The translations under genes were made by a program, and so were the position numbers. From Actinomadura nitritigenes (GTDB lineage Bacteria; Actinomycetota; Actinomycetes; Streptosporangiales; Streptosporangiaceae): DNA of 64,000 bases. Where the stretch lies: the NCBI RefSeq assembly GCF_017573545.1, contig NZ_JAGEOK010000032.1, positions 1-64,000 of the forward strand. Direction: 5' to 3'. The notes below the pieces were generated by a model. It did no database searches and was not told where the DNA came from. It worked only from the letters and a program-made list of their open reading frames with translations. Below, piece by piece: positions 1 through 64,000 of this stretch (the first letter of the stretch is position 1; every line of letters starts with the position of its first letter).

Positions 1-42
1 CTGGTTGGACGGAGGGTTGTGAGAGATCAACCGTCCTACCAG
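1..42. repeat. Inverted repeat at the window edge, terminator-like
   Basis: Bases 1-12 and 31-42 are reverse complements with one mismatch, separated by an 18-base loop. The arm reads CTGGTTGGACGG. It could be the terminator of a gene to the left or the end of an element. No T-tract follows. What lies left of base 1 cannot be seen. Confidence 0.4.
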
Positions 43-779
43 GGGCTCCTTGACGTTCCGGGGCAGATGCACCGACCGCGACCATCATGTGATCAACAGT
101 CACCACACCGCTGCTGAAAAAGGCTCACTGGTGAACGCAACGAGGCGGACGCGTCCGCAAAGAAGCTGAGAGCTGGTGATCCCCTGGAATGCTTCATGAA
201 GATGACCGGGGACCCAACAACACCATTCTCATAACCTCTGAGTTCGCTCACATGCGCCCACAGATGGGATCGAAGTTATCGGTCTTGCCTCTATCGGGAG
301 AATCAACCGCTCGCATCTAATGTGAGGGGCGCTCCCCTGGACGCATCTGAAGCCAGGAAGCCTCACGGCTCCTGGCCCTCCGCGGGCCAGATGGCATGCC
401 CCCGCGCCAATCCACCTGTCACGGGCGTGTCACCGTACCCCTCGGCCGACCCCCGGGACAGGGGTGCATGCTTAACAGCGATGCCGTACTGGTCGGAGGC
501 CCGTGCGGACATGTCTGGGCGGTCCCGATCCTGCCAATGATCAGACTGCGTCTAAAACGTAATTACGGGTGCCCGAATCTTTACGGATCAACTTTTTTCC
601 TCTGCATTGCCGCAGGTCACTCAGGTGCTGGCATGTATTCGTATCACCGGAGATGAGGATCTCGTTCCAGTGATCCGCCATGTGGCGAACGGTGCCCCAG
701 TGATGAGAGCAGAGTCATAGCGTGTCCAAGGAGAGGTTCGCGGAAGGCGGTACCTCACAGTGGCAGCGCGGAGGAGATC
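43..779. other. No convincing gene (737 bp)
   Basis: Short open frames occur on both strands but none shows a recognisable family, a good ribosome binding site or actinobacterial codon bias. The stretch is lower in GC than the rest of the window, especially from about 540 to 660, which includes a T-rich run. It probably holds the promoter of the gene pair starting at 780. Confidence 0.5.
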
Positions 780-971
780 TTGAGGTTCGAAGTGATGATG
801 GCGTTCGGTGCGGCCTCTATTACGCTTGCCTTTATCGGCCTGGCTGCTTATGTAGTAGCCAAGGTCTCTGCTCACACTCCCGAGCATCTGCCTCGCTTGT
901 TCGTGTCGATGGCCGTATTCTTCAGTGCCGTTCCAGCTGTGATCTATGCCCTCTACGCTCTTGCGGGATGA
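780..971 (+). CDS. Small two-helix membrane protein, unknown function
   Basis: This 63-residue protein consists almost entirely of two hydrophobic helices (about residues 8-28 and 41-61) joined by a short loop, so it should sit in the cytoplasmic membrane. A TTG start is chosen because GAGGAG lies just upstream (771-776); an ATG 15 bases further in is possible. It ends 3 bases before the Crp/Fnr-type regulator, so the two are probably co-transcribed and may act together, for example as sensor or anchor and regulator. The gene is lower in GC than most of the window, consistent with transfer. No family is recognised. Confidence 0.55.
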   Translation: MRFEVMMAFGAASITLAFIGLAAYVVAKVSAHTPEHLPRLFVSMAVFFSAVPAVIYALYALAG

Positions 972-974
972 GAG

Positions 975-1649
975 ATGTATGACGAAACGTTTTGGGCACA
1001 GATGCCAGTGGGCGTTAGGCGCGACCTAATACAATGTGGATACGAGCGCGCTTTTCGATCTAATGAAGCATTCCTGTGTCGGGGGGACAAAGCTGAAAAG
1101 GTACTAATACTACGCCTGGGGTGGGCTAGGGTCGTAGCCTATCCTTCTCCCGGAACCAGCTTGGTCGTTCACGCCGCATGCGAAGGTGAACTATGTGGCG
1201 ACTATGAGGCTCTGAACAGTGATCGATATGAATACGACTATGTGGCAGGCGGGGGTGGGGCAACAGTTCTCTCCGTCCCCCTGCGCGCCTTCTCTGGGAT
1301 GTGCCATAAGTATCCCGACATTCTGATGGCGATACTAAAGACCACCGCTAATCGACTCCAGCGGTCGGAGCGACTGCGCGCCACAAACGACATACGTACA
1401 CGAACGGCAATTATCCTTAAGATGCTCTGCGTGAGATTTGGAATAGACCTGAATGATCTCCAAACGGAGATTCGTCTAGCAGGCTTCACTCGCGATGACC
1501 TCGCTGCACTTGCTGACACTTCGGCCCGATCGCTGGATCGAGCTATTTCTTATCTCTATGCTCAGGGAATCCTACTCGAAGCTAGAGGCGTGTTTGTAGT
1601 TGACAGACGAGCCTTATGGCATTTCGTAGGAGAAGAAGGCCCATTTTAG
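975..1649 (+). CDS. Crp/Fnr-family transcriptional regulator
   Basis: The 224-residue protein has the Crp/Fnr layout: an N-terminal cyclic-nucleotide-binding-like beta roll (about residues 20-115), a long dimerisation helix (about 118-150) and a C-terminal winged helix-turn-helix (about 165-210, including GFTRDDLAALADTSARSLDR). No cysteine cluster of the Fnr type is seen, so an iron-sulfur oxygen sensor is unlikely. The effector is unknown. It follows the small membrane protein by 3 bases. GC content is clearly lower than that of the chromosomal genes further right, which suggests horizontal origin. The target promoters cannot be told from the sequence. Confidence 0.75.
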   Translation: MYDETFWAQMPVGVRRDLIQCGYERAFRSNEAFLCRGDKAEKVLILRLGWARVVAYPSPGTSLVVHAACEGELCGDYEALNSDRYEYDYVAGGGGATVLSVPLRAFSGMCHKYPDILMAILKTTANRLQRSERLRATNDIRTRTAIILKMLCVRFGIDLNDLQTEIRLAGFTRDDLAALADTSARSLDRAISYLYAQGILLEARGVFVVDRRALWHFVGEEGPF

Positions 1650-1965
1650 CTAGATGGCTTACAATAATTTCTCGGGTTTGATAGAACCGTAGCCTTTCCA
1701 GCCCAACGCAGGCCGAAGCGTGGCAGTCGATGGACATAGGTCCAGGTCAGACTGATTCGGTGGTACCACTGTGAATTCGCCGACCTGGCGGCCCGAGCTG
1801 GCCAAACCTGTACTGTTTTCCTGCTGCACTTGCCCAGATGTGCCAGCTCCTGATCGTAGGCTCGCGGACCTGCTCTTCGAGGTGGCCTTAGCTTCTCTGG
1901 TCCTACCGAGAACACTCTTTTCGGCGGCCTCGGCACACCCTGTTGCCGTTGCCGTGTGAGGTGAT
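1650..1965. other. Intergenic stretch between convergent genes
   Basis: A 316-bp gap lies between the Crp/Fnr-type gene and the end of the APH-fold gene, which converge. GC rises through it from low to normal. Open frames cross it on both strands, but none has a ribosome binding site or a recognisable family. I see no gene here. Confidence 0.5.
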
Positions 1966-2784
1966 TCAGGGGGAAGAAGAGTGGGCACATCGGTGCGACG
2001 CCCACATCTGTGCTGCGGTCGCGTGGGCGAGTGCCCAAGCCTCATTGGTGGTGGCGAGGTTGACTTGCCATTTGCCGGCGAAGGCGCGTGCGAAGAGGTC
2101 GATGGTGGCTGGGGCGGTGGTCGTCCAAGCGGGGAACTGTGAGGCCCAGTGTTCGGCTTCGGTCGGGGTGTGGCCGGCCTTGAGTAGCCAGGGGATGAGG
2201 AGTGCTAGCTCGAGGAAGGCGGCGCCGCGTCCGGCGAAGGTCCAGTCAACGACGTAGGCGGTGTCGCCGTCGCCGAGGAGGACGTTGGCGGGGTTGAGGT
2301 CGGCGTGCAGCAGGGTGTTGCCTGCCAGTGGGGTCATGTCCCCCATCGATTCCCAGCGGCGCTCGACGCGCTTGCGTTCCAGCACATCGGGGAGCGGATG
2401 TGCCTGCAGGCTGTCGACGATCTTCGTGAGGATGTCCAGGTCCGGTGAGCCGGGGGTGTAGTCGGCGTGCCGGGCCTGGACGTGTTCGAAGGCCAGGACG
2501 AGCCACCCGCCCGCCTCCACGGTGAAGTGGAGGCGGGGGGCGTACTGGGTGACGTGGGGGTTGATCGCGGCTTCCCAGCGCAGCGACCGGACTTCCGGGC
2601 CGTCGGTGTCCGGCGCGGTCTTGCGTGCGGCCTTGACGAACAGCCGGCCGTCCGCGGTGTGGATGGTCGCGGCGATGTCGGCGTGGTTGCCGGCGGGCGC
2701 GGGCTCGACCCACTGGATGGGGCCGGTGCGCGCCGTGACCGCGCCGAGCACCTCGGGTGGCAGGTCGGACCAGTGGCTGCGCAT
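1966..2784 (-). CDS. APH-fold phosphotransferase (aminoglycoside phosphotransferase family)
   Basis: The 272-residue protein has the APH/choline-kinase fold. The catalytic loop reads HADLNPANVLL and is followed about 12 residues later by the metal-binding Asp in VVDW; an N-lobe FVKAAR carries the likely ATP-binding lysine. Members phosphorylate aminoglycosides, macrolides, homoserine or other small hydroxyl compounds; the substrate cannot be predicted, and a resistance function should not be assumed. It is the last gene of a leftward run and starts 21 bases after the small protein at 2806-3279, so the two are likely one operon. Confidence 0.75.
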   Translation of the reverse strand: MRSHWSDLPPEVLGAVTARTGPIQWVEPAPAGNHADIAATIHTADGRLFVKAARKTAPDTDGPEVRSLRWEAAINPHVTQYAPRLHFTVEAGGWLVLAFEHVQARHADYTPGSPDLDILTKIVDSLQAHPLPDVLERKRVERRWESMGDMTPLAGNTLLHADLNPANVLLGDGDTAYVVDWTFAGRGAAFLELALLIPWLLKAGHTPTEAEHWASQFPAWTTTAPATIDLFARAFAGKWQVNLATTNEAWALAHATAAQMWASHRCAHSSSP

Positions 2785-2805
2785 GGATCAATCCCCGTGG
2801 TGGTG

Positions 2806-3279
2806 TCAGGCGTTCATCGGCGGCTGCGCGCAGTTCTCCGGGCAGCAGGACTCGCCGTCCATCCACCATTCCAGATCGACCCGGTACCCGGTGGCGCGCA
2901 TCGCCGCCAGGCCGCGCTCGGACGCCTGCCCGGACCGGATGTCCTCGTCCATGATCGGCAGGTGGTGCATGAACCGGCCCGCGACCATGTCACAGACGGC
3001 CGCGAATGTGCGCGTGCGCATCATGGAGCGGTGCCAGATCTTGTCGACGGCGGGCGAGGGCGCGAACTTCACCCAGGCGCGGGCGTCGCCGCCGACTTCG
3101 GTCATGGTGTCTCCCCACGCCTTCATGAAGACGAGGAACTGCTCGACGCCGCGCTCGGCGTAGGGGCGGGTGACCTTGTCGAAGGTCACCACGTCGTTCA
3201 CCATCTGGTCGAACAGTTCGGCTGTGACGAGGCCGCGTGGATCTTTGGTGGCGACGGCCAGGTCGGGAGCGAAGGTCAT
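2806..3279 (-). CDS. Small protein resembling glycine-rich-domain (DUF1399-like) proteins, Cys-rich tail
   Basis: The 157-residue protein contains a VDKIWH segment followed by a region ending VAGRFMHHLP. This pattern (VDxxWH, then GxFxHHxP) is what I recall from actinobacterial GRDP/DUF1399-like proteins, whose role is unknown. The C-terminal 15 residues carry SCCPENC, three cysteines that could bind a metal or be modified. The ATG at 3279 is chosen over a GTG six bases upstream because GGAGG sits five bases before it. It lies directly upstream of the APH-fold kinase in the same direction. Confidence 0.6.
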   Translation of the reverse strand: MTFAPDLAVATKDPRGLVTAELFDQMVNDVVTFDKVTRPYAERGVEQFLVFMKAWGDTMTEVGGDARAWVKFAPSPAVDKIWHRSMMRTRTFAAVCDMVAGRFMHHLPIMDEDIRSGQASERGLAAMRATGYRVDLEWWMDGESCCPENCAQPPMNA

Positions 3280-3405
3280 GTGCACCTCCGACGCGCGTTG
3301 TGGTTGGTTCTCTCGGCCCAGGTGCGCGTCTGTTGACCTGGGCCGGAGGGCTTTAATGGGGCGGGCGAGCGCCTGGATGCCGTTCTGCCGCGTGCCGCTC
3401 CCGGC

Positions 3406-3707
3406 TTACGGTGCGGATTGCTGGAGAGCGATGTCCGTTGGATCGGCGATCGACCAAGGCGCGGCCTTGTCGTTAGACCGTGTGGAGGGGCTTGGAGCCC
3501 CCGGCGGTTGGTCGTGGTCGTGGTCACGCGCCCGCGTGCGGGCGGCGGCACGCTCGATGATGTTGCCGAGGTACTCGATCCGCTCGGGATCTCGCGTCTG
3601 CCCAGTAGGTAGTACTGCGATTCGGGAACGACTTCCTGTTCCATGAGCCGGCGGTAGGAGCCCAGCGCGGCGGCCAGTTCTCGCGCCTGGCCGGGATCAA
3701 GAGGCAC
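3406..3707 (-). pseudogene. Small gene with apparent one-base frameshift
   Basis: A GTG start at 3707 with AGGAGA five bases upstream opens a frame that reads VPLDPGQARELAAALGSYRR and on to QYYLLG. Near 3610 the coding signal jumps to another frame reading QTRDPERIEYLGNIIERAAA, which runs to a TAA at 3406. One inserted base near 3610 would restore a protein of about 100 residues. It may be a real frameshift or a sequencing error. The family is not recognised. It sits between the small genes above 3914 and the DUF1399-like gene, all leftward. Confidence 0.45.
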
Positions 3708-3913
3708 GATGTCTCCTAGCCGAGGGATGTAGGGCGGAGTCGTAGACCACCGAGGTGACGAGGTCAGCCAGGGCCCGCTGAGTTGTGCATGAGGCCATGG
3801 GGGTATGGGGGCGCGGCGGCTTCCGAGGGGTGAAGGCCGCCGCGCCCTGTCGCGCATCGCCCTCACGCCGGAGCGGCGATCTGAGGTGGATGCGCGACGA
3901 CTGGGCCTGCTGG

Positions 3914-4165
3914 TCATCGCATGAGTCCCAGCGTGTGGATGATCTGTGCTTCGAGCGCCGCCAGAGTGGGGGCGTCCAGGAGCCGGCGGGGGCCGGGAAG
4001 CATGACCCACCACGCACGGGTGTAGTGCCCCCACCAGACGATCGCTCCGTATTGGCGGGAGAGGCGGCCGAGTTCGGCATCGCGGATCGACCTGGCGTCC
4101 ATCCGGCTGGTTGCGGTGCGCAGCTCGTCGGCGGGGACGTGCTGTGGGTAGCCAGCGGGGTTCAT
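3914..4165 (-). CDS. Small hypothetical protein (83 aa)
   Basis: The protein is short and Arg/Trp-rich, with a GAIVWWGHYTRAWWVM core. The ATG at 4165 overlaps the stop of the upstream gene (ATGA), so it is translationally coupled to it. It looks like a small globular cytoplasmic protein with a strand-helix ending. No family is recognised. It belongs to a three-gene leftward operon (4777 to 3914) that starts divergently from the XRE regulator. Confidence 0.5.
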   Translation of the reverse strand: MNPAGYPQHVPADELRTATSRMDARSIRDAELGRLSRQYGAIVWWGHYTRAWWVMLPGPRRLLDAPTLAALEAQIIHTLGLMR

Positions 4166-4488
4166 GGGGCGGCCACCTCCGAAATGAGGCTGCTGCTTGT
4201 GGTGGTCTGCCTGCCGCCTGAGGGGTTCGGGACGCAGGCCTCCTGAGCGGTGAGTCCCTCGATCAGGGCGGCCTCGATGTTGGTCCTCGTGCAGTTATCG
4301 GCAGGACGGACGAGCAGGAGCTTGCGTTGAGAGCGCCGCCAGGCCGCTGGACCCTTGATGGCTTCGCACAGCTCACGAGGGTTGGCCGACTCCAGCAACC
4401 CAGGTCCGTCCGACAAGGGGACGAGCGCCCGCCAGGCCCTCGTGGCCCGCCGGTACCAGGTCACCGGGTCGGGCGAGGAGTTACCCAT
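4162..4488 (-). CDS. Small hypothetical protein (108 aa)
   Basis: The protein has an Arg-rich N-terminal helix and a mixed C-terminal half ending in a Ser/Thr-rich tail. It overlaps the preceding gene by 8 bases and the following gene by 4 bases (ATGA), which supports co-translation of all three. No catalytic motif or membrane segment is visible and no family is recognised. Genes of this kind are common in actinobacterial accessory regions next to XRE regulators, but that is only an impression from context. Confidence 0.5.
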   Translation of the reverse strand: MGNSSPDPVTWYRRATRAWRALVPLSDGPGLLESANPRELCEAIKGPAAWRRSQRKLLLVRPADNCTRTNIEAALIEGLTAQEACVPNPSGGRQTTTSSSLISEVAAP

Positions 4489-4777
4489 GGGCCCGCCCAG
4501 CGAGCTTTCCCTTGACCGCTACGACCACCTCGTGCAGGTGTGCGTCATCGGCCGGTGCGATGACGCCACCATCGGAGAACCAGAACCACGGCTCACCGCT
4601 GCAGATCGCGCGCAGGTCGCATCGCACCAACACCGGGGAGGAGAAGGCGGCAGGGATCACAAGCAAGGGCTCAGACTCGGCCACCTCTACCGCATAGCCG
4701 TGGGACTTGAGCGTCTGGGCGAGCGCCCACACGCGCAACCGGCGCGTCTCTAGCGCTTTCGATGTATCCGTTGACAT
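4481..4777 (-). CDS. Small hypothetical protein (98 aa), first gene of the operon
   Basis: The protein alternates strands and helices (VEVAESEPLLVIP, then VLVRCDLRAICSG) and ends in a helix with a basic tail, so it is probably a compact cytoplasmic protein. Its ATG lies 61 bp from the divergent start of the XRE regulator at 4838, which makes the XRE protein a likely controller of this operon. No family is recognised. The 8-base overlap with the next gene indicates co-translation. Confidence 0.5.
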   Translation of the reverse strand: MSTDTSKALETRRLRVWALAQTLKSHGYAVEVAESEPLLVIPAAFSSPVLVRCDLRAICSGEPWFWFSDGGVIAPADDAHLHEVVVAVKGKLAGRAHG

Positions 4778-4837
4778 TACGAGCCCTCTTACCTAGAGGC
4801 GTGAATAGTGATCTTCAGTTAAGCTTTTCCTAACGCT
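4778..4837. promoter_or_regulatory. Divergent promoter region with imperfect inverted repeat
   Basis: The 60-bp gap separates the leftward small-gene operon from the rightward XRE gene. It is AT-richer than its surroundings and includes GTTAAGCTTTTCCTAAC, an inverted repeat with one mismatch (arms GTTAAG and CCTAAC) that ends just before the XRE ATG. That position suits autoregulation by the XRE protein. No Shine-Dalgarno sequence precedes the ATG, so the XRE message may be leaderless. Confidence 0.4.
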
Positions 4838-6046
4838 ATGGCGTTGATTGATGCCGATGAACTGACGGCGAGTACGAGTACGAACGGCGGTAGTGGACTC
4901 ATGGCGCCAGGTGGACGAGAAACCCTGACTGGCAGTCGGGGTTTCAACGACAGCCCCCGCGAAGGTCGTATTTCGGGCTACCTTCTCAAGGTCATCCGTG
5001 AATCGATCGGATTCACTCAGGACGGACTGGCCGAAGACCTTGGAGTCGATCTCACGACTGTGCAGGGCTGGGAGTCTGGGCGTCGGCCTCTCGTCGCCGT
5101 GCCCACGGGAAGTTTTCTGGCGATTCGTGCACGATTGCTACGACTCGGGGCGCAGCCGAACTTGCTCGCTCAACTCGAACCGGCGCTTGAGGCTGATCAC
5201 TTCCTCGCGCAGGTCTTGAGTACCGCACCAGCGAAGGTTCCGCCGGATGAGCATCCGCTCTCCGCGTGGGTGATCACGCGGCCGTTCACTGACATGACCT
5301 CATGGGCGGTGTCCGGTCAGCGGCCGTCCTTCCTGGACGATGTTCCGCGTAGATCTTCCCGTCGCGGTCCGGTTTCGAGCGGGCCACGCTTGGCGGTAGA
5401 CGAGCGGGCTCACTTCTTCGAGCACCTTAAGAGCGCCGCAGAGAGAGCCGATGTCGGCACTGTCGACGGGATGCTGCTTCGTAGGCAAGCACATTACGTC
5501 GCGAGCTTCGATGATTCCGTAGAGACGGCGGAATGGCTGGCGGGAATGCAGCGCCAAGAGGAGCGCAGGTCTCAACGATCCGCTGACTGGTCGCTGTCCT
5601 GGGCTGTTGTGCGGTCCGGGGCGCACTCCCTTGCTCGCAAGGGAGACCCCGAGGCGCTTCAAGCGTTCATCGGCCAGGCGATGAAGACCGACAGGTGCGA
5701 GACGGCCAACCTCAACTACTGGGCGTACTGGCTGGGGGAGATCACCGAGCCGCAGACAGCCGACACGTTCATGGTCGAGTTGCCCACTCGGTCCTGGAGA
5801 GGCACGAAGCTGCTTGCTCATCTGGTGGGCAAGCTGGAGCCGAAGAACGTCTACATCGATGTCGTCGCTCATACGGTCTGGGCGCTTCTTCAGCACCGCC
5901 CCGCTATCGTCCACGACGAGCCCGGCACGCTCGGTCGGTTGCAGGAACGGGCAGCGCGGGTCCTGGACGAAGCTGCGGTCTCCGTCCAGTCGCGACGGGA
6001 GTTGGAAGAGGTCCTCTACGGTCTACGTATCGCGGACGGGCGTTGA
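4838..6046 (+). CDS. XRE-family helix-turn-helix regulator (402 aa)
   Basis: A helix-turn-helix of the XRE/Cro type lies at about residues 47-105 (LKVIRESIGFTQDGLAEDLG, then TTVQGWESGRRP), preceded by a variable N-terminus and followed by a long helical region of about 280 residues with no named domain. This architecture, a short DNA-binding head on a large helical body, is common in actinomycetes. It starts divergently from a small-gene operon and is followed 13 bases later by an HD-domain gene, so the pair is probably co-transcribed. The ATG lacks a ribosome binding site; a leaderless message or a later start is possible. Confidence 0.7.
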   Translation: MALIDADELTASTSTNGGSGLMAPGGRETLTGSRGFNDSPREGRISGYLLKVIRESIGFTQDGLAEDLGVDLTTVQGWESGRRPLVAVPTGSFLAIRARLLRLGAQPNLLAQLEPALEADHFLAQVLSTAPAKVPPDEHPLSAWVITRPFTDMTSWAVSGQRPSFLDDVPRRSSRRGPVSSGPRLAVDERAHFFEHLKSAAERADVGTVDGMLLRRQAHYVASFDDSVETAEWLAGMQRQEERRSQRSADWSLSWAVVRSGAHSLARKGDPEALQAFIGQAMKTDRCETANLNYWAYWLGEITEPQTADTFMVELPTRSWRGTKLLAHLVGKLEPKNVYIDVVAHTVWALLQHRPAIVHDEPGTLGRLQERAARVLDEAAVSVQSRRELEEVLYGLRIADGR

Positions 6047-6059
6047 GAGAAGGGTGAGC

Positions 6060-6644
6060 ATGGCGAACGAGACGGAGCGGCTGGCGGGTTTCCTGTACGA
6101 GATCGGGCTTCTGAAGCGCTACAAGCGCACCGGGTGGCTTGTAGCGGGCGTCAACGATCCCGAGAGCATCGCCGATCACTCGCTCCGTACGGCGATCATC
6201 GCGAGCGTCCTGGCCGCGATGGAGGGGGCCAACCCCGAGCGTGCTGCACTACTCAGCCTCTTTCATGACAGCCAGGAGACGCGCCTCACCGACATCCCTT
6301 ATGTGGCCAAGCCGTACGTGAAGAAGGCGTCCAACGAGCAGGTCACCGAGCGCCAGACCCGCGGTTTGCCGGAGGTGGTCACCGCAATGATCACGGGTGT
6401 CGTCGCGGAGTACGAAGGCAAGGCCAGCGCCGAGGCGATGTGCGCCCGTGACGCGGACAAGCTCGAGTGCCTCATTCAGGCCATCGAGTACCGAGAGCAC
6501 GGCAATCAGAACACCCAACCGTGGGTGGACAGCTCACTCGCCCAACTCCAGACCGCGTCCGCCAAGCGACTCGCCGAGGAGGCGCAGAAGACCGGCTCTC
6601 TCGAGTGGTTCATGCGAGCGTTGAACGGCGACGAGGACGCGTAG
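6060..6644 (+). CDS. HD-domain phosphohydrolase, YfbR-like 5'-deoxynucleotidase type
   Basis: The 194-residue protein is a single HD domain of the HD_3/YfbR type. Expected metal ligands are present: His40 in ADHSLRTA, His69-Asp70 in LFHDSQE and Asp131/Asp133 in DADKLE. Family members remove phosphate from deoxynucleoside monophosphates; some HD nucleotidases deplete nucleotides during phage infection, but that role is not shown here. The ATG at 6060 has GAGAAGGG upstream. It follows the XRE regulator by 13 bases and probably shares its transcript. A hairpin overlaps its stop codon. Confidence 0.75.
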   Translation: MANETERLAGFLYEIGLLKRYKRTGWLVAGVNDPESIADHSLRTAIIASVLAAMEGANPERAALLSLFHDSQETRLTDIPYVAKPYVKKASNEQVTERQTRGLPEVVTAMITGVVAEYEGKASAEAMCARDADKLECLIQAIEYREHGNQNTQPWVDSSLAQLQTASAKRLAEEAQKTGSLEWFMRALNGDEDA

Positions 6645-6657
6645 AGGCGTCCTCGTC
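6630..6657 (+). terminator. Hairpin terminator overlapping the HD-domain gene stop
   Basis: GACGAGGACGC (6630-6640) and GCGTCCTCGTC (6647-6657) are perfect reverse complements, giving an 11-bp stem with a six-base loop that contains the TAG stop. No T-tract follows, which is usual for actinobacterial terminators. Confidence 0.7.
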
Positions 6658-7079
6658 CCTAGGGTCCCTGGCCGACATCTGCGGCTTGGCCGAAGCTGGG
6701 AAGCTCGTCGGCGGGAGGACCGGCGTGGCTGCCCCTCCTCCTCCTCGCAACCTGTGAGGGCTGAAGCCCTCCCTCATCGGATCGACTGGCCGATTCTGAC
6801 ACCGGAGACGTTCCCGGCGATTCCTGTTCTTGCTGCGCGGACCGGATAGCGAGGAATTTGGCAGCAAGCTGAAGGATGCGATACCGCCCGACAGTAAGCG
6901 TCAGAATGGCTCGTCAATTGATACGAGTCGACCTTCGCGAACCGACGCATTATCAGCTCAGTGCGGGATGCAAGATAGCTGGTAGAGCGCTACCTGTTGT
7001 GGATAACTTCCGCTCGGAAGATCACACTGGCCGGGCGGGGGACCGAGCGCGGTCGCTCAAAAGCCAGGAGCGGAGGTGC
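6658..7079 (+). promoter_or_regulatory. Non-coding stretch upstream of mobC, candidate oriT
   Basis: This 422-bp gap shows no convincing gene. It holds a hairpin GAGGGCT-GA-AGCCCTC at 6756-6771, a short palindrome TTCGCGAA, and a hairpin GGTAG-AGCG-CTACC at 6981-6994 that is followed by a less GC-rich segment. Transfer origins of MOB relaxases usually lie just upstream of the relaxosome genes, so the 6900-7079 half is the best oriT candidate. No nick site can be named from sequence alone. Confidence 0.4.
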
Positions 7080-7499
7080 ATGACGACATCCAAACGAGGC
7101 AGCGACGGGGCGGAGCCGCTGCAGCGCCGAGCGAAGCTCGGTGGAGGGCGGCGGCGAGATCGGGAACTGAGAATCCGCGTCTGCGACCAGGAGTACGAAG
7201 AGTTCCACGAGGCGGCGACGCGAGCCGGTCTCGCGTGTAGCGCCTTCGTCGTAAAGACGGTTCAGACTGCGATTCGCGAGCAGCGGCCTGTGGACGGAGC
7301 GCTCGTCGCGTTGCATGCCGAACTGCGAAATGCCAGCCGTCAGGTGAACGCGGTCGGGGTCAACCTCAACCAGCTCGTGCGCCATGCCAACGCCTACAAC
7401 GAGGTTCCGGAGTCGGTGGCGTGGTTGGCGGCGTACTGCTTTCAGGTGGTGCGGCGGGCCGAAGCCGTCATCGTCGAACTCGGCAGACGGCTGCCGTGA
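7080..7499 (+). CDS. MobC-like relaxosome accessory protein
   Basis: The 139-residue protein has a basic N-terminus, a ribbon-helix-helix-like segment (RIRVCDQEYEEFHEAATRAG) and a helical MobC-type second half containing LRNASRQVNAVGVNLNQLVR, a typical MobC signature. Such proteins bind oriT and help the relaxase melt DNA. The ATG at 7080 follows AGGAGCGGAGG. Its stop overlaps the relaxase GTG start (GTGA), so the two are translationally coupled. Together with the relaxase it marks a mobilizable element. Confidence 0.8.
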   Translation: MTTSKRGSDGAEPLQRRAKLGGGRRRDRELRIRVCDQEYEEFHEAATRAGLACSAFVVKTVQTAIREQRPVDGALVALHAELRNASRQVNAVGVNLNQLVRHANAYNEVPESVAWLAAYCFQVVRRAEAVIVELGRRLP

Positions 7500-9043
7500 T
7501 CGCCAAGGTCACGCGCGGCGCGGATGTCGGGAACCTGCTGCGGTACCTGTACGGGCCGGGCAAGCGCAACGAGCACGCCAACCCCCACCTCGTCGCCGGA
7601 TACCGGCACCCGGCCGCACTGGAACCAGCGAAACGCGCGGACGGCAAGCGCGACCTTCGGCCGCTGGGCGAGGCGCTGCGGTCTCCGCTGGACACGATGC
7701 GGCGAAGCCGGCCGGAGATGCCTGTCTGGCAGTGCTCGTTGCGGACGGCCCCCACCGACCGGGCTCTGACCGATGAGGAGTGGGCCGACGTCGCCGAGGA
7801 GTTGATGCACCAGACCGGCATCGCACCACGCGGAGATCCGGAGGCGTGCCGGTGGATCGCCGTGCGGCACGCCGACGATCACATCCACGTCGTGGCCACG
7901 CTCGCTCGAGAGGACGGCCGGCGGCCGAACATCACCCGCGACTACCTCAAGGCGCGGAAGGCGTGCCAGGTCGTCGAGGAACGGTATGGACTTTGCCGTA
8001 CCGCGCCCGCGGACCGGACAGCGGCGCCCCGACCCTCACGTGCTGAGATGGAACGGGCCGAACGCGCCGGGTTTGAGGAGCCGCCTCGTACCGCGTTGCG
8101 TCGGCAGGTGGCCACGGCCGCTGCCTCGTCCGACAGCGAAGACGCGTTCTTCGCCGGCCTGCGCGAACGCGGGCTGACGGTCCGGCTGAGATTCAGCGTC
8201 CGCACGCCCGGCGAGGTGACGGGATACGCCGTTGCCGTGCCCGAATACACCAACTCGGAGGGGGCGCCGGTCTTCTTCTCCGGCGGCAAGCTCGCCGATG
8301 ACCTCACCTTGCCCAAGCTGCGCCTCCGGTGGAACGACGGCGCAATCCGTCGGCCCGCTGCCCCCTCGCGCCGGTGGGCACCGGGTTCGTCCGCCGACCA
8401 CCGGTTGCAGACCGCGGCCTATCGGGAGGCCGCTCAAGGGGCCGGTACGGCGGCTTGGCAAATGCGCGAGTTCCGCGATCCTGGCGTCCGTGCCGATCTG
8501 GCAGCGGCGGCCTCTGATGTCCTGCACGTCACTGCAGACATCACCGGCAACCGCAAACTGGCCAAGGCTGCCGACTTCTACGACCGCGCCACCCGAGAAC
8601 CGTTCGGCCGCCCGCCACCGGTCACCCCGTACGGAAACGCCCTGCGCGCGGTAGCGCGCACACTCGCGATCACTAACGTTCACTGGGAAGATCGACGCGA
8701 ACACAAAAGGAACCTCACCGCCGACCTGCTGTTCCTCATCGCCAACCTCGCCGATCTCATCGAAGCGACGGCCGAGCACCGCCTGGCCCAGCAACGCCTC
8801 GCCCAAGCCGATGCCGCACGCCAGGCCGCAGGGCGGCTACACGCCGTCCGACGGACGGTGACTGGGCCGACCGCACCGGTGCCGCCACGCGTCGCGGAAA
8901 CCCTCGACGAGGGCCGGGCGATGGCGAGGCTTGCGGCCGAAGCCTTCCCCGTACCGCTGGCCGAAGGACTGGGCTCGACCGCCGCATCCTCTGCTCGTCC
9001 TCCCCAGGTGCCGCAGCGTCGTAGCGGCGGGCCCAAGCGCTGA
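7496..9043 (+). CDS. MOB relaxase (relaxase/mobilization nuclease domain)
   Basis: The 515-residue protein has the N-terminal relaxase fold with the metal-binding histidine motif RHADDHIHVV (His125, His129, His131). A tyrosine that could make the nick lies in LLRYLYG (about residues 14-20), as in MobA/VirD2-like enzymes. The C-terminal half is helical, without a helicase or primase domain. It would cut one strand at oriT and lead the DNA into a recipient. The GTG start overlaps the mobC stop. No coupling protein or type IV secretion gene is in view, so the element would be mobilizable, not self-transmissible, unless these lie to the left. Confidence 0.85.
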   Translation: MIAKVTRGADVGNLLRYLYGPGKRNEHANPHLVAGYRHPAALEPAKRADGKRDLRPLGEALRSPLDTMRRSRPEMPVWQCSLRTAPTDRALTDEEWADVAEELMHQTGIAPRGDPEACRWIAVRHADDHIHVVATLAREDGRRPNITRDYLKARKACQVVEERYGLCRTAPADRTAAPRPSRAEMERAERAGFEEPPRTALRRQVATAAASSDSEDAFFAGLRERGLTVRLRFSVRTPGEVTGYAVAVPEYTNSEGAPVFFSGGKLADDLTLPKLRLRWNDGAIRRPAAPSRRWAPGSSADHRLQTAAYREAAQGAGTAAWQMREFRDPGVRADLAAAASDVLHVTADITGNRKLAKAADFYDRATREPFGRPPPVTPYGNALRAVARTLAITNVHWEDRREHKRNLTADLLFLIANLADLIEATAEHRLAQQRLAQADAARQAAGRLHAVRRTVTGPTAPVPPRVAETLDEGRAMARLAAEAFPVPLAEGLGSTAASSARPPQVPQRRSGGPKR

Positions 9044-9052
9044 CTTGCCGAG

Positions 9053-9065
9053 GGCGAGACTCGCC
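9053..9065 (+). repeat. Short perfect inverted repeat after the relaxase gene
   Basis: GGCGAG-A-CTCGCC begins 10 bases after the relaxase stop. Together with the hairpin at 9135 it may attenuate transcription into the next gene. With a one-base spacer the full stem cannot form as RNA, so it could equally be a protein-binding palindrome. Confidence 0.35.
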
Positions 9066-9134
9066 GGTGCCCCTGCAGTGCTGGAGTCAAGATCCAGGCA
9101 CGGGCACAATCACGGAGCGTAAACAACCTCATGA

Positions 9135-9159
9135 AGCGGCAGAGCATCTATCTGCCGCT
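9135..9159 (+). repeat. Perfect 9-bp hairpin between relaxase and downstream gene
   Basis: AGCGGCAGA (9135-9143) and TCTGCCGCT (9151-9159) are exact reverse complements around a seven-base loop. It lies 91 bases after the relaxase stop and 80 bases before the next good start. It may act as an attenuator or a binding site. Confidence 0.5.
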
Positions 9160-9180
9160 CCTCAACAGGAAGGACGGGCC

Positions 9181-9270
9181 ATGTCCACGAACAGCTCTGG
9201 CCCTCCTACAGAGGGTCTGCACCCCAAGGAGTGCACCCATGACCTCCAACCCCAGCGCGATCAGCCGTAA
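9181..9270 (+). CDS. Possible 29-codon leader ORF
   Basis: An ATG at 9181 has AGGAAGGA eight to ten bases upstream and opens a 29-codon frame that ends 32 bases inside the next gene in a different frame. Its placement, right after a strong hairpin and overlapping the next start, would suit a translated leader. The peptide has no recognisable features and it may be a chance frame. Confidence 0.25.
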   Translation: MSTNSSGPPTEGLHPKECTHDLQPQRDQP

Positions 9271-9778
9271 CGCCCAGGTTGACCACGAGCCCGAACAGCT
9301 CGCTGAGGATCTGGAACGAGCCGTCCGCTCGCTGAAGCAGGCCGTGGAGGAGCCGGACGGCCTTGCCGGACCCGCGACCGTCCACGCCGTTCTGGACGCC
9401 GTCCACACAGCCGTCACCGAGCTCGACCACCTTCTCCTTCAACTCGAACGCTTCCTCACGCGCCAGCACGCGGACGGACACCTCGTCCGTGACCACGGCG
9501 GGAGCCTCGACGGGGCACTCGACGACTTCGGCCGCGCCATCCTCCACGCCCGCCACCTGGGCGCCGGATGCGGCGAAGCCATCAACCAGGCCCGAAGCGC
9601 GATCAACCACGTTCACGGCACAGGATCGCCGCCCGCAACCAGCGCACCACCACTCGGCGGCACTGCCACCGAACCGGCTCCCACGGCCCCGATCCGAAGA
9701 GACGCGCCACGGGTGACGCCTCCGGATTGCCGAGGGCTACGGGCGAGATGGTTCGGCATCTTCCGGAAGGGGGTCTGA
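9239..9778 (+). CDS. Helical hypothetical protein (179 aa) of the mobile element
   Basis: The N-terminal 110 residues are predicted helices rich in Leu, Glu and Asp (LERAVRSLKQAVEEPDG and VTELDHLLLQLERFLTRQ), probably a helical bundle or coiled coil. The C-terminal part is Pro/Thr-rich and basic. The ATG at 9239 has AAGGAG seven bases upstream. It sits between the relaxase and the excisionase-like gene in the same direction, so a role in conjugation or maintenance is likely by context only. No family is recognised. Confidence 0.6.
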   Translation: MTSNPSAISRNAQVDHEPEQLAEDLERAVRSLKQAVEEPDGLAGPATVHAVLDAVHTAVTELDHLLLQLERFLTRQHADGHLVRDHGGSLDGALDDFGRAILHARHLGAGCGEAINQARSAINHVHGTGSPPATSAPPLGGTATEPAPTAPIRRDAPRVTPPDCRGLRARWFGIFRKGV

Positions 9779-9781
9779 GCC

Positions 9782-9988
9782 GTGAAGCAGATGAGCCAGG
9801 ACGAGCTCCTCGCCCTCCCCACCACCATCAGCGTCGACACCGCCGCCCGAGCCATGGGGCTCGGACGCACGCGCGCCTACCAGCTCGCCCGCCGAGGCGA
9901 GTTCCCCTGCAAGGTCATCCGCATCGGCGCCAGCTACCGCGTCGTGACGGTCGACCTCCGCCGGCTTCTCGGGATTGAGCCGAGCTAG
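9782..9988 (+). CDS. Excisionase-like helix-turn-helix protein
   Basis: The 68-residue protein has the MerR/excisionase winged-helix pattern: STDTAARAMG-like (VDTAARAMGLGRTRAYQLAR) followed by GEFPCKVIRIGASYRV. Such small proteins bend attachment-site DNA and steer an integrase toward excision. The GTG start lies 3 bases after the preceding stop. In related actinobacterial elements the integrase gene usually follows directly; here the next 242 bp contain none. Confidence 0.75.
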   Translation: MKQMSQDELLALPTTISVDTAARAMGLGRTRAYQLARRGEFPCKVIRIGASYRVVTVDLRRLLGIEPS

Positions 9989-10230
9989 CGGGACGTCCGG
10001 CGAGCAAAGGTCCGGTTCTCCGTTGGAGGGCCGGGCCTTCGGCGTTGAGGTGCCGGGTCCGTGCCTGTGGTGATCTTTGCCGAGTGTCGCCAGGCCATGA
10101 TCGTGAAGGTTCGCAGATGAACCAGGATGGTGCTCAGGCGTGCTCGATCCCAGTGACAAATGGGTGACAAATGATCTTGGAAGAGGCTCTCAAGATCGCC
10201 CCACGAGGCTCTGACCTGGGAAAACGAGAG
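9989..10230. other. Short stretch between xis-like gene and tRNA-Gly; no integrase
   Basis: No open frame here shows integrase motifs (the Arg-His-x-x-Arg-Tyr set). The sequence includes GTGACAAATGGGTGACAAATG at 10153-10173, a direct repeat of GTGACAAAT. It could hold part of the attachment site, or the scar of an integrase deletion. Confidence 0.45.
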
Positions 10231-10301
10231 AGCGGGCGACGGGAATCGAACCCGCGTAGCCAGTTTGGAAGACTGGGGCTCTACCATTGAGCTACGCCCG
10301 C
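10231..10301 (-). tRNA. tRNA-Gly (anticodon TCC)
   Basis: On the minus strand the sequence folds into a cloverleaf: acceptor GCGGGCG paired with CGCCCGC, D-arm TAGCTCAATGGTAGAGC, anticodon loop CTTCCAA with anticodon TCC, and T-arm GGGTTCGATTCCC. The discriminator base is T and the CCA end is not encoded. Its 3' end faces the mobile element, which is the usual orientation for an attachment site. Confidence 0.95.
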
Positions 10302-10420
10302 GAGGGGTTGGAGGGCCGGCTGGGCCCTCGATCGTCAACGCTAGCGTACCGGGTGACGGGGAGCGAACGGGTCCGCGGTCGCAATGCCGGGTTGAGCGAG
10401 GCGGACGGGCCTGATCGGCA

Positions 10421-11239
10421 TTAGACTTCACGGGTCGCCGGGGACGGCGGCGTGTCGCGGGCTGTAGCGCAGTTTGGTAGCGCACTGGCTTTGGGTGCCA
10501 GGGGTCGTGGGTTCGAATCCCGCCAGCCCGACAGTGGAGTGCGCGGGCCGGGCAGGTCCGTGCCCGGGAGCGCGCCGCCCTTCCGGGCGTCGAGGATGGC
10601 GACCGCGGGGTACTTCCTCCTAGAGGCGTTTCGCGGGCGGAAGGCGTCCAAGCGCGTGGTGCGGTCCGCCTGGGCGGCTTCGGCGGGGTCGCGGGTGGTC
10701 AGCAGGATGGCGGCGCCCGCGCCGGCCAGCGTGCGCAGGGCGCGCCGGACGCGTTGGACCGTTCCGGAGTCCAGGCCGGCCATGGGGTCGTCGAGGAACA
10801 GGACGTCCGAGCGGTTCACCAGGGCGAGCGTCAGGTCGAGAAGGCGGCGCTCGCCGGCGTCCAGGCGCTCGAACGGGGTCGTGGAACGGCCGGTCAGACC
10901 GGTGAGGAGCAGAGCCTCCTCCCGGGTCAGCGGGTCGAGGGACCAGCGCCGCCAGGAGTCGACGATCTCGGCGGGGGTGAGGCCGGGGAACAGGCCGCCG
11001 TCGCGCCAGACGCTGCCGAGGCGCAGGCCGTCCCGCCGGTCGTAGGGGTCGACGCCCTTGACGCGGATCGTGCCGGAGAGGGGGCGGCGGAGCCCCGCCG
11101 CCGTTTCCAGCAGCGACGTCTTGCCCGCTCCGGCCGGGCCGAGCAGGGCGTGGATCTCGCCCGCGGCGACGGTGAAGGACAGGCCGTCGGACGGTCCGCC
11201 CTGGACGTGGAGGCAGGTGGCCTGTATCGCGGTTCCCAT
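10421..11239 (-). CDS. Orphan ABC transporter ATPase with 3' end antisense to tRNA-Pro
   Basis: The protein carries a Walker A (GPAGAGKTS), a degenerate signature region (ERLDAGERRLLDLTLAL, LDAGE in place of LSGGQ) and a Walker B (DVLFLDDPMAG), all in the first 200 residues. ATG 11239 is chosen because AAGGGA lies five bases upstream. No permease gene adjoins it. The frame lacks a stop until 10421, so the last 60 or so codons are simply the antisense of tRNA-Pro and flanks. The natural C-terminus was therefore probably lost or ended upstream of the tRNA in an ancestor. It may bind and hydrolyse ATP but its partner is unknown. Confidence 0.6.
   Translation of the reverse strand: MGTAIQATCLHVQGGPSDGLSFTVAAGEIHALLGPAGAGKTSLLETAAGLRRPLSGTIRVKGVDPYDRRDGLRLGSVWRDGGLFPGLTPAEIVDSWRRWSLDPLTREEALLLTGLTGRSTTPFERLDAGERRLLDLTLALVNRSDVLFLDDPMAGLDSGTVQRVRRALRTLAGAGAAILLTTRDPAEAAQADRTTRLDAFRPRNASRRKYPAVAILDARKGGALPGTDLPGPRTPLSGWRDSNPRPLAPKASALPNCATARDTPPSPATREV
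10458..10531 (+). tRNA. tRNA-Pro (anticodon TGG)
   Basis: The 74-base sequence folds as a cloverleaf: acceptor CGGGCTG paired with CAGCCCG, D-arm TAGCGCAGTTTGGTAGCGC, anticodon stem CTGGC/GCCAG with loop TTTGGGT (anticodon TGG), and T-arm GTGGGTTCGAATCCCGC. No CCA is encoded. The ABC ATPase frame on the other strand runs right through it. Confidence 0.95.
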
Positions 11240-11391
11240 GCTGGTCCCTTCAAGATCACTCGTTGTCCGATCCAACGGGCATCCGCCGCGATTCGCTTCA
11301 CCGGACGCCGTGGCGTTCGAGGTTCGTAAGAAATCCGGGACGCAGGTGTCGCGCGGTGGGGAGGGGGGATCTCGAGTGGGGAGGGGGTGCC

Positions 11392-12432
11392 ATGAAGGCG
11401 TTGCAGTATCGCGAGGTGGGCGGGGCGCCGGAGGTCGTGACGGTGCCGGACCCCGTCGTGGGGCCGGGGCAGGTGCTGCTGAAGGTCACGGCGGCGGGCG
11501 TCTGCCATTCCGACATCGTGGTGATGAGCTGGTCGGCGGAGCAGCTCATGTTCCCGCTGCCGCTGACGCTCGGGCACGAGGGCGCCGGGACGGTGGAGGC
11601 GCTCGGGGAGGGCGTCGAGGGGGTGGCGATCGGGGAGTCGGTCGCCGTCTACGGGCCGTGGGGGTGCGGGGCGTGCCTGATGTGCGCGCAGGGCAAGGAG
11701 AACTACTGCCTGCGGGCGGAGGAGCTGGAGATCCGGCCGCCCGGGCTGGGCGCGCCCGGGGCGATCGCCGAGTACCTGCTGGTCGATGACGCCCGCCACC
11801 TGGTGCCGCTCGGCGGGCTGGACCCGGTGCGGAACGTCCCGCTGACGGACGCGGGGCTGACGCCGTACCACGCGATCAAGGGGGCGCTGCCGAAGCTGGT
11901 GCCGGGCAGCGCCGCGGTGGTGATCGGGACGGGCGGGCTCGGGCATGTGGCGATCCAGGTGCTGCGGGCGCTGAGCCCGGCGCGGGTGATCGCGCTGGAC
12001 GTCTCGGAGGAGAAGCTGGAGCTGGCCCGGACGGTCGGCGCGCACGAGACGGTGCTGTCGGACGAGCGGGCGACGGCGCGGGTACGGGAGCTGACCGGCG
12101 GGCTCGGGGCGCAGGCGGTGTTCGACTTCGTCGGGGCCCCGCCGACGGTGGCGACGGCGACCGCCGTCGCGGCCGTGGAGGCGGACGTCCTGATCGTCGG
12201 GATCGGCGGCGGCATCGCGCAGGTCGGTTTCGGCGTCGTCCCCTACGACGCGTCGGTGCGGGCGCCCTACTGGGGAAGCCGCGCCGAACTGATCGAGGTG
12301 CTGGAGCTGGCGCGGTCCGGGGTGGTGGACGTGCACGTCGAGACGTACTCGCTCGACGAGGCACCGGAGGCGTACGAGCGCCTGCACGCGGGCCGTGTCA
12401 ACGGACGCGCGGTGATCCTCCCGAACGGCTGA
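11392..12432 (+). CDS. Zinc-dependent NAD(P) alcohol dehydrogenase (MDR family)
   Basis: The 346-residue protein is a medium-chain dehydrogenase. Catalytic zinc ligands are in GVCHSDIVV and GHEGAGTVE; the four structural-zinc cysteines lie in GCGACLMCAQGKENYC; the Rossmann nucleotide site is GTGGLGHVAIQVL. It would oxidise alcohols or reduce aldehydes in the cytoplasm. ATG 11392 follows GAGGGGG. It diverges from the ABC ATPase across 152 bp. The length and motif order are normal for the family. The substrate is not predictable; there is no sign that it depends on mycofactocin. Confidence 0.85.
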   Translation: MKALQYREVGGAPEVVTVPDPVVGPGQVLLKVTAAGVCHSDIVVMSWSAEQLMFPLPLTLGHEGAGTVEALGEGVEGVAIGESVAVYGPWGCGACLMCAQGKENYCLRAEELEIRPPGLGAPGAIAEYLLVDDARHLVPLGGLDPVRNVPLTDAGLTPYHAIKGALPKLVPGSAAVVIGTGGLGHVAIQVLRALSPARVIALDVSEEKLELARTVGAHETVLSDERATARVRELTGGLGAQAVFDFVGAPPTVATATAVAAVEADVLIVGIGGGIAQVGFGVVPYDASVRAPYWGSRAELIEVLELARSGVVDVHVETYSLDEAPEAYERLHAGRVNGRAVILPNG

Positions 12433-12602
12433 CCCGGCCCGCGCGCCGGCTGGTAAGGGCGCGGTACTCCCCCGGCCCGATGTGTCGGGGGATGGCGGCG
12501 GCTCTCGTCGATCCGGCGGGGTACGAAGTGCCTTGGGCGGTCGTTCAGGTCGCGGTTCGTCCTGCTGGATGGCAGCGTAGGTGGCGGCGAGGGAGGGGAG
12601 CC

Positions 12603-13682
12603 GTGACCACTTACGCCTTCGACGAGGAGCGTCACGCGATCGTCGCGTTCTGGGAGACGGGCTCGGGCTGCACGGCCTCCACCTTCGCCGAGCTTCCGGG
12701 TGACGTCCCCGCCGGCGCGGTCCAGCATCTCGCTCGGGCCCTGACCCGGTTGTCCGTCCAAGCCTGGCGCACCTATACCCATCCGGCCTCTGCCGCGGAC
12801 GCGCAGGAGGTGGACAGCGAGGGCTGGCGTCACCGGCAGGACCGGGAAGCGTTCGGGACCGTGGCGGAAGCTCTGGCCAAGCCGAACCTGCCCTCCGACG
12901 GCATGCTCACCGTGTCGTACGACCCCGTTGAGGAGTGCGCGCACCGGGTCGGCCGTGCCTTGCACGACATCGGCGATGCCGAGTTGAGCAGGCGGGTCGG
13001 CGTTGAGGTGCGGGACGAGCTGAGGGCGATCGAACAGGCCGAGCTCGGTGACCTCACCGGGCGCGCCCGCCAGGTCCTCGCTCTCACGCGCGCCGACGCC
13101 TCACCCGTCCAGGTCCAGGCCGCCGACAAGATCCTTCATGCGGACCCGTTCGGCGGCCCGAGCCTGTTCACGGAGGTCGAGCCCGCGGCCGCCGCCATCG
13201 CGGCGGCGCACTGGCTCCAGGCGGCCGCCGACGTCACGTCCGAGACGACCGGCTACGCGACCACGGAGATCGTCCAGGAGGCGGACGGCATCGAGGCCCT
13301 GGCGCACGAGACCCCGACCCTCGTGCTGGAGCGGCTCGAACTCGGTCTCAGCCCGTACGAGACGGTCACCACCCTGATCCGGGGCGCGATGATCGTCGCG
13401 GAGGGCCGGATCCCCGACCTCGACGAGCTCCTGGAGCACGTCACCGAAGCCGAGATCCTCGCCCGGCATCACCATGATCCGGGGTTCCGGAGCACGCTGC
13501 TCAAGAGCCTCCGCACCACTCCCCTGGACCCCGAACGTCCCGCGCACGACCTCCTGGAAGACATCCTCGACGGCATCCGCGGCTGCTGGCTCATCTACCA
13601 GGAGGACGCCTCGGAGGACGACGGCGACTTCGTCGACGAGGTCCGTGCGGAGGCCAACGCCAACCGCGAGCGGCTGACCTGA
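12603..13682 (+). CDS. Hypothetical protein (359 aa)
   Basis: The GTG at 12603 follows GGGAGGGGAG and opens a 359-residue soluble, acidic protein. The N-terminal 60 residues look beta-rich, the rest mainly helical, and the end is strongly acidic (EDASEDDGDFVDE). No signal peptide, membrane segment or catalytic motif is visible, and no family is recognised. It is followed by a convergent SDR gene. A longer frame reaches back to 12480, but no ribosome binding site supports that start. Confidence 0.6.
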   Translation: MTTYAFDEERHAIVAFWETGSGCTASTFAELPGDVPAGAVQHLARALTRLSVQAWRTYTHPASAADAQEVDSEGWRHRQDREAFGTVAEALAKPNLPSDGMLTVSYDPVEECAHRVGRALHDIGDAELSRRVGVEVRDELRAIEQAELGDLTGRARQVLALTRADASPVQVQAADKILHADPFGGPSLFTEVEPAAAAIAAAHWLQAAADVTSETTGYATTEIVQEADGIEALAHETPTLVLERLELGLSPYETVTTLIRGAMIVAEGRIPDLDELLEHVTEAEILARHHHDPGFRSTLLKSLRTTPLDPERPAHDLLEDILDGIRGCWLIYQEDASEDDGDFVDEVRAEANANRERLT

Positions 13683-13752
13683 CGCTTCGAGGGGCCGCGA
13701 TCCGAGATCATGCTCGCCGGGGCGTCCGAGGCCGCCGAGTCCGAAGACCTCG

Positions 13753-14520
13753 TCACCATGTCTGGGCGCCGGCGCGGACCAGCATCTCGTTCACGGCGAC
13801 ACGGCGGTCGCGGGTCACGATGTAGGCCACCGCCTCGGCGATGTCCTCGGGGAGGAGCTTCTCCATGCCCTCGATCTGCCGTGCGACGGCCTGCTGGATC
13901 TCCGCCCGCACGTGAGTGGTCAGTTCGGTGTCCACGGTGCCCGGTTCGACGACGCCCACGCGGACGCGCTGCGGCAGCAGCTCCTTGCGCAGCGCCTCGG
14001 TGAGCGCGACGACACCGAACTTGGTCGCGCTGTAGACGGCGTTTCCGATCCCGGCCACGCGCCCGGCGGTGGAGCTGATGTTGACGATGTCCGCCACTCG
14101 CCGAGAGCCGTTCTCTGCCGCGCTCACCAGATGCGGCTGCGCGGCCTGGGTGACGTAGAGAAGCCCTTGCACGTTCACCGCGAGCATGCGGTCCCATTCC
14201 TCGGGCGGTGCCTCGCCGAACGGTCCGAGGAGCATGAGGCCGGCATTGTTCACCAGCGTGTCCAGGCCGCCCAGTGCGTTCACCGTGCCCGCGACGGCCG
14301 CCTGCGCCGAGGCCGCATCGGTGATGTCCGCCTCGACCGCCAGCGCGGTTCCGCCGGCGGACCGGATCGACTCCGCCGCCTGCTCCAGCCGGTCGCGACG
14401 CCGGGCCACCAGCGCCACGGCCGCGCCCTCGGCGGCGAGAGCGCGTGCCGTCGCCTCGCCGATGCCGCTGCTGGCGCCGGTCACCAGCGCCACCGTTCCG
14501 TCCAGCCTGCCGTCGGCCAT
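13753..14520 (-). CDS. Short-chain dehydrogenase/reductase
   Basis: The 255-residue protein is a classical SDR: cofactor motif TGASSGIGEA near residue 15, NNAG near residue 90, and catalytic Ser/Tyr/Lys in ISSTAG and YSATKFG. It has the usual length of the family and would use NADP(H), since an Arg-rich stretch (ARRRDRL) follows the second strand. Its substrate is unknown. ATG 14520 has GGGAGGGGC upstream. A short gap separates it from the Dps gene to its right, which points the same way. Confidence 0.85.
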   Translation of the reverse strand: MADGRLDGTVALVTGASSGIGEATARALAAEGAAVALVARRRDRLEQAAESIRSAGGTALAVEADITDAASAQAAVAGTVNALGGLDTLVNNAGLMLLGPFGEAPPEEWDRMLAVNVQGLLYVTQAAQPHLVSAAENGSRRVADIVNISSTAGRVAGIGNAVYSATKFGVVALTEALRKELLPQRVRVGVVEPGTVDTELTTHVRAEIQQAVARQIEGMEKLLPEDIAEAVAYIVTRDRRVAVNEMLVRAGAQTW

Positions 14521-14597
14521 GCCCCTCCCTCGTCCGTTCACGGGCCGGCGAACCGGCGGCACGGACCCGTCCCCGCGGCGCCGGTCAGCGGCCGGGG

Positions 14598-15212
14598 TCA
14601 GCGGGAGCGGCCGTTGTGCGGGGCCTCGACGAGCGGGGTGTCGACCAGGTGCTCGATGAGGAACCAGGCCTGCAGCTCACCGGTGCGGATGACGTCGGAG
14701 ACCAGGAGGTCGTTCGTGCCGTCGTCGCCCATCTCCTGGGCCCTGGCGGCGACCTCGTGGGCCGTGACGAGGATCGTCTCGTGCGCCTCGATCAGCCGCG
14801 ACAGCATCGCGGGGACCTCCTCGGCGCCGTTCGGCGGACGCGGGACGGCGGTGATCTCCGCGACGTGGCGGGGGTCGCCGACCGCCACGCCGCCGAGGGT
14901 CTGCACCCGTTCGGCGATCAGGTCCACCAGCTTGAGCTGCTCCTCCGCATGCTTGTCGAGCAGCAGATGGAGCTGGTAGAAGGTCGGCCCGCGCATCAGC
15001 CAGTGATGCTTCTTGTAGAGGCTGTGGAGGATCTGGGTGTCGGCCAGGACCTGGTTGAGCCGCTCGCAGGAGTACATCCGGGCCTCGAACGACAGGCCGA
15101 GCGGGAACATCCGGACCGTGCCGAACTTCTGGATCTCGCGGCCATCGGCATGCACCCATGGCTGGCTTCCCGTCTTTGCGGCGGGCTTTCGGCTGGTGCG
15201 TTGGGTGGGCAC
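14598..15212 (-). CDS. Dps-family ferritin-like protein
   Basis: The 204-residue protein has the Dps core, with the intersubunit ferroxidase pattern HHWLMRGPTFYQLHLLLDKH followed by AERVQTLGGV. Dps dodecamers oxidise and store iron and protect DNA in stationary phase or peroxide stress. An N-terminal extension of about 30 residues with Lys and Arg could bind DNA. A GTG start at 15212 is chosen because GAGGGGAG lies seven bases upstream. It may share transcription with the SDR gene 77 bases downstream. Confidence 0.85.
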   Translation of the reverse strand: MPTQRTSRKPAAKTGSQPWVHADGREIQKFGTVRMFPLGLSFEARMYSCERLNQVLADTQILHSLYKKHHWLMRGPTFYQLHLLLDKHAEEQLKLVDLIAERVQTLGGVAVGDPRHVAEITAVPRPPNGAEEVPAMLSRLIEAHETILVTAHEVAARAQEMGDDGTNDLLVSDVIRTGELQAWFLIEHLVDTPLVEAPHNGRSR

Positions 15213-15303
15213 CGGGCAACTCCCCTCACGATCAAGGCGCGGACAGCGTGGTGGTGATTTCCCGAATCCCCGCGATATCGCCCCGGCCGCGGCCAACAGG
15301 GCA

Positions 15304-16743
15304 TCAAGAATCCTTGGGCCGCGCGCCGTCCACGTGGTGGGCGGGCGTGATGTTGTGGTTCATTCGGAAGAGGTTGCGCGGGTCGTAGCGCTTCTTGACG
15401 GCGGCGAGACGGTCGTACCGTTCGTGGCCGTAGATCGCGCGCAGGGCTTGCGGAGTGGCGCCTTCCCGTGCGCCGAGAAGATTGGGCATCCGCTCGTCCG
15501 ACGTCCAGGGGGCGAGCGCGCCCACCAGGGTGTTCAGTTGCTCCTCGAAGAGCGCGGCCTTCCCCGCGTCGCCCCCGCCGATGCCCAGCACCGACCATCC
15601 CGCGTCCCGGCCGGGAACCGCGTTGGGGACCGCAGGCGGCCCTTCCATGGCCCCTCCGAGGCGGCGCACTTCGACGAGGCTGAGTTCGCTCTCCGCATCG
15701 GGACCCGCCACGGCGAGGAGGGCCTCGGCCGCCTCATCGGGAAAGTCCCGCAGCATTCCCGAGCGCTCGACCCAGGGAAAAGGGCCGGGCGGGTCCAGGA
15801 AAAGCGAAACGGCCTCACGGTAGGGCTGCTCGCCGGCCGATTCCATCAGCGCCGGCGCGACCCGGCGCATCGGTTCGAGGACGCGTTCCGCCTCGTCCCG
15901 CGGTCCGAGCGAGGTGAACCGCAGGTGCATCACGAACCGTCCGCGGAGGGGCTCCGGCATCGCGGGCAGAGCGCGCTGGAAGGCGAGGGAGGTACTCATC
16001 TCCGCCGGCAGGCCGCATGCCCATTCCCGCCAGGCGTGCAGCGCCCGCGCCATGTGCTCGCCGGCGAAGTGGAGCCCGGCGGCGTAGAACCGCCGGACCG
16101 GGAAGAGCGCGAACTCCAGGGCGGTGACCGCGCCGAAGTTGCCCGTCCCGCCGAGCAGCCCCCAGAACAGGTCCGGCTCGGAGGACGCGGTGACCCGCCG
16201 CGCCTCGGCGTCCGCGGTGACGACCTCGATCGCCCGCACGTGGTCGGCGGCGTATCCGTGGCGGCGGCCCATGATCGGGCTCGCCCCGCCGCCGAGGTGG
16301 TAGCCGACGACGCCGACGCCGGCCGAGCCCCCGCTGATGGGAGCGAGGCCGTGGGCGCCGGCCTCGTCGAGCGTCCCGCGCCAGCGGGCTCCGCCCTCGA
16401 CCCGTGCGGCCCTCCGCTCGGGGTCGACGCGGGCCGCGCCCATCCGGGACATGTTGATCAGTACCGCCCCCTCGGCGGAGCGGGCCATCTGGTGTCCGGT
16501 GGCGAGGACGGCCACCGGCAGGCCCCGCTCGGCGGCGAACCGCACCGCGGCCCGGACGTCGTCCGCGCCGCTCGCGCCGATCGCGACCGCCGGGTGCACC
16601 GGGGTGAGCAGGTTGAAGGTGGCGCATTCCGCCGCGTAACCGGCGTCGCCGGGCAGCGCCACCGGGCCGCCGACCCGGTCCGCGAGATCCGCGATGTCGG
16701 CCCGGCTCAGCGGAGCCGTGCGCACCGGTTCAAAGGAGGCCAT
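15304..16743 (-). CDS. FAD-binding oxidoreductase with BBE domain
   Basis: The 479-residue protein matches the berberine-bridge-enzyme group. An FAD-binding PCMH domain spans about residues 35-210, with GGSAGVGVVGYHLGGGASP and RRHGYAADHV, and the C-terminal BBE motif reads YDPRNLFRMNHN. Such enzymes oxidise sugars, alkaloids or aromatic compounds and pass electrons to oxygen. Neither a signal peptide nor the usual His-Cys pair for bicovalent FAD is evident; a single histidine attachment is possible. ATG 16743 has GGAAGG upstream. The substrate is unknown. Confidence 0.8.
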   Translation of the reverse strand: MASFEPVRTAPLSRADIADLADRVGGPVALPGDAGYAAECATFNLLTPVHPAVAIGASGADDVRAAVRFAAERGLPVAVLATGHQMARSAEGAVLINMSRMGAARVDPERRAARVEGGARWRGTLDEAGAHGLAPISGGSAGVGVVGYHLGGGASPIMGRRHGYAADHVRAIEVVTADAEARRVTASSEPDLFWGLLGGTGNFGAVTALEFALFPVRRFYAAGLHFAGEHMARALHAWREWACGLPAEMSTSLAFQRALPAMPEPLRGRFVMHLRFTSLGPRDEAERVLEPMRRVAPALMESAGEQPYREAVSLFLDPPGPFPWVERSGMLRDFPDEAAEALLAVAGPDAESELSLVEVRRLGGAMEGPPAVPNAVPGRDAGWSVLGIGGGDAGKAALFEEQLNTLVGALAPWTSDERMPNLLGAREGATPQALRAIYGHERYDRLAAVKKRYDPRNLFRMNHNITPAHHVDGARPKDS

Positions 16744-16969
16744 CTCGACCCGCCTTCCGTTCCCCGTCCCGCGCGCAGTCGCCATCGGTGAGGGAGAACC
16801 TGCCCCGTGCGCGTCCGGCGACACGAAGCACTCGGTTCCAACTGCGGGCAGGCCGGCGACGCCGCCCGGTCCGCCGGAGCCCGGCTTGTCGGAGCCGGGT
16901 GCCATCCTGGTGGACGCCGGTTACCGCCGACGACGCCTCGGCGGCTCCGACCACGGCGAAGGGGCAGTG

Positions 16970-17770
16970 GTGCGACATTCCTCCGGTGACCATGCGCTCG
17001 ACCCCGGCGGGTACGACGCCGAGCTGCGGCGGCACGAACCGGTGCTGCGCCGGGCCTGCGGCGTCCGGCTCCACGACCACGTCCTCGACATCGGATGCGG
17101 GACGGGGCGGACGACCCGGGCGGCCGCGCGCGCGGCCCGGGCGGGCGGCGCGCTCGGGGTCGACATCTCCGCGTCCGCCATCGGGCGCGCCCGCGAACTG
17201 GCGCGGGCCGAGGGGCTCGGCAATGTCGCCTTCGAGCACGCCGACGCGCAGGTCCACCGCTTCCCGCGCGGGCGCTTCGACCTGGCGGCCAGCAGGTTCG
17301 GCACGATGTTCTTCGACGACCCCGTCGCCGCGTTCGCCAACGTCGGACAGGCGCTGCGCCCGGCCGGACGGCTGGTGATGATGGTCTGGCAGCCCGCGGA
17401 ACGCAACGAGTGGGAGGTCGCCGTCCGCCGATCCCTCGCGGGGGCCGAGGAACGGGTGGCCGCGGACGAGGGGCCGGACGCGTTCTCGCTCGGCGACCCG
17501 CCGACCGTGCGACGCGTCCTCGACGAGGCGGGCTTCACGGACATCGCCTTCACCGGCGTGCACGAGCCGGTCTACTACGGTCCGGACGTGGAGGCCGCCC
17601 TCGGCTGGGTCCGCCGCTTCGCCTCCACCGGCGCGGCGTTGGAGCGGCTCGACCCGGCCGGCGCGGCGCGCGCGATCGAGCGGCTGCGCGAGACGCTCGC
17701 CGCGCACCTGGCCGACGACGGTGTCTGGTTCGATTCCAGCGCCTGGCTCGTCACCGCCCGTCGCCCTTAA
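16970..17770 (+). CDS. Class I SAM-dependent methyltransferase
   Basis: The 266-residue protein carries motif I VLDIGCGTGRTT, an acidic post-I GVDISASAIGRA and a motif IV region RFDLAASRFG, all standard for class I methyltransferases. The small-molecule acceptor cannot be inferred. The GTG at 16970 follows AAGGGG by five bases; another GTG sits one codon upstream. It is divergent from the FAD oxidoreductase and its stop overlaps the stop of the convergent TetR gene by 4 bases. Confidence 0.8.
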   Translation: MRHSSGDHALDPGGYDAELRRHEPVLRRACGVRLHDHVLDIGCGTGRTTRAAARAARAGGALGVDISASAIGRARELARAEGLGNVAFEHADAQVHRFPRGRFDLAASRFGTMFFDDPVAAFANVGQALRPAGRLVMMVWQPAERNEWEVAVRRSLAGAEERVAADEGPDAFSLGDPPTVRRVLDEAGFTDIAFTGVHEPVYYGPDVEAALGWVRRFASTGAALERLDPAGAARAIERLRETLAAHLADDGVWFDSSAWLVTARRP

Positions 17771-18405
17771 GGGAGGGGCCGGCCGCCGCGAGTCCCGGTG
17801 GCGACGAAGGTGGAGTGCAGGAGGCGGGCCATGCGGTCGCCCATCTGCTCCGGCGTCCAGCCGCGGTCGGCGAGGAGGGTCTCGCCGACGCCGTTGGAGA
17901 CGAGCGCGAGCAGCATGTCGGTGGCGGTGTCGACGGTCCAGCCGGGCGCGAGGACGCCTTCGGCGTCCAGGCGGGCGATGAGCGCCCGGTTCGTCGCGTA
18001 GCGCCAGGACATCGCGGCGGCCCAGTGCCGTGCCGCGTCCGGGTCGTCGCCCGCCTCCCGCTCCACCGCGCGCGACACCGCGAGGATGCGCGGCAGGAAC
18101 GCGGCGTGCCGGTGCGCGAAGCGCTCGAGGGCGGCCACCGCGTCGGGCGCGTCGCTCACCGGGGCGAACCGGCCCTCGATGTCCTCGACCTCGCTCACGT
18201 AGTCGAAGAGTTCGCTGATCAGCTCGGCGCGGGACGCGAAGTGCAGGTAGACGGCGCGCCGCGACACTCCCGCGCGTTCCGCCACGGCCGCCATGGTCGT
18301 CGCCGCCATGCCGTGCTCCTCGACGAGTTCGCGCGCCGCGCGCAGCAGCGCCGCCCGCGACCGGCGGCTGCGCGCGTTCCGCGGCTCCTCGATCGACCTC
18401 GCCAT
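17767..18405 (-). CDS. TetR-family transcriptional regulator
   Basis: The 212-residue protein has a TetR N-terminal helix-turn-helix (MAATTMAAVAERAGVSRRAV, then YLHFASRAELISELF) and a variable ligand-binding C-terminus. It probably represses itself or a neighbour; the closest gene, the convergent methyltransferase, overlaps it tail to tail. The ATG at 18405 opens with an Arg-rich arm typical of the family. The ligand is unknown. Confidence 0.85.
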   Translation of the reverse strand: MARSIEEPRNARSRRSRAALLRAARELVEEHGMAATTMAAVAERAGVSRRAVYLHFASRAELISELFDYVSEVEDIEGRFAPVSDAPDAVAALERFAHRHAAFLPRILAVSRAVEREAGDDPDAARHWAAAMSWRYATNRALIARLDAEGVLAPGWTVDTATDMLLALVSNGVGETLLADRGWTPEQMGDRMARLLHSTFVATGTRGGRPLP

Positions 18406-18478
18406 GCCCCCATGCTCTCAGCCGGCCCCGACCTTAAGTGCACGCTATGTGAATTTTGTGACGCCGCAGCGCCCCGGG

Positions 18479-18952
18479 CTACGCCGTACCCGCCATGCGC
18501 CGGCGGGTCCGGCCGGGGGTGGACGCGGGCAGGGTGGCGAGGATGTCGGCGAGCGAGGTGGCGTCGAGGGTCCGCCGCCAGGCCTCGTGCGCCTCGGCCA
18601 TCTTCGCGGCGAGGATGCAGGTCTCCCGGCAGTCCTCGGGGGGCAGGGCCCCGCGCCCCTGCTGCCGGATCTCGCGGCACTCGTAGGGCGAGGACGCCCC
18701 GTCGACCGCCTCGACGATCTGCAGGAGCGTGATCTCCGAGGCGGGACGGGCCAGCCGGAACCCGCCCCGGGGGCCCGTGGTCGCCGCCAGGACGCCGCTC
18801 TTCACGAGCGTCTGGAGCTGCTTGGCGAGGTAGGGCGCCGGCAGGTCGAAGTACTGCGCGAGCTGGGCCGCCGAGGCGGTGGAGCCCGGGTCGAGCTGGG
18901 CCAGTGTCGCGGCGCAGTGCAGGAGCCATTCGGTGCTCACGGGCAGCTTCAT
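18479..18952 (-). CDS. Rrf2-family regulator with three cysteines
   Basis: The 157-residue protein has an Rrf2 winged helix (STASAAQLAQYFDLPAPYLA, then LVKSGVLAATTGPRGGFRLA). Three cysteines (YECRE, then EDCRETC) sit where NsrR and IscR bind an iron-sulfur cluster, so redox or NO sensing is possible, though spacing differs from classical NsrR. It is divergent from the NAD(P)-binding protein at 19040; the gap contains CAAT-n7-ATTG at about 18967-18981, a candidate operator. It likely controls that gene and itself. Confidence 0.8.
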   Translation of the reverse strand: MKLPVSTEWLLHCAATLAQLDPGSTASAAQLAQYFDLPAPYLAKQLQTLVKSGVLAATTGPRGGFRLARPASEITLLQIVEAVDGASSPYECREIRQQGRGALPPEDCRETCILAAKMAEAHEAWRRTLDATSLADILATLPASTPGRTRRRMAGTA

Positions 18953-19039
18953 GGCCCGATGATACCCAATCGACGATATTGCGGATCCCTTTAGTCCGAG
19001 ATATGGTGATGCCCGGTCCAGAGACGAGGAGTGAACATC

Positions 19040-19780
19040 ATGCGGATCGCCGTAGCGGGCGCGACCGGGAACATCGGGGCGCTCACCGTCACCGCTCTCC
19101 GGAAGGCCGGGCACGACGTCGTGCGGATCAGCCGCTCGCTCGGCGTCGACCTGGTGACCGGCGACGGGCTCGACGCGGCCCTGAACGGCGTCGACGCGGT
19201 CGTCGACGCGACGAACGCGACGGCGGCCGACCCGGCGGAGACGGTCGCCTTCTTCGGCGCCGCCACCCGGAACCTGCTCGCCGCCGAGGAGCGCACCGGG
19301 GTCGGCCACCACGTCCTGCTGTCGATCGCCGGGGTCGATCGCGTCGAGGGGAACGCGCACTACGCCGGCAAGCGCGAGCAGGAGCGGCTGGTCACCGCGG
19401 GACCGGTGCCGTGGTCGATCGTCCCGGCCACCCAGTTCCACGACTTCGCCGCGATGCTCGCGGGCTGGACCGAGCGGGACGGCGTGGCCACGATCCCGCC
19501 GCTCCTCGTCCAGCCGGTCGCGCCCGCGGACGTCGCCGACGTCCTCGCCGAGGTCGCCGCGGGCACGCCGCAGGGCCGCTGCCCCGACCTCGCCGGGCCG
19601 GAGCCGCAGGACCTGGTGGACATGGCCCGCCGCACCCACCAGGCGCGCGGCCGCACGGTGAAGCTCGTGCCGACCTGGGCGGGGCCGCTCGGCACGGACA
19701 TGGCGGGCGACGTCCTCCTGCCCGGCGAGGGCGCCCGCATCGCGCCGACCACGTTCGAGGAGTGGCTCGCGACGGCGTGA
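19040..19780 (+). CDS. NAD(P)H-binding protein, NmrA/atypical SDR type
   Basis: The 246-residue protein starts with MRIAVAGATGNIGALTV, the GxxGxxG cofactor site of atypical SDRs such as NmrA and quinone-reductase-like QorB. No catalytic Tyr-x-x-x-Lys in the classic place is clear (HYAGKRE near residue 115 may serve). The ATG at 19040 is preferred to a GTG at 19031 because GAGGAG gives proper spacing only to the ATG. It is divergent from the Rrf2 regulator, so it may be a redox-controlled sensor or reductase. Confidence 0.75.
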   Translation: MRIAVAGATGNIGALTVTALRKAGHDVVRISRSLGVDLVTGDGLDAALNGVDAVVDATNATAADPAETVAFFGAATRNLLAAEERTGVGHHVLLSIAGVDRVEGNAHYAGKREQERLVTAGPVPWSIVPATQFHDFAAMLAGWTERDGVATIPPLLVQPVAPADVADVLAEVAAGTPQGRCPDLAGPEPQDLVDMARRTHQARGRTVKLVPTWAGPLGTDMAGDVLLPGEGARIAPTTFEEWLATA

Positions 19781-19799
19781 GCGGCGCGCACGCGGCGCT

Positions 19800-20759
19800 T
19801 CACCTGGATTCGACGCGCCCGAGCGGATCGTCGACGTCCAGCAGGTCCCTGCACGCCGCCGCCCAGCCGGAGTCGTCGATGCCGAGCGCGTGGCGGAGGT
19901 AGGCCGTGGTGAGCCGCTGGACGACGGCGAGCCGTTCCGGGCTCTCGTCCGTCGTCTCCCGGGCCTCGTAGCCGGGGATCCCGCCGAGCGAGTGCTCCGC
20001 CCCGAACACCGTGAGCAGGCTCTTGCCGCCGGGGCTCAGGTGGTACGGGTCGGCCGTCCAGTCCGGCCCGCGGACGGTCAGCGGGAGGTCGTCCCGGTCC
20101 CCCATGACCACGAGGGCCGGCGTGGTCATGTGCGTGAAGGTCGGGTTCATGAACGGGTAGTGCTCGGCCGCGAACGGCGTGAGGTCCGCTCCGCCGCGTC
20201 CGGCGGTGGCGAGCAGGACGCCCGCCTTGACCCGGGGATCGGAGAGGTCCTCGCCCTCTCCGGTCACGGGGTCGAGGACGCGCAGGCCCAGCAGGTTGCC
20301 GGCCGTCTGGCCGCCGAAGGAGTGCCCGGCCGCGGCGACGCGGTCGCGGTCGAGGCGTCCGGCGAGGCCGGGGACGGCGGCCTCCACCGCGTCGAGGTGG
20401 TCGAGGACGCGCTTCAGGTCCTCGACCCGGAACCGCCAGATCCGCGGCGTCCGGGGGTCGTCCTCGGGCAGGCCGACCGTCCTCGAGTCGAGGTGGGTGG
20501 GCTGGATCACGACGAACCCGCGGGCGGCCCAGTGGTCGGTCAGGGGGCCGTAGCCCTCCAGCGACGACCCGAAGCCGTGCGAGAAGACGATGACCGGCAG
20601 GGCATCGCCGGTCGCGGGCGCGGAGACGCGCACGCGCAGGTCCTCCCCGCGCGGGTCCTTCCCGGGGCCCGGCGCCGGCAGCACCACCGGCTTCACCGAG
20701 ACGACGGGGGCGGGCCGATCGGCGGCGATGTCGCGGATCGGTGTTTCGGTTCTGGTCAT
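19800..20759 (-). CDS. Alpha/beta hydrolase (chlorophyllase/PET-hydrolase-like fold)
   Basis: The 319-residue protein has an oxyanion region FSHGFGSSLEGYG, the nucleophile elbow GHSFGGQTAG, an acid in VVMGDRDDLP and a histidine in FGAEHSLGG. No signal peptide is visible, so it should be cytoplasmic. Relatives cleave esters or act as acetylhydrolases; the substrate is open. It diverges from the MerR gene across a gap with a perfect palindrome, so it is the likely MerR target. Confidence 0.8.
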   Translation of the reverse strand: MTRTETPIRDIAADRPAPVVSVKPVVLPAPGPGKDPRGEDLRVRVSAPATGDALPVIVFSHGFGSSLEGYGPLTDHWAARGFVVIQPTHLDSRTVGLPEDDPRTPRIWRFRVEDLKRVLDHLDAVEAAVPGLAGRLDRDRVAAAGHSFGGQTAGNLLGLRVLDPVTGEGEDLSDPRVKAGVLLATAGRGGADLTPFAAEHYPFMNPTFTHMTTPALVVMGDRDDLPLTVRGPDWTADPYHLSPGGKSLLTVFGAEHSLGGIPGYEARETTDESPERLAVVQRLTTAYLRHALGIDDSGWAAACRDLLDVDDPLGRVESR

Positions 20760-20816
20760 GGCTCTTCCCTTTCGACCGCTTCGCGCGGGGCTGCGACGTC
20801 GCGGCTACGCTAAAAG

Positions 20817-20832
20817 CTGACGCTGACGTCAG
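20817..20832. promoter_or_regulatory. Perfect palindrome in the hydrolase-merR intergenic region
   Basis: CTGACG-CTGA-CGTCAG is a 16-base perfect inverted repeat centred between the two divergent starts. MerR-type regulators bind palindromes in such promoters. It is assigned to the adjacent MerR protein by position only. Confidence 0.5.
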
Positions 20833-20870
20833 AGGCAAGGGACGTGGCCGGGGTCACACCGGGAGGCATG

Positions 20871-21251
20871 ATGCGCATCGGCGAGCTCGCCGCCAGGACG
20901 GGCGTGAGCGTCCGCGCCCTGCGGTACTACGAGGAGCAGAACCTGCTCGCCGCGGAACGCAGCGCCAGCGGCCAGCGGCACTACCCGGACGGCGCGGTCG
21001 ACCGGGTCGCGCTGATCCAGCAGCTGTACGGCGCGGGGCTGTCGAGCAGGTCGATCCTGGAGCTGCTGCCCTGCGTCGTGGACGGCGAGGCCACGCCGGA
21101 GCTCCTCGACCGGCTCGCCGTGGAACGCGAGCGCATCGACCGGCGGATCAGCGACCTGTCCGGCACCCGGGACAGGCTCGACACCGTCATCACCGCCGCC
21201 ACCGCGAACCTGCGGACCGGCGAGCACTGCCCCGCCCGCCGAACGGACTGA
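20871..21251 (+). CDS. MerR-family transcriptional regulator
   Basis: The 126-residue protein begins MRIGELAARTGVSVRALRYY, a textbook MerR helix-turn-helix and wing, followed by a coiled-coil helix (LDRLAVERERIDRRISDLSG). The C-terminus ends with one cysteine near the end, so a metal-thiol sensor is not obvious. The ATG at 20871 suits the GGGAGG upstream; an ATG one codon earlier is too close. It probably activates the divergent hydrolase gene in response to an unknown signal. Confidence 0.85.
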   Translation: MRIGELAARTGVSVRALRYYEEQNLLAAERSASGQRHYPDGAVDRVALIQQLYGAGLSSRSILELLPCVVDGEATPELLDRLAVERERIDRRISDLSGTRDRLDTVITAATANLRTGEHCPARRTD

Positions 21252-21307
21252 TCACCGCCTGCGGCGGGCGTTCCGGCGGGTGCGGGGACGCGCTTCGGCG
21301 GGACGGG

Positions 21308-21572
21308 TCAGAGGAGGGCGTACATGCGGATGAAGACGGCCTCCGGGTCCGAAGCGCGCGCGAGCCCGACGAAGACGGTCCGGGCGACAGTCGCCGCCGC
21401 CCGGCAGGACGGTCCCGCGCAGCAGCGGGCCGTCGACCGTGCCGCCGGTGATGGGGGTGAACTCGGTCCTCTCCCCGGCGCCGTGCCCCACGTGCAGGGT
21501 CGGGGCGAGGTCGGCGCGGATCTCGAAGGCGAAGGTCAGGGCGGGCGCGAAGGGGGACGCGGTGTCGGGCAT
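21308..21572 (-). pseudogene. DUF3237 gene with internal deletion and frameshift
   Basis: The N-terminal part reads as a DUF3237 protein up to ITGGTVDGPLLRGTVLPGGG. The C-terminal strand of the family (TVFVGLARASDPEAVFIRMY and a final LL) appears immediately after in another frame, ending at the TGA at 21308. The central 60 or so codons of the family are missing. The two halves differ in frame, so a functional protein is unlikely. The start at 21572 is preceded by a palindrome at 21603-21617. DUF3237 proteins are beta-barrels of unknown role. Confidence 0.7.
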
Positions 21573-21602
21573 GGCGGCAGGTCAGCGAGGGTCCGACCGA
21601 TA

Positions 21603-21617
21603 TACAACGGCGTTGTA
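21603..21617. promoter_or_regulatory. Palindromic operator TACAAC-n3-GTTGTA
   Basis: A perfect inverted repeat, TACAACGGCGTTGTA, lies between the stop of the WYL regulator and the start of the broken DUF3237 gene. It is the classic shape of a TetR or other dimeric repressor site and would sit in the DUF3237 promoter. Its regulator is not known. Confidence 0.55.
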
Positions 21618-21619
21618 CA

Positions 21620-22591
21620 TCATCGTTGCATCTCGTCCGGCCCGGCCATCGCCGCGAGGCGGCGGGCGAGGCGGGCGGCCGCCTCCCGCAGCTCGGGCGG
21701 CTCCAGCACCTCCGTCTCGAAGCCCAGGCGGGCGACGTGCACGGCGATCCGGTCCAGGTCGTCGGCGCCGACGACGAGCACGCACCACCCGTCGCCGCCG
21801 TCCTCCACCCGGCCCACCTCGGGCGGCACCAGCTCCCGTACCCGGCCGGGACGGGCGTGCACGCGGATCCGGGCGAGGTGCCGGTACGGCGCCTCGGCCA
21901 CCGACCGCCGCACGTAGTCGACCGGGTCCGGATGCTCCCTCGCCGCGAAGCGCCAGGTCGTCGCCGTCACCTCGCGCATCCGGTCCAGCCGGAAGGTCCG
22001 CCAGCCTTCCCGGTCGACGTCCCAGGCCATCAGGTACCAGCGCCGGCCGGTGGCGACCATCCGGACCGGCTCCACCGTGCGCTCGCCCTCGGCGCCCTCG
22101 CGGGCCACGTACCGGAAGCGCACCCGCAGCGCGTCGCGGCAGGCCCGCGCGAGCGTCACCAGCACCTCCGCGTCCACGACGGCCCCGGGCCCGACGAGGG
22201 TCTCGGTGGCGCCGTGCACCGCCCGCACCTCGGCGCGCAGCCGGGGCGGCATCACCTGGTCGAGCTTCGCGAGCGCGCGCAGCGCCGCCTCCCCCGCCCC
22301 GGCGACCGTCCCGCCCGCCGCCAGCCGCAGCGACACCGCCGTCGCGATCGCCTCCTCGTCGTCGAGGAGCAGCGGCGGCAGCCGGGTGCCCGCGCCGAGC
22401 CGGTAGCCGCCGCCGACGCCCGGCACGGCGCGGACGGGGTAGCCGAGCGCGCGCAGCCGCTCCACGTCGCGGCGCACCGAGCGGTCGGTGACGCGCAGCT
22501 CCGCGGCGAGCTCTGCGGCGGTCCAGGACGGCCGGCGCTGGAGCAGCCCCAGCAGCCGCAGCACCCGCTCGGTCGTCGCCTCCACGGTCAC
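21620..22591 (-). CDS. WYL-domain transcriptional regulator (DeoR-type HTH)
   Basis: The 323-residue protein has an N-terminal HTH_11 winged helix (SWTAAELAAELRVTDRSVRR) and a WYL domain with the signature RRWYLMAWDVDREGWRTFRL near residues 180-200, followed by the C-terminal WCX region. WYL proteins sense ligands or single-stranded nucleic acid and regulate stress or DNA-repair genes; several are linked to phage defence, but no defence genes adjoin this one. It lies upstream of the broken DUF3237 gene in the same direction. Confidence 0.85.
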   Translation of the reverse strand: MTVEATTERVLRLLGLLQRRPSWTAAELAAELRVTDRSVRRDVERLRALGYPVRAVPGVGGGYRLGAGTRLPPLLLDDEEAIATAVSLRLAAGGTVAGAGEAALRALAKLDQVMPPRLRAEVRAVHGATETLVGPGAVVDAEVLVTLARACRDALRVRFRYVAREGAEGERTVEPVRMVATGRRWYLMAWDVDREGWRTFRLDRMREVTATTWRFAAREHPDPVDYVRRSVAEAPYRHLARIRVHARPGRVRELVPPEVGRVEDGGDGWCVLVVGADDLDRIAVHVARLGFETEVLEPPELREAAARLARRLAAMAGPDEMQR

Positions 22592-22663
22592 GCGCTCATC
22601 GTTCCACGGGCCGCGGAACGCCCCTCCCCGCCACCGAGCGGCGCCCGCCGCGTCCCGGCCCCG

Positions 22664-23200
22664 TCAGAGGCACTTGGCGGCGGTGACGATCTCGGCACGC
22701 ATGTTCAGGTCCATCATGCGGAGTGCGGCGTAGCCGAGATCGGGATGGATGTGGGCGACCGCGTCGCGGACCACCTTGATCTTGAAGTGCCGGACGTAGG
22801 CGTCCAGGGCGCTGTAGAGCACGCACTGCTCGGTGACCTGCCCGGCGAGGATGATCTCCTCCACGCCTTCGCGGGAGAGCAGGTACTCCAGCGCCGTCCC
22901 GTAGAACGCGCTGTGCCGGACCTTGGCCAGGAAGGCGCAGTCGTCCGGCGGCAGGATCGGCTCCACCAGGTCGGGCCGCTCGCCGTCCAGCGCCCGCTGG
23001 ACGAGGTCGTGCCGGTCGGCGGTGAAGTCACCGTAATTGTCGTTGACGTACAGCAGCCGCACGTCGTCGCGGTCGCGGGCGCGCTCCAGCAGCCGCCGCA
23101 GGGGTTCGATCGTCCGTTCCACGCTCGCCGTGAGCAGGCCCGCGTCCCGGTGGCCGTAGGGGTTCAGCATGTCGACGACGATCAGCGCGCTGGTGCTCAC
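22664..23200 (-). CDS. Cysteine hydrolase, isochorismatase-like
   Basis: The 178-residue protein carries the catalytic triad of the family: Asp in LIVVDMLN, Lys in LAKVRHSAF and Cys in GQVTEQCVLYSA. Such enzymes include isochorismatases, nicotinamidases and N-carbamoyl hydrolases; the substrate is not clear. A GTG start at 23200 is chosen because the reading begins at the first core strand. It diverges from the 5'-nucleotidase gene across 171 bp containing a repeated GATCGGGG. Confidence 0.8.
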   Translation of the reverse strand: MSTSALIVVDMLNPYGHRDAGLLTASVERTIEPLRRLLERARDRDDVRLLYVNDNYGDFTADRHDLVQRALDGERPDLVEPILPPDDCAFLAKVRHSAFYGTALEYLLSREGVEEIILAGQVTEQCVLYSALDAYVRHFKIKVVRDAVAHIHPDLGYAALRMMDLNMRAEIVTAAKCL

Positions 23201-23371
23201 GGGCGTGCTCTGCCCGGTCAGGGCCGTCGCACACCTGGTCCGGGCGGTGGGGCGCAAGGACGGGGATTGCCAACGATCGGGGCCGAGGATCGGGGATTCT
23301 CACCGGCTCCGGTCCGGCGCGGCGGGCTTATGGTTGCGGGTCGTCTCCCCTGATCCTTGGAAGGACGTGCG

Positions 23372-25237
23372 ATGGACGAACCGCAGGGACCGGCGCCGCG
23401 CTGGTGTTCGTGCCGGGTGCCGGACGAGGCCGGCGACGGCCACGGGCACCGGCCCGGCATCAGCCGCCGGCAGGCGCTCGGCGGGCTGACGGCGGCGGGC
23501 GCGCTGGCCCTCGCGGGATGGCCCGGGACGGCGGAGGCCGCGGCGCCGGGAAGGCGGCCGGGACGGGACGTGACCATCACCGTCATGGGCACGTCGGACC
23601 TGCACAGCCACGCCGTGAACTGGGACTACTACAAGGACGCCGCGTACAGCGACAGCGCGGGGAACGTGGTCGGGCTGGCGCGGGTGTCGAGCCTGGTGAA
23701 GCAGATCCGCGACGCGCGCGGGCGGGAGCGCACGCTGCTCTTCGACGCCGGGGACACCATCCAGGGCACCCCGCTGGGCTTCTACTACGCGACCGTGGAG
23801 CCCATCACGAAGACGGGCCTGACGCACCCGATGGCGCTGCAGATGAACGCCATCGGATTCGACGCGGTGGCGCTCGGCAACCACGAGTTCAACTACGGGC
23901 TGCCGTTCCTGAACGCATGGATCGGCCAGATGGACGCGCCGGTGCTGGCGGCGAACGCGGTGCACGCGGGCACCACCCGTCCCGCGTTCCGCCCGTACAT
24001 GATCAAGCGGATGCGCGTGCCGGGGCATCCGCCGATCAGGGTCGGGCTGCTGGGGCTGACGAATCCGGGCGTCGCGATCTGGGACAAGGCGAACGTGTCC
24101 GGGAAAATCGACTTCCTGGACCTGGTCGAGACGGCGAAGAAATGGGTCCCGATCGTGCGCGCGCAAGGCGTGGACGTCATGGTCGTGAGCGCGCACGCGG
24201 GCGACAGCGGGCTGTCGTCCTACACCGGCGACATCCCGGTGGAGAACGCGTCCGCGATGGTCGCCCAGCAGGTCCCGGGGATCGACGCGATCCTTTTCGG
24301 GCACGCGCACGTCGACGTCCCCGAGCGGTTCGTCACCAACGAGGCGAGCGGCGAGACGGTGGTGATGAGCGAGCCGAAGTGCTGGGGCGAGCGGCTGTCG
24401 GTCTTCGACCTGACGCTGCGGCACGAGCGGGGGCGGTGGAAGGTCGTCGGGAAGTCGGCGACGACGGTGAACACGAACACCGTGGAGGAGGACCCGGCGC
24501 TCGCCGGGCTGGTGAAGAAGCAGCACGACGCCGTGGTCGCCTACGTGAACCAGGTCGTGGCGACCTCCACCGAGGAGATGTCGGCGGCGGAGGCGTGCTG
24601 GAAGGACACCGCGATCCTCGACTACGTCAACGCGGTGCAGACCGCGAAGGTCACCGAGGCGGTGGCGGGCACCGAGTACGCGTCCCTTCCGGTGGTGTCG
24701 ATCGCGGCGCCGTTCAGCCGCGCCGCGACCTTCCCCGCCGGAGAGGTCACCATCAAGGACATCGCCGGGCTCTACATCTACGACAACACCCTGCTCGGCA
24801 GCGTCCTGACCGGCGCGCAGATCAAGGACTACCTCGAATACTCGGCGCGCTACTACAAGCAGGTCGCCGCCGGGGACCCCGTCGATCCCGCGTCGTGGAC
24901 GAACGCCCACGACCTCCCCGACTACAACTACGACCAGTTCTCCGGGGTCACCTACGACATCGACATCGCGCAGGCGGAAGGGGCGCGGATCCGCAACCTC
25001 GCCTTCAACGGGACGGCGGTCGCGGACGACCAGAGATTCGTCGTCGCGGTGAACAACTACCGCCAGTCCGGCGGCGGCGGCTTCCCGCACATCACGACCG
25101 CCCCGGTGGTCTACAACGCCCAGGTCGCGATCCGCGAGGCGATCGTGGCGTACGCGTCCGCGGCGGGCACCATCGACCCGGCGTCGTTCCACGTGGCGAA
25201 CTGGAGGCTGGTCCGCGACGGCACGCCCGTCTTCTGA
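23372..25237 (+). CDS. Exported 5'-nucleotidase/2',3'-cyclic phosphodiesterase, Tat-type signal
   Basis: The 621-residue protein has a metallophosphatase domain with metal motifs GTSDLHSH, FDAGDTIQG, GNHEFNYG and GHAHVD, and a C-terminal 5'-nucleotidase domain with NTLLGSVLTG and NNYRQSGGGGFP. Near residue 38 a twin-arginine signal (ISRRQALGGL) and a hydrophobic stretch ending in AEAAAPG precede it, so it is exported, probably folded. It would salvage nucleotides outside the cell. ATG 23372 has GGAAGGA upstream. A strong hairpin terminator follows. Confidence 0.9.
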   Translation: MDEPQGPAPRWCSCRVPDEAGDGHGHRPGISRRQALGGLTAAGALALAGWPGTAEAAAPGRRPGRDVTITVMGTSDLHSHAVNWDYYKDAAYSDSAGNVVGLARVSSLVKQIRDARGRERTLLFDAGDTIQGTPLGFYYATVEPITKTGLTHPMALQMNAIGFDAVALGNHEFNYGLPFLNAWIGQMDAPVLAANAVHAGTTRPAFRPYMIKRMRVPGHPPIRVGLLGLTNPGVAIWDKANVSGKIDFLDLVETAKKWVPIVRAQGVDVMVVSAHAGDSGLSSYTGDIPVENASAMVAQQVPGIDAILFGHAHVDVPERFVTNEASGETVVMSEPKCWGERLSVFDLTLRHERGRWKVVGKSATTVNTNTVEEDPALAGLVKKQHDAVVAYVNQVVATSTEEMSAAEACWKDTAILDYVNAVQTAKVTEAVAGTEYASLPVVSIAAPFSRAATFPAGEVTIKDIAGLYIYDNTLLGSVLTGAQIKDYLEYSARYYKQVAAGDPVDPASWTNAHDLPDYNYDQFSGVTYDIDIAQAEGARIRNLAFNGTAVADDQRFVVAVNNYRQSGGGGFPHITTAPVVYNAQVAIREAIVAYASAAGTIDPASFHVANWRLVRDGTPVF

Positions 25238-25264
25238 CGGCGGCCCGCCCGTCCTCTCGGCGCG

Positions 25265-25301
25265 GCCCCGCACGGCTTCCGGATGCGGACCCGTGCGGGG
25301 C
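25265..25301 (+). terminator. GC-rich terminator after the 5'-nucleotidase gene
   Basis: GCCCCGCACGG (25265-25275) and CCGTGCGGGGC (25291-25301) form a perfect 11-bp stem with a 15-base loop, ending 17 bases before the mftR start. It separates the nucleotidase from the mycofactocin locus. Confidence 0.75.
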
Positions 25302-25317
25302 GTGGGACCCTGGTGCC

Positions 25318-25959
25318 GTGACCTCGGAAGGCGGGACGGCCGGTCCCCAGCGGGCCATGGGCAGGCCGCGCGCGACCTCGCCGGCCGTCCTGGAGCGGCT
25401 GGCGTTCGAGCTGTTCGCCCGCAAGGGGTTCGACGAGACCACCGTCGACGACATCGCCGCGGCGGCGGGGATCGCGCGGCGGACGTTCTTCCGCTACTTC
25501 TCGTCCAAGAACGACCTGGTGTGGGGCGACTTCGAGGGGCAGCTGCGGAGCCTGCGGGAGCTGCTCGACGAGGCGGACCCGAACGTCCCGATGATGGACG
25601 CGGTGCGCCGGGCCGTCGTCGAGTTCAACCGGTTCGACCCGCAGGACGTGCCCTGGCACCGGCAGCGGATGCAGCTGATCCTCGGGGTGCCGACGCTCCA
25701 GGCGGACGCGACGCTGCGGTACGCGTCGTGGCGGTCGGTGATCACGGCGTTCGTGGCCGAGCGGACCGGCGCGCCGGTGACGGCGCTGGTGCCCCGGCTC
25801 GCCGGCAACGTCGTGCTGTCGGCCTGCGTGTCGGCGTACGAGTTCTGGCTGGCGTCCGGCGAGGAGACGGTGCTCGCCGACGTGCTGGACGAGGCGCTGC
25901 GGCAGGTGAGCGCGGGCCTGTCGGCGGTGCTGGACGGCGCCGGCTCGGTGTCGGCGTAG
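25318..25959 (+). CDS. mftR: TetR-family regulator of the mycofactocin locus
   Basis: The 213-residue protein has a TetR helix-turn-helix (TTVDDIAAAAGIARRTFFRY followed by FSSKND) and a mycofactocin-type C-terminus. Its position next to mftG and mftA identifies it as MftR, which in mycobacteria represses mft genes and responds to acyl-CoAs (established knowledge). The start is a GTG at 25318. Its 3' end faces mftG tail to tail, with 38 bp between. Assignment rests on context plus family. Confidence 0.8.
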   Translation: MTSEGGTAGPQRAMGRPRATSPAVLERLAFELFARKGFDETTVDDIAAAAGIARRTFFRYFSSKNDLVWGDFEGQLRSLRELLDEADPNVPMMDAVRRAVVEFNRFDPQDVPWHRQRMQLILGVPTLQADATLRYASWRSVITAFVAERTGAPVTALVPRLAGNVVLSACVSAYEFWLASGEETVLADVLDEALRQVSAGLSAVLDGAGSVSA

Positions 25960-25997
25960 CGGGAGGCGCGGCGGGCGGGAGGCGCGGCGGGCGGGCG

Positions 25998-27536
25998 TCA
26001 GCCGCCGGCACGGACGGCCCCGGCGATCACCTCGCCGATGAGGACGGCCGTGGCGGCGGGCCCGCGCAGCGGCGCGTCCGGGAGGACGGACGTGTCGGCG
26101 ACGCGGAGCCCGGTCAGGCCGTGCACGCGGCCGTGGCCGTCGACGGCGGCGCCCATCGGCACGGTCCCGCAGGTGTGCTGGGACGTGCCGAGCCGGGCGA
26201 GGATCCACGCGTCGAGCAGGCCGTCGTCGTCCAGCGGGCCGGGCGGCGGGTCGGTCAGGCCACCGGAGACCTCGCCGAACGCGTCGGCCGTGACCACGGC
26301 GGCCGCGGCGCGCACGGCCTCGCGCATCCCGCGGCGGTCGGCGCCGGTCTCCAGGTAGCCGTAGGTGATCCGCGGCGGGACGTCGGGATCGGCGGAGACG
26401 GTGCGGAGCGTCCCGCTCGCGCGGGGCGCCAGCGCCGAGACGAGCAGGGGCAGGGGCGCGCCGGGGGCCGCCGCCTCCCCGCCGACCAGGCCCATGATCG
26501 GCACGAGTGACTGGAGGATCTCCAGGTCGCCCGCCGCGGCACCGCCGGTGGAGGGCAGGTGGAGGGCGCCGCCGAGCCAGTTCCCGGACGGCGGCGGCAG
26601 CGGGCGCCGGGGGGCCCATTCCACGGTGACCTGGGGATGGTCGCTGAGCGCGGCGCCCACGGCGGGCAGGTCGTGGACGACGGGGATGCCGTGGCGGGCG
26701 AGGTCGTCGGCGGGGCCGACGCCGGACAGGTGCAGCAGGTGCGGGGAGGAGAGCGAGCCCGCGCACAGGACGATCTCCCCCGCGTCCAGGACCGTCCGCC
26801 GCCCGCCGTGGTCGAGGACCGCGCCGGTCGCCCTGCCGCGCCTGATCTCGACCGAGCGCACCGCGCAGTCGCCGAGGACGGTGAGGTTGGGCCGGCGGGC
26901 GGCCTCGCCGAGGAGGTAGGCGACCCCGGTGTTGATCCGCCGGCCGTCCACCGTGTTCGACGGCACCGGGCCGGCCCCGGGCGCGGCCTGGGCGTTCTTG
27001 TCGGGGTCGTCCGGGTGCCCGAGGGACCGGGCGGCGGCGTGGAACGCGGCGGCGGCGGGATGGCTCAGGTCCGTGCGGCGGACGGGGACGGGGCCGCCGC
27101 CGCCGTGCAGCGCGGTGGCGCCGAAGTCGAGGTCGGTCTCCAGCGCCCGCATGAGCGGCAGCACCCGGTCGTAGGACCACAGGTCCCCGTGGACGGACCA
27201 GCGGTCGAAGTCCTCGCGCCGCGCCCGGACGAAGTAGCCGCCGTTGACGGTGGTGGACCCGCCGAGGAACCGCCCGCGCGCCGCCGCGTAGGGCAGGCCG
27301 GGCGCGAGGAGGGCCGGGAACGTCCGGACCGCGGCGTTGCCCGGTTGGGCGCCGGGCACGAGGCGCGCGTCCAGGAGGCCGCCGGGGAAGTCCGAGAGCG
27401 CGCGCGGGACCGGCCCCGCCTCGGCCAGCAGCACCTCGCATCCGGGGTCCTCACTGAGCCGGGCCGCCAGGACGGCGCCGCTGCCGCCCGCCCCCACCAC
27501 GAGCACGTCGGGGCGGCGCGGGGCGGGCGTGCTCAC
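25998..27536 (-). CDS. mftG: Mycofactocin-associated GMC oxidoreductase MftG
   Basis: The 512-residue protein is a GMC flavoenzyme: FAD site VLVVGAGGSGAVLAARLSED at the N-terminus, GGSTTVNGGYF near residue 90 and the active-site histidine region QHTCGTVPMG near residue 460. MftG is reported to reoxidise mycofactocin and pass electrons to respiration. The GTG start at 27536 overlaps the stop of a 7-codon open frame with its own ribosome binding site. The gene is divergent from mftA across 138 bp. Confidence 0.85.
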   Translation of the reverse strand: MSTPAPRRPDVLVVGAGGSGAVLAARLSEDPGCEVLLAEAGPVPRALSDFPGGLLDARLVPGAQPGNAAVRTFPALLAPGLPYAAARGRFLGGSTTVNGGYFVRARREDFDRWSVHGDLWSYDRVLPLMRALETDLDFGATALHGGGGPVPVRRTDLSHPAAAAFHAAARSLGHPDDPDKNAQAAPGAGPVPSNTVDGRRINTGVAYLLGEAARRPNLTVLGDCAVRSVEIRRGRATGAVLDHGGRRTVLDAGEIVLCAGSLSSPHLLHLSGVGPADDLARHGIPVVHDLPAVGAALSDHPQVTVEWAPRRPLPPPSGNWLGGALHLPSTGGAAAGDLEILQSLVPIMGLVGGEAAAPGAPLPLLVSALAPRASGTLRTVSADPDVPPRITYGYLETGADRRGMREAVRAAAAVVTADAFGEVSGGLTDPPPGPLDDDGLLDAWILARLGTSQHTCGTVPMGAAVDGHGRVHGLTGLRVADTSVLPDAPLRGPAATAVLIGEVIAGAVRAGG

Positions 27537-27556
27537 GCGGGAATCCGGCGGATCAT
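27533..27556 (-). CDS. Possible 7-codon leader peptide of mftG
   Basis: An ATG at 27556, with AGGAAGG about eight bases upstream, encodes MIRRIPA and stops at TGA, which overlaps the mftG GTG (GTGA). The mftG GTG has no good ribosome binding site of its own. Translation of the leader could therefore load ribosomes onto mftG. It may also be chance. Confidence 0.35.
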   Translation of the reverse strand: MIRRIPA

Positions 27557-27674
27557 GAAGCGGGACCTTCCTTTATGGCACTCGATGCATTTACTATCCG
27601 TCCAGGACCGATGGTACGAGCCGCCCCGCCAGCCGGGGCGGCCGGGCCGTCGCACGCCGCACGAGGGAGGACCC
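27557..27674. promoter_or_regulatory. mftG-mftA divergent promoter region with leader hairpin
   Basis: The gap is AT-richer at 27570-27600 and should hold both promoters. A hairpin with a perfect 9-bp stem (GCCGCCCCG at 27620-27628, CGGGGCGGC at 27634-27642, five-base loop) lies 32 bases before the mftA start and would be in the mftA leader. I see no unambiguous MftR operator. Confidence 0.45.
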
Positions 27675-27797
27675 ATGGAGAGCAACGCTCCGCAGAACCC
27701 GCCGGCCGACCAGGCCGACGACCGCGCCCAGGACGCCGACGTCGCCGAGTCGCTGATCGAGGAGGTCTCGATCGACGGCATGTGCGGCGTCTACTAG
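27675..27797 (+). CDS. mftA: Mycofactocin precursor peptide
   Basis: The 40-residue peptide ends in the diagnostic core IDGMCGVY, of which the last Val-Tyr pair becomes the cofactor. MftC decarboxylates and crosslinks the C-terminal tyrosine, then MftE cuts the product off. The acidic N-terminal leader (about 28 residues, many Asp and Glu) is the recognition part bound by MftB. ATG 27675 follows GAGGGAGGA. It is followed 10 bases later by mftB. Confidence 0.95.
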   Translation: MESNAPQNPPADQADDRAQDADVAESLIEEVSIDGMCGVY

Positions 27798-27807
27798 GCC
27801 GCACGCC

Positions 27808-28095
27808 ATGGCCCAGCCCGTGCCGGACCTCGACCTCGACCGCGCCTGGGACCTGCACCCGCAGGTCTCGGTGCGGCCCGAGCCCTTCGGCGCGCTCCTC
27901 TACCACTTCGGGACGCGCAAGCTGTCGTTCCTGAAGGACCGCCGCCTCCTGGAGGTCGTGCGGTCCCTCGGGGAGGCGCCCACCGCCCGGGAGGCGTGCA
28001 CCCGCGCCGGCGTCCCCGCGGCGGACCTGCCGAGGTTCGGCGCGGCGCTCGGCGCCCTCGCCGGCTCCTCCATGCTCGTGGAAAGGACCCCATGA
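27808..28095 (+). CDS. mftB: Mycofactocin peptide chaperone (PqqD-like RRE)
   Basis: The 95-residue protein is the RiPP recognition element of the pathway: a beta-rich N-terminus (WDLHPQVSVRPEPFGALLYH) and helices that bind the MftA leader and present it to MftC. It lies between mftA and mftC and its stop overlaps the mftC ATG (ATGA). Length is normal for MftB. It has no catalytic residues. Confidence 0.9.
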   Translation: MAQPVPDLDLDRAWDLHPQVSVRPEPFGALLYHFGTRKLSFLKDRRLLEVVRSLGEAPTAREACTRAGVPAADLPRFGAALGALAGSSMLVERTP

Positions 28096-29333
28096 CCCTC
28101 GCTCCGCAGAGCCCCGCGCAGCGGCCCGGGACGCGGCTGGTCGACCTGTTCGAGTACGGGCTCGACGCGCCGATCTGCCTGACCTGGGAGCTCACCTACG
28201 CCTGCAACCTGTCGTGCGCGCACTGCCTGTCCAGCTCGGGACGGCGCGACCCGCGCGAGCTGAGCACCGAGGAGTGCAAGGCCGTCATCGACGAGCTGGA
28301 GGCCATGCAGGTCTTCTACGTCAACATCGGCGGCGGCGAGCCGACCGTCCGGCCCGACTTCTGGGAGCTGCTGGACTACGCCACCGCCCACCACGTGGGC
28401 GTGAAGTTCTCCACCAACGGCGTCCGGATCACCCCGGAGGTCGCCGAGCGGCTCGCGGCCAACGACTACGTGGACGTGCAGATCTCGCTGGACGGCGCGA
28501 CGCCCGAGGTCAACGACGCGGTTCGCGGCGCCGGCTCCTACGACACCGCGATCCGCGCGATGCGCAACCTGCGCGACGCGGGCATGAAGAACTTCAAGCT
28601 GTCGGTGGTGTGCACCCGCCACAACATCCCGCAGATGGACGCGTTCAAGGCGATCGCCGACGAGTACGGCGCGCAGCTGCGGCTGACGCGGCTGCGCCCG
28701 TCCGGCCGCGGCGCGGACGTGTGGGACGAGCTGCACCCGCGCCAGGAGCAGCAGCGCGAGCTGTACGACTGGCTGGTGGCGCACGGCGACAGCGTGCTGA
28801 CCGGCGACTCGTTCTTCCACCTGTCGGCCTACGGCAAGGCGCTGCCCGGCCTGAACCTGTGCGGCGCCGGACGGGTGGTGTGCCTCATCGACCCCGTCGG
28901 CGACGTGTACGCCTGCCCGTTCGCGATCCACGACGAGTTCCTCGCGGGCAGCATCCGGCAGCCCGGCGGGTTCGCCCGCGTCTGGCGCGAGTCGGACCTG
29001 TTCCGGAACCTGCGCGAGCCGCAGACCGGCGGGGCGTGCGCGTCCTGCGGCTTCTACGACACGTGCAAGGGCGGCTGCATGGCCGCCAAGTTCTTCACCG
29101 GCCTGCCGCTGGACGGTCCCGACCCCGAATGCGTGCAGGGGCACGGCGAGAAGCTGCTGGCGCGGCGTCCCGAGGACCGGGCCGGCATCCCGAAGCCGTC
29201 CGCCGACCACTCGCACCGCATTTCGCCGCCGCGCCGGCGGCCGGTGCCGGTCACGCTCATGAGCCGCCCGCCGGAGCGCCCGCCGGTGAGCGCCTGCGAG
29301 GAGAACCCGCTGGCCGGACTCCGGCTTTCCTAA
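28092..29333 (+). CDS. mftC: Mycofactocin radical SAM maturase
   Basis: The 413-residue protein has the radical SAM motif CNLSCAHC (Cys38, Cys42, Cys45) and a C-terminal SPASM region with many cysteines (CASCGFYDTCKGGC and further) for two auxiliary iron-sulfur clusters. It decarboxylates the MftA C-terminal tyrosine and then forms the Val-Tyr bond. It overlaps mftB by 4 bases. The last 40 residues after the SPASM domain are Pro-rich and not conserved in my view of the family. Confidence 0.95.
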   Translation: MTLAPQSPAQRPGTRLVDLFEYGLDAPICLTWELTYACNLSCAHCLSSSGRRDPRELSTEECKAVIDELEAMQVFYVNIGGGEPTVRPDFWELLDYATAHHVGVKFSTNGVRITPEVAERLAANDYVDVQISLDGATPEVNDAVRGAGSYDTAIRAMRNLRDAGMKNFKLSVVCTRHNIPQMDAFKAIADEYGAQLRLTRLRPSGRGADVWDELHPRQEQQRELYDWLVAHGDSVLTGDSFFHLSAYGKALPGLNLCGAGRVVCLIDPVGDVYACPFAIHDEFLAGSIRQPGGFARVWRESDLFRNLREPQTGGACASCGFYDTCKGGCMAAKFFTGLPLDGPDPECVQGHGEKLLARRPEDRAGIPKPSADHSHRISPPRRRPVPVTLMSRPPERPPVSACEENPLAGLRLS

Positions 29334-29395
29334 CGGTTCCCCTGGCGGTTCCTCTACCGGACCCTCCGGGGTCCGCCCATTCAGGAGACATCGAC

Positions 29396-30586
29396 ATGTT
29401 CAAGAACCCGTGGTTCGAGACCGTGGCCGAGGCGCAGCGCCGGGCCAAGCGGCGGCTCCCGCACATGGTCTACGGGGCGCTGGTCGCGGGCTCGGAGCGC
29501 GGCCGCACCATCGACGCCAACACGAAGGCGTTCGGCGACCTCGGCTTCGCGCCCCGGGTCGTCGGGCACAAGGCGCAGCGCGACCTGTCCACCACCGTGA
29601 TGGGCGTGGAGACCTCCATGCCCGTGCTCATCTCCCCCACCGGCGTGCAGGCCGTGCACCCCGACGGGGAGGTGGCGGTGGCTCGGGCCGCCGCGAACCG
29701 GGGCGTCATCATGGGGCTCAGCTCGTTCGCGAGCAAGCCCGTGGAGGAGGTCGCGGAGGCCAACCCGAACGTCTTCTTCCAGATGTACTGGAGCGGCGAC
29801 CGCGACGCGATGGTCCAGCGCCTCGACCGCGCGAAGAAGGCGGGCGCGAAGGCGCTGATCGCCACGCTCGACTGGTCGTTCTCCAACGGCCGGGACTGGG
29901 GCAGCCCCATGATCCCGGAGAAGATCGACTTCAGGACGGCCGCGAAGCTCGCGCCGGGCGTGCTGCCGCATCCGGGCTGGCTGTGGAAGTTCGCCAAGGA
30001 GGGCCGCATCCCGGACCTCACCACCCCGAACCTGAAGCCGCCGAACGGCCCGGCGCCCACCTTCTTCGGCGCGTACGGCGAGTGGATGCAGACACCGCCT
30101 CCCACCTGGGAGGACGTCGCGTGGCTGCGCGAGGAGTGGGGCGGCCCGTTCCTGCTCAAGGGCGTCACCCGCGTCGACGACGCCAAGCGCGCCGTGGACG
30201 CGGGGGTGACGGCGCTGTCGGTGTCCAACCACGGCGGCAACAACCTCGACACGACGCCCGCCACGATCCGGGTCCTGCCGTCGATCGCCGAGGCGGTCGG
30301 CGACCAGATCGAGGTGCTGCTGGACGGCGGCGTGCGGCGCGGCGGCGACGTCGCCAAGGCCCTCGCGCTCGGCGCGCGCGCCGTGCTGATCGGCCGCGCG
30401 TACCTGTGGGGGCTGGCCGCCAACGGGCAGGCCGGCGTGGAGAACGTCCTGGACATCATGCGCGGCGGCCTCGACTCCGCCGTGCTCGGGCTCGGCCACG
30501 CCTCGGTGAATGAGCTCGGCCCCGACGACCTCGTCATCCCGCCCGGCTTCGCGCTGACGCTGGGCGGCGGCGGCTCGGCCGGCTGA
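29396..30586 (+). CDS. mftD: Mycofactocin FMN dehydrogenase (alpha-hydroxyacid oxidase fold)
   Basis: The 396-residue TIM-barrel flavoprotein has the FMN and substrate motif SNHGGNNLDTTPATIR, with Asn-Asn in the place where lactate oxidases have Arg-Gln, a normal feature of MftD. It oxidatively deaminates the peptide-derived intermediate AHDP to pre-mycofactocin, giving the redox-active alpha-keto amide. ATG 29396 follows AGGAGA. It is 62 bases after mftC and one base before mftE. Confidence 0.9.
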   Translation: MFKNPWFETVAEAQRRAKRRLPHMVYGALVAGSERGRTIDANTKAFGDLGFAPRVVGHKAQRDLSTTVMGVETSMPVLISPTGVQAVHPDGEVAVARAAANRGVIMGLSSFASKPVEEVAEANPNVFFQMYWSGDRDAMVQRLDRAKKAGAKALIATLDWSFSNGRDWGSPMIPEKIDFRTAAKLAPGVLPHPGWLWKFAKEGRIPDLTTPNLKPPNGPAPTFFGAYGEWMQTPPPTWEDVAWLREEWGGPFLLKGVTRVDDAKRAVDAGVTALSVSNHGGNNLDTTPATIRVLPSIAEAVGDQIEVLLDGGVRRGGDVAKALALGARAVLIGRAYLWGLAANGQAGVENVLDIMRGGLDSAVLGLGHASVNELGPDDLVIPPGFALTLGGGGSAG

Positions 30587-30587
30587 C

Positions 30588-31361
30588 GTGCCCGGTGCCG
30601 GAGACCTTGCCGGTGGCGGAGACCCGGCAGGCGCCGGAGACCTGGCCGGGGCCGCCTGGACGGACGTCCGGGCGGCCCCGCTCGTCCTGGTGCCGGTCGG
30701 GTCGACCGAGCAGCACGGGCCGCACCTCCCGCTGTCCACCGACACGATGATCGCGGAGGCGGTCGCCGCACGCGCGGCGGACGCCCTGCGCCCGGAGGCG
30801 GGCGGGCAGGTGCTCGTCGCGCCGGCGATCGCGTTCGGGGCGAGCGGCGAGCACGCCGGCTTCCCCGGCACGGTCTCGATCGGGCACGAGACGCTGAACG
30901 CGGTGCTGGTGGAGACCGTGCGGTCGCTCGCGCTCTGGGCGGGACGCGTCGCCTTCGTCAACGGGCACGGCGGCAACGTCCCCACCCTCGACGCCGCCGC
31001 CGGCCGGATGCGCGCCGAGGGGCACGACACCGCCTGGGTCGGCTGCGGCGTGCCCGGCGGCGACGCGCACGCCGGGGTCACCGAGACGTCCGTGATGCTG
31101 CATCTGGCCCCCGGCCTGGTGCGTCCGTTCGGCGGCGTCACCGGGGAGACCCGCCCGCTCGCCGCGATCATGCCGGAACTGGTCGCGGGCGGCGTCCGCG
31201 CCGTCTCGCCGTCCGGCGTGCTCGGCGACCCGGCCGGAGCGTCCGCGGGACGGGGCCGCGAGATCGCCGCGGAGATGGTGGCGTCGGTCGTCCGCCGGAT
31301 CGGCCGCTGGCGGGCGGACGAGCACGGCCGCCTCCTCGACCCCGCCGCCGCGCGGCCATGA
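30588..31361 (+). CDS. mftE: Mycofactocin precursor peptidase (creatininase family)
   Basis: The 257-residue protein has the creatininase metal motifs VPVGSTEQHGPHLPLSTDT (Glu41, His43) and VNGHGGN, and a later GDAHAGVTETS. It releases the C-terminal two-residue product from MftA. The N-terminal 21 residues are an odd repeated Gly-Ala-Asp segment (GAGDLAG, GGDPAG, AGDLAG) absent from typical MftE, so the true start could be later. The GTG at 30588 is one base after the mftD stop. Its 3' end overlaps mftF by 4 bases. Confidence 0.9.
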   Translation: MPGAGDLAGGGDPAGAGDLAGAAWTDVRAAPLVLVPVGSTEQHGPHLPLSTDTMIAEAVAARAADALRPEAGGQVLVAPAIAFGASGEHAGFPGTVSIGHETLNAVLVETVRSLALWAGRVAFVNGHGGNVPTLDAAAGRMRAEGHDTAWVGCGVPGGDAHAGVTETSVMLHLAPGLVRPFGGVTGETRPLAAIMPELVAGGVRAVSPSGVLGDPAGASAGRGREIAAEMVASVVRRIGRWRADEHGRLLDPAAARP

Positions 31362-32875
31362 GCGCGCCGAAGGATCGGTTCCGGCTGCCCGCCGGCCTCC
31401 CCGTCGCGCTGGCCCGGGACACCTCGCTCTGGTCGGGCGGGCGCGTCGCCACCGGCGGCGCTCCCTGGAAGGTGGTGCGGCTGGCGGACGCGGCGCGCCC
31501 GCACCTGGCGGCGCTGCGCCGGGCGGGCCGGTCCGGCCTCGCCGACCCCTCGCCGCTCGGGCGGGCGCTGGCCCGCAGGCTCCTCGACCTCGGCATGGCC
31601 GACCCGCTCCCCGCGCCGCGTCCCGGCCCGCACGACGTGACGGTGGTGATCCCCGCCTACGAGCGGGCCGACGAGCTGGAACGGTCCGTGGCCGCCGTCG
31701 GGGACGTGCCGGTCGTCGTCGTGGACGACGCGTCGCCCGACCCCGGACCGCTGCGGCGGGTCGCGGAGGCGCACGGCGCGCGGCTCGTCCGGCACTCCCG
31801 CAACCGGGGCCCGGCGGCGGCGCGCAACACCGGCCTGCGCCTGGTCGAGACCCGGTTCGCCGCGTTCGTGGACTCCGACTGCCGCCCGATGGCGGGCTGG
31901 CTCGACGTCCTCGTCCCGCACTTCGACGACCCGCGCGTCGCCGCCGTCGCCCCCCGGATCGTGCCGATGTCGGACGACACCGGGCTGCTGGCCCGCTACG
32001 AGACCGCGCGGTCGGCGCTGGACATGGGCCTGCGGCCCGCGCTGGTCCGGCCCGGCGGCCGGCTCGGGTTCGTGCCGACCGCGACGCTGCTGATCCGGGT
32101 CGCGGCCGTCCCGGACGATCCGTTCGACGAGGACCTGCGGCTTGGCGAGGACGTCGACTTCGTCTGGCGGCTGGGCGACCGGGGGTGGAACGTCCGCTAC
32201 GAGCCCGCCGCGCGGGTCGCGCACACGCCGCGGCTGCGCCCGGCGGCCTGGGCGCGGCGGCGGCACGAGTACGGCACGTCCGCCGCCGACCTCGCCCGGC
32301 GGCACCCCGGCCGGCTCGCGCCGGCCCGTCCGTCGCTGTGGAACCTCGCCGTGCTCGGGCTGCTCGCGCGCGGACGCCCGGGCGCGGCCGCCGGCGTCGC
32401 GGGAGTGGCGGCGGCGCTGCTGGCCAGGCGGCTGTCGCGGCTGCCCGCCGACTGGAGCCTGGCCGCCGCGATCGTCGGCAAGGGCGTCACCGCCGACGCC
32501 GCCGCCCTCGGGCACGCGCTGCGGCGCGAGTGGTGGCCGCTCGGCCTGGTCGCGCTCGCCGCCTCGCGCCGGAGCCGGGTCGCGCGCGCGGCGGCCGCGG
32601 CCATGCTCGCCCCCATCGCGCTGGAATGGCTGCGGCAGCGTCCGGTCGTCGATCCCGTCCGCTACACGGTCCTGCGGCTCGCCGAGGACGTCGCCTACGG
32701 GTCCGGTGTAACGGCCGCGTCCGCCCGCGCGCGCTCGGCCGCTCCCCTGCTCCCGGACGTCCGGTTCCCCGAGTCGTTCCCGGCCGCCGCAGAACGGGCG
32801 CGCAAGGCCGCCGGACGGTGGATCGCGGCCGTCCGCCCGGCCGGCCGCGATCCGCGCTCACGCCTTCCGCGCTGA
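31358..32875 (+). CDS. mftF: Mycofactocin glycosyltransferase
   Basis: The 505-residue protein has a GT2 domain with VTVVIPAYERADELERSV, VVVVDDASPD and FVDSDCRP (the nucleotide-sugar metal motif), then a C-terminal region with several hydrophobic stretches (about 350-420) that may associate with the membrane. It adds glucose chains to pre-mycofactocin. It overlaps mftE by 4 bases and closes the mftABCDEF operon. The SDR gene converges from the right. Confidence 0.9.
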   Translation: MSAPKDRFRLPAGLPVALARDTSLWSGGRVATGGAPWKVVRLADAARPHLAALRRAGRSGLADPSPLGRALARRLLDLGMADPLPAPRPGPHDVTVVIPAYERADELERSVAAVGDVPVVVVDDASPDPGPLRRVAEAHGARLVRHSRNRGPAAARNTGLRLVETRFAAFVDSDCRPMAGWLDVLVPHFDDPRVAAVAPRIVPMSDDTGLLARYETARSALDMGLRPALVRPGGRLGFVPTATLLIRVAAVPDDPFDEDLRLGEDVDFVWRLGDRGWNVRYEPAARVAHTPRLRPAAWARRRHEYGTSAADLARRHPGRLAPARPSLWNLAVLGLLARGRPGAAAGVAGVAAALLARRLSRLPADWSLAAAIVGKGVTADAAALGHALRREWWPLGLVALAASRRSRVARAAAAAMLAPIALEWLRQRPVVDPVRYTVLRLAEDVAYGSGVTAASARARSAAPLLPDVRFPESFPAAAERARKAAGRWIAAVRPAGRDPRSRLPR

Positions 32876-32885
32876 GACGCCGGAG

Positions 32886-33692
32886 TCAGCGGTTGAGGGC
32901 GCCGAGGTCGACCGGCAGCTGGGCGCCGGTGATGTACTTGCCCTCGTCGGAGGCCAGGAACGCGACGATGTTCGCGATGTCCTCCGGCTCGACCATCTCG
33001 TAGGGCAGCGTCGCCATGTAGATGGGCGCGAGCAGCGGGGTCTGCTCCAGCAGCTCGGTCATCGTCCCGGCGGTCATGCCGGTCCGCACCCCGTGCGGGT
33101 GGACGGTGTTGACCCGGATGTCGTGCTCGCCCAGCTCGTTGGCCAGCACCTTCGCCAGGCCGACGACGCCGTGCTTGGACGAGGCGTAGTGGGCGAGGAA
33201 CGGCAGCCCCTTCAGGCCCGCCACCGAGCTGGTGATGATGATCGAGCCGCCCTGGCCCTGCTCGATGAGCGTCGGGACGGTGGCCTTGACCGTCTTCCAC
33301 ACCCCCGTGAGGTTGGTGTCGATGATGTCCTGCCACTGCTCCTCTTCGAGCTCCCAGGTGCGGCCGTAGTTCACGATCCCGGCGTTGGCCACCACGACGT
33401 CCAGCCGGCCGAGCTCGGCGACGCCCTCGCTGACGGCCGACTGGAGCGCGGCGAGGTCGCGCACGTCCGCCTTGCGGGCCACCACGCGGCGCCCCTGGGC
33501 CTCCACGAGCTTGGCGGTCTCGTCCAGGTCGGACTGGGCGGAGGGCTCGTAGGGGACGTACGAGCTGGCCGACCCCACGAGGTCGACCGCGATGATGTCG
33601 GCGCCCTCGGACGCGAGCCGGACGGCCTCCGCGCGCCCCTGCCCGCGCGCCGCACCGGTGATGAAAGCGACCTTGCCTGTCAAACGCGCCAT
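32886..33692 (-). CDS. Mycofactocin-coupled SDR oxidoreductase
   Basis: The 268-residue SDR has the cofactor motif ITGAARGQGRA, NAG near residue 100 and the catalytic Tyr-Lys in YASSKHG. Its N-terminal half has an insertion after the second strand (about residues 38-60, LVGSASSYVPYEPSAQ) that is the mark of mycofactocin-linked carveol-dehydrogenase-like SDRs with a non-exchanging NAD. It converges on mftF with 10 bp between. It would oxidise an alcohol and hand electrons to mycofactocin. Confidence 0.85.
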   Translation of the reverse strand: MARLTGKVAFITGAARGQGRAEAVRLASEGADIIAVDLVGSASSYVPYEPSAQSDLDETAKLVEAQGRRVVARKADVRDLAALQSAVSEGVAELGRLDVVVANAGIVNYGRTWELEEEQWQDIIDTNLTGVWKTVKATVPTLIEQGQGGSIIITSSVAGLKGLPFLAHYASSKHGVVGLAKVLANELGEHDIRVNTVHPHGVRTGMTAGTMTELLEQTPLLAPIYMATLPYEMVEPEDIANIVAFLASDEGKYITGAQLPVDLGALNR

Positions 33693-33871
33693 GGCTTACT
33701 TCCTCCACATGGGTCAGACCCGGCGACGCAGAGGTGGAAGGCCTTTTCGGGCGGACAACGGCTGCGCTGCCATCGGGCCGATAAGCGGTCCAGGCCATAG
33801 TGGCACTCAGTGTCAAAAGGAGCAAGGGCCTGCTCGCACCGCATCACCACCGGTCACGGGACGCGGACGAC

Positions 33872-34105
33872 GGCGGCGTGTACTTCGTCGCCCTCTCCGG
33901 CCTGTCCGAGCCGACACTGCTGGCGCAGGCGATCTGCGACGCGCTCGGCCTCGCCGAGCAGGGCGGCGAGCCCGCCGCGTCCCGGCTGGCCGACCATCTC
34001 GCCGACCGGCGGGTGCTGCTCGTCCTCGACACCTGCGATCACCTGCTCGACGAGTGCGCCGCGCTGGCCGAGGCGCTGCTGCGGAGCGCGCCTGGGCTGC
34101 GAGCA
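33872..34105 (+). pseudogene. Fragment of an AfsR/LuxR-type regulatory ATPase
   Basis: This stretch encodes VYFVALSGLSEPTLLAQAIC through RVLLVLDTCDHLLDECAAL, which matches the Walker B and flanking region of large AfsR/SARP or LuxR regulators (LLVLDNCEHLLD). The Walker A side, the helix-turn-helix and the rest are missing. About 78 codons remain, so it is a remnant. The upstream frame back to 33800 has no start of the family. Confidence 0.65.
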
Positions 34106-34199
34106 GGGCGTCTCGGCGCGGGACGTTCCGGCGGAGGCCCGCCTGCCGTACTGAAGACGTCCCCCGCCGGCCCGGGCCGATCGAGGTCCGCGCGCCGGT

Positions 34200-34790
34200 T
34201 CAGGCCGGGTCGGTGCCGGTCAGGCGCTCCCAGTGGCGCCGGACGTCGGCCCAGGGGAAGCGCGGGCCGGGGTCGATGCGGCGCCGCACCAGGACGCCGG
34301 GGTCATCGGACGCGGGGACCATCTCCCGGTCCAGGTCACTGTGGCGCACCAGGCGGACGAGCGCCGGGTGCGTCTCCGTGAGGACGGTCAGCAGATCCAT
34401 CAGCGCGGCCGTCTGCTCCGGCGGGAAGTCCTCGGAAGGGATCTGCGACCGCGAGTGGAAATGGTCGGGGTGGCGGCCGGTGTTGACGAGCTCGATCCCG
34501 ATCGACGGGGTGTTGTGCCCCGCGGCGTGGGCGGCGATCCGGTCGAGCGGCACGAAGCGGTGGCAACCGCCGTCGCGGTCGACGTAGAGGTGTCCGCACA
34601 CCCCGGTCCCGTCGTCGGTCCCGGCCGCGCTCCGTTCGGCGTAGTCCCATGCCTCGGACAGCGTCGGGATCTCCGTGGCGTGCAGGACGACGGTCGTGAT
34701 GGACTCCGGGGACCTCCGCTTCAGCGACCCCCACCAGGAGACGAGCCGGTCGTCCACGGGAGGACCTGCGGGCGCCGTCATGATCTCCAT
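34200..34790 (-). CDS. N-acetylmuramoyl-L-alanine amidase (Amidase_2 fold)
   Basis: The 196-residue protein has the amidase-2/PGRP pattern: zinc histidines in VVLHATEIP and in VRHSDLDREM, and a SIGIELVNTG strand. It would cut the bond between muramic acid and peptide in cell wall. No signal peptide is seen, so it may be cytoplasmic (wall recycling, AmpD-like) or exported by another route. ATG 34790 is chosen; an in-frame ATG three codons later is possible. An AT-rich 138-bp gap separates it from the divergent DUF1269 gene. Confidence 0.8.
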   Translation of the reverse strand: MEIMTAPAGPPVDDRLVSWWGSLKRRSPESITTVVLHATEIPTLSEAWDYAERSAAGTDDGTGVCGHLYVDRDGGCHRFVPLDRIAAHAAGHNTPSIGIELVNTGRHPDHFHSRSQIPSEDFPPEQTAALMDLLTVLTETHPALVRLVRHSDLDREMVPASDDPGVLVRRRIDPGPRFPWADVRRHWERLTGTDPA

Positions 34791-34928
34791 GCTAACGGCG
34801 ACAAATGACGCAAAAGGCATCTATATCAATAGCTTGCCGTTCTTTGGCGATATGACAGCGAAGATGGCATCAACGCATATCGGAGCGCCAGCGGGGACTC
34901 CCCTGGCGCCGGAGCATCGGGGGATGCC

Positions 34929-35450
34929 GTGAGCGATCTGATCGCCGTCGCCTACCCGGACGTGGACACCGCCGTGACGGTGCGCGACCGGCTGATCGAC
35001 ATGCAGCGCCGGAAGCTGATCACGCTCGGCGACGCCGCGGTGGTGGAGAAGCGGCCGGACGGAAAGATCAAACTGCACCAGATCCACAGCACCACGCGCG
35101 CGGGAGCCCTGTGGGGCGGCGTGTGGGGCGGCCTGCTCGGCATGCTGTTCTTCGCGCCGCTGCTCGGCGCGGCGGTCGGCGCCGCCGCCGGGGCCGCCGG
35201 GGGCTCGATGACCGACGTCGGCGTGGACGACTCGTTCATGCGGGAGGTCGGCGCGAAGCTCCAGCCGGGCGGCGCGGTGCTGTTCCTGCTGGTCATCTCC
35301 GTCACGCCGGACCGGGTCATCCCGCAGATCGCCGAGTACGGCGGCGAGGTGATGCAGACCTCCCTCAGCAACGAGGCCGAGGCCCACCTCCGCGAGACCC
35401 TGGAGGCCGCGAAGCAGGCGCACCAGCCCGCCGGGGCGTCCGTGCCCTGA
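34929..35450 (+). CDS. DUF1269 membrane protein
   Basis: The 173-residue protein has the DUF1269 layout: an N-terminal alpha/beta ferredoxin-like segment, a glycine-rich hydrophobic hairpin (GALWGGVWGGLLGMLFFAPL and a second helix) and a C-terminal domain ending in a helix. Its function is unknown. The GTG start lies at 34929. The 5' gap is unusually AT-rich for this window, so a regulated promoter is likely. Confidence 0.75.
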   Translation: MSDLIAVAYPDVDTAVTVRDRLIDMQRRKLITLGDAAVVEKRPDGKIKLHQIHSTTRAGALWGGVWGGLLGMLFFAPLLGAAVGAAAGAAGGSMTDVGVDDSFMREVGAKLQPGGAVLFLLVISVTPDRVIPQIAEYGGEVMQTSLSNEAEAHLRETLEAAKQAHQPAGASVP

Positions 35451-35502
35451 CCCGTGACATCCGGCGCCGGGGCCGGGGCCCACGGGTCCCGGCCCCGGCG
35501 CG

Positions 35503-35817
35503 TCACCTGTCGCCGGGCTCGTCGTCGTCGCGCTCGGCGGGCTCGTTGTCGCTCGGCTCGTTGTCGGCCGGCTCGTTGTCGCTCGGCTCGGCGCCGGTCA
35601 GGCGCGCGCTCAGACGATGCGAGACGCGGACGTCGCGGTAGGTCACGTTCGGCTTCACGGGGCGGGGCAGGTTCCGCCGCTCGGTGCTCGCGCCCGACTC
35701 GCCCTCCGGGTCGGCGCCCGCCCGCTCGGTGACGTCCGGCGTCTCGCGGAAGACGACTTCGTCCGCCTTCACGGAGGCGCCGATCTCCACATCCGGTTTC
35801 CGTTCCGGTTCCGGCAT
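35503..35817 (-). CDS. Small acidic protein with DNEP repeats
   Basis: The 104-residue protein is charged and has no membrane segment. Its C-terminus has three repeats of [SA]DNEP from a 15-bp tandem repeat. It starts 11 bases after the stop of the preceding gene, so the two are likely co-transcribed. No family is recognised. The repeat number could vary between strains. Confidence 0.6.
   Translation of the reverse strand: MPEPERKPDVEIGASVKADEVVFRETPDVTERAGADPEGESGASTERRNLPRPVKPNVTYRDVRVSHRLSARLTGAEPSDNEPADNEPSDNEPAERDDDEPGDR
35540..35584. repeat. 15-bp tandem repeat, three copies
   Basis: GGCTCGTTGTCGCTC, GGCTCGTTGTCGGCC and GGCTCGTTGTCGCTC run head to tail, followed by the start of a fourth copy. 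On the minus strand they encode the SDNEP, ADNEP, SDNEP repeats. Confidence 0.85.
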
Positions 35818-35827
35818 CGCTCCCCCT

Positions 35828-36658
35828 TCACATTCCCGGCAACCGCTTGAGGACGCCGCCGATCAGGTCCCGGCCGGCGCGGACGGACTTCCTGGTCAGC
35901 GCCGCCGCCAGCTCGCCCGCCGCGAGGTCGTCCGGCCTCTCCGGGACGTCCCGCGCCGCCTGCCGGTCCCGCTCGTCATGCGCCGCCCGCGGCTCGCGCT
36001 CGTGCCGCCGCTCGCGCTCCCGCTCGTCCCGCCGCCGCTCCTGCTCGTCCCGGCGGGGCGGTGGCCCCGGGGCGGGCGGCGGTGTGCTGGGGCGCGACGG
36101 TTCCGGTCCGGGCTCGCGCCCGACGTGCGGACGGCGGGGCGGCCTGTGGGCCTCCGTCCCGTTCCGCGCCCGGTTTTTCACGTCGCCGCCCGGCGCGCGG
36201 GCCGCCCGGCCCGCGTCCAGGCCCTCGATGGCCCGGCCCGCTCCCCTGCCGGCGTCGTCCACCGCGCGCGCCGTGCCCGCGCCGGCGTCCCGGAGCGCGC
36301 CGCCCGCGCCCCCGCCCAGCTCGCCCGCCGCCGCGCCGGCGCCGCGCGCCGTCCCGGCGAGGAGCTCGGGGTTCGCGTCGACCGTCTCCAGCACCCGGTC
36401 GATGATCCGTGCGACGTTGTCGAGCCGCACCTTGAGCAATGCCTGCGCCTCCACGCCCTTGAGGACGAGGCTGACCCGGCCGAGGGTCACGTCGGCGCCG
36501 ACGCCGAGGGAGAGGACGTCGAGCACGGCGGCGTGCAGCGACACGTCGGCGCGCAGCTCGTCGACCTCGAGCTCGATCTCGTCGACCTTGACGACCGGGA
36601 CGTCCAGGAGGACGTCCGGGTCCTCGCCGGGCGCGCCGCCGGCGGGCGGCTGGTCCAT
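35828..36658 (-). CDS. Hypothetical protein with charged low-complexity C-terminus (276 aa)
   Basis: The first 110 residues look folded (VPVVKVDEIELEVDELRADV, then GVEAQALLKVRLDNVARIID). After that come Gly/Ala-rich repeats, a Pro-rich stretch and a long Arg/Glu run (RRRDERERERRHEREPRA) that may form a single helix or stay unfolded. No signal peptide is seen. I recall similar beta-rich N-terminal domains in actinomycetes, but no function. It precedes the small acidic protein in the same operon. Confidence 0.55.
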   Translation of the reverse strand: MDQPPAGGAPGEDPDVLLDVPVVKVDEIELEVDELRADVSLHAAVLDVLSLGVGADVTLGRVSLVLKGVEAQALLKVRLDNVARIIDRVLETVDANPELLAGTARGAGAAAGELGGGAGGALRDAGAGTARAVDDAGRGAGRAIEGLDAGRAARAPGGDVKNRARNGTEAHRPPRRPHVGREPGPEPSRPSTPPPAPGPPPRRDEQERRRDERERERRHEREPRAAHDERDRQAARDVPERPDDLAAGELAAALTRKSVRAGRDLIGGVLKRLPGM

Positions 36659-36830
36659 GGCTTCTCCTCGGGTGCGCGCGTGCGGCCGTTCCGACGTCCC
36701 CTTACCGGCGGAGGCCGGCGCGAACCCTGGCCGGTGCGCGGTTTTGCCCGGATATGGCGAGGAGATTCCGTGATCATCGGGGAACGGCGCGTGGACGTCC
36801 GCCGGCGGGCCCGGCGGGACGTCCGGCGCG

Positions 36831-38270
36831 TCAGACCTCGCGCCTGCGGGCCGCCGCCGCGAGCAGCGCCGCCACCAGTGCGAACGCGGCACCGATCAGC
36901 CAGACCGCGACGTAGCCGCCCTCGCCGGGGTCGTCCCGGCCGGCGGGCGCGGCGAGCAGCGTCCCGAACAGCCCGCCCGCGACCGCGCCGCCGACCGTCT
37001 TGACGTTGTTGTAGACGGCGGTGGCGACGCCCGTCCGGGACGGGTCGGACGCCTCGGCGATCACCGTGGGCATCGCACCGAGCGCGGTGCCCATCCCGAG
37101 GCCCATCAGGGTCAGCTCGGCGACCACTCCCCACAGCGCGCCGTGCGCCGCCGCGAACGCGACGAACCCGACGCCGACCAGCAGGAACGAGCCGATCAGC
37201 GCGGTGCGGTAGCCGACCTTCGCGGCGATCCGGGCGGCGCACGCGGAGCCCGCGATGCTGGCGATCATGGCGGGCAGCGTGGCGAGCGCGATCGACAGCG
37301 AGGACAGCCCGAAGCCGTAGCCGGCCTCGTCCCGGTCGGTGGCGAAGAAGGTGGCGTTCGGGGACTGGCCTCCGAAGTAGACCACGCCGAACGCGAACGA
37401 GGCGAAGTAGAACGGCGCGACGTGCCGTCCCGCCATGGCGCGCAGGTCCACGAGCGGCTCGGCGGTGCGCAGCTCGACGAGCGTCCAGGCGCCGAGCAGG
37501 ACCAGGCCCGCCAGGGTGGGGACCAGGACGCGCGCGCTCAGCCAGCCGTGGTCGCCGGCCGACGACACCCCGGCGAGCAGCCCCAGGACGGCGAGGCCGA
37601 GCAGCACGACGCCGGGCCGGTCGACCCGTCCGGCGGCGCGGGTCACCGACTCGGGGATCGCGACCATCGAGACGGCCACGCACGCCAGCGCGAGCACGGC
37701 GGGGACGGCGAGGGCGATCCGAACGTCGCCGAAGACCTTGCCCGCCGCGCCCATCCCGACGGCGCCGAGCAGGCCGCCGAGGGTCAGCGCGCCGACCAGC
37801 CGGGCGATCGCGCGGCGGGCCGGGCCGACGGGGAGCCGGTCGCGGATCAGCGCGATCTCCAGCGGCAGCAGTGCGACGAGCGGGCCCTGCAGGAGGCGCC
37901 CGAGCAGCAGCACCGGGAAGGCGGGTGCGACCGCGCAGAGCACCGAGCCGGCCGCGACGCAGGCCAGCGCGATCCGCAGCATCCGGCGGTGGCCGTGCAG
38001 GTCGCCGAGCCGCCCCAGGGCGGGCGCGCAGACCGCCGCGGACAGCAGCTGGACGGACACGACGAGCGCGACGGTGGAGTCGGAGACGCCGAAGGTGTCG
38101 CCGATGCTCGGCAGGATCGGCGCGATCCCGGCCTGCAGGAACCCGCTGACCAGCTCGAACAGCACCAGCAGCCCGACCACGGCGGTGACGGACCGCACCG
38201 GCGGCGCGCCCGCGTCCGGCGTGCCCGCGTCCGGCGCCCCGGACGCGGCGCCGGCGGCGGGGGCCGTCAC
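36831..38270 (-). CDS. MFS transporter, DHA2-like drug/metabolite exporter
   Basis: The 479-residue protein is an MFS carrier with about 14 hydrophobic segments and the loop motif GRLGDLHGHRRML between helices 2 and 3. The N-terminal 25 residues are Ala/Gly/Asp-rich. It would export a small molecule using the proton gradient. Its start overlaps the M20 peptidase stop by 4 bases (ATGA), so it may handle the substrate or product of that enzyme. A divergent Lrp-type regulator lies beyond the peptidase. Confidence 0.8.
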   Translation of the reverse strand: MTAPAAGAASGAPDAGTPDAGAPPVRSVTAVVGLLVLFELVSGFLQAGIAPILPSIGDTFGVSDSTVALVVSVQLLSAAVCAPALGRLGDLHGHRRMLRIALACVAAGSVLCAVAPAFPVLLLGRLLQGPLVALLPLEIALIRDRLPVGPARRAIARLVGALTLGGLLGAVGMGAAGKVFGDVRIALAVPAVLALACVAVSMVAIPESVTRAAGRVDRPGVVLLGLAVLGLLAGVSSAGDHGWLSARVLVPTLAGLVLLGAWTLVELRTAEPLVDLRAMAGRHVAPFYFASFAFGVVYFGGQSPNATFFATDRDEAGYGFGLSSLSIALATLPAMIASIAGSACAARIAAKVGYRTALIGSFLLVGVGFVAFAAAHGALWGVVAELTLMGLGMGTALGAMPTVIAEASDPSRTGVATAVYNNVKTVGGAVAGGLFGTLLAAPAGRDDPGEGGYVAVWLIGAAFALVAALLAAAARRREV

Positions 38271-39475
38271 GCGTCCGCCAGGCGGCGCACGGCGAGCTCG
38301 GCCAGCAGCGCCGCCGCGTCGGGCAGGACGGCGTCGTCGTAGGCGGCCTGCGGGGAGTGGTTCATCGGCGCGGTGGCCGGTTCGCGGTCGGCGGGGCAGG
38401 CGCCGAGCCCGATGAACGCGCCGGGGACCTGCTGGAGGACGAACGAGAAGTCCTCGGAGCCGGCCATCGGGCGCGGGATGTCGAAGACGCGCGCGCCGCC
38501 GAACAGGTCGCGGGCGGTGCCGAGCGCGAACGCGGCCTCGTCCGGGGCGTTGACGGTGACGGGGTACTGCTCGGCGTAGTCGATGTCGGCCTCGACGCCG
38601 TGGGCGGCGGCGATCCCGCGCACGGTCCGCTCGACGCCCGCGCGGACCCTGCGGTGGGCCTCCTCGGAGAACGACCGCACGGTGACGTCCATCGACGCGG
38701 TCTCGGGGATGACGTTCCCGGCCGTCCCGGCGTGGATCGAGCCGACGGTGACGACGGCGGGGTCGAAGATGTCCAGCTCGCGGGTGACCATCGTCTGGAG
38801 CGCGCCGACCATCGCGGCGAGCGCCGGCACCGGGTCCTTGGCGCCGTGCGGGGACGAGCCGTGCCCGCCCTTGCCGCGGACGACCACGTGGACGGCGTCG
38901 GACGCGGCCATCGCCGTCCCGCTCCGGCTGACGATCGTGCCCTGCGGCAGTCCGGTGGAGAAGACGTGCAGGGCATAGGCGGCGACGGCGCCCTCCCCGG
39001 CCGCGTCCAGCACCCCCTCGTCGATCATGATCTCGGCGCCGCCCATCCCCTCCTCGCCGGGCTGGAACATCAGCACCACGTCGCCGGCCAGCTCGGCGCG
39101 GCGCGCGGCGAGCAGCCTCGCGGCGCCGACGAGGCCCGCGACGTGCAGGTCGTGCCCGCAGGCGTGCATGCGGCCGGGGATCCGCGAGGCGTAGTCGAGG
39201 CCGGTGTCCTCCTGGACGGGGAGCGCGTCCATGTCGCCGCGCAGCAGCACGGCGGGGCGGCGGCCGTCCGCGCGGGCGGCGCCGCCCCGCAGCACGGCGG
39301 TGACCGAGCTGAGGCGCTCACCGGTGGTGATCTCCAGCGGCAGCCCGTCCAGCGCGGCGAGGACCTTCTCCTGGGTGCGCGGCAGGTCGAGGCCGATCTC
39401 GGGCTCCCGGTGCAGGGCGCGGCGCAGCTCGGTCAGTTCTTCCCGCAGGTCAGCGGCATCGTCACAGACAGACAT
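38267..39475 (-). CDS. M20-family amidohydrolase (N-acyl amino acid deacylase type)
   Basis: The 402-residue protein has the M20D signatures: LLRGDMDALPVQEDTG, MHACGHDLHVAGLVGA, and MFQPGEEGMGGA, with the conserved Cys and His that bind the metals, and HGSSPHGAKDPV in the lid domain. Such enzymes cleave N-acetyl or other acyl groups from amino acids and related compounds. No signal peptide is present. It is transcribed with the MFS gene and is divergent from the Lrp regulator, 70 bp away. Confidence 0.85.
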   Translation of the reverse strand: MSVCDDAADLREELTELRRALHREPEIGLDLPRTQEKVLAALDGLPLEITTGERLSSVTAVLRGGAARADGRRPAVLLRGDMDALPVQEDTGLDYASRIPGRMHACGHDLHVAGLVGAARLLAARRAELAGDVVLMFQPGEEGMGGAEIMIDEGVLDAAGEGAVAAYALHVFSTGLPQGTIVSRSGTAMAASDAVHVVVRGKGGHGSSPHGAKDPVPALAAMVGALQTMVTRELDIFDPAVVTVGSIHAGTAGNVIPETASMDVTVRSFSEEAHRRVRAGVERTVRGIAAAHGVEADIDYAEQYPVTVNAPDEAAFALGTARDLFGGARVFDIPRPMAGSEDFSFVLQQVPGAFIGLGACPADREPATAPMNHSPQAAYDDAVLPDAAALLAELAVRRLADA

Positions 39476-39545
39476 GGGGGTATGGTGCGGAAGCGGACCC
39501 TTTCCGCCCGGCTTCTGCCGGTATCCACCGCGAGAGGCCGCCCGG

Positions 39546-40643
39546 ATGCCGACATCGACCACCCTCGACGAGCTCGACCACCTGCTCGTCACCGCGCTGC
39601 AGACCGCTCCGCGCGCCGACTGGCGGCGGATCGGCGCCGCGATCGGCGCGGACGCCTCCACCGCCGCGCGCCGCTGGGCGCGGCTGACCGGGGCGGGGCT
39701 GGCCTGGCTGGCGTGCTTCCCGGCCGCGGTCGACTGGCTGACCCCGGTGGTGGCGTTCATCGAGATCGACTGCGTGCCGGGCCGGCTGCACGCGGTGGCC
39801 GCGGAGATCGCCGAGGACCCGCACGTGTTCAACCTGGAGCACGTCACCGGCGGCCGGGACCTGCTCATGACCGTGGTGGTCCGCGACAACGCGGAGCTCG
39901 CCCGCTATGTCGGCTTCCGGCTCGGCCGGCTGGACGGCGTCGCCGCGACCCGCACGCAGATCGCCACCACCCTGCACTCCGAGGGCAGCCGGTGGCGGCT
40001 CGACCGGCTCGGCCGCGAGCAGCGGGACCTGCTGGCGGGCGACCGCCCGCGCGGTCCGGGCGAGCCGGGCGGGTGGGTGCTGCGCGCCGAGGACCAGGCG
40101 CTCGCGCGGCTGCTGGTGGAGGACTGCCGGCAGCCCGTCGCGCGGCTCGCCGAGCGCACCGGCCTCAGCCCGACCACCGTGCGGCGCCGCCTCGCCCGGA
40201 TGCACGGCGGCGGCGCGCTGATGTACCGGTGCGAGGTCGCGCGGTACCTGTCCGGCTGGCCGGTGACGGTGTACCTGTGGGGCGCGGCGCCGCCGGACGA
40301 GGTGGCGCGGCTCGCGGCGCTGCTCGCCGGGCTCCGCGAGACCCGGATGTGCGCGTCGCTGACCGGGTCGGACAACGTGCTGTTCACCGTGTGGCTGCGG
40401 TCGGTCGAGCGCGTCCAGTCGTTCGAGACGGCGCTGCGGCGGCGCTTCCCGCAGCTGACGATCACCGACCGGGCGGTCGCGCTGTGGCAGGTGAAGCTCG
40501 CCGGTCAGCTGCTCGACCCGCAGGGCCGGCACCTGCGCACCGTCCCGTTCTGGACCTGGGACGACCCCGGCACCGAGGACGCGCTCGGCGACCTGGTCGC
40601 GCGGCTGCGCGAGGGGCCCGGCCCGTCCGCCTCCGCCCCCTGA
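39546..40643 (+). CDS. Lrp/AsnC-family regulator with two HTH units
   Basis: The 365-residue protein is about twice the size of classical Lrp and has two AsnC helix-turn-helix units (LDHLLVTALQTAPRADWRRI, and QALARLLVEDCRQPVARLAE followed by RTGLSPTTVRRRLARM), each followed by an AsnC-type ligand-binding domain. Such double proteins occur in actinomycetes. ATG 39546 is divergent from the M20-MFS operon, 70 bp away, so it probably controls that operon in response to an amino acid or its derivative. Confidence 0.85.
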   Translation: MPTSTTLDELDHLLVTALQTAPRADWRRIGAAIGADASTAARRWARLTGAGLAWLACFPAAVDWLTPVVAFIEIDCVPGRLHAVAAEIAEDPHVFNLEHVTGGRDLLMTVVVRDNAELARYVGFRLGRLDGVAATRTQIATTLHSEGSRWRLDRLGREQRDLLAGDRPRGPGEPGGWVLRAEDQALARLLVEDCRQPVARLAERTGLSPTTVRRRLARMHGGGALMYRCEVARYLSGWPVTVYLWGAAPPDEVARLAALLAGLRETRMCASLTGSDNVLFTVWLRSVERVQSFETALRRRFPQLTITDRAVALWQVKLAGQLLDPQGRHLRTVPFWTWDDPGTEDALGDLVARLREGPGPSASAP

Positions 40644-40767
40644 CGGGCGTCGTCGTTTATCGTGGTCTACCGCCCGCCACGCGCCCTGTTCCGTCCCGCC
40701 GCGGCGGGACGCCCGAGCCTGTGCCGTGGGCGGCGGGGCCAGGGAACTCCATGAGAAAGGCGGGGGC

Positions 40768-41307
40768 GTGACTCAGCGACGACCGCGGCTCTCGGCCGAC
40801 GACCCGGCGAAGGAGGAACCGGTGGGCGGCGGCACGGGCGAGGTGCCGGACGACGTCACCGCCGCCGTGGAGCGGGTGCTGAGCGCGGCCGCGCTGCTGT
40901 GGAACCGCGCCGACCAGGGCCTGGAGCCGGCGGTGTCGCCGATCCAGCTGCGCGCCGTGGAGGCGATCGCCCGGTTCGGCCGGCCGAACCTCGGCCGGCT
41001 GGCCGAGGAGCTCGGCGCGATCCCGTCGTCCGCGAGCCGGCTGTGCGACCGGCTGGAGGCGGCGGGCCTGGTCGTGCGGGAGCACGCGGTCGCCGACCGG
41101 CGGGAGATCCTCGTCCGGCTGAGCAAGCAGGGCGAGCGGCTGCACTCGGAGCTGACCCGGCGCCGCCGGGCGGCGGTGCGCGAGGTCCTCGCGCAGCTGT
41201 CGCCCGCGTCCCGGGGGCGGCTGATCGACGCGCTCACCGAGTTCGACATGGCGCGCGAGCGGCAGGACGCGGGCGCGTCCGAGGCGCTCGACTCGCGGAC
41301 GGCCTGA
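40768..41307 (+). CDS. MarR-family regulator
   Basis: The 179-residue protein has the MarR winged helix (PNLGRLAEELGAIPSSASRL followed by VADRREILVRLSKQGERL) with a charged N-terminal arm. It would bind a palindrome as a dimer; a perfect TTGCCA-TG-TGGCAA repeat lies 99 bases downstream, upstream of the phosphatase gene. A GTG start at 40768 is used. The ligand is unknown. Confidence 0.8.
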   Translation: MTQRRPRLSADDPAKEEPVGGGTGEVPDDVTAAVERVLSAAALLWNRADQGLEPAVSPIQLRAVEAIARFGRPNLGRLAEELGAIPSSASRLCDRLEAAGLVVREHAVADRREILVRLSKQGERLHSELTRRRRAAVREVLAQLSPASRGRLIDALTEFDMARERQDAGASEALDSRTA

Positions 41308-41405
41308 CGCCGCCGCCCGCGCCCCGCTTCCCGCCCGCGCCGCCCGCCGCCCGCGCCGCCCGCGAGGTACCGGAGGGAATTCGGGTGCTCCTCGACATCA
41401 AGTAT

Positions 41406-41419
41406 TTGCCATGTGGCAA
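41406..41419. promoter_or_regulatory. Perfect palindrome TTGCCATGTGGCAA
   Basis: A 14-base inverted repeat (arms TTGCCA and TGGCAA) lies in the 216-bp gap between the MarR gene and the phosphatase gene, 105 bases before the phosphatase ATG. It is a candidate operator for the adjacent MarR protein. Confidence 0.45.
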
Positions 41420-41523
41420 GCTTTTTGGCAGTCTTCCCCTGCGTCGTCCGTCCCGGTCCGGACGAGCCGCGGGGGGACCATGCCCCCGGGAGGTGACGGC
41501 CCGGACAACGAGATGGGGTCGCA

Positions 41524-42771
41524 ATGAGCACGCACGGCCGCGCGGCCGAGGTCGAACGGGCGCTGCGCACCGCCCCGGCGCATGCGCTCCCGGAGACGCT
41601 GGCCGCCCTCCTCCAACGGGAGCTCCCCCGGATCCGCGGCGCACGCCTCCTGGTGAACGACTACCACTCGCGCCTCCTGCTCCCGGTCGAGCCCTTCCCC
41701 ACCGCACCGGCGCGGCCGGCCGGAGGGGAGCCGGCCGCGCCGGTCAGGATCCACGGCTCCGCGGCGGGACGCGCGTTCGTCTCCCGGCGGCCCGTCGTCG
41801 AGCCCGTCCCCGGCGGCGGCTCCAAGCGGCCGGACGGCATGGACGCCCGGGTGTACTCGCCGGTCACCGCGCGGGGCGAGCGGCTCGGCGTCCTGGAGTT
41901 CGGGTCGTCGGGCGGCGGCTGGGACGACGGCGAGCTGGCCGAGCTCGCGGAGATCGGCGCGGTGTTCGGGTCGGCGCTGCGGGTCGCCTGGAACCACACC
42001 GACCGGTACGAGCGGGCCCGGCGCAGCCAGCGGCTCACGCTCGCCGCCGAGCTGCAGTGGCAGCTGCTGCCCGGGCACGCCTGCACCGGGGACGGCTACG
42101 CCCTGGCCGGGCACCTGGAGCCCGCCTACTCGATCGGCGGCGACAACTTCGACTGGTCCGCCGAGCACGACCACCTCGCGCTGAGCGTCACCAACGGGTC
42201 GGGCACCGGCATCCAGGCGGCGCTGCTGACGTCGCTGACGGTCGGGGCGCTGCGCAACGCGCGCCGGTCCGGCGCCGACATCGGCGAGCAGGCGAGCCTG
42301 GCCAACGACATGGTGCACGTCCGCTACGGCGGGCGAGAGTTCACCGAGACGCTGGTCATGCGGATCGACCTGGCCGACGGCGTGGTGCACGTCATCGACG
42401 CGGGCTCGCCGCGGATCCTGCGGATGCGCGGCGCCGAGGTGGCGCCCGTCCCGCTGGAGCAGCAGCTCCCGCTCGGCATGTTCCCCGACACCGAGTACCG
42501 GCCGCAGCGGTTCCGGCTGGAACCCGGCGACCGGCTCGTCATCGTCAGCGACGGGGTGTTCTCCGCGCGGTCCGCGCGCGGCGAGTTCGGCACGCACGCG
42601 CTGGAGCAGGCGACCCGCCGCAGCCGCCTGCAGGACGTGGTGGAGGTGCCGCTGACCATCATCAGCGAGCTGATCGAGCACCACGAGGGCACCGACCTCG
42701 CCGACGACGCCGTGGTGGTCTGCCTGGACTGGCACGGCCCCGCCGCGCGCCCCGCCGCCGAGCCGGAGTAA
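41524..42771 (+). CDS. SpoIIE-type PP2C phosphatase with GAF-like domain
   Basis: The 415-residue protein has a GAF-like sensor at about residues 20-155 and a SpoIIE/PP2C phosphatase domain at about 170-405. Metal motifs are GGDNFDW (Asp208), SDGVFSARS (Asp343) and ADDAVVVCL (Asp394/395). In place of the usual GDxSGHG the domain has TNGSGTG, so the expected aspartate is Asn224. Such proteins dephosphorylate anti-anti-sigma factors. The Asn substitution could lower activity or change the metal, and may be typical of a subfamily. Confidence 0.8.
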   Translation: MSTHGRAAEVERALRTAPAHALPETLAALLQRELPRIRGARLLVNDYHSRLLLPVEPFPTAPARPAGGEPAAPVRIHGSAAGRAFVSRRPVVEPVPGGGSKRPDGMDARVYSPVTARGERLGVLEFGSSGGGWDDGELAELAEIGAVFGSALRVAWNHTDRYERARRSQRLTLAAELQWQLLPGHACTGDGYALAGHLEPAYSIGGDNFDWSAEHDHLALSVTNGSGTGIQAALLTSLTVGALRNARRSGADIGEQASLANDMVHVRYGGREFTETLVMRIDLADGVVHVIDAGSPRILRMRGAEVAPVPLEQQLPLGMFPDTEYRPQRFRLEPGDRLVIVSDGVFSARSARGEFGTHALEQATRRSRLQDVVEVPLTIISELIEHHEGTDLADDAVVVCLDWHGPAARPAAEPE

Positions 42772-42803
42772 CCTCCCGCTTACCGAGCCGAGGAGGAGGC
42801 GCG

Positions 42804-43547
42804 ATGGACGGGCTGGACGCGATGGAGACCGTGCGGGCGGCCGACGGGATCATCCACGACGTGGGCGCGGCGTGGATGCTCGACCCGGCGACGCCGGAGC
42901 GCGGGAAGCAGACCGGATACGACAACCCGTTCGCCTTCTACTTCGCGGGCCGCGGCGGCGTCCTCGGGGACGTCGACGCCGACGTGGTGGCCGCCGCGAT
43001 GGGCTGGTTCCCGCCGCAGGTCGTCCGGCTCTTCTGGGACGAGGGCGTCGCGGTCGCCGGGGCGCGCGAGGCCGCCCGGCGGTACGCGGTGACGTGCGCG
43101 CAGTGGGGCCGCGACCACATCGGCGACGCCGGCGGCGAGCGGCTGTGCGAGCTGGCCGGCCGCGTCGTCGACGCCGCCGAGGGCTCCGGGCTGCCGCTGT
43201 TCTGCGGGTGGCGGGCCGAGCCGCTGGTCGACGACGTCCCGGGCCGCACCGCGCAGCTCGTGCACGTGCTGCGGGAGTGGCGGGGCGCGCTGCACCTGGT
43301 GGCGACGACGGCCGCCGGGCTCGCGCCGCTGGAGGCCGTGCTCGCCGGCTCCGACGAGGGCCGGGCGCGCTTCCTCGGCTGGCGCGGCGACCTCCCCGAC
43401 TGCTCCGGGCTGAAGGGGCGCCGCGCGGAGGCGGAGGAGGCCACCGACCGGCTCGCCGCCGCCGTGTACGAGCGGGCGCTGTCGCCCGCCGAGCGCGCCG
43501 AGTTCGCGGAGCTCGTCCGCGCGGTCCGCGCCGCCGCGCTGGGCTGA
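42804..43547 (+). CDS. SCO6745-family protein (helical, HTH-like)
   Basis: The 247-residue protein matches the actinobacterial SCO6745 family, with the typical FAFYFAGRGGVLGDVDADVV and FFPPQVV-like AMGWFPPQVVRLFW segments. The family is mostly helical, with an HTH-like fold, and its function is unknown. ATG 42804 has GAGGAGGAGG upstream. It follows the phosphatase gene by 32 bases and is probably on the same transcript. Confidence 0.75.
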   Translation: MDGLDAMETVRAADGIIHDVGAAWMLDPATPERGKQTGYDNPFAFYFAGRGGVLGDVDADVVAAAMGWFPPQVVRLFWDEGVAVAGAREAARRYAVTCAQWGRDHIGDAGGERLCELAGRVVDAAEGSGLPLFCGWRAEPLVDDVPGRTAQLVHVLREWRGALHLVATTAAGLAPLEAVLAGSDEGRARFLGWRGDLPDCSGLKGRRAEAEEATDRLAAAVYERALSPAERAEFAELVRAVRAAALG

Positions 43548-43693
43548 GCACCGGGCCGAGAGCCGGGCCCACGCGCTTTTTGTCGTCCGGGGCACAAGAA
43601 CCGTCCGGCGATTGTGTCAGCGGGCGACTGTCGCGGCGGCGGGGCGGCGTCCATTGTTGCCCCGTATCCGTCCGCGTCCGGAAGGAGAACGTG

Positions 43694-45457
43694 ATGGGGC
43701 GACCACCCCACCCCGTCGTTCGCCGCCCGTCGCGCCGGCTCGGCGGGCTCGCCGTGCTGGGCGCGTCGGCGCTCGTCGCCGCCGCGGCGGCGCTCCCCGT
43801 CCGCGCCCTCGCCGCCGCCCCCGCGGCCGATCCGGCCGCCGACCGGGTCGAGACGCCGGTCGCCACGGGTTCGCCCGTCACCGGCGTCACCGAGACCATG
43901 GTGCGGGTGCGGGTCCCGCTGCCGTCCTCGGCGGGCCCGCGCCCGGAGGCCTGCGACTGGCTGTCGTACCTGCGGTTCCGGGACTCCGCCGGCCCCGCGG
44001 CGTCGGCGCGGGCCGACAGGATCCTCGTCGCGCAGCCCGGCATCCTGGAGGGCGCGGGCGCCTTCGACAGCGTCGCCCGCAACACCGTCGCGGCCGCCGC
44101 GAGGAACGGGAAGCACATCGAGTTCTGGGCGCTGGACCGCAGGTCCAACTGCCTGGAGGACCACACCGGGGTCCAGGCCGGCCTCGCCGCCAAGGACGTC
44201 CACCTCGCCGTCGACTACTACTACCGGCAGAAGGAGGTCGACGGCCGGAAGTTCGCCGGCTACCAGACCAACGACCAGGTGACATGGCTGCAGAACGTCG
44301 GGCTGGAGCAGACCGTCCGCGACCAGTACGACCTGATGGTCCATGAGCTCCCTGACCAGACGGCCCGCAAGCAGAAGATGCTGTGCGGCGGCCATTCCCT
44401 CGGCGGCATCCTGACCGCCTTCTTCGCCGAATGGGACTTCGACGGGGACCACGCCACCACCGGAGACGCGGGCTACAACCAGTGCTCCGGCTACTTCGCG
44501 CTCGACACCCGCATCAGCACCGGCCTGCCCGGCATGGACGGCCAGATCCCGACCGACCTGATCCCGCTGCTGAAGTTCGGCGCGAGCGCGGTCCAGGCCG
44601 GGCTGGAGAGCGGCGTCGTCCCGCGCTCGCTCTCGGCCCCGGCGCTGATCAACACCGAGACGATGAACCTGCTGTCGATCGCGGGCCTCGCCGCCGACCT
44701 CGCCCCGGACGGCCCGTCCGACCTCGCGGCCTACGTGCCGTCCTCGTTCAACACCGACACGACCTACCGGCTGCTGTTCTCCAAGGACTACCCGACGTTC
44801 GTCAAGGGCTCCCCCACGGTGAAGGACTTCCGCTTCACCAACGCGGCGGCGCTCGGCGGGCTCCTCGACGACAACTCCCAGCCGCTGGCGTTCATGCAGG
44901 CCAGCGTCGGGTTCTGGGACGGCGGGAAGATCGTCGACAAGGAGTTCCCGGCGCCGAACGACCTGGACTCGATCGGGCTCGGCGGCCTCGCCCAGCTGCT
45001 CGGCCCGGACAAGAAGGCCATCCCGGACGAGCCGAACGGCCCGCTCTACGGCTGGCGGAACTACGACCGCGTCGGCGACGGGGTGCCCGCCTCCAAGGAC
45101 GGCACCCCCTTCACGTCCGCCGCCAAGGAGGTCACCGACATCGGCGAGCTGGCCCGCAGCCTCGCCGAGCAGCCGCTCGACTTCACCGAGCACTACTTCC
45201 CCACCAGGATGGTCACCGACATCGCGCTGGCCGCGTCCCCCGGCATCGCCGACGACGCCGTCCACACGAACGGCCCGGCCGCCAACCCGATCATCAACCT
45301 GGAGGCCGGCGACGGGCTCGGCGGCCGCGACCCCCAGCCCGGCGACGTCGTCGCTCCCGGCTACCAGCACATCGACGTCCTCACCGCCGCCGCGGCGCAG
45401 AACGACGGCAGGCCCGAGGTCGTCTCCACGAACCTGGCGGCCTTCGCCGCGAAGTGA
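43694..45457 (+). CDS. Secreted alpha/beta hydrolase (large)
   Basis: The 587-residue protein has an N-terminal signal with RRPSRRLGGLAVLGASALVA and cleavage after ALA (about residues 39-41), so it is exported, perhaps by Tat. The nucleophile elbow is GGHSLGG near residue 235. Segments DNSQPLAFMQ and EHYFPTRMVTDI follow, and the rest lacks known domains. ATG 43694 has AAGGAG upstream. It probably acts on an extracellular ester. A strong terminator follows at 45476-45516. Confidence 0.75.
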   Translation: MGRPPHPVVRRPSRRLGGLAVLGASALVAAAAALPVRALAAAPAADPAADRVETPVATGSPVTGVTETMVRVRVPLPSSAGPRPEACDWLSYLRFRDSAGPAASARADRILVAQPGILEGAGAFDSVARNTVAAAARNGKHIEFWALDRRSNCLEDHTGVQAGLAAKDVHLAVDYYYRQKEVDGRKFAGYQTNDQVTWLQNVGLEQTVRDQYDLMVHELPDQTARKQKMLCGGHSLGGILTAFFAEWDFDGDHATTGDAGYNQCSGYFALDTRISTGLPGMDGQIPTDLIPLLKFGASAVQAGLESGVVPRSLSAPALINTETMNLLSIAGLAADLAPDGPSDLAAYVPSSFNTDTTYRLLFSKDYPTFVKGSPTVKDFRFTNAAALGGLLDDNSQPLAFMQASVGFWDGGKIVDKEFPAPNDLDSIGLGGLAQLLGPDKKAIPDEPNGPLYGWRNYDRVGDGVPASKDGTPFTSAAKEVTDIGELARSLAEQPLDFTEHYFPTRMVTDIALAASPGIADDAVHTNGPAANPIINLEAGDGLGGRDPQPGDVVAPGYQHIDVLTAAAAQNDGRPEVVSTNLAAFAAK

Positions 45458-45475
45458 CCCGCCGCCCGCCCGCGT

Positions 45476-45516
45476 CCCGCGCCCCGCGCCCGGTGTTTCG
45501 GGGTGCGGGGCGCGGG
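45476..45516 (+). terminator. GC-rich terminator after the secreted hydrolase gene
   Basis: CCCGCGCCCCG (45476-45486) and CGGGGCGCGGG (45506-45516) form a perfect 11-bp stem with a 19-base loop. It ends 33 bases before the formate dehydrogenase start and separates the two genes. Confidence 0.75.
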
Positions 45517-45549
45517 TACGAGGGCGCCCGACGAGGTGAGGGGGTCGAG

Positions 45550-48500
45550 ATGGGCGTCCGCCAGTGGATCGGGTCGTGGCCGGTGTACCGGCAGGTGACC
45601 GGGGACGACCCGCTGGGCCGCGGGGCCGCCGCCAAGAGCGGCGTCAGCGAGCGGCTCAAGCCGCGGGTGAGCATCGCCGACCAGGTCGTCAAGTCCGTCT
45701 GCCCGTACTGCGCGGTCGGCTGCGGCCAGAACGTGTACGTGAAGGACGAGAAGGTCGTCCAGATCGAAGGCGACCCCGACTCCCCGGTCAGCCGCGGCCG
45801 GCTCTGCCCGAAGGGGTCCGCGAGCCTCCAGCTGACGACCGGGTCCGCGCGCGAGCAGCACGTCCTCTACCGCCGCCCGCACGGCACCGATTGGGAGCGG
45901 CTCGACCTCGGCACCGCCATGGACATGATCGCCGACCGCGTCATCGCGGCGCGGCGGCACGGCTGGCAGTGGGAGCAGAACGGGAGCCGGACGCGGCGCA
46001 CCCTCGGGTTCGCCAGCCTCGGCGGCGCCACCCTCGACAACGAAGAGAACTACCTCATCAAGAAGCTGTTCACCGCGCTCGGCGCCGTACAGATCGAGAA
46101 CCAGGCCCGAGTTTGACACTCCTCCACCGTTCCCAGTCTGGGAACCTCGTTCGGACGCGGCGGCGCGACCACCTTCCAGCAGGACCTGCAGAACGCCGAC
46201 TGCATCGTCATCCAGGGCTCGAACATGGCCGAATGCCATCCGGTCGGGTTCCAGTGGGTGATGGAGGCGAAGGCGCGCGGGGCCAAGCTGGTGCACGTCG
46301 ACCCGCGGTTCACCCGCACCAGCGCGCTCGCGGACCTGCACGTCCCGCTCCGCGCGGGCAGTGACATCGCGTTCCTCGGCGGGATCATCAACCACGTCCT
46401 GGCGAACGAGCGGTACTTCCGCGAGTACGTGCTGGAGTACACGAACGCGTCGGTGATCCTGGACGAGGGCTTCCGCGACACCGAGGACCTCGACGGCGTC
46501 TTCTCCGGCCTGGACCCCGAGTCCCACAGCTACGAGCAGGCCACGTGGCGGTACGAGGGCCTGGAGGTGCAGGCCGCCGCCGGCGAGCGCGACATGGAGT
46601 ACGAGGACCGCGTCGAGGCGTCGACGTCCGGGCACGGCGAGGCCACCGGGTCCGGCGGCCCGGCGCTCGGCGAGGGCGACCCGAGCCGCGACCCGTCCCT
46701 CGAGCACCCGAGGTGCGTGTTCCAGGTGCTCAAGCGGCACTTCTCCCGGTACACCCCGGAGATGGTGGAGCGGATCTGCGGCGTCCCGCGGGACCAGTTC
46801 CTGCAGGTCTGCGAGCTGGTCACGGAGAACTCCGGCCGCGACCGCACCACCGCGTTCGCGTACGCGGTCGGCTGGACGCAGCACACCGTCGGCGTCCAGT
46901 ACATCCGGACGGCGGCGATCCTCCAGGCGCTGCTCGGCAACATCGGGCGGCCCGGCGGCGGCATCATGGCGCTGCGCGGCCACGCCTCCATCCAGGGGTC
47001 GACCGACATCCCGACGCTGTTCAACCTGCTGCCCGGGTACATCCCGATGCCGCACGCCCACGCCAACGAGAACCTGGACGCGTTCATCGCCGCGGAGGCC
47101 GCGAAGAAGGGCTTCTGGGGCGAGATGCGCTCCTACTTCGTCAGCCTGATGAAGTCCTACTTCGGCGACGCGGCGACCGCCGGCAACGACTTCTGCTTCG
47201 ACTACCTGCCGCGCCTCACCGGGTCGCACAGCACGTACGAGACCGTGACGGCGCAGATCGAGGGCACCTGCAAGGGCTACTTCCTGCTCGGCGAGAACCC
47301 GGCGGTCGGGTCGGCGAACGCGAAGATGCAGCGGCTCGGCATGGCGAACCTCGACTGGCTCGTCGTCCGCGACTTCTCCCTCATCGAGTCGGCGACGTGG
47401 TGGAAGGACGGCCCCGAGATCGAGTCCGGGGAGATGCGCACCGAGGACATCGGCACCGAGGTGTTCTTCCTGCCCGCCGCCGCGCACACCGAGAAGGACG
47501 GCAGCTTCACCAACACCCAGCGCATGCTCCAGTGGCACCACAAGGCCGTCGAACCGCCCGGGGACGCGCGCAGCGAGCTGTGGTTCATATACCACCTCGG
47601 CCGGATCATCCGGGAGAGGCTCGCCGGGTCGTCCGACGAGATGGACCGGCCGGTGCTCGATCTGACCTGGGACTACCCGGTGCACGGCGGCATCGGCGAG
47701 CCCGACGCCGAGGCGGTGCTGGCCGAGATCAACGGCCGCGGCGCCGACGGGAACCCGATCTCGTCCTACACCGAGCTGAAGCCGGACGGCTCCACCTCCT
47801 GCGGGTGCTGGATCTACGCGGGCTGCTACGCCGACGGCGTCAACCAGCCCGCCCGCCGCAAGCCCGGCGGCGAGCAGAGCTGGGTGGCGCCCGAATGGGG
47901 CTGGGCGTGGCCGATGAACCGCCGCATCCTGTACAACCGGGCGTCCGCCGACCCCGACGGCAACCCGTGGAGCGACCGCAAGGCGCTCGTCTGGTGGGAC
48001 GCAGAGAAGGGCAAGTGGACGGGCCACGACGTGCCGGACTTCGTCGCCGACAAGGCGCCGGACTACAAGCCGCCGCACGGCTCGACCGGTCCCGACGCCC
48101 TCGCCGGGAACGACCCGTTCATCATGCAGGCGGACGGCAAGGCGTGGCTGTACGTCCCCGCCGGGCTCATGGACGGCCCGCTGCCCACCCACTACGAGCC
48201 GCAGGAATCGCCGTTCGACAACCCGCTGTACCGGCAGCAGCGCAACCCCGTCCGGCAGATCATCAAGCCGCATCCCGCGAACCTCTACCAGCCGAGCGGC
48301 GACCGGCCCGGCTCCGAGGTGTTCCCGTACGTCACCACGACGTACCGGCTCACCGAGCACCACACGGCGGGCGGCATGTCCCGCTGGCAGCCGTACCTGG
48401 CCGAGCTCCAGCCGGAGTTCTTCTGCGAGGTGTCGCCGGAACTCGCGGCCGAGCGCGGTCTCGAACACGCCGGCTGGGCCACCGTCGTCAGCGCCCGCGG

Positions 48501-48798
48501 CGTCATCGAGGCCCGCGTCATGGTGACCGAGCGGATGTCCCCGCTGCGGATGGACGGACGCACCCTGCACCAGATCGGCCTGCCCTACCACTGGGGCGCC
48601 AACGGCTACAGCCGCGGCGACGCCGCCAACGAGCTGCTCCACCTCGCCCTGGACCCGAACACCCACATCCAGGAGGCCAAGGCCCTCGCCTGCGACATCC
48701 GCCCGGGCCGCCGCCCCCGCGGCGAGGCCGCCCTCGCCCTCGTCCGCTCCTACCGCGAGCGCGCCGGCATCACCGACCGGACCGGCACCGAGATCTGA
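45550..48798 (+). CDS. Formate dehydrogenase alpha subunit, selenocysteine-containing
   Basis: The gene reads through an in-frame TGA at codon 189 (46114-46116): upstream QIENQARV, downstream HSSTVPSLGTSFGRGG, which is the FdnG/FdoG active-site pattern NQAR-Sec-HS. The full product is 1082 residues. The N-terminal [4Fe-4S] ligands are Cys51, Cys54, Cys58 and Cys86 (CPYCAVGC, then RLCPKG); the rest is the molybdopterin domain. It oxidises formate to CO2. No twin-arginine signal is present, so it should be cytoplasmic, as in mycobacterial relatives. No beta or membrane subunit gene is adjacent. A hairpin directly follows the TGA, and selA, selB and selD face it. Confidence 0.95.
46114..46145 (+). 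promoter_or_regulatory. Selenocysteine codon with bacterial SECIS hairpin
   Basis: The TGA at 46114 is followed, after 12 bases, by GTTCCCAGTCTGGGAAC (46129-46145), a perfect 7-bp stem with loop GTC, or a 6-bp stem with loop AGTCT. The position just downstream of the codon and the GU in the loop fit bacterial SECIS elements, which recruit SelB. The hairpin is coding as well. Confidence 0.85.
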
Positions 48799-48826
48799 CC
48801 CGGACCCCGTTCACCCGCGGCGTGGC

Positions 48827-48855
48827 GCCGTCGTGGGACGCGTCATCACGACGGC
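48827..48855. terminator. Bidirectional terminator between fdh and selD
   Basis: GCCGTCGTG (48827-48835) and CACGACGGC (48847-48855) form a perfect 9-bp stem with an 11-base loop in the 67-bp gap between the two convergent genes. It can stop transcription from either side. Confidence 0.7.
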
Positions 48856-48865
48856 TCGCCGCAGG

Positions 48866-49879
48866 TCAGCGGATGAGGAGAGGGTGGTCGGCGGCGGGGA
48901 TGAGTTCGCCTATGACGGGGTGGTTCGGGAGTTCGGCGGCGACGAGGAGGCCGCCGGAGGTCTGCGCGTCCGCGAGCAGGAGGCGGTCCTCCTCGGAGGC
49001 CGTGCCGAAGTCGGTGTGCGGCGCGACCCAGTCGAGGTTGCGGCGGGTGCCGCCGCTGACGTGGCCGGCGCGGACGGCGTCGCGGGCGCCCTCTAGGTAG
49101 GGGACGGCGGCGGCGTCGACGACGGCGGTGACGCCGGACGCCCGGGCCAGCTTGTAGAGGTGGCCGAGCAGGCCGAAGCCGGTGACGTCGGTGGCGCACT
49201 CGGCGCCGGCGGCGAGCGCGGCGGCGCAGGCGTCGCGGTTGAGGGCGGCCATCGACGCGACGGCGTGCGGGAAGACCTCGCCGGTCGCCTTGTGCCGGTT
49301 GTTCAGGACGCCGACGCCGAGCGGCTTGGTCAGGGTGAGCGGCGCGCCGGGCTTGCCGGTGTCGTTGCGGAGCAGGCGGGCGGGGTCGGCGACGCCGGTA
49401 ACGGCCATGCCGTACTTGGGTTCGGGGTCGTCGACGCTGTGGCCGCCGCCGACGTGGCAGCCGGCCTCGGCGGCGACGTCCAGGCCGCCGCGCAGCACCT
49501 CGCGGGCCAGGTCGAACGGGAGGACGCCGCGGGGCCAGGCGAGCAGGTTCACCGCGACGAGCGGGCGGCCGCCGACGGCGTACACGTCGGACAGGGCGTT
49601 CGCGGCGGCGATGCGGCCCCAGTCGTACGGGTCGTCGACGACGGGGGTGAAGAAGTCGGCGGTGGCGACGACGGCGGGCCCGCCCGGGGCGCCGGGGAGG
49701 GTGACGACGGCGGCGTCGTCGCCGGTGTCGAGGCCGATGAGGAGGTCGCCGTTCGGGTCGGCGGGCACCGCACCGCGACTCGCGGTGAGGCCCGCGACCA
49801 CGTCCTCCAGCTCGCCGGGCGGGATCTTGCAGGCGCAGCCGCCGCCGTGCGCGTACCGGGTCAGCCGTTCACCGGTCAT
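48866..49879 (-). CDS. selD: Selenophosphate synthase SelD
   Basis: The 337-residue protein has the catalytic GGGCACKI near residues 12-19, equivalent to E. coli Cys17 and Lys20, and the AIRS-type ATP motifs NGDLLIGLDTGDDAAV and ADFFTPVVDDPYDWGRIAAA. It makes selenophosphate from selenide and ATP for tRNA-Sec charging. The active-site residue is cysteine, not selenocysteine. The ATG at 49879 overlaps the selB stop by 4 bases, so selA, selB and selD form one coupled operon. Confidence 0.95.
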   Translation of the reverse strand: MTGERLTRYAHGGGCACKIPPGELEDVVAGLTASRGAVPADPNGDLLIGLDTGDDAAVVTLPGAPGGPAVVATADFFTPVVDDPYDWGRIAAANALSDVYAVGGRPLVAVNLLAWPRGVLPFDLAREVLRGGLDVAAEAGCHVGGGHSVDDPEPKYGMAVTGVADPARLLRNDTGKPGAPLTLTKPLGVGVLNNRHKATGEVFPHAVASMAALNRDACAAALAAGAECATDVTGFGLLGHLYKLARASGVTAVVDAAAVPYLEGARDAVRAGHVSGGTRRNLDWVAPHTDFGTASEEDRLLLADAQTSGGLLVAAELPNHPVIGELIPAADHPLLIR

Positions 49880-51639
49880 GAGGTCCTCTCTGTGCAGCGC
49901 CGGCGCAGGTCGTCCACGCGGACGGTGTAGCCCTGGTCGTCGAGGTGCTCCAGCAGCGGGACGGCGACGCGGCGCGTGGTGCCGAGCGCGCGGCGCGCCT
50001 CGCTGAGGGTGAACGGCGGGTCGAGCTTGGCCAGCAGCGCGGCGACCTCGGCGTCGGCGCCCGGCAGGAGCACGATCCCGTCGGCGACCTTGAGCAGCGC
50101 GCCGGCCGCGGCGGCGGCGGCGATCAGCTTCGGGGTGAGGCCGAGTTCGGCGAGCCGGCCCGCGTCGGGGGCGTTGAACGGGGCGCCGGCCAGGTCGCGG
50201 CGGACGGCGTCGACGGCCCGGCGGACATGGGGCGGCAGTTCGGGGGCGGTGGCGGTGCCGTAGAGCCGGCCGTCCCGGCGGTGCAGGCCGGTGGCGAGCG
50301 CTTCGACGAGGGCGCGGTCGGGCAGGCCGAGCGCGCGGCGGGCGGCCTCCGCGGGCAGGCCGGGGTCGGTCGGGTGCGTCCTGGCGTGCTCTTCGACGGC
50401 GTCGCGCAGGCGGCGGCGCAGGCCGTCCCAGTGGCCGGGGTCGGCGAGCCAGTCCCCCGCGACGGGTTCGGACGGCGGCGGCACCCCCATCGCGATCAGG
50501 TCGGCGCGGCGGGCGAGGCCGCGGCGGCGCAGCTCGGCGGCGCCGTCGGGGCGCGGCCCCATGGCGGCCAGCTCGCGGGCCCGCGCGGCGGCGGCGCCGC
50601 GCCGGGTGAACGGCTCGGGCCGCACGTCGAGCACCGCGACCCCGGCCGGGACGCGGTGCCGGCCGGGGTCGCGCAGCAGGGCGGCGTCTCCGGCGCGCAG
50701 CGGCAGGGGCCGCTGCAGCGCGAGCCGCGCGGTGTCCTCGCCGAGGGCGCGGACGTGCACCGGGACCGCCGCGGAGCCGGCGTGCAGGACGAGCCGCCGC
50801 GGCAGGTCGCGCGCGGGGTCGCCGTGCAGCCGGACGTCGACGAGTTCGGTGGGGAGCCACCGTCCGGGGGTGAGCAGCGCGTCGCCGCGGCGGAGCGCGC
50901 CGGCGCCGCCGTGCAGGTTGACGGCGACGCGGGCGACGGCGCCGACCTCGTCGTACTGCCGCTTGAGGCTCTGCAGGCCGCGGACCCGGACGGTCTCGCC
51001 GCCGGCCTCGAGCCGGTCGCCGACGCGGAGGGTGCCGGCGCCGAGCGTGCCGGTCACGACGGTGCCGCGGCCCTGGACGGTGAAGACCCGGTCGATCCAC
51101 AGCCGGACGTCGGCGGTCCGGTCGGGCTCGGGCAGCGCGGCGGCGAGGTCGCCCAGCGCGGCGCGCAGGGCGTCCAGGCCCTGCCCGGTGGCGCCGCTGA
51201 CCTCGACCGCGGCGACCTCGCCGAGGGAGGTGGCGGCGATCCGCTCCAGCGCGTCGTCGCGGACGCGCGCGGCGGTCGCGGCGTCGGTGAGGTCGCGGCG
51301 GGTGACGGCGAGCAGGCCGTGCCGGACGCCGAGCGCGCCGAGCACCGCGAGGTGCTCCTGCGACTGCCGCTGCCAGCCCTGGTCGGCGGCGACGACGACC
51401 ATCGCGGCGGGGACGGGCCCGACGCCGGCGAGCATGGTCGCGACGAACCGCTCGTGGCCGGGGACGTCGACGAAGGCGACGGGCTCGCCGCCGGGAAGGT
51501 CGGTCCAGGCGAAGCCCAGCTCGATGGTGAGGCCGCGGCGCCGCTCCTCCTCCAGCCGGTCGGGCTCCATCCCGGTCAGCGCGCGGACGAGCGTGGACTT
51601 CCCGTGGTCGACGTGGCCCGCGGTCGCGACGACGTGCAT
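49876..51639 (-). CDS. selB: Selenocysteine-specific elongation factor SelB
   Basis: The 587-residue protein starts with the EF-Tu-like GTPase: G1 AGHVDHGKST, G3 VDVPGH and VTRRD in the G4 place. Beta-barrel domains follow, then a C-terminal region of winged helices (about 400-587) that binds SECIS hairpins. It delivers Sec-tRNA to the TGA. ATG 51639 is used; a GTG two codons upstream would overlap the selA stop (GTGA). It overlaps selD by 4 bases. Confidence 0.95.
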   Translation of the reverse strand: MHVVATAGHVDHGKSTLVRALTGMEPDRLEEERRRGLTIELGFAWTDLPGGEPVAFVDVPGHERFVATMLAGVGPVPAAMVVVAADQGWQRQSQEHLAVLGALGVRHGLLAVTRRDLTDAATAARVRDDALERIAATSLGEVAAVEVSGATGQGLDALRAALGDLAAALPEPDRTADVRLWIDRVFTVQGRGTVVTGTLGAGTLRVGDRLEAGGETVRVRGLQSLKRQYDEVGAVARVAVNLHGGAGALRRGDALLTPGRWLPTELVDVRLHGDPARDLPRRLVLHAGSAAVPVHVRALGEDTARLALQRPLPLRAGDAALLRDPGRHRVPAGVAVLDVRPEPFTRRGAAAARARELAAMGPRPDGAAELRRRGLARRADLIAMGVPPPSEPVAGDWLADPGHWDGLRRRLRDAVEEHARTHPTDPGLPAEAARRALGLPDRALVEALATGLHRRDGRLYGTATAPELPPHVRRAVDAVRRDLAGAPFNAPDAGRLAELGLTPKLIAAAAAAGALLKVADGIVLLPGADAEVAALLAKLDPPFTLSEARRALGTTRRVAVPLLEHLDDQGYTVRVDDLRRRCTERTS

Positions 51640-51641
51640 GC

Positions 51642-52979
51642 TCACCGCCCTTCCGCCGCGGAGACCACCGCGCGGGCGACGGCGTCGTCCTGGCCGGGCG
51701 GGACGGCGCGCAGGTCGAGCAGGCAGCGGCCGTCCTCGACGCGCCCCATCACCGCGGGCGAGCCCCGCCGCAGCCGCGCGGCGTACGGTTCGGGCAGCGC
51801 GACCGCCGCGCTCGGCAGGACGACGCCCGGCGCGCCGCCGCCGCCCACGGCGGCCTCGCTGTCGACGGACGCCGCGTCGACGCCCGCCTCGCGCAGCCGG
51901 GCGGCGAGCCGCCGCGCGCGTTCGCGCAGCGACGCCGGGTCGGCGTGCAGCGCCTCGTCGGTGGGGGTGCGGGGACCGCGGACGGTGGCCTCCAGCGCGG
52001 CGAGCGTCAGCTTGTCGACGCGCAGCGCGCGCGCCAGCGGATGACGCGACAGCCGCCGCACGTACTCCTCCTTGCCCAGGACGAGCCCGCACTGCGGGCC
52101 GCCGAGCAGCTTGTCGCCGCTCGCGGTGACGAGGTCGGCGCCCGCCTTCAGCCAGGTGGCCGCGTCGGGCTCGTCCGGCAGCAGCGGCTCGGGTTCGAGC
52201 AGGCCGGAGCCGATGTCGGCGACGACCGGGACGCCGAGCCCGGTCAGCTCCGCGACGTCCGCCGAACGTGTGAAGCCGGTGACGCGGAAGTTGGACGGGT
52301 GCACCTTGAGGATGAAGCCGGTGCCGGGGCCGACGGCCGCCGCGTAGTCGTCCGGCGAGGTGCGGTTGGTGGTGCCGACCTCCCGCAGCCGGGCGCCGGT
52401 GGCGGCGAGCAGCTCCGGGATGCGGAAGCCGTCGCCGATCTCCACCATCTCGCCGCGGCTGACGATGATCTCGCGGTCGCCGGCGAGCGCCGTCGCGGCC
52501 AGCACCAGCGCCGCCGCGCCGTTGTTGACCACGTGCGCCGCCTCGGCGGCCGGGACGGCGTCCAGCAGCGCGGCCAGCGCGGACCGGCCGCGCCGCGCCC
52601 GGGCGCCGGTCGCGAGGTCGAGCTCCACGTCGGTCGCGCCGGACGCCACGAGCATCGCCTCGCGCGCGGCGTCCGACAGGAGGGCGCGCCCGAGGTTGGT
52701 GTGCAGCAGCACGCCGGTCGCGTTGACCACGGGCCGCAGCCCGGCCGCGGTGACCGGCAGCGCGCCGGCCGCCGCGTCCGCGACCGCGCCGGCCGGGATC
52801 TCACCGGCCCGCGCGCGGCGCTGCGCCGCGACCACCGCCGCCTTCACCACGCCGCGGCCGAGGCGCGCCGCCGCCTCGGCGAGCCGGGGATCGGCGAGCA
52901 CCGCGTCCGTGCGGGGGATGCGCCGCCGCCCGTCCCGCTCGCCGGCGGGCGCCGGAACCGGCGCGGGTCCACGATCCAT
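51642..52979 (-). CDS. selA: Selenocysteine synthase SelA
   Basis: The 445-residue PLP enzyme converts seryl-tRNA-Sec to selenocysteinyl-tRNA-Sec using selenophosphate. The PLP lysine is in TASGDKLLGGPQ, and the cofactor region includes INVNATGVLLHTNLGRA-like GVLLHTNLGRALLS and VVNNGAAALVLAATALA. Its length is normal. The ATG at 52979 is chosen because it starts the conserved N-terminal domain. It leads the selA-selB-selD operon; no tRNA-Sec gene adjoins it. Confidence 0.95.
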   Translation of the reverse strand: MDRGPAPVPAPAGERDGRRRIPRTDAVLADPRLAEAAARLGRGVVKAAVVAAQRRARAGEIPAGAVADAAAGALPVTAAGLRPVVNATGVLLHTNLGRALLSDAAREAMLVASGATDVELDLATGARARRGRSALAALLDAVPAAEAAHVVNNGAAALVLAATALAGDREIIVSRGEMVEIGDGFRIPELLAATGARLREVGTTNRTSPDDYAAAVGPGTGFILKVHPSNFRVTGFTRSADVAELTGLGVPVVADIGSGLLEPEPLLPDEPDAATWLKAGADLVTASGDKLLGGPQCGLVLGKEEYVRRLSRHPLARALRVDKLTLAALEATVRGPRTPTDEALHADPASLRERARRLAARLREAGVDAASVDSEAAVGGGGAPGVVLPSAAVALPEPYAARLRRGSPAVMGRVEDGRCLLDLRAVPPGQDDAVARAVVSAAEGR

Positions 52980-53126
52980 GCGGCGACCTCCGTTGCGGGC
53001 GGCGCCGCAGGAGATCGGGTGCGGCGCACGAGACCAGCAGTTACCCCTCAGGGGCGCACGCCAAACGACTCCGCGCGGGTCTGCGGCCCCCGCCCGCCGG
53101 GGTTGCGCCGTCCTGCGAGGCTTGTT

Positions 53127-53143
53127 ATGCATGAGTCATGCAT
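53127..53143. promoter_or_regulatory. Perfect 17-bp palindrome spanning the MarR start codon
   Basis: ATGCATGA-G-TCATGCAT overlaps the ATG at 53138. A MarR dimer bound here would block initiation, so autorepression is likely. There is no ribosome binding site before the ATG, which suggests a leaderless message starting inside the operator. Confidence 0.65.
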
Positions 53144-53707
53144 GACCGACTCGCGAACCTGCTCGGCGCCGCCTCGCTGGCGGTCACCGACCTCGCCCTC
53201 GCCGGCGCGACCCGGGCCGCCGGGGTGAGCGCCAGCGGCGCGGGGGCGCTCGTCGTGCTCGCGCACGCGCCCGGTCTCGGCGTCACCGAGCTGGGGCGGC
53301 GCGTCGGGCTCACGCAGTCCGCCGCCGCCCGCATGCTGGACGGCCTGGAGGCCGCGGGGCTCGCCCGGCGGGAGCGCGGTCCGGGACGCGGCGTCCAGGT
53401 GCGGCTGACTCCGGCCGGCGAGGAGGCGGTGGGCGCCATGCTCGCCGCGCGCGGCGCGCCGCTCGCCGCCGCGCTGGCCGGCCTCGACGCGAGCGAGCGC
53501 GACCTGCTGGGCGCCCTGCTCGGCAAGCTCCTGGCCCGCCTCTACACCGAGATCGGCGACGCGGACGTCATGTGCCGCCTGTGCGACCGCGGATGCTGCA
53601 CCGACGGGGCCGCCTGTCCCGTGGGGCAGGCCGAACGGGACGCGCTCGCCGAGCGGGACGCCCGTGCGAGACGGAACGGCGAGGGGAGCGCGCCGGGCGC
53701 GTCGTGA
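53138..53707 (+). CDS. MarR-family regulator with Cys-rich C-terminus
   Basis: The 189-residue protein has a MarR winged helix (GVTELGRRVGLTQSAAARML, then RRERGPGRGVQVRLT). Its tail carries Cys146, Cys149, Cys153, Cys154 and Cys160 in CRLCDRGCCTD and ACPVG, a cluster that could bind zinc or sense thiol-reactive or metal stress. It overlaps the EamA transporter start by 4 bases (GTGA). The palindrome at its start suggests autoregulation of the pair. This MarR/EamA arrangement is common in actinomycetes. Confidence 0.8.
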   Translation: MHDRLANLLGAASLAVTDLALAGATRAAGVSASGAGALVVLAHAPGLGVTELGRRVGLTQSAAARMLDGLEAAGLARRERGPGRGVQVRLTPAGEEAVGAMLAARGAPLAAALAGLDASERDLLGALLGKLLARLYTEIGDADVMCRLCDRGCCTDGAACPVGQAERDALAERDARARRNGEGSAPGAS

Positions 53708-54564
53708 CGGGCGCGCTCCTCGCCCTCGCGGCGGCGCTCTGCTACGGCGTCGCCGACGTCGCGGGCGGGCTGCTGTCGCGGCGGGCGGACTTCCGCACGG
53801 TCGCGTTCCTCGGGCAGGCCGGCGGCCTGGCCTGCGCGGTCGCCTTCTCCCTTTTCGTTCCCGTGCGGGAATTCGCGTGGCCCGCCGTCGCGTGGGGCGC
53901 GCCGTCCGGAATCGGGACCGGAATCGCCATGGTGTTCCTTTACCGGGGCATCGGTAGCGGGACGATGAGCGTGGTCGTCCCCGTGAGCGCCGTCGGCGGC
54001 GTCGCCCTTCCGATCCTGGTGGGCGTGGCGTTTCTCGGAGACCGGCCGTCGGCCATGGCATGGGCGGGGATCGCGGTGGTCCTGCCCGCCCTATGGCTGG
54101 TGTCCCGGTCCCGGACGGACGAACGCGACCGGGTGCGGTCGGCGGTCGTCAACGGGCTCGTGGCGAGCGTCGGCATCGGCGTCCAGTACCTGGCCCTGGC
54201 ACAGGCCGGTGGCGATGCGGGCCTGTGGCCGGTTGCGGTCGGGCGCGTGACGGCCCTTCTGACGATCGCGCCGATGCTCGTGCGCCCGCGCGCCGGAGAG
54301 TCGCGGGCGCCGCTGCTTCCCGGCGCGCGGGCCACGGCGTGGGCGGTCGCGACGGGCACCGTCGCGGCGGCGGCGCTCGCGTTCTACCTGCTCGCCACCG
54401 GGCGCCAGCTCGTGGTGATCGCGGTGGTCCTGTCGTCGCTGTATCCGGTGGTGCCGGTGCTGTGGGGCGTCACCGCGCTGCGCGAACGGCTGTCGGGCGG
54501 GCAGGTCGCCGGGCTGGCCGCCGCCGGCGCGGCCGTTCTGCTCCTCACGCTGCCGCCCCTGTAG
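53704..54564 (+). CDS. EamA-family (DMT) transporter
   Basis: The 286-residue membrane protein has ten predicted helices in two EamA repeats (about residues 2-135 and 150-286). It would export a small metabolite or amino acid-like compound across the membrane. The GTG start overlaps the MarR stop, so the Cys-rich regulator most likely controls it. The substrate is unknown. Confidence 0.85.
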   Translation: MTGALLALAAALCYGVADVAGGLLSRRADFRTVAFLGQAGGLACAVAFSLFVPVREFAWPAVAWGAPSGIGTGIAMVFLYRGIGSGTMSVVVPVSAVGGVALPILVGVAFLGDRPSAMAWAGIAVVLPALWLVSRSRTDERDRVRSAVVNGLVASVGIGVQYLALAQAGGDAGLWPVAVGRVTALLTIAPMLVRPRAGESRAPLLPGARATAWAVATGTVAAAALAFYLLATGRQLVVIAVVLSSLYPVVPVLWGVTALRERLSGGQVAGLAAAGAAVLLLTLPPL

Positions 54565-54836
54565 CCGGCGGCGCCCGGCGGGGAATCGGATGAAGATCCG
54601 GCGTCGGGAGCGCTACCGGCTGTAATCTTCCAGCGCCCCTTTCCATGAAAGGTGACAAAACACTACGGCGTTTCTTGTGCTCTCCTGCCCGGAAACCGAT
54701 GGCCTTCTTATTCCGCTGCGCGAAATCAATCCGTCCCGTACCAAGCGCGGGCCCGGGTTGTCACTCCGGTGAGTGTCGCGGGAAACGCGGGATATCTAGC
54801 CTGGCGGCCCGGGTGTCCGCTCACGGAGGTGACACT

Positions 54837-56177
54837 TTGACGGAGCTGTACGAAGGGTCGGCCGAGACCGACGATCTGTCGTCCCAGCCCTGGCGCGACG
54901 TCCCGCGCGAAGAGGCCCGGTGGATGCGGCCCCACCTGCCGGAACTGGTCGACACCATGGTCGAGGGAGTGCTGCGCAACGTCCCCGAGTACGCCCGGCC
55001 GGACGACCCCGTCTACACCGACGTGATCCGGAGCGCCGTCGCGCAGGGCATGGGCCACTTCGTGCGGATGATCGCCGACCCGGACACGCCCTGGCAGGAG
55101 GTCCACCAGGTCTTCTTCGACATCGGCTACGGCGAGGCCGTCGAGGGGCGCAGCCTGGAGCACCTGCAGAACGCGCTGCGCATCGCGTCCCGGACGGCCT
55201 GGCGGTACCTGTCGCGGGAGGCCGAGCGGCTGAAGAAGCCGCGCGAGCTGGCGATCGCGCTGACCGAGGTGAACTTCGCCTACCTGGACCTGCTCGCCTC
55301 CGCCGCCGCGCAGGGGTACGCGCGGGCGCGGGAGAAGGCGGCCGGGGAACGGGAGCAGCGGCGCGGCCGGCTGCTCAGCCTGCTGCTGTCGCATCCGCCG
55401 GCCCCCCGCGACATCGTCGTGGAGCAGGCCGGGCTCGCGGGCTGGACGCTGCCGGAGCGGATCGCCGTCATCGTGCTCGACCCGCGCCCCGGCAGCGGCG
55501 GCGAGGGGCCCGCCGGGCTGCCGCCGTTCCTGCTCGGCGGCGTCGACCGGGGCCGCCCCTGCCTGGTGATGCCCGACCCCGACCGGCCCGGCGGCGCCGA
55601 CCGGCTCACCGCCACCGTCGCCGGATGGACGGGCGCGATCGGCCCGTCGGTGCCGCTGGAGGAGGCCGGGGTGTCCCTGCACTGGGCGCACCGGACGCTC
55701 GACCTGATGGCCGCCGGACGGCTCGGCGGCGCCGCGAACCCCGCCGGAGAGCAGGACCCGCCCTCCGGGAGAGCCCCCGGGCAGGACGGGCCCGGCGGCC
55801 GGACGCGGCGGAGCGGCGCCCCCGCCGGACGGCTCGTCCGCGCGGACCGGCACCTGCCCGAGCTGCTCCTCCAGGAGGGCTGGACGCTGGCGGAGGCGAC
55901 GGCGCGGCGCCGGCTCGCGCCGCTCACCGAGCTCGGCCCGCACCGCGGCGGGCGGCTCGCGTCGACCCTGCTCGAATGCCTCAAGCACGGTTTCAACGCC
56001 ACCGACGCCGCCGAGGCGCTGTGCGTGCACCCGCAGACCGTCCGGTACCGGCTCGCGCAGCTCCACGACCTGTTCGACTACGACATCGAGGACCCGGCGC
56101 TGCGGCTGGAGCTGATGCTGCTGCTCCCCGTCTGGCTGCGCGACGCCGGCGACGGCACCGGCGACGGCGAGCGGTGA
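54837..56177 (+). CDS. PucR/CdaR-type helix-turn-helix regulator
   Basis: The 446-residue protein has a helical N-terminal RsbR/PucR-like sensor region, a GGDEF-like central domain and a C-terminal HTH_30 with LKHGFNATDAAEALCVHPQT followed by VRYRLAQL. A stretch of Gly/Pro/Arg linker at about 300-340 is long and low in complexity. A TTG start at 54837 has GGAGGTG six bases upstream. The 272-bp gap before it, which I see no gene in, should hold its promoter. Its targets are unknown. Confidence 0.8.
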   Translation: MTELYEGSAETDDLSSQPWRDVPREEARWMRPHLPELVDTMVEGVLRNVPEYARPDDPVYTDVIRSAVAQGMGHFVRMIADPDTPWQEVHQVFFDIGYGEAVEGRSLEHLQNALRIASRTAWRYLSREAERLKKPRELAIALTEVNFAYLDLLASAAAQGYARAREKAAGEREQRRGRLLSLLLSHPPAPRDIVVEQAGLAGWTLPERIAVIVLDPRPGSGGEGPAGLPPFLLGGVDRGRPCLVMPDPDRPGGADRLTATVAGWTGAIGPSVPLEEAGVSLHWAHRTLDLMAAGRLGGAANPAGEQDPPSGRAPGQDGPGGRTRRSGAPAGRLVRADRHLPELLLQEGWTLAEATARRRLAPLTELGPHRGGRLASTLLECLKHGFNATDAAEALCVHPQTVRYRLAQLHDLFDYDIEDPALRLELMLLLPVWLRDAGDGTGDGER

Positions 56178-56196
56178 CGGGGAGCGGCGACGGCGG

Positions 56197-58008
56197 CTAC
56201 CCCTCCCGGGCGGGCAGGGTCACGTACGGCAGCGTGCGGTCGAGGTAGGCCCGCCGGCACGCCGACCGGGCGATCTTCCCGCTGCTGGTGCGCGGGATGC
56301 CGCCCGGCTCGATCAGCACGAAGTCGTGGACGCGCAGGTCGTGCTGCTGCTTCACGGCGGTCCGCACGGCCCGCGCGACCTCGTCGACGTCCAGCAGCGC
56401 GACCGGCACCCGCCGGTTCCGCTCGGCGACCACGACCAGGCCCTCGGTGTCGCCGGTGTCCACCGCCACCGCGGCGGTGTACTCGCGGCGGATGCCCTTG
56501 TGCGCGTTGGACACGGTGAACTCGATGTCCTGCGGGTAGTGGTTGCGGCCGTCGACGATGACCAGGTCCTTGATCCGGCCGGTGACGAACAGCTCGCCGC
56601 CGTGGACGACGCCGAGGTCGCCGGTGCGCAGCCACGGCCCGCGCGGCAGGCCCCCGGTGTCCCCGTGCTCCTCCTGGGGGGACGACCCCCCAGACCCCCC
56701 GGAACCGCCTTTGAGCTCGGCCTGGAAGGTCTCCTTCGTCGCCTCCGGACGCCCCCAGTAGCCGGCCGCGACGTTCGGGCCGTGCACCCAGATCTCGCCG
56801 ACCGAGCCGTCCGGCTTCCGCACGCCCGTCTCCGCGTCCACGATGATCGTGTGCTGGCCGAAGGACGTGCCGCACGCGATCAGCTGGATCGCGCCGGGCG
56901 CGTCCGGGGCGCAGGGCTCGGCGGTGCCGCGGCGCAGCGCCTCGTGGTCGAACGCGGCGCGGGTCGGCTCGCGGAACCGCGACGACGCCGACACGTAGAC
57001 GGTCGCCTCGGCCAGGCCGTACGCGCACACCTGCGCCTCGGGCCTCAGCCCGCAGTCCTTGAACGCCTCGTAGAACCCGGTGAGGGTGCTCTCCCGGATC
57101 GGCTCGGCGCCGTTCATGAAGACCTGCACGCCGCTGAGGTCGAGTCTCGCCTTCTCCTCCTCGGTGACCTGCGCGGTCAGGTACTCGTAGGCGAAGTTCG
57201 GGCCGCCGGTGAAGGCGTGCTTCTGCCGGCTGAGCAGCTCCAGCCACCGGACGGGCCGCATGACGAACGCGACCGGGTCCATGATCACGCCGGGGTTGCC
57301 GTAGACCAGCGGCAGCGCGACCGTCGTGACCAGGCCCATGTCGTGGAAGACCGGCAGCCAGTTCACCCCGGACGACTCGCGCGGGATCCCCTCGAACGTG
57401 CGCCACAGCTGCTCGGCGTTGGTCGCGAAGTTCCCGTGCGTGATGATCACGCCCGCCGGGGTGCGGGTGGACCCGGACGTGTACTGCAGGTAGGCGACGT
57501 CGTCGGGGTCGATCGGCTCGGGCGTCCAGTCGAGCGCGGCGTCCACCTCGTCCGCCACGATGATCTCGGCGGGCTCGCGGACGCCATCGCCGGCGAGGAA
57601 CGTGCGGACGGCGGGCAGCGACGCGCTCGTGGTGATGACGACGTCGGGCTCGGCGTCCTGGTAGACGGCCAGCAGCCGGTCGCCGTGGCCGGGCAGGTCC
57701 GGGGAGAACAGCGGGACGCCGATGACGCGGGCGTACATCGCGCCGAGGAACCCGGTGACGTAGTGCAGGTCCTGCGGGGCGAGCAGCGCGACGCGCCGCC
57801 CCGGCGAGGTGGCCCGGCGGATCGCGGCGGCGATCGCGCGGGCGCGCCTGTCCAGCTCGCCCCAGGTGACGTCGGTGGCGACGCCGTCCGGGTCGGTCAT
57901 GTAGTCCATGAACGTGTAGGCCCGGTCGTCGGGGAAGTCCTTGGCGAACCGGGCGAGCCGCTCGATCAGCGGGGTGCGGTCGAGCGCGGGGAGGTCGGTC
58001 ATGCTCAC
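56197..58008 (-). CDS. Fatty acyl-AMP ligase (FAAL) with in-frame GC-hairpin insert
   Basis: The 603-residue adenylating enzyme has the P-loop YTSGSTRTPAGVIITHGN, the FAAL-type insertion (RFREPTRAAFDHEALRRGT), and the C-terminal lysine in RTSSGKIARSACRR. FAALs form acyl-adenylates and pass them to carrier proteins rather than to CoA. No polyketide synthase or acyl carrier gene is in view. Near residue 438-458 a Gly/Ser-rich loop, GGSGGSGGSSPQEEHGDTGG, is encoded by a GC-rich palindrome. The GTG at 58008 follows AGGAG. It is co-oriented with a desaturase gene 26 bp upstream. Confidence 0.85.
   Translation of the reverse strand: MSMTDLPALDRTPLIERLARFAKDFPDDRAYTFMDYMTDPDGVATDVTWGELDRRARAIAAAIRRATSPGRRVALLAPQDLHYVTGFLGAMYARVIGVPLFSPDLPGHGDRLLAVYQDAEPDVVITTSASLPAVRTFLAGDGVREPAEIIVADEVDAALDWTPEPIDPDDVAYLQYTSGSTRTPAGVIITHGNFATNAEQLWRTFEGIPRESSGVNWLPVFHDMGLVTTVALPLVYGNPGVIMDPVAFVMRPVRWLELLSRQKHAFTGGPNFAYEYLTAQVTEEEKARLDLSGVQVFMNGAEPIRESTLTGFYEAFKDCGLRPEAQVCAYGLAEATVYVSASSRFREPTRAAFDHEALRRGTAEPCAPDAPGAIQLIACGTSFGQHTIIVDAETGVRKPDGSVGEIWVHGPNVAAGYWGRPEATKETFQAELKGGSGGSGGSSPQEEHGDTGGLPRGPWLRTGDLGVVHGGELFVTGRIKDLVIVDGRNHYPQDIEFTVSNAHKGIRREYTAAVAVDTGDTEGLVVVAERNRRVPVALLDVDEVARAVRTAVKQQHDLRVHDFVLIEPGGIPRTSSGKIARSACRRAYLDRTLPYVTLPAREG
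56674..56693. repeat. Perfect GC hairpin inside the acyl-AMP ligase gene
   Basis: CTGGGGGG-ACGA-CCCCCCAG is a perfect 8-bp stem with a four-base loop, in the coding region of the FAAL. It falls in frame within a low-complexity loop. Similar G/C-run palindromes recur between genes in actinomycetes. Confidence 0.7.
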
Positions 58009-58034
58009 GAAGCTCCTGGTACGGGAGGGACGAG

Positions 58035-59051
58035 TCAGGAGGAGACGGCGTCGGCGGCGGCCGGCGCCCCGGCGGGATCGCCGGCGGGTCCACCGGTGGG
58101 TCCACCGCGGCGGACGCGGCGGGTCTCGAGGCGCTCGCGGTCGGGCCAGCGGACGTCCCAGACCCAGCCGAGCCGCTCGAAGATCCAGATGACGCGGGCG
58201 CTGATGTCGATCTGCCCCTTCAGCACCCCGTGCCGGGCGCAGGTCGGGTCGGCGTGGTGGAGGTTGTGCCAGGACTCACCGAACGACGGGATGGCGAGCC
58301 ACCACACGTTGCGGGCCTTGTCGCGGGTCCGGAAGTCCTCCTTGCCGAAGACGTGGCAGATCGAGTTGATCGAGAACGTGACGTGCTCGCCGACGAACAC
58401 CCGCATCAGGCCCGCCCAGAACAGCGCGGTCACGGCGCCGTGCCAGGACCGGGTGAGCAGCGCGCCGAGGCCCATCGGGACCAGGAACGTCGACAGCACG
58501 ATCACCGCGTAGACGGGGTCGAGGGACAGGAACCGGATGTCCCGGTCCTTGAGCAGGTCGGGCGCGTACTTGCTGCGGGACGTGCGCTCCTTGCCGAACA
58601 GCCAGCCGATGTGCGCGTGGTACAGGCCCTTGGTCAGGCCCCGCACGCCCGGCCCGTACGCCCACGGGGAGTGCGGGTCGCCCTCCTGGTCGGAGTACTT
58701 GTGGTGGCGGCGGTGGTCGGCGACCCACCGGACGACCGACCCCTGCATCGCCTGCCCGCCGAGGACGGCGAGCGCGATCCGCAGCCACCGCTTGGCCTTG
58801 AAGCCGCCGTGCGTGAAGTGCCGGTGGTAGCCGACCGTGATCCCGAGGGCGTTGAGCGGATAGAGGAAGGCGAAGATCGCGATGTCCGTCCAGCCGATCC
58901 CCCAGCCCCAGAGGAAGGGGACGGCCGCCAGCAGCCCGATGATCGGCGCGGCCACGAACACCACGACCGCGATGCGCTCGGGCAGCGGCACGGTGCCGGA
59001 GATGTCGGGCTGCGGGGTTCGGCTGCGAACGTCGGCGACACCCGCTGTCAT
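58035..59051 (-). CDS. Acyl-CoA (stearoyl-type) delta-9 desaturase
   Basis: The 338-residue membrane enzyme has the three histidine boxes HRHFTH, HRRHH and HNLHH for the di-iron centre and about four hydrophobic helices. It introduces a double bond into a saturated acyl chain. The C-terminus is Gly/Pro/Ala-rich. It lies upstream of the FAAL in the same direction with 26 bp between, so the two probably form an operon that makes and activates an unsaturated fatty acid. Confidence 0.9.
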   Translation of the reverse strand: MTAGVADVRSRTPQPDISGTVPLPERIAVVVFVAAPIIGLLAAVPFLWGWGIGWTDIAIFAFLYPLNALGITVGYHRHFTHGGFKAKRWLRIALAVLGGQAMQGSVVRWVADHRRHHKYSDQEGDPHSPWAYGPGVRGLTKGLYHAHIGWLFGKERTSRSKYAPDLLKDRDIRFLSLDPVYAVIVLSTFLVPMGLGALLTRSWHGAVTALFWAGLMRVFVGEHVTFSINSICHVFGKEDFRTRDKARNVWWLAIPSFGESWHNLHHADPTCARHGVLKGQIDISARVIWIFERLGWVWDVRWPDRERLETRRVRRGGPTGGPAGDPAGAPAAADAVSS

Positions 59052-59148
59052 TGCGGACTCCTTCGAGACATGAGTGCGGAGGCCCCGGCCGCGGGTCCCG
59101 GGCGTCCGGTCGTCCCGGGCGTCCGGGCCCCGCGGGCGGGGCGGCGGT

Positions 59149-60423
59149 TCAGCAGTTGCTCTGGACGGGCTTGCCGGCGAACCGGTCGCCGAGGAAGTTC
59201 GTCACGTCCCCGGCGGCGCCCCAGTCGGTCGACAGGTGCTCGGTCGGGTAGGTGTTCTTCCAGGTCGTGTTGATTCCGGCCTTGCAGTAGGCCGCGCGGG
59301 TACCGTCCTCGGTCTCGTGGGGGATGATCTCCTCCAGCCAGCCGCGGTACTGGAACACCGGGAAGCCGATCTTGTACGTGGCGCCCGAGGACGGGGTGCC
59401 GACGCCGGCGCCGAGCTTCTGCCGGTCGACGATGTCGCCCCACGTGGTGCCGTCCGGGCCCTTCAGCCCGTAGATCTGGTCGAGGGACAGGCCCTGCTTG
59501 CTGAAGTTCTCGACCTTCGCGCCGAGGAACACCGCGAGCGTCCCGTACAGGCAGTTGGACTTCACGTCCTTGATCGCCTGCGCGCCCCTGTCGTTCATCA
59601 GCTCGTCGAACGGCATCTCCGGGTAGGCGGCGTGCAGGCCCACCAGCGCGTCCGCGAGGAACCCGGCGAACAGGCTGCCGTTGAGCTGCTTCGCGGTCAG
59701 CTTCAGGTCGCCGGGCACGCCGCCCGCCGCCGCGCCGACCACCTTCAGCTCCGGCGCGTAGGACGCGGCGAGCTGCGCGCCCCACAGCGCGGCGGCGCCG
59801 CCCTCGGAGTAGCCGGAGATGCCGACCTCGCCGTCCGCCGTCAGCGTCCCGCCGGGGATCTGCCGGGACGTGCGGACGATGTCGAGCAGCGCGTGCCCCG
59901 CGTTCGCGCCGATCATGTAGGTGTGCACCTGGCCGTCGAGGTAGCCGACGCCGTCGGTGGCGGCGACCGCGTACCCGGCCTTGAGCATCAGCTGCAGGTT
60001 GCCGCCCTCGTACATGTCGACGTACTCGCCGGCGAGCTGCTTGGAGAACGCGCACTGCGGGCCGGAGCCGAGCGTCCCGGGGTTGAAGGCGACCGTGGGG
60101 CGCGACCCCCCGCCCTTCCACTCGGCGTCCGGCACCGCGACGGTCCCGGACACGGCGATCTTCTGCCCCTTGGCGTCGGTCGAGACGTACCTGACCTTCC
60201 AGGCGTGCATCGGCACGTCGCCGGGGATGTTGGTGAGCTTCGCCGGACGGCAGGCGAGCAGGTCGCCCGGGTTCCCGGTCACCGCCGAGGACGCGCCGTA
60301 GATCTGCGCGTCCGTGGCGTCGCAGCCCGGCGGCGCGGCCATGGCCTGCGGCGCGGTCGGCACCGCGGGCACGGCCAGGGCGGCCCCCAGCGCCGCGGTG
60401 GTGAACAGGGTCCGAAGTCGCAT
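59149..60423 (-). CDS. Secreted lipase (LIP family)
   Basis: The 424-residue protein starts with a signal peptide (MRLRTLFTTAALGAALAVPA, cleaved after AMA at about 29) and has the nucleophile elbow GISGYSEGGAAA near residue 205. The fold matches the secretory lipase family. It would release fatty acids outside the cell. ATG 60423 has AGGAGCGAGGA upstream. It precedes the desaturase and FAAL genes in the same direction, 97 bp away, and diverges from a MarR gene. Confidence 0.85.
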   Translation of the reverse strand: MRLRTLFTTAALGAALAVPAVPTAPQAMAAPPGCDATDAQIYGASSAVTGNPGDLLACRPAKLTNIPGDVPMHAWKVRYVSTDAKGQKIAVSGTVAVPDAEWKGGGSRPTVAFNPGTLGSGPQCAFSKQLAGEYVDMYEGGNLQLMLKAGYAVAATDGVGYLDGQVHTYMIGANAGHALLDIVRTSRQIPGGTLTADGEVGISGYSEGGAAALWGAQLAASYAPELKVVGAAAGGVPGDLKLTAKQLNGSLFAGFLADALVGLHAAYPEMPFDELMNDRGAQAIKDVKSNCLYGTLAVFLGAKVENFSKQGLSLDQIYGLKGPDGTTWGDIVDRQKLGAGVGTPSSGATYKIGFPVFQYRGWLEEIIPHETEDGTRAAYCKAGINTTWKNTYPTEHLSTDWGAAGDVTNFLGDRFAGKPVQSNC

Positions 60424-60597
60424 TCCTCGCTCCTGGGATGGGTCCGGAAAGTGAATGCTGATGACTGTCCCCCAGGGGCGGCGCGCCGCGGAATGAAGAT
60501 GCGTCACAGGGTCGGGCGCCCTTATTAGCAACCAAGTCAAAAACGAGCGGGTTAGGGTGAACGCCAGTTGACGTCCGGGTACGGGGGGACAACTCCC

Positions 60598-61197
60598 ATG
60601 ACAGACCGAAGTACCGAGCCTCCTGAGCCGTCCCGCGCCGCGCTCGGGCGCACCGGTGAGGACGGGCTCGCTCAGGAGGCCGAAGAGGTCACGACGGCCG
60701 TGATGGCGGCGTCCCGGCTGCTGCTGGCGATCTCCGCGCGGGCGCTGGCGTCCATCGACGACTCGCTGACGCTGCCGCAGCTGCGCACGCTGATGGTGCT
60801 GGCCGGCCACGGGCCGGTGAAGATGGCGCTGCTGGCCGCGGCGCTCGGGGTCAACCCGTCCAACGCGATGCGGATGGTGGAGCGGCTGGAGTCGGTCGGG
60901 CTGGTCGACCGGCGGATCAACCCCCGCAACCGGCGCGAGGTGCTGCTCAGCCTGACCGGCCGCGGCCGCGACCTGGTGCGCCGGGTCGCGGCGCGGCGCG
61001 GCGCGGAGGTCGGCGCGCTCGTGTCGCGGCTCGCCGAGGAGGAGCGGGCGGCGCTGGTTTCGGCGCTGCGCTCGCTCACCGCGGTGGCCGGCGACCCGGC
61101 GGTGGACCCGTTCGAGGAGGTCCGCCGGGTCGGCGGGCTGGTCGAGGACCCGCTCGGGCTCTCCGGTCCCGGCGTGCGGCGGGCCCGGGCGCGCTGA
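60598..61197 (+). CDS. MarR-family regulator
   Basis: The 199-residue protein has a MarR winged helix (VKMALLAAALGVNPSNAMRM followed by INPRNRREVLLSLTGRGRDL). It diverges from the lipase gene across 174 bp, so it is the likely regulator of the lipase-desaturase-FAAL run. The ligand may be a fatty acid or an aromatic compound, which is not decided by sequence. It converges on narI with 25 bp between. Confidence 0.8.
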   Translation: MTDRSTEPPEPSRAALGRTGEDGLAQEAEEVTTAVMAASRLLLAISARALASIDDSLTLPQLRTLMVLAGHGPVKMALLAAALGVNPSNAMRMVERLESVGLVDRRINPRNRREVLLSLTGRGRDLVRRVAARRGAEVGALVSRLAEEERAALVSALRSLTAVAGDPAVDPFEEVRRVGGLVEDPLGLSGPGVRRARAR

Positions 61198-61222
61198 ACG
61201 GCGCCGGCAGAACGCCTCCCGC

Positions 61223-61993
61223 CTACCGCGCGGCCCGTCCCGTCCCGGCGGGCCGGGCGTCCGGGAGAGACCCCGTGGTGGGATGCGCGGTGGGGTGCGC
61301 GGCCGGGTGCCGGTATGGGACGGCCCGCGAGCGGTAGACGACGTAGGGCCGGGCCAGGTACCAGACCGGCGCGGTCAGGGCGTGGACGAGCCTGCTGAAC
61401 GGCCACAGCGCGAACAGCGCCATGCCGAGCAGCGCGTGCAGCCGGTACACCAGCGGCGCGTGCGCCATCGCGGCGACGTCCGGGTCGAGGTCGAACAGGC
61501 TGCGGAACCAGACCGAGACGCCGAGCCGGTAGTCGTAGGGGTTGGCGAGGCTGGACGCGGTGGCGGCGAGCCCGCCCAGCAGGGCCGCGGCGAGCAGCGG
61601 GTAGACGGCGCGGTCGGTGCGGTTCGTCGCGCGGCGCACCGCCGCGACGCGCAGCCGCCGGTACAGCAGGATCGCCAGGCCGGCGGCGGCGGCGAGGCCC
61701 GCGCCGCCGCCCATGACCAGCGCGACGTCGTGGTAGGAGTTCTCGCTCACGTCGAGGCGGTCCGTGACCATCTCGGGGACGAGCAGCCCGGTGACGTGCC
61801 CGCCGATCACGAACAGCAGCGCGTAGTGGAAGAGCGGCCCGCCGACGCGCAGCAGCCGCGACTCGTGGATCTGGCTGGACCGGGTGGTGAAGCCGAACCG
61901 GTCGTAGCGGTACCGCCAGGCCGAGCCCGCGACGAGGACGACGAGGACGACGTAGGGCAGCGCGCCCCACAGGGCGATGTCGAGATGGGTCAC
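61223..61993 (-). CDS. narI: Respiratory nitrate reductase gamma subunit NarI
   Basis: The 256-residue cytochrome b subunit has five hydrophobic helices. Heme ligands are in HYALLFVIGGHVTGLL and in HAPLVYRLHALLG. It passes electrons from menaquinol to NarH. The GTG start overlaps the narJ stop (GTGA), and the C-terminal tail is Pro/His-rich. It is the last gene of the leftward nar operon in this window. Confidence 0.95.
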   Translation of the reverse strand: MTHLDIALWGALPYVVLVVLVAGSAWRYRYDRFGFTTRSSQIHESRLLRVGGPLFHYALLFVIGGHVTGLLVPEMVTDRLDVSENSYHDVALVMGGGAGLAAAAGLAILLYRRLRVAAVRRATNRTDRAVYPLLAAALLGGLAATASSLANPYDYRLGVSVWFRSLFDLDPDVAAMAHAPLVYRLHALLGMALFALWPFSRLVHALTAPVWYLARPYVVYRSRAVPYRHPAAHPTAHPTTGSLPDARPAGTGRAAR

Positions 61994-62661
61994 CGGACGC
62001 CTCCTCGGGCCGGGCCGGAGCGGGTGAACGGTTCGAGTCCGACGGTCTCCACGGGCGGGCCGCCGAGCGCGAGGTCGCGGACGGCGGCGCGGTCGGCGGC
62101 CGTCGGGCCCGGCCCGGGGAGCGCGTCGCGGACGGCGAGCAGCACGTCGGTGTAGGGGCTGCCGTAGGCGTCGAGGGCGTGCCGCAGCAGGTCGAGGCCG
62201 GGCCGGTGCTCGCGGAGCAGCCGTTCGCCGGGGTCGGGGCAGCGGGCGGCGAACTCCAGCAGCACGGGCAGGAAGTCGGGCAGCCGCCCGCCTCCGGGCT
62301 CCCAGCCGTGCTCGTGCAGGACGCCCTTGAGCCGGGCGAGGGAGCCGCCGCGGCGGCGGGTGTCGCCGTCGGTGTAGTAGGTGAGGTCCAGGGTGCGGCG
62401 GCGGGTGCGGTCGAAGGTGGCGACGTAGCGCGCGGCCAGGTCCAGGGGCGCGACGCCGTCGACGTTCCGGCAGAAGCGCAGCAGGGCCTCGGCGCACCCG
62501 GCGGGTGACCCGTGGAGCACCGCGGGGTCGCTCAGGACCGTGCGGACCGCGTCCACCCGCCGCGGCCACGTCTCGGGGTCGGGGTAGGTGAGCAGCAGCG
62601 ACGCCGCCTGGTAGACGGGGGCGCTGGAGCCGGAGGCGCCGGAGACCGGTGCGCCCTTCAC
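61990..62661 (-). CDS. narJ: Nitrate reductase molybdenum cofactor assembly chaperone NarJ
   Basis: The 223-residue helical protein has the NarJ/nitrate reductase delta pattern, with DLTYYTDGDTRRRG and LPDFLPVLLEFAA. It inserts the molybdenum cofactor into NarG and is not part of the final enzyme. The GTG start at 62661 overlaps the narH stop by 4 bases. The length is normal. Confidence 0.9.
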   Translation of the reverse strand: MKGAPVSGASGSSAPVYQAASLLLTYPDPETWPRRVDAVRTVLSDPAVLHGSPAGCAEALLRFCRNVDGVAPLDLAARYVATFDRTRRRTLDLTYYTDGDTRRRGGSLARLKGVLHEHGWEPGGGRLPDFLPVLLEFAARCPDPGERLLREHRPGLDLLRHALDAYGSPYTDVLLAVRDALPGPGPTAADRAAVRDLALGGPPVETVGLEPFTRSGPARGGVR

Positions 62662-64000
62662 AGCCCGTTCTCCTCGGAGCGGCGCGGGAACAGGCCGCGC
62701 GGGCGGCCCCGCCCGTTCCAGTCGAGCAGGTTCACCCGCCCGCCGGACTCCGCCGGGACCGGCTCGCGCTGCGGCGGCATGTGGAACCGCTCCGCGTCAC
62801 CGGGGTACATGCCGGGGCCGCCCTCGCCGTCGAGGCTGCATCCGGCGCCGGAGACGTCGTCGGGAACGGTGCCGTTGTACGTCGTCGGGATGACGTACCG
62901 CTCCTCGTACTTGGCGAGGGCGAGCAGCCGGTACATCTCCTCGATCGCCCGCTCGTCGAGGCCGACGGCGCGGGCGATGGCGGGGTCGCGCTCCTCGCCG
63001 AGGTTGACGCGGCGCATGTGCGCGCGCATCGCCGCCAGGCGGCACAGCGCCGCCTCCACGGGGGCCGTGTCGCCGGCGGTGAACAGGTGCGCGAGGTACT
63101 CCAGCGGGATGCGCAGCGAGTCGATCGCGCCGAACAGGTTCGCCGGGTCCTCGCCGTCGTGGCCGCCCGCGGTGACCGCCTCGACGACGGGCGAGAGCGG
63201 CGGCACGTACCAGACCATCGGCATCGTCCGGTACTCCGGATGCAGCGGCAGCGCCACCCGGTACCGGCTGATCAGCGCGTGCACCGGGGAGCGGCGCGCG
63301 GCGGTGATCCAGTCGTGCGGGATGCCGGACTCCTCGGCGGCGCGCGCCACGTCCGGGTCGCCGGGGTCGAGGAAGCAGCCGAGCTGCGCCCCGTACAGGT
63401 CGCGCTCGTCGGGCGCCTTCGCGGCCTCCCCGACCCGGTCGGCGTCGTAGAGCATCACGCCGAGGTAGCGCAGCCGCCCCACGCACGTCTCCGAGCAGAC
63501 GGTCGGCGCGCCGGCCTCCACGCGCGGGTAGCAGAACGTGCACTTCTCGGCCTTGCCGGTCTGATGGTTGAAGTACACCTTCTTGTACGGGCAGCCGGAC
63601 ACGCACATCCGCCAGCCCCGGCACCGGTCCTGGTCGACCAGGACGATGCCGTCCTCGATCCGCTTGTACATCGCGCCGGACGGGCAGACCGCGACACACG
63701 ACGGGTTCAGGCAGTGCTCGCAGATCCGCGGCAGGTAGAACATGAACGCCTGCTCGTACTCCAGCCGCACCCGGTCGTTCATCTTCCGCAGGACGGGGTC
63801 GGCGGCGAGGGCGTCCGGGCCGCCGCCGAGGTCGTCGTCCCAGTTCGGCCCCCAGGTGACGGCGGCGGGGCGGCCGTCCACGAGCGAGCGCGGGCGGGCC
63901 GTCGGCACGTCGTCGCCGAGCGGCGCCGAGATGAGGGTCTCGTAGTCGTACGTCCAGGGCTGGTAGTAGTCGTCGAGCGACGGCATCTCCGGGTTGGCGA
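62658..64000 (-). CDS. narH: Nitrate reductase beta subunit NarH, partial (5' end beyond the window)
   Basis: The reading frame continues past the right edge: it is open through ANPEMPSLDDYYQPWTYDY, which lies inside the protein, so the N-terminus is missing. Iron-sulfur motifs CEHCLNPSCVAVCPSG, CRGWRMCVSGCPY and CTFC are present, including the Trp in place of a cysteine seen in NarH (CRGW). It carries electrons from NarI to NarG. The full gene is followed by narJ and narI; narG should lie to the right. Confidence 0.95.
   Translation of the reverse strand, partial: ANPEMPSLDDYYQPWTYDYETLISAPLGDDVPTARPRSLVDGRPAAVTWGPNWDDDLGGGPDALAADPVLRKMNDRVRLEYEQAFMFYLPRICEHCLNPSCVAVCPSGAMYKRIEDGIVLVDQDRCRGWRMCVSGCPYKKVYFNHQTGKAEKCTFCYPRVEAGAPTVCSETCVGRLRYLGVMLYDADRVGEAAKAPDERDLYGAQLGCFLDPGDPDVARAAEESGIPHDWITAARRSPVHALISRYRVALPLHPEYRTMPMVWYVPPLSPVVEAVTAGGHDGEDPANLFGAIDSLRIPLEYLAHLFTAGDTAPVEAALCRLAAMRAHMRRVNLGEERDPAIARAVGLDERAIEEMYRLLALAKYEERYVIPTTYNGTVPDDVSGAGCSLDGEGGPGMYPGDAERFHMPPQREPVPAESGGRVNLLDWNGRGRPRGLFPRRSEENGL

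Follow-up and report, generated by a model that had tools for sequence, protein, structure and literature searches.

Gene content of the locus

The window (the whole analysed stretch of 64,000 nucleotides from Actinomadura nitritigenes) contains a complete, ordinary set of genes of a well-known type for the synthesis and recycling of the redox cofactor mycofactocin (Table 1). Families were assigned by comparing scores with the curated NCBIfam cut-offs, and Pfam matches were considered in addition (the Pfam search gave no match for mftB). All nine genes, namely mftR, mftG, mftA to mftF and a mycofactocin-coupled SDR, score above the cut-offs of their own families, which fully supports the preliminary description of this region as a mycofactocin locus that is complete and has its SDR. 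MftA, which carries the diagnostic IDGMCGVY core at its C-terminal end, adjoins MftB, MftC and MftF, and the usual companions MftD, MftE and MftR are likewise above cut-off; MftG is linked to the mft genes as the divergent neighbour of mftA. The "tight overlaps" that had been described hold in part: there is a 4-base overlap at mftB/mftC and another at mftE/mftF, and mftD and mftE lie 1 base apart, but gaps of 10 and 62 bases separate mftA from mftB and mftC from mftD, and mftG and the SDR gene are on the minus strand. The genome contains a single MftA match and a single MftR above cut-off, the five further TIGR03968 matches being all below it.

Table 1. Genes and putative operators of the mycofactocin locus (positions in the window)
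Feature	Positions	Strand	Evidence
mftR, TetR-family repressor	25318..25959	+	TIGR03968 273.6 bits (cut-off 224.9); Pfam TetR_C_14 "MftR C-terminal domain"
mftG, GMC-family mycofactocin dehydrogenase	25998..27536	-	TIGR03970 412.3 bits (cut-off 387.45)
Putative MftR operator/promoter block, divergent mftG/mftA gap	27566..27602	+	core 27576-27590 TGGCACTCGATGCAT; matches M. smegmatis footprint
mftA, mycofactocin precursor, 40 aa	27675..27797	+	TIGR03969 50 bits (cut-off 25); Pfam MftA 55.3
mftB, peptide chaperone	27808..28095	+	TIGR03967 108.7 bits (cut-off 33)
mftC, radical SAM/SPASM maturase	28092..29333	+	TIGR03962 659.9 bits (cut-off 265)
mftD, pre-mycofactocin synthase	29396..30586	+	TIGR03966 686.3 bits (cut-off 470.85)
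mftE, creatininase-family peptidase	30588..31361	+	TIGR03964 301.6 bits (cut-off 172)
mftF, glycosyltransferase	31358..32875	+	TIGR03965 410.2 bits (cut-off 280)
Mycofactocin-coupled SDR, carveol-dehydrogenase-like	32886..33692	-	TIGR03971 380.4 bits (cut-off 300)
Second putative MftR operator, upstream of SDR	33789..33825	-	core 33801-33815

The mftA-F, MftR and MftG families are those of the Mycobacterium cluster (Rv0691c-Rv0697; M. smegmatis mft; PMC3023750). An opposite-strand mftG lies upstream of mftA in 55 of the 56 loci with an mftG match of at least 200 bits. The gene order differs from the mycobacterial one: here the opposite-strand mftG is placed between mftR and mftA, and a TIGR03971 SDR, convergent to mftF, has a putative operator of its own.

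Palindromes at mftA and at the SDR gene

In M. smegmatis, MftR is a TetR repressor with a 27-bp footprint, TCCATTCTGGCACTCGATGCCATATAT, upstream of mftA, and the O-mft palindrome reads T-N2-GGCA-N5-TGCC-N2-A (PMC8728441). The same kind of palindrome is present here upstream of mftA, in the mftG/mftA gap, where it is the best site of the window (38.9 bits with a matrix built without this site) and the top profile match of the 10.6 Mb genome (E 2.8e-5). It is close to the M. smegmatis palindrome, not exact, because positions 27573-27593 read GGCA-N5-TGCA and a T replaces the last A. The preliminary account of the locus mentioned no operators.

Among related loci that are named and in which the MftA end could be read (78 in all), on whose sites the matrix was refined (that of the window excluded), the same element stands upstream of mftA in 69 at a matrix score above 8 and in 62 at a score of at least 18. 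It was found in 65 of 66 full-context loci with mftR and in 8 of 16 loci without an mftR match; in these 8, mftR may have diverged too far to be recognised or be located in another place. In the alignment alone, the palindrome falls between a -35-like TTCCTT (columns 4-9, a majority consensus only) and a -10-like TAnnnT (invariant columns T27, A28 and T32); at neither operator did a strict sigma-70 scan detect a promoter. The operator survey in the available text of PMC8728441 concerns Mycobacterium and Mycolicibacterium, whereas the element described here occurs in many other actinobacterial genera and also at second transcription units. Indeed, in two genomes (G181 and G215), mftF is placed apart with a putative operator of its own.

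The second site, upstream of the SDR gene, ranks second both in the window (25.4 bits by matrix) and in the genome, where its profile score of 18.2 bits (E 0.0275) is weak alone. Its positions 33798-33818 show no mismatch to the degenerate extended pattern and differ in one half-site and an end base from the exact consensus of M. smegmatis. The profile search of the genome gave three matches at E<=10 (150 candidates scored of 1592 at first look, so that absences are not strict), the third of which (C50:99825, E 0.25) coincides in part with the 3' end of an ORF predicted on the opposite strand and is probably a chance match. Allowing up to 3 mismatches, the extended pattern has four matches in the genome against one for the reversed control; the SDR site has no mismatch and the remaining three, the mftA site among them, have 3 each. 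The short pattern TGGCACTCNNTGNNA was useless, with 32 genome-wide matches at one mismatch against 42 for its reversed control, and 8 matches in the window at two mismatches, which is chance level (shuffle mean 10.7). Only the extended motif discriminates.

Conservation of the SDR site among relatives

The modest score of the SDR site in its own genome could be explained by a standard mycofactocin cluster with the SDR as a mere neighbour, its motif having arisen by chance or serving a different TetR regulator; a similar palindrome, TGTCACTCGGTGACA, on contig C8 is followed 69 bases later by the start of one of the five TIGR03968 matches below cut-off. We consider this explanation unlikely in view of the comparison within the genus. 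Eleven orthologues of the window SDR were found (80-96% identical) and all of them have the operator, 10 by profile and the eleventh (G036) by matrix; the 10 second sites detected in the genus are each at such an orthologue. One of these SDR genes (G018) is far from the mft cluster, on a different contig, and still has a 38.5-bit site. In contrast, none of the 58 other TIGR03971 SDRs above cut-off that were examined has the operator, their best score being 8.4 bits against 22.6-38.5 bits at the orthologues. Furthermore, the block upstream of the SDR is kept across the orthologues amid a diverged background, with variable flanks and spacing. The SDR site is the weaker of the two, with an own-genome E value that would not be compelling alone; its assignment is carried by this conservation, which was seen among related genomes.

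Across the genomes of the genus, the operator was detected in 22 of the 23 that are MftA-positive and in 1 of the 42 that are MftA-negative (105 candidates scored per genome), and 12 of the 23 MftA-positive genomes gave no orthologue of the window SDR (32 candidates scored per genome); these absences are not strict, because only part of the first-look candidates was scored. Family-wide, the profile detects a site at E<=0.05 in 36 of 200 genomes. In this wider set, the mft genes were checked for the genus and for five additional genomes (G126, G129, G181, G200 and G215), a biased sample since these were picked for having a second site. The M. tuberculosis regulon study PMC9044949 mentions mycofactocin in one figure legend, and its main text, as far as available, gives no MftR targets.

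The dehydrogenase and the predicted MftR regulon

Haft 2011 (PMC3023750) counted as many as 31 members, from three families, in a single genome, whereas the SDR of the window is the only TIGR03971 protein above cut-off in its genome. The ten next-best of 23 further TIGR03971 matches (E<=1e-40) fail the cut-off, and no other mycofactocin SDR model was found among the families listed for them (at most the best 25 each, for the matched stretch only). In the genus, TIGR03971 members reach ten per genome, and the 28 other matches with full sequence are at most 55.1% identical to the orthologue group of the window SDR. Its seven nearest solved relatives (3pgx, 3tsc, 3oec, 3uve, 5ej2, 3sx2 and 3t7c) all come from the work on TIGR03971 "carveol dehydrogenases", which hold a non-exchangeable NAD (PMC5264612); compared with these, the orthologue group of the window SDR is characterised by its putative MftR operator.

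The M. smegmatis repressor responds to long-chain acyl-CoA (PMC8728441), which makes a role in lipid metabolism conceivable: the SDR could be under MftR without using mycofactocin, either as an ordinary NAD-exchanging dehydrogenase or as a step in the synthesis or breakdown of the MftR ligand. We judge this very improbable, as the SDR passes TIGR03971 and its residues 3-105 align without gaps, across the NAD-binding half, with 3pgx, which has an insertion loop covering and burying the NAD and whose gene lies close to the mft genes in the species it comes from (PMC5264612). Moreover, within the genus, 20 of the 23 MftA-positive genomes have TIGR03971 members above cut-off, against 3 of the 42 MftA-negative ones.

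The mycofactocin-dependent alcohol metabolism that had been predicted for this organism is plausible and reasonable in general, given one SDR (TIGR03971) and two zinc alcohol dehydrogenases of the NDMA type (TIGR03989) above cut-off; in the surroundings of the two zinc enzymes (L190 and L191) no operator of at least 18 bits was found. The part that does not follow from mycobacteria is growth on simple alcohols. The Fe-type NDMA methanol dehydrogenase family TIGR04266, which presumably holds Msmeg_6242, was considered as the local alcohol oxidiser and was not found in this genome at E<=1e-30, so that the mycobacterial phenotype is not transferable unchanged. Msmeg_6242 is the likely reason for the methanol and ethanol defect of M. 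smegmatis mft mutants (PMC8728441).

We regard it as probable, with good confidence, that the locus encodes a complete mycofactocin system in which MftR controls the cofactor genes and one dedicated SDR through two operators. The most likely reading is that MftR governs cofactor synthesis and this one dehydrogenase together, and probably MftG recycling as well, because putative operators stand at both mftA and the SDR gene, the operator and MftA co-occur in the genus, and every SDR orthologue has a site while the other SDRs have none. Assigned by family to the established pathway, MftA would be made, bound by MftB and cross-linked by MftC; trimming by MftE would be followed by oxidation to pre-mycofactocin (MftD) and glycosylation (MftF). 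The SDR, with a buried NAD, would oxidise an alcohol and hand the electrons to mycofactocin, which MftG would re-oxidise towards the respiratory chain. The repressor MftR would occupy both palindromes, in the mftG/mftA gap and at the SDR promoter; if so, the cofactor would be induced jointly with its recycling enzyme and a single dedicated dehydrogenase, probably by long-chain acyl-CoA as in M. smegmatis.

The putative operators are the best evidence for the SDR as a functional part of the locus: a conserved switch shared by the cofactor genes and the neighbouring dehydrogenase suggests a single regulator for a cofactor and its dedicated enzyme. More cautiously, we lean towards a small MftR regulon scattered across actinobacteria, in which separate mft transcription units, displaced ones included, keep their operator and one SDR is the primary enzyme of the cofactor in this lineage. 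We propose this main purpose because the regulon of the genus takes in exactly one of several mycofactocin-type SDRs. Some genomes encode many mycofactocin users, and few of these enzymes have a known natural substrate; an operator shared with the cofactor genes picks out a single enzyme where a genome has as many as ten members of the family, and the operator profile offers a means of finding dedicated mycofactocin enzymes in other genomes. A genome with a single TIGR03971 SDR above cut-off is thus a clean setting for studying the purpose of mycofactocin beyond the mycobacteria.

Gene content of the mycofactocin locus and the predicted operator at mftA

The preliminary description had claimed MftR, MftG, MftA to MftF and a mycofactocin-type short-chain dehydrogenase (SDR, TIGR03971), and all of these genes are indeed present, each scoring above the curated threshold of the NCBIfam family it belongs to. 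Pfam agrees with NCBIfam for every gene of the locus except MftB, for which Pfam gave nothing at E<=0.001. As a gene cluster, the locus is ordinary, and the genome (10.6 Mb, with the window on contig C31) contains one MftA match and one MftR above cut-off. The region also includes an inverted repeat with 11-base arms, possibly a terminator, between a nucleotidase/cyclic-phosphodiesterase-like gene and mftR, two tRNA genes on opposite strands and, beside the SDR promoter, a remnant (Pfam AAA_22 at E 3.7e-4, below cut-off) that we take to resemble the ATPase part of an AfsR/SARP-type regulator.

Features of the mycofactocin region (window positions)
Feature	Position	Strand
tRNA gene	10231-10301	-
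tRNA gene	10458-10531	+
inverted repeat	25265-25301	
mftR	25318-25959	+
mftG	25998-27536	-
predicted mftA operator	27566-27602	
mftA	27675-27797	+
mftB	27808-28095	+
mftC	28092-29333	+
mftD	29396-30586	+
mftE	30588-31361	+
mftF	31358-32875	+
SDR	32886-33692	-
putative SDR operator	33789-33825	-
remnant	33800-34150	

The mycofactocin trait is patchy in the genus, as MftA was found in 23 of its 65 genomes. These carry 24 clusters: in 18 (window included) mftG lies between mftR and mftA, and another four form a more distant type whose MftC is 71-76% identical. One genome, G027, has two clusters (L170 and L176), one with mftR and operator and the other with neither an operator nor a detectable mftR beside it.

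The M. smegmatis MftR footprint, as given in PMC8728441, is TCCATTCTGGCACTCGATGCCATATAT; its counterpart in the window, CTTTATGGCACTCGATGCATTTACTATC, is located in the 138 bases that separate the divergent genes mftG and mftA. Upstream of mftA, the matrix scored above 8 bits in 69 and at least 18 bits in 62 of 78 related loci, all from named genomes and with an MftA end that can be read. The counts are partly circular, because the matrix was refined on these mftA sites; it includes neither the window's site nor any SDR site. In the window, the matrix gave no noteworthy score 5' of mftR. When 67 distinct mftA sites scoring 30 bits or more were aligned without that of the window, columns C14, T21, G22, T27, A28 and T32 proved invariant. 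With TAnnnT at columns 27-32 and TTCCTT as the most frequent bases at columns 4-9, 17 bases earlier, we infer that the palindrome would fill the spacer of a promoter; a strict consensus scan makes no promoter call at the operator. Of 56 loci with an mftG match, 55 have this gene upstream of mftA and in the opposite orientation, with mftR in between in 20. In the shared mftG/mftA gap, the operator is placed to affect both sides, and this arrangement suggests that mftG may also be under its control.

Operator and mftR were compared in 82 loci covering at least 4 kb either side of mftA (operator at least 13 bits, mftR at least 70 bits; at least three genomes entered twice). Both were found in 65 and mftR alone in one, so a locus with mftR almost always has the operator too; eight loci have neither and eight the operator only, i.e. 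half of the loci without detected mftR still have the operator. The single mftR-only locus, L020, has the palindrome with unlike flanks. The recognition-helix region is alike in 16 hand-picked loci, from Actinomadura to Rhodococcus and Gordonia.

A putative second operator before the SDR and its conservation

The second-highest matrix score in the window (25.4 bits) lies 96 bases ahead of the SDR start; in 20 simulated 64-kb sequences the matrix reached 11.3 bits at most. A degenerate extended pattern allowing up to 3 mismatches found four places in the whole genome (one for the reversed control): the SDR site with 0 mismatches, and three places with 3 each, one of them the mftA site. The profile, made from mftA sites only, returned at E<=10 (150 of 1592 candidates scored) the mftA site (2.8e-5), the SDR site (0.0275) and a place on contig C50 (0.25). 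The SDR site is therefore of only moderate weight when taken alone, and its conservation must decide. Separately, contig C8 has the palindrome TGTCACTCGGTGACA (101266-101280, L193), and 69 bases after its end lies the match of an MftR-like TetR gene (97.5 bits, below cut-off). This gene may encode a related, self-controlling regulator whose half-site has changed.

In the genus, profile sites at E<=0.1 were present in 23 of 65 genomes, comprising 22 of the 23 MftA-positive and one of the 42 MftA-negative genomes (G039, E 0.091); the genome searches scored only part of the candidates, and these counts are genomes, not independent events, as relatives share ancestry. Each of the 22 has a site at mftA, and the remaining MftA-positive genome, G032, has no detectable mftR beside its cluster either. 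All ten second sites are directly upstream of orthologues of the window SDR, and an eleventh orthologue (G036) has a 26.6-bit matrix site missed by the profile. The window SDR is 79.9-95.9% identical to its ten genus relatives; this group is well separated, because 28 other TIGR03971 matches of the genus with full sequence (five below cut-off) never exceed 55.1%. The 70 genus matches listed above cut-off consist of the 11 orthologues and 59 others. Upstream sequence was sufficient for 58 of the latter (the last is at a contig end); none of these 58 has a 15-bit site within about 450 bases, the best reaching 8.4 bits.

The SDR adjoins the mft cluster in 9 of the 11 orthologues. In G018, it is on a 107-kb contig, with a 38.5-bit site, and the mft cluster is on another contig, of 430 kb, far from its ends; in G043, the distance cannot be judged because both contigs are cut off too soon. 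When the upstream regions of 11 orthologues of the genus and four more of the family were aligned (15 in all; L172 misaligned owing to differing spacing), the operator block was kept, and the preceding sequence varied, as did the length of what follows.

Predicted operators at other transcription units

Sites of at least 15 bits that were not assigned to a readable mftA occur in 12 of 80 named loci: before mftD (L028, L029, L038), an SDR just ahead of mftD (L037), a pair of SDRs (L009), the SDR orthologue of A. rifamycini (L004) and mftR (L038), shortly before mftC (L024:1133, L040:6834), and in L032, L051, L059 and L074. In L024 and L040, no readable MftA end and no mftB were found; mftA and mftB may be located elsewhere. 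Outside the genus but within the family, a detached mftF has its own site in G181 and G215. An SDR of 81% identity, at 0.33 Mb from the mft cluster of G200, also has one, as does an SDR of 53% identity at a distance of 1.4 Mb in G126. These four genomes were chosen because they have a second site, so they serve as examples and give no measure of frequency. G129 has a third operator (L343:1867-1903; G129:C1:524870) before the seemingly broken start of another SDR copy. In the mostly open-access literature covered, no description was found of an MftR operator beyond Mycobacterium/Mycolicibacterium or at an SDR.

Mycofactocin users and proposed function

The genome encodes one TIGR03971 SDR above cut-off, none of the ten next-best matches belonging to this family, and two NDMA-type zinc alcohol dehydrogenases (TIGR03989; 602 and 572 bits) with no 18-bit operator nearby. 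The Fe-type methanol dehydrogenase family TIGR04266 has no match at E<=1e-30. Across the genus, TIGR03971 exceeds its cut-off in 20 of 23 MftA-positive (all except G012, G015 and G049) versus 3 of 42 MftA-negative genomes; contrary to the usual rule, G025, G028 and G038 have such an SDR and no MftA match.

Among solved structures, the seven closest to the SDR are mycobacterial ones from PMC5264612, a paper that describes an insertion burying NAD. SDR residues 3-105 align without gaps to the best of them, 3pgx, which is itself encoded near the mft genes of M. paratuberculosis. M. smegmatis MftG is reported to couple mycofactocin to respiration (PMC11778925), and long-chain acyl-CoA to release M. 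smegmatis MftR (PMC8728441). Because of the likeness to NAD-burying structures, the link between MftG and respiration and the release of MftR by acyl-CoA, the cofactor, a dedicated dehydrogenase and a recycling oxidase would most likely form one co-induced unit, whose substrate is perhaps, as a guess, some alcohol from the metabolism of lipids or terpenoids.
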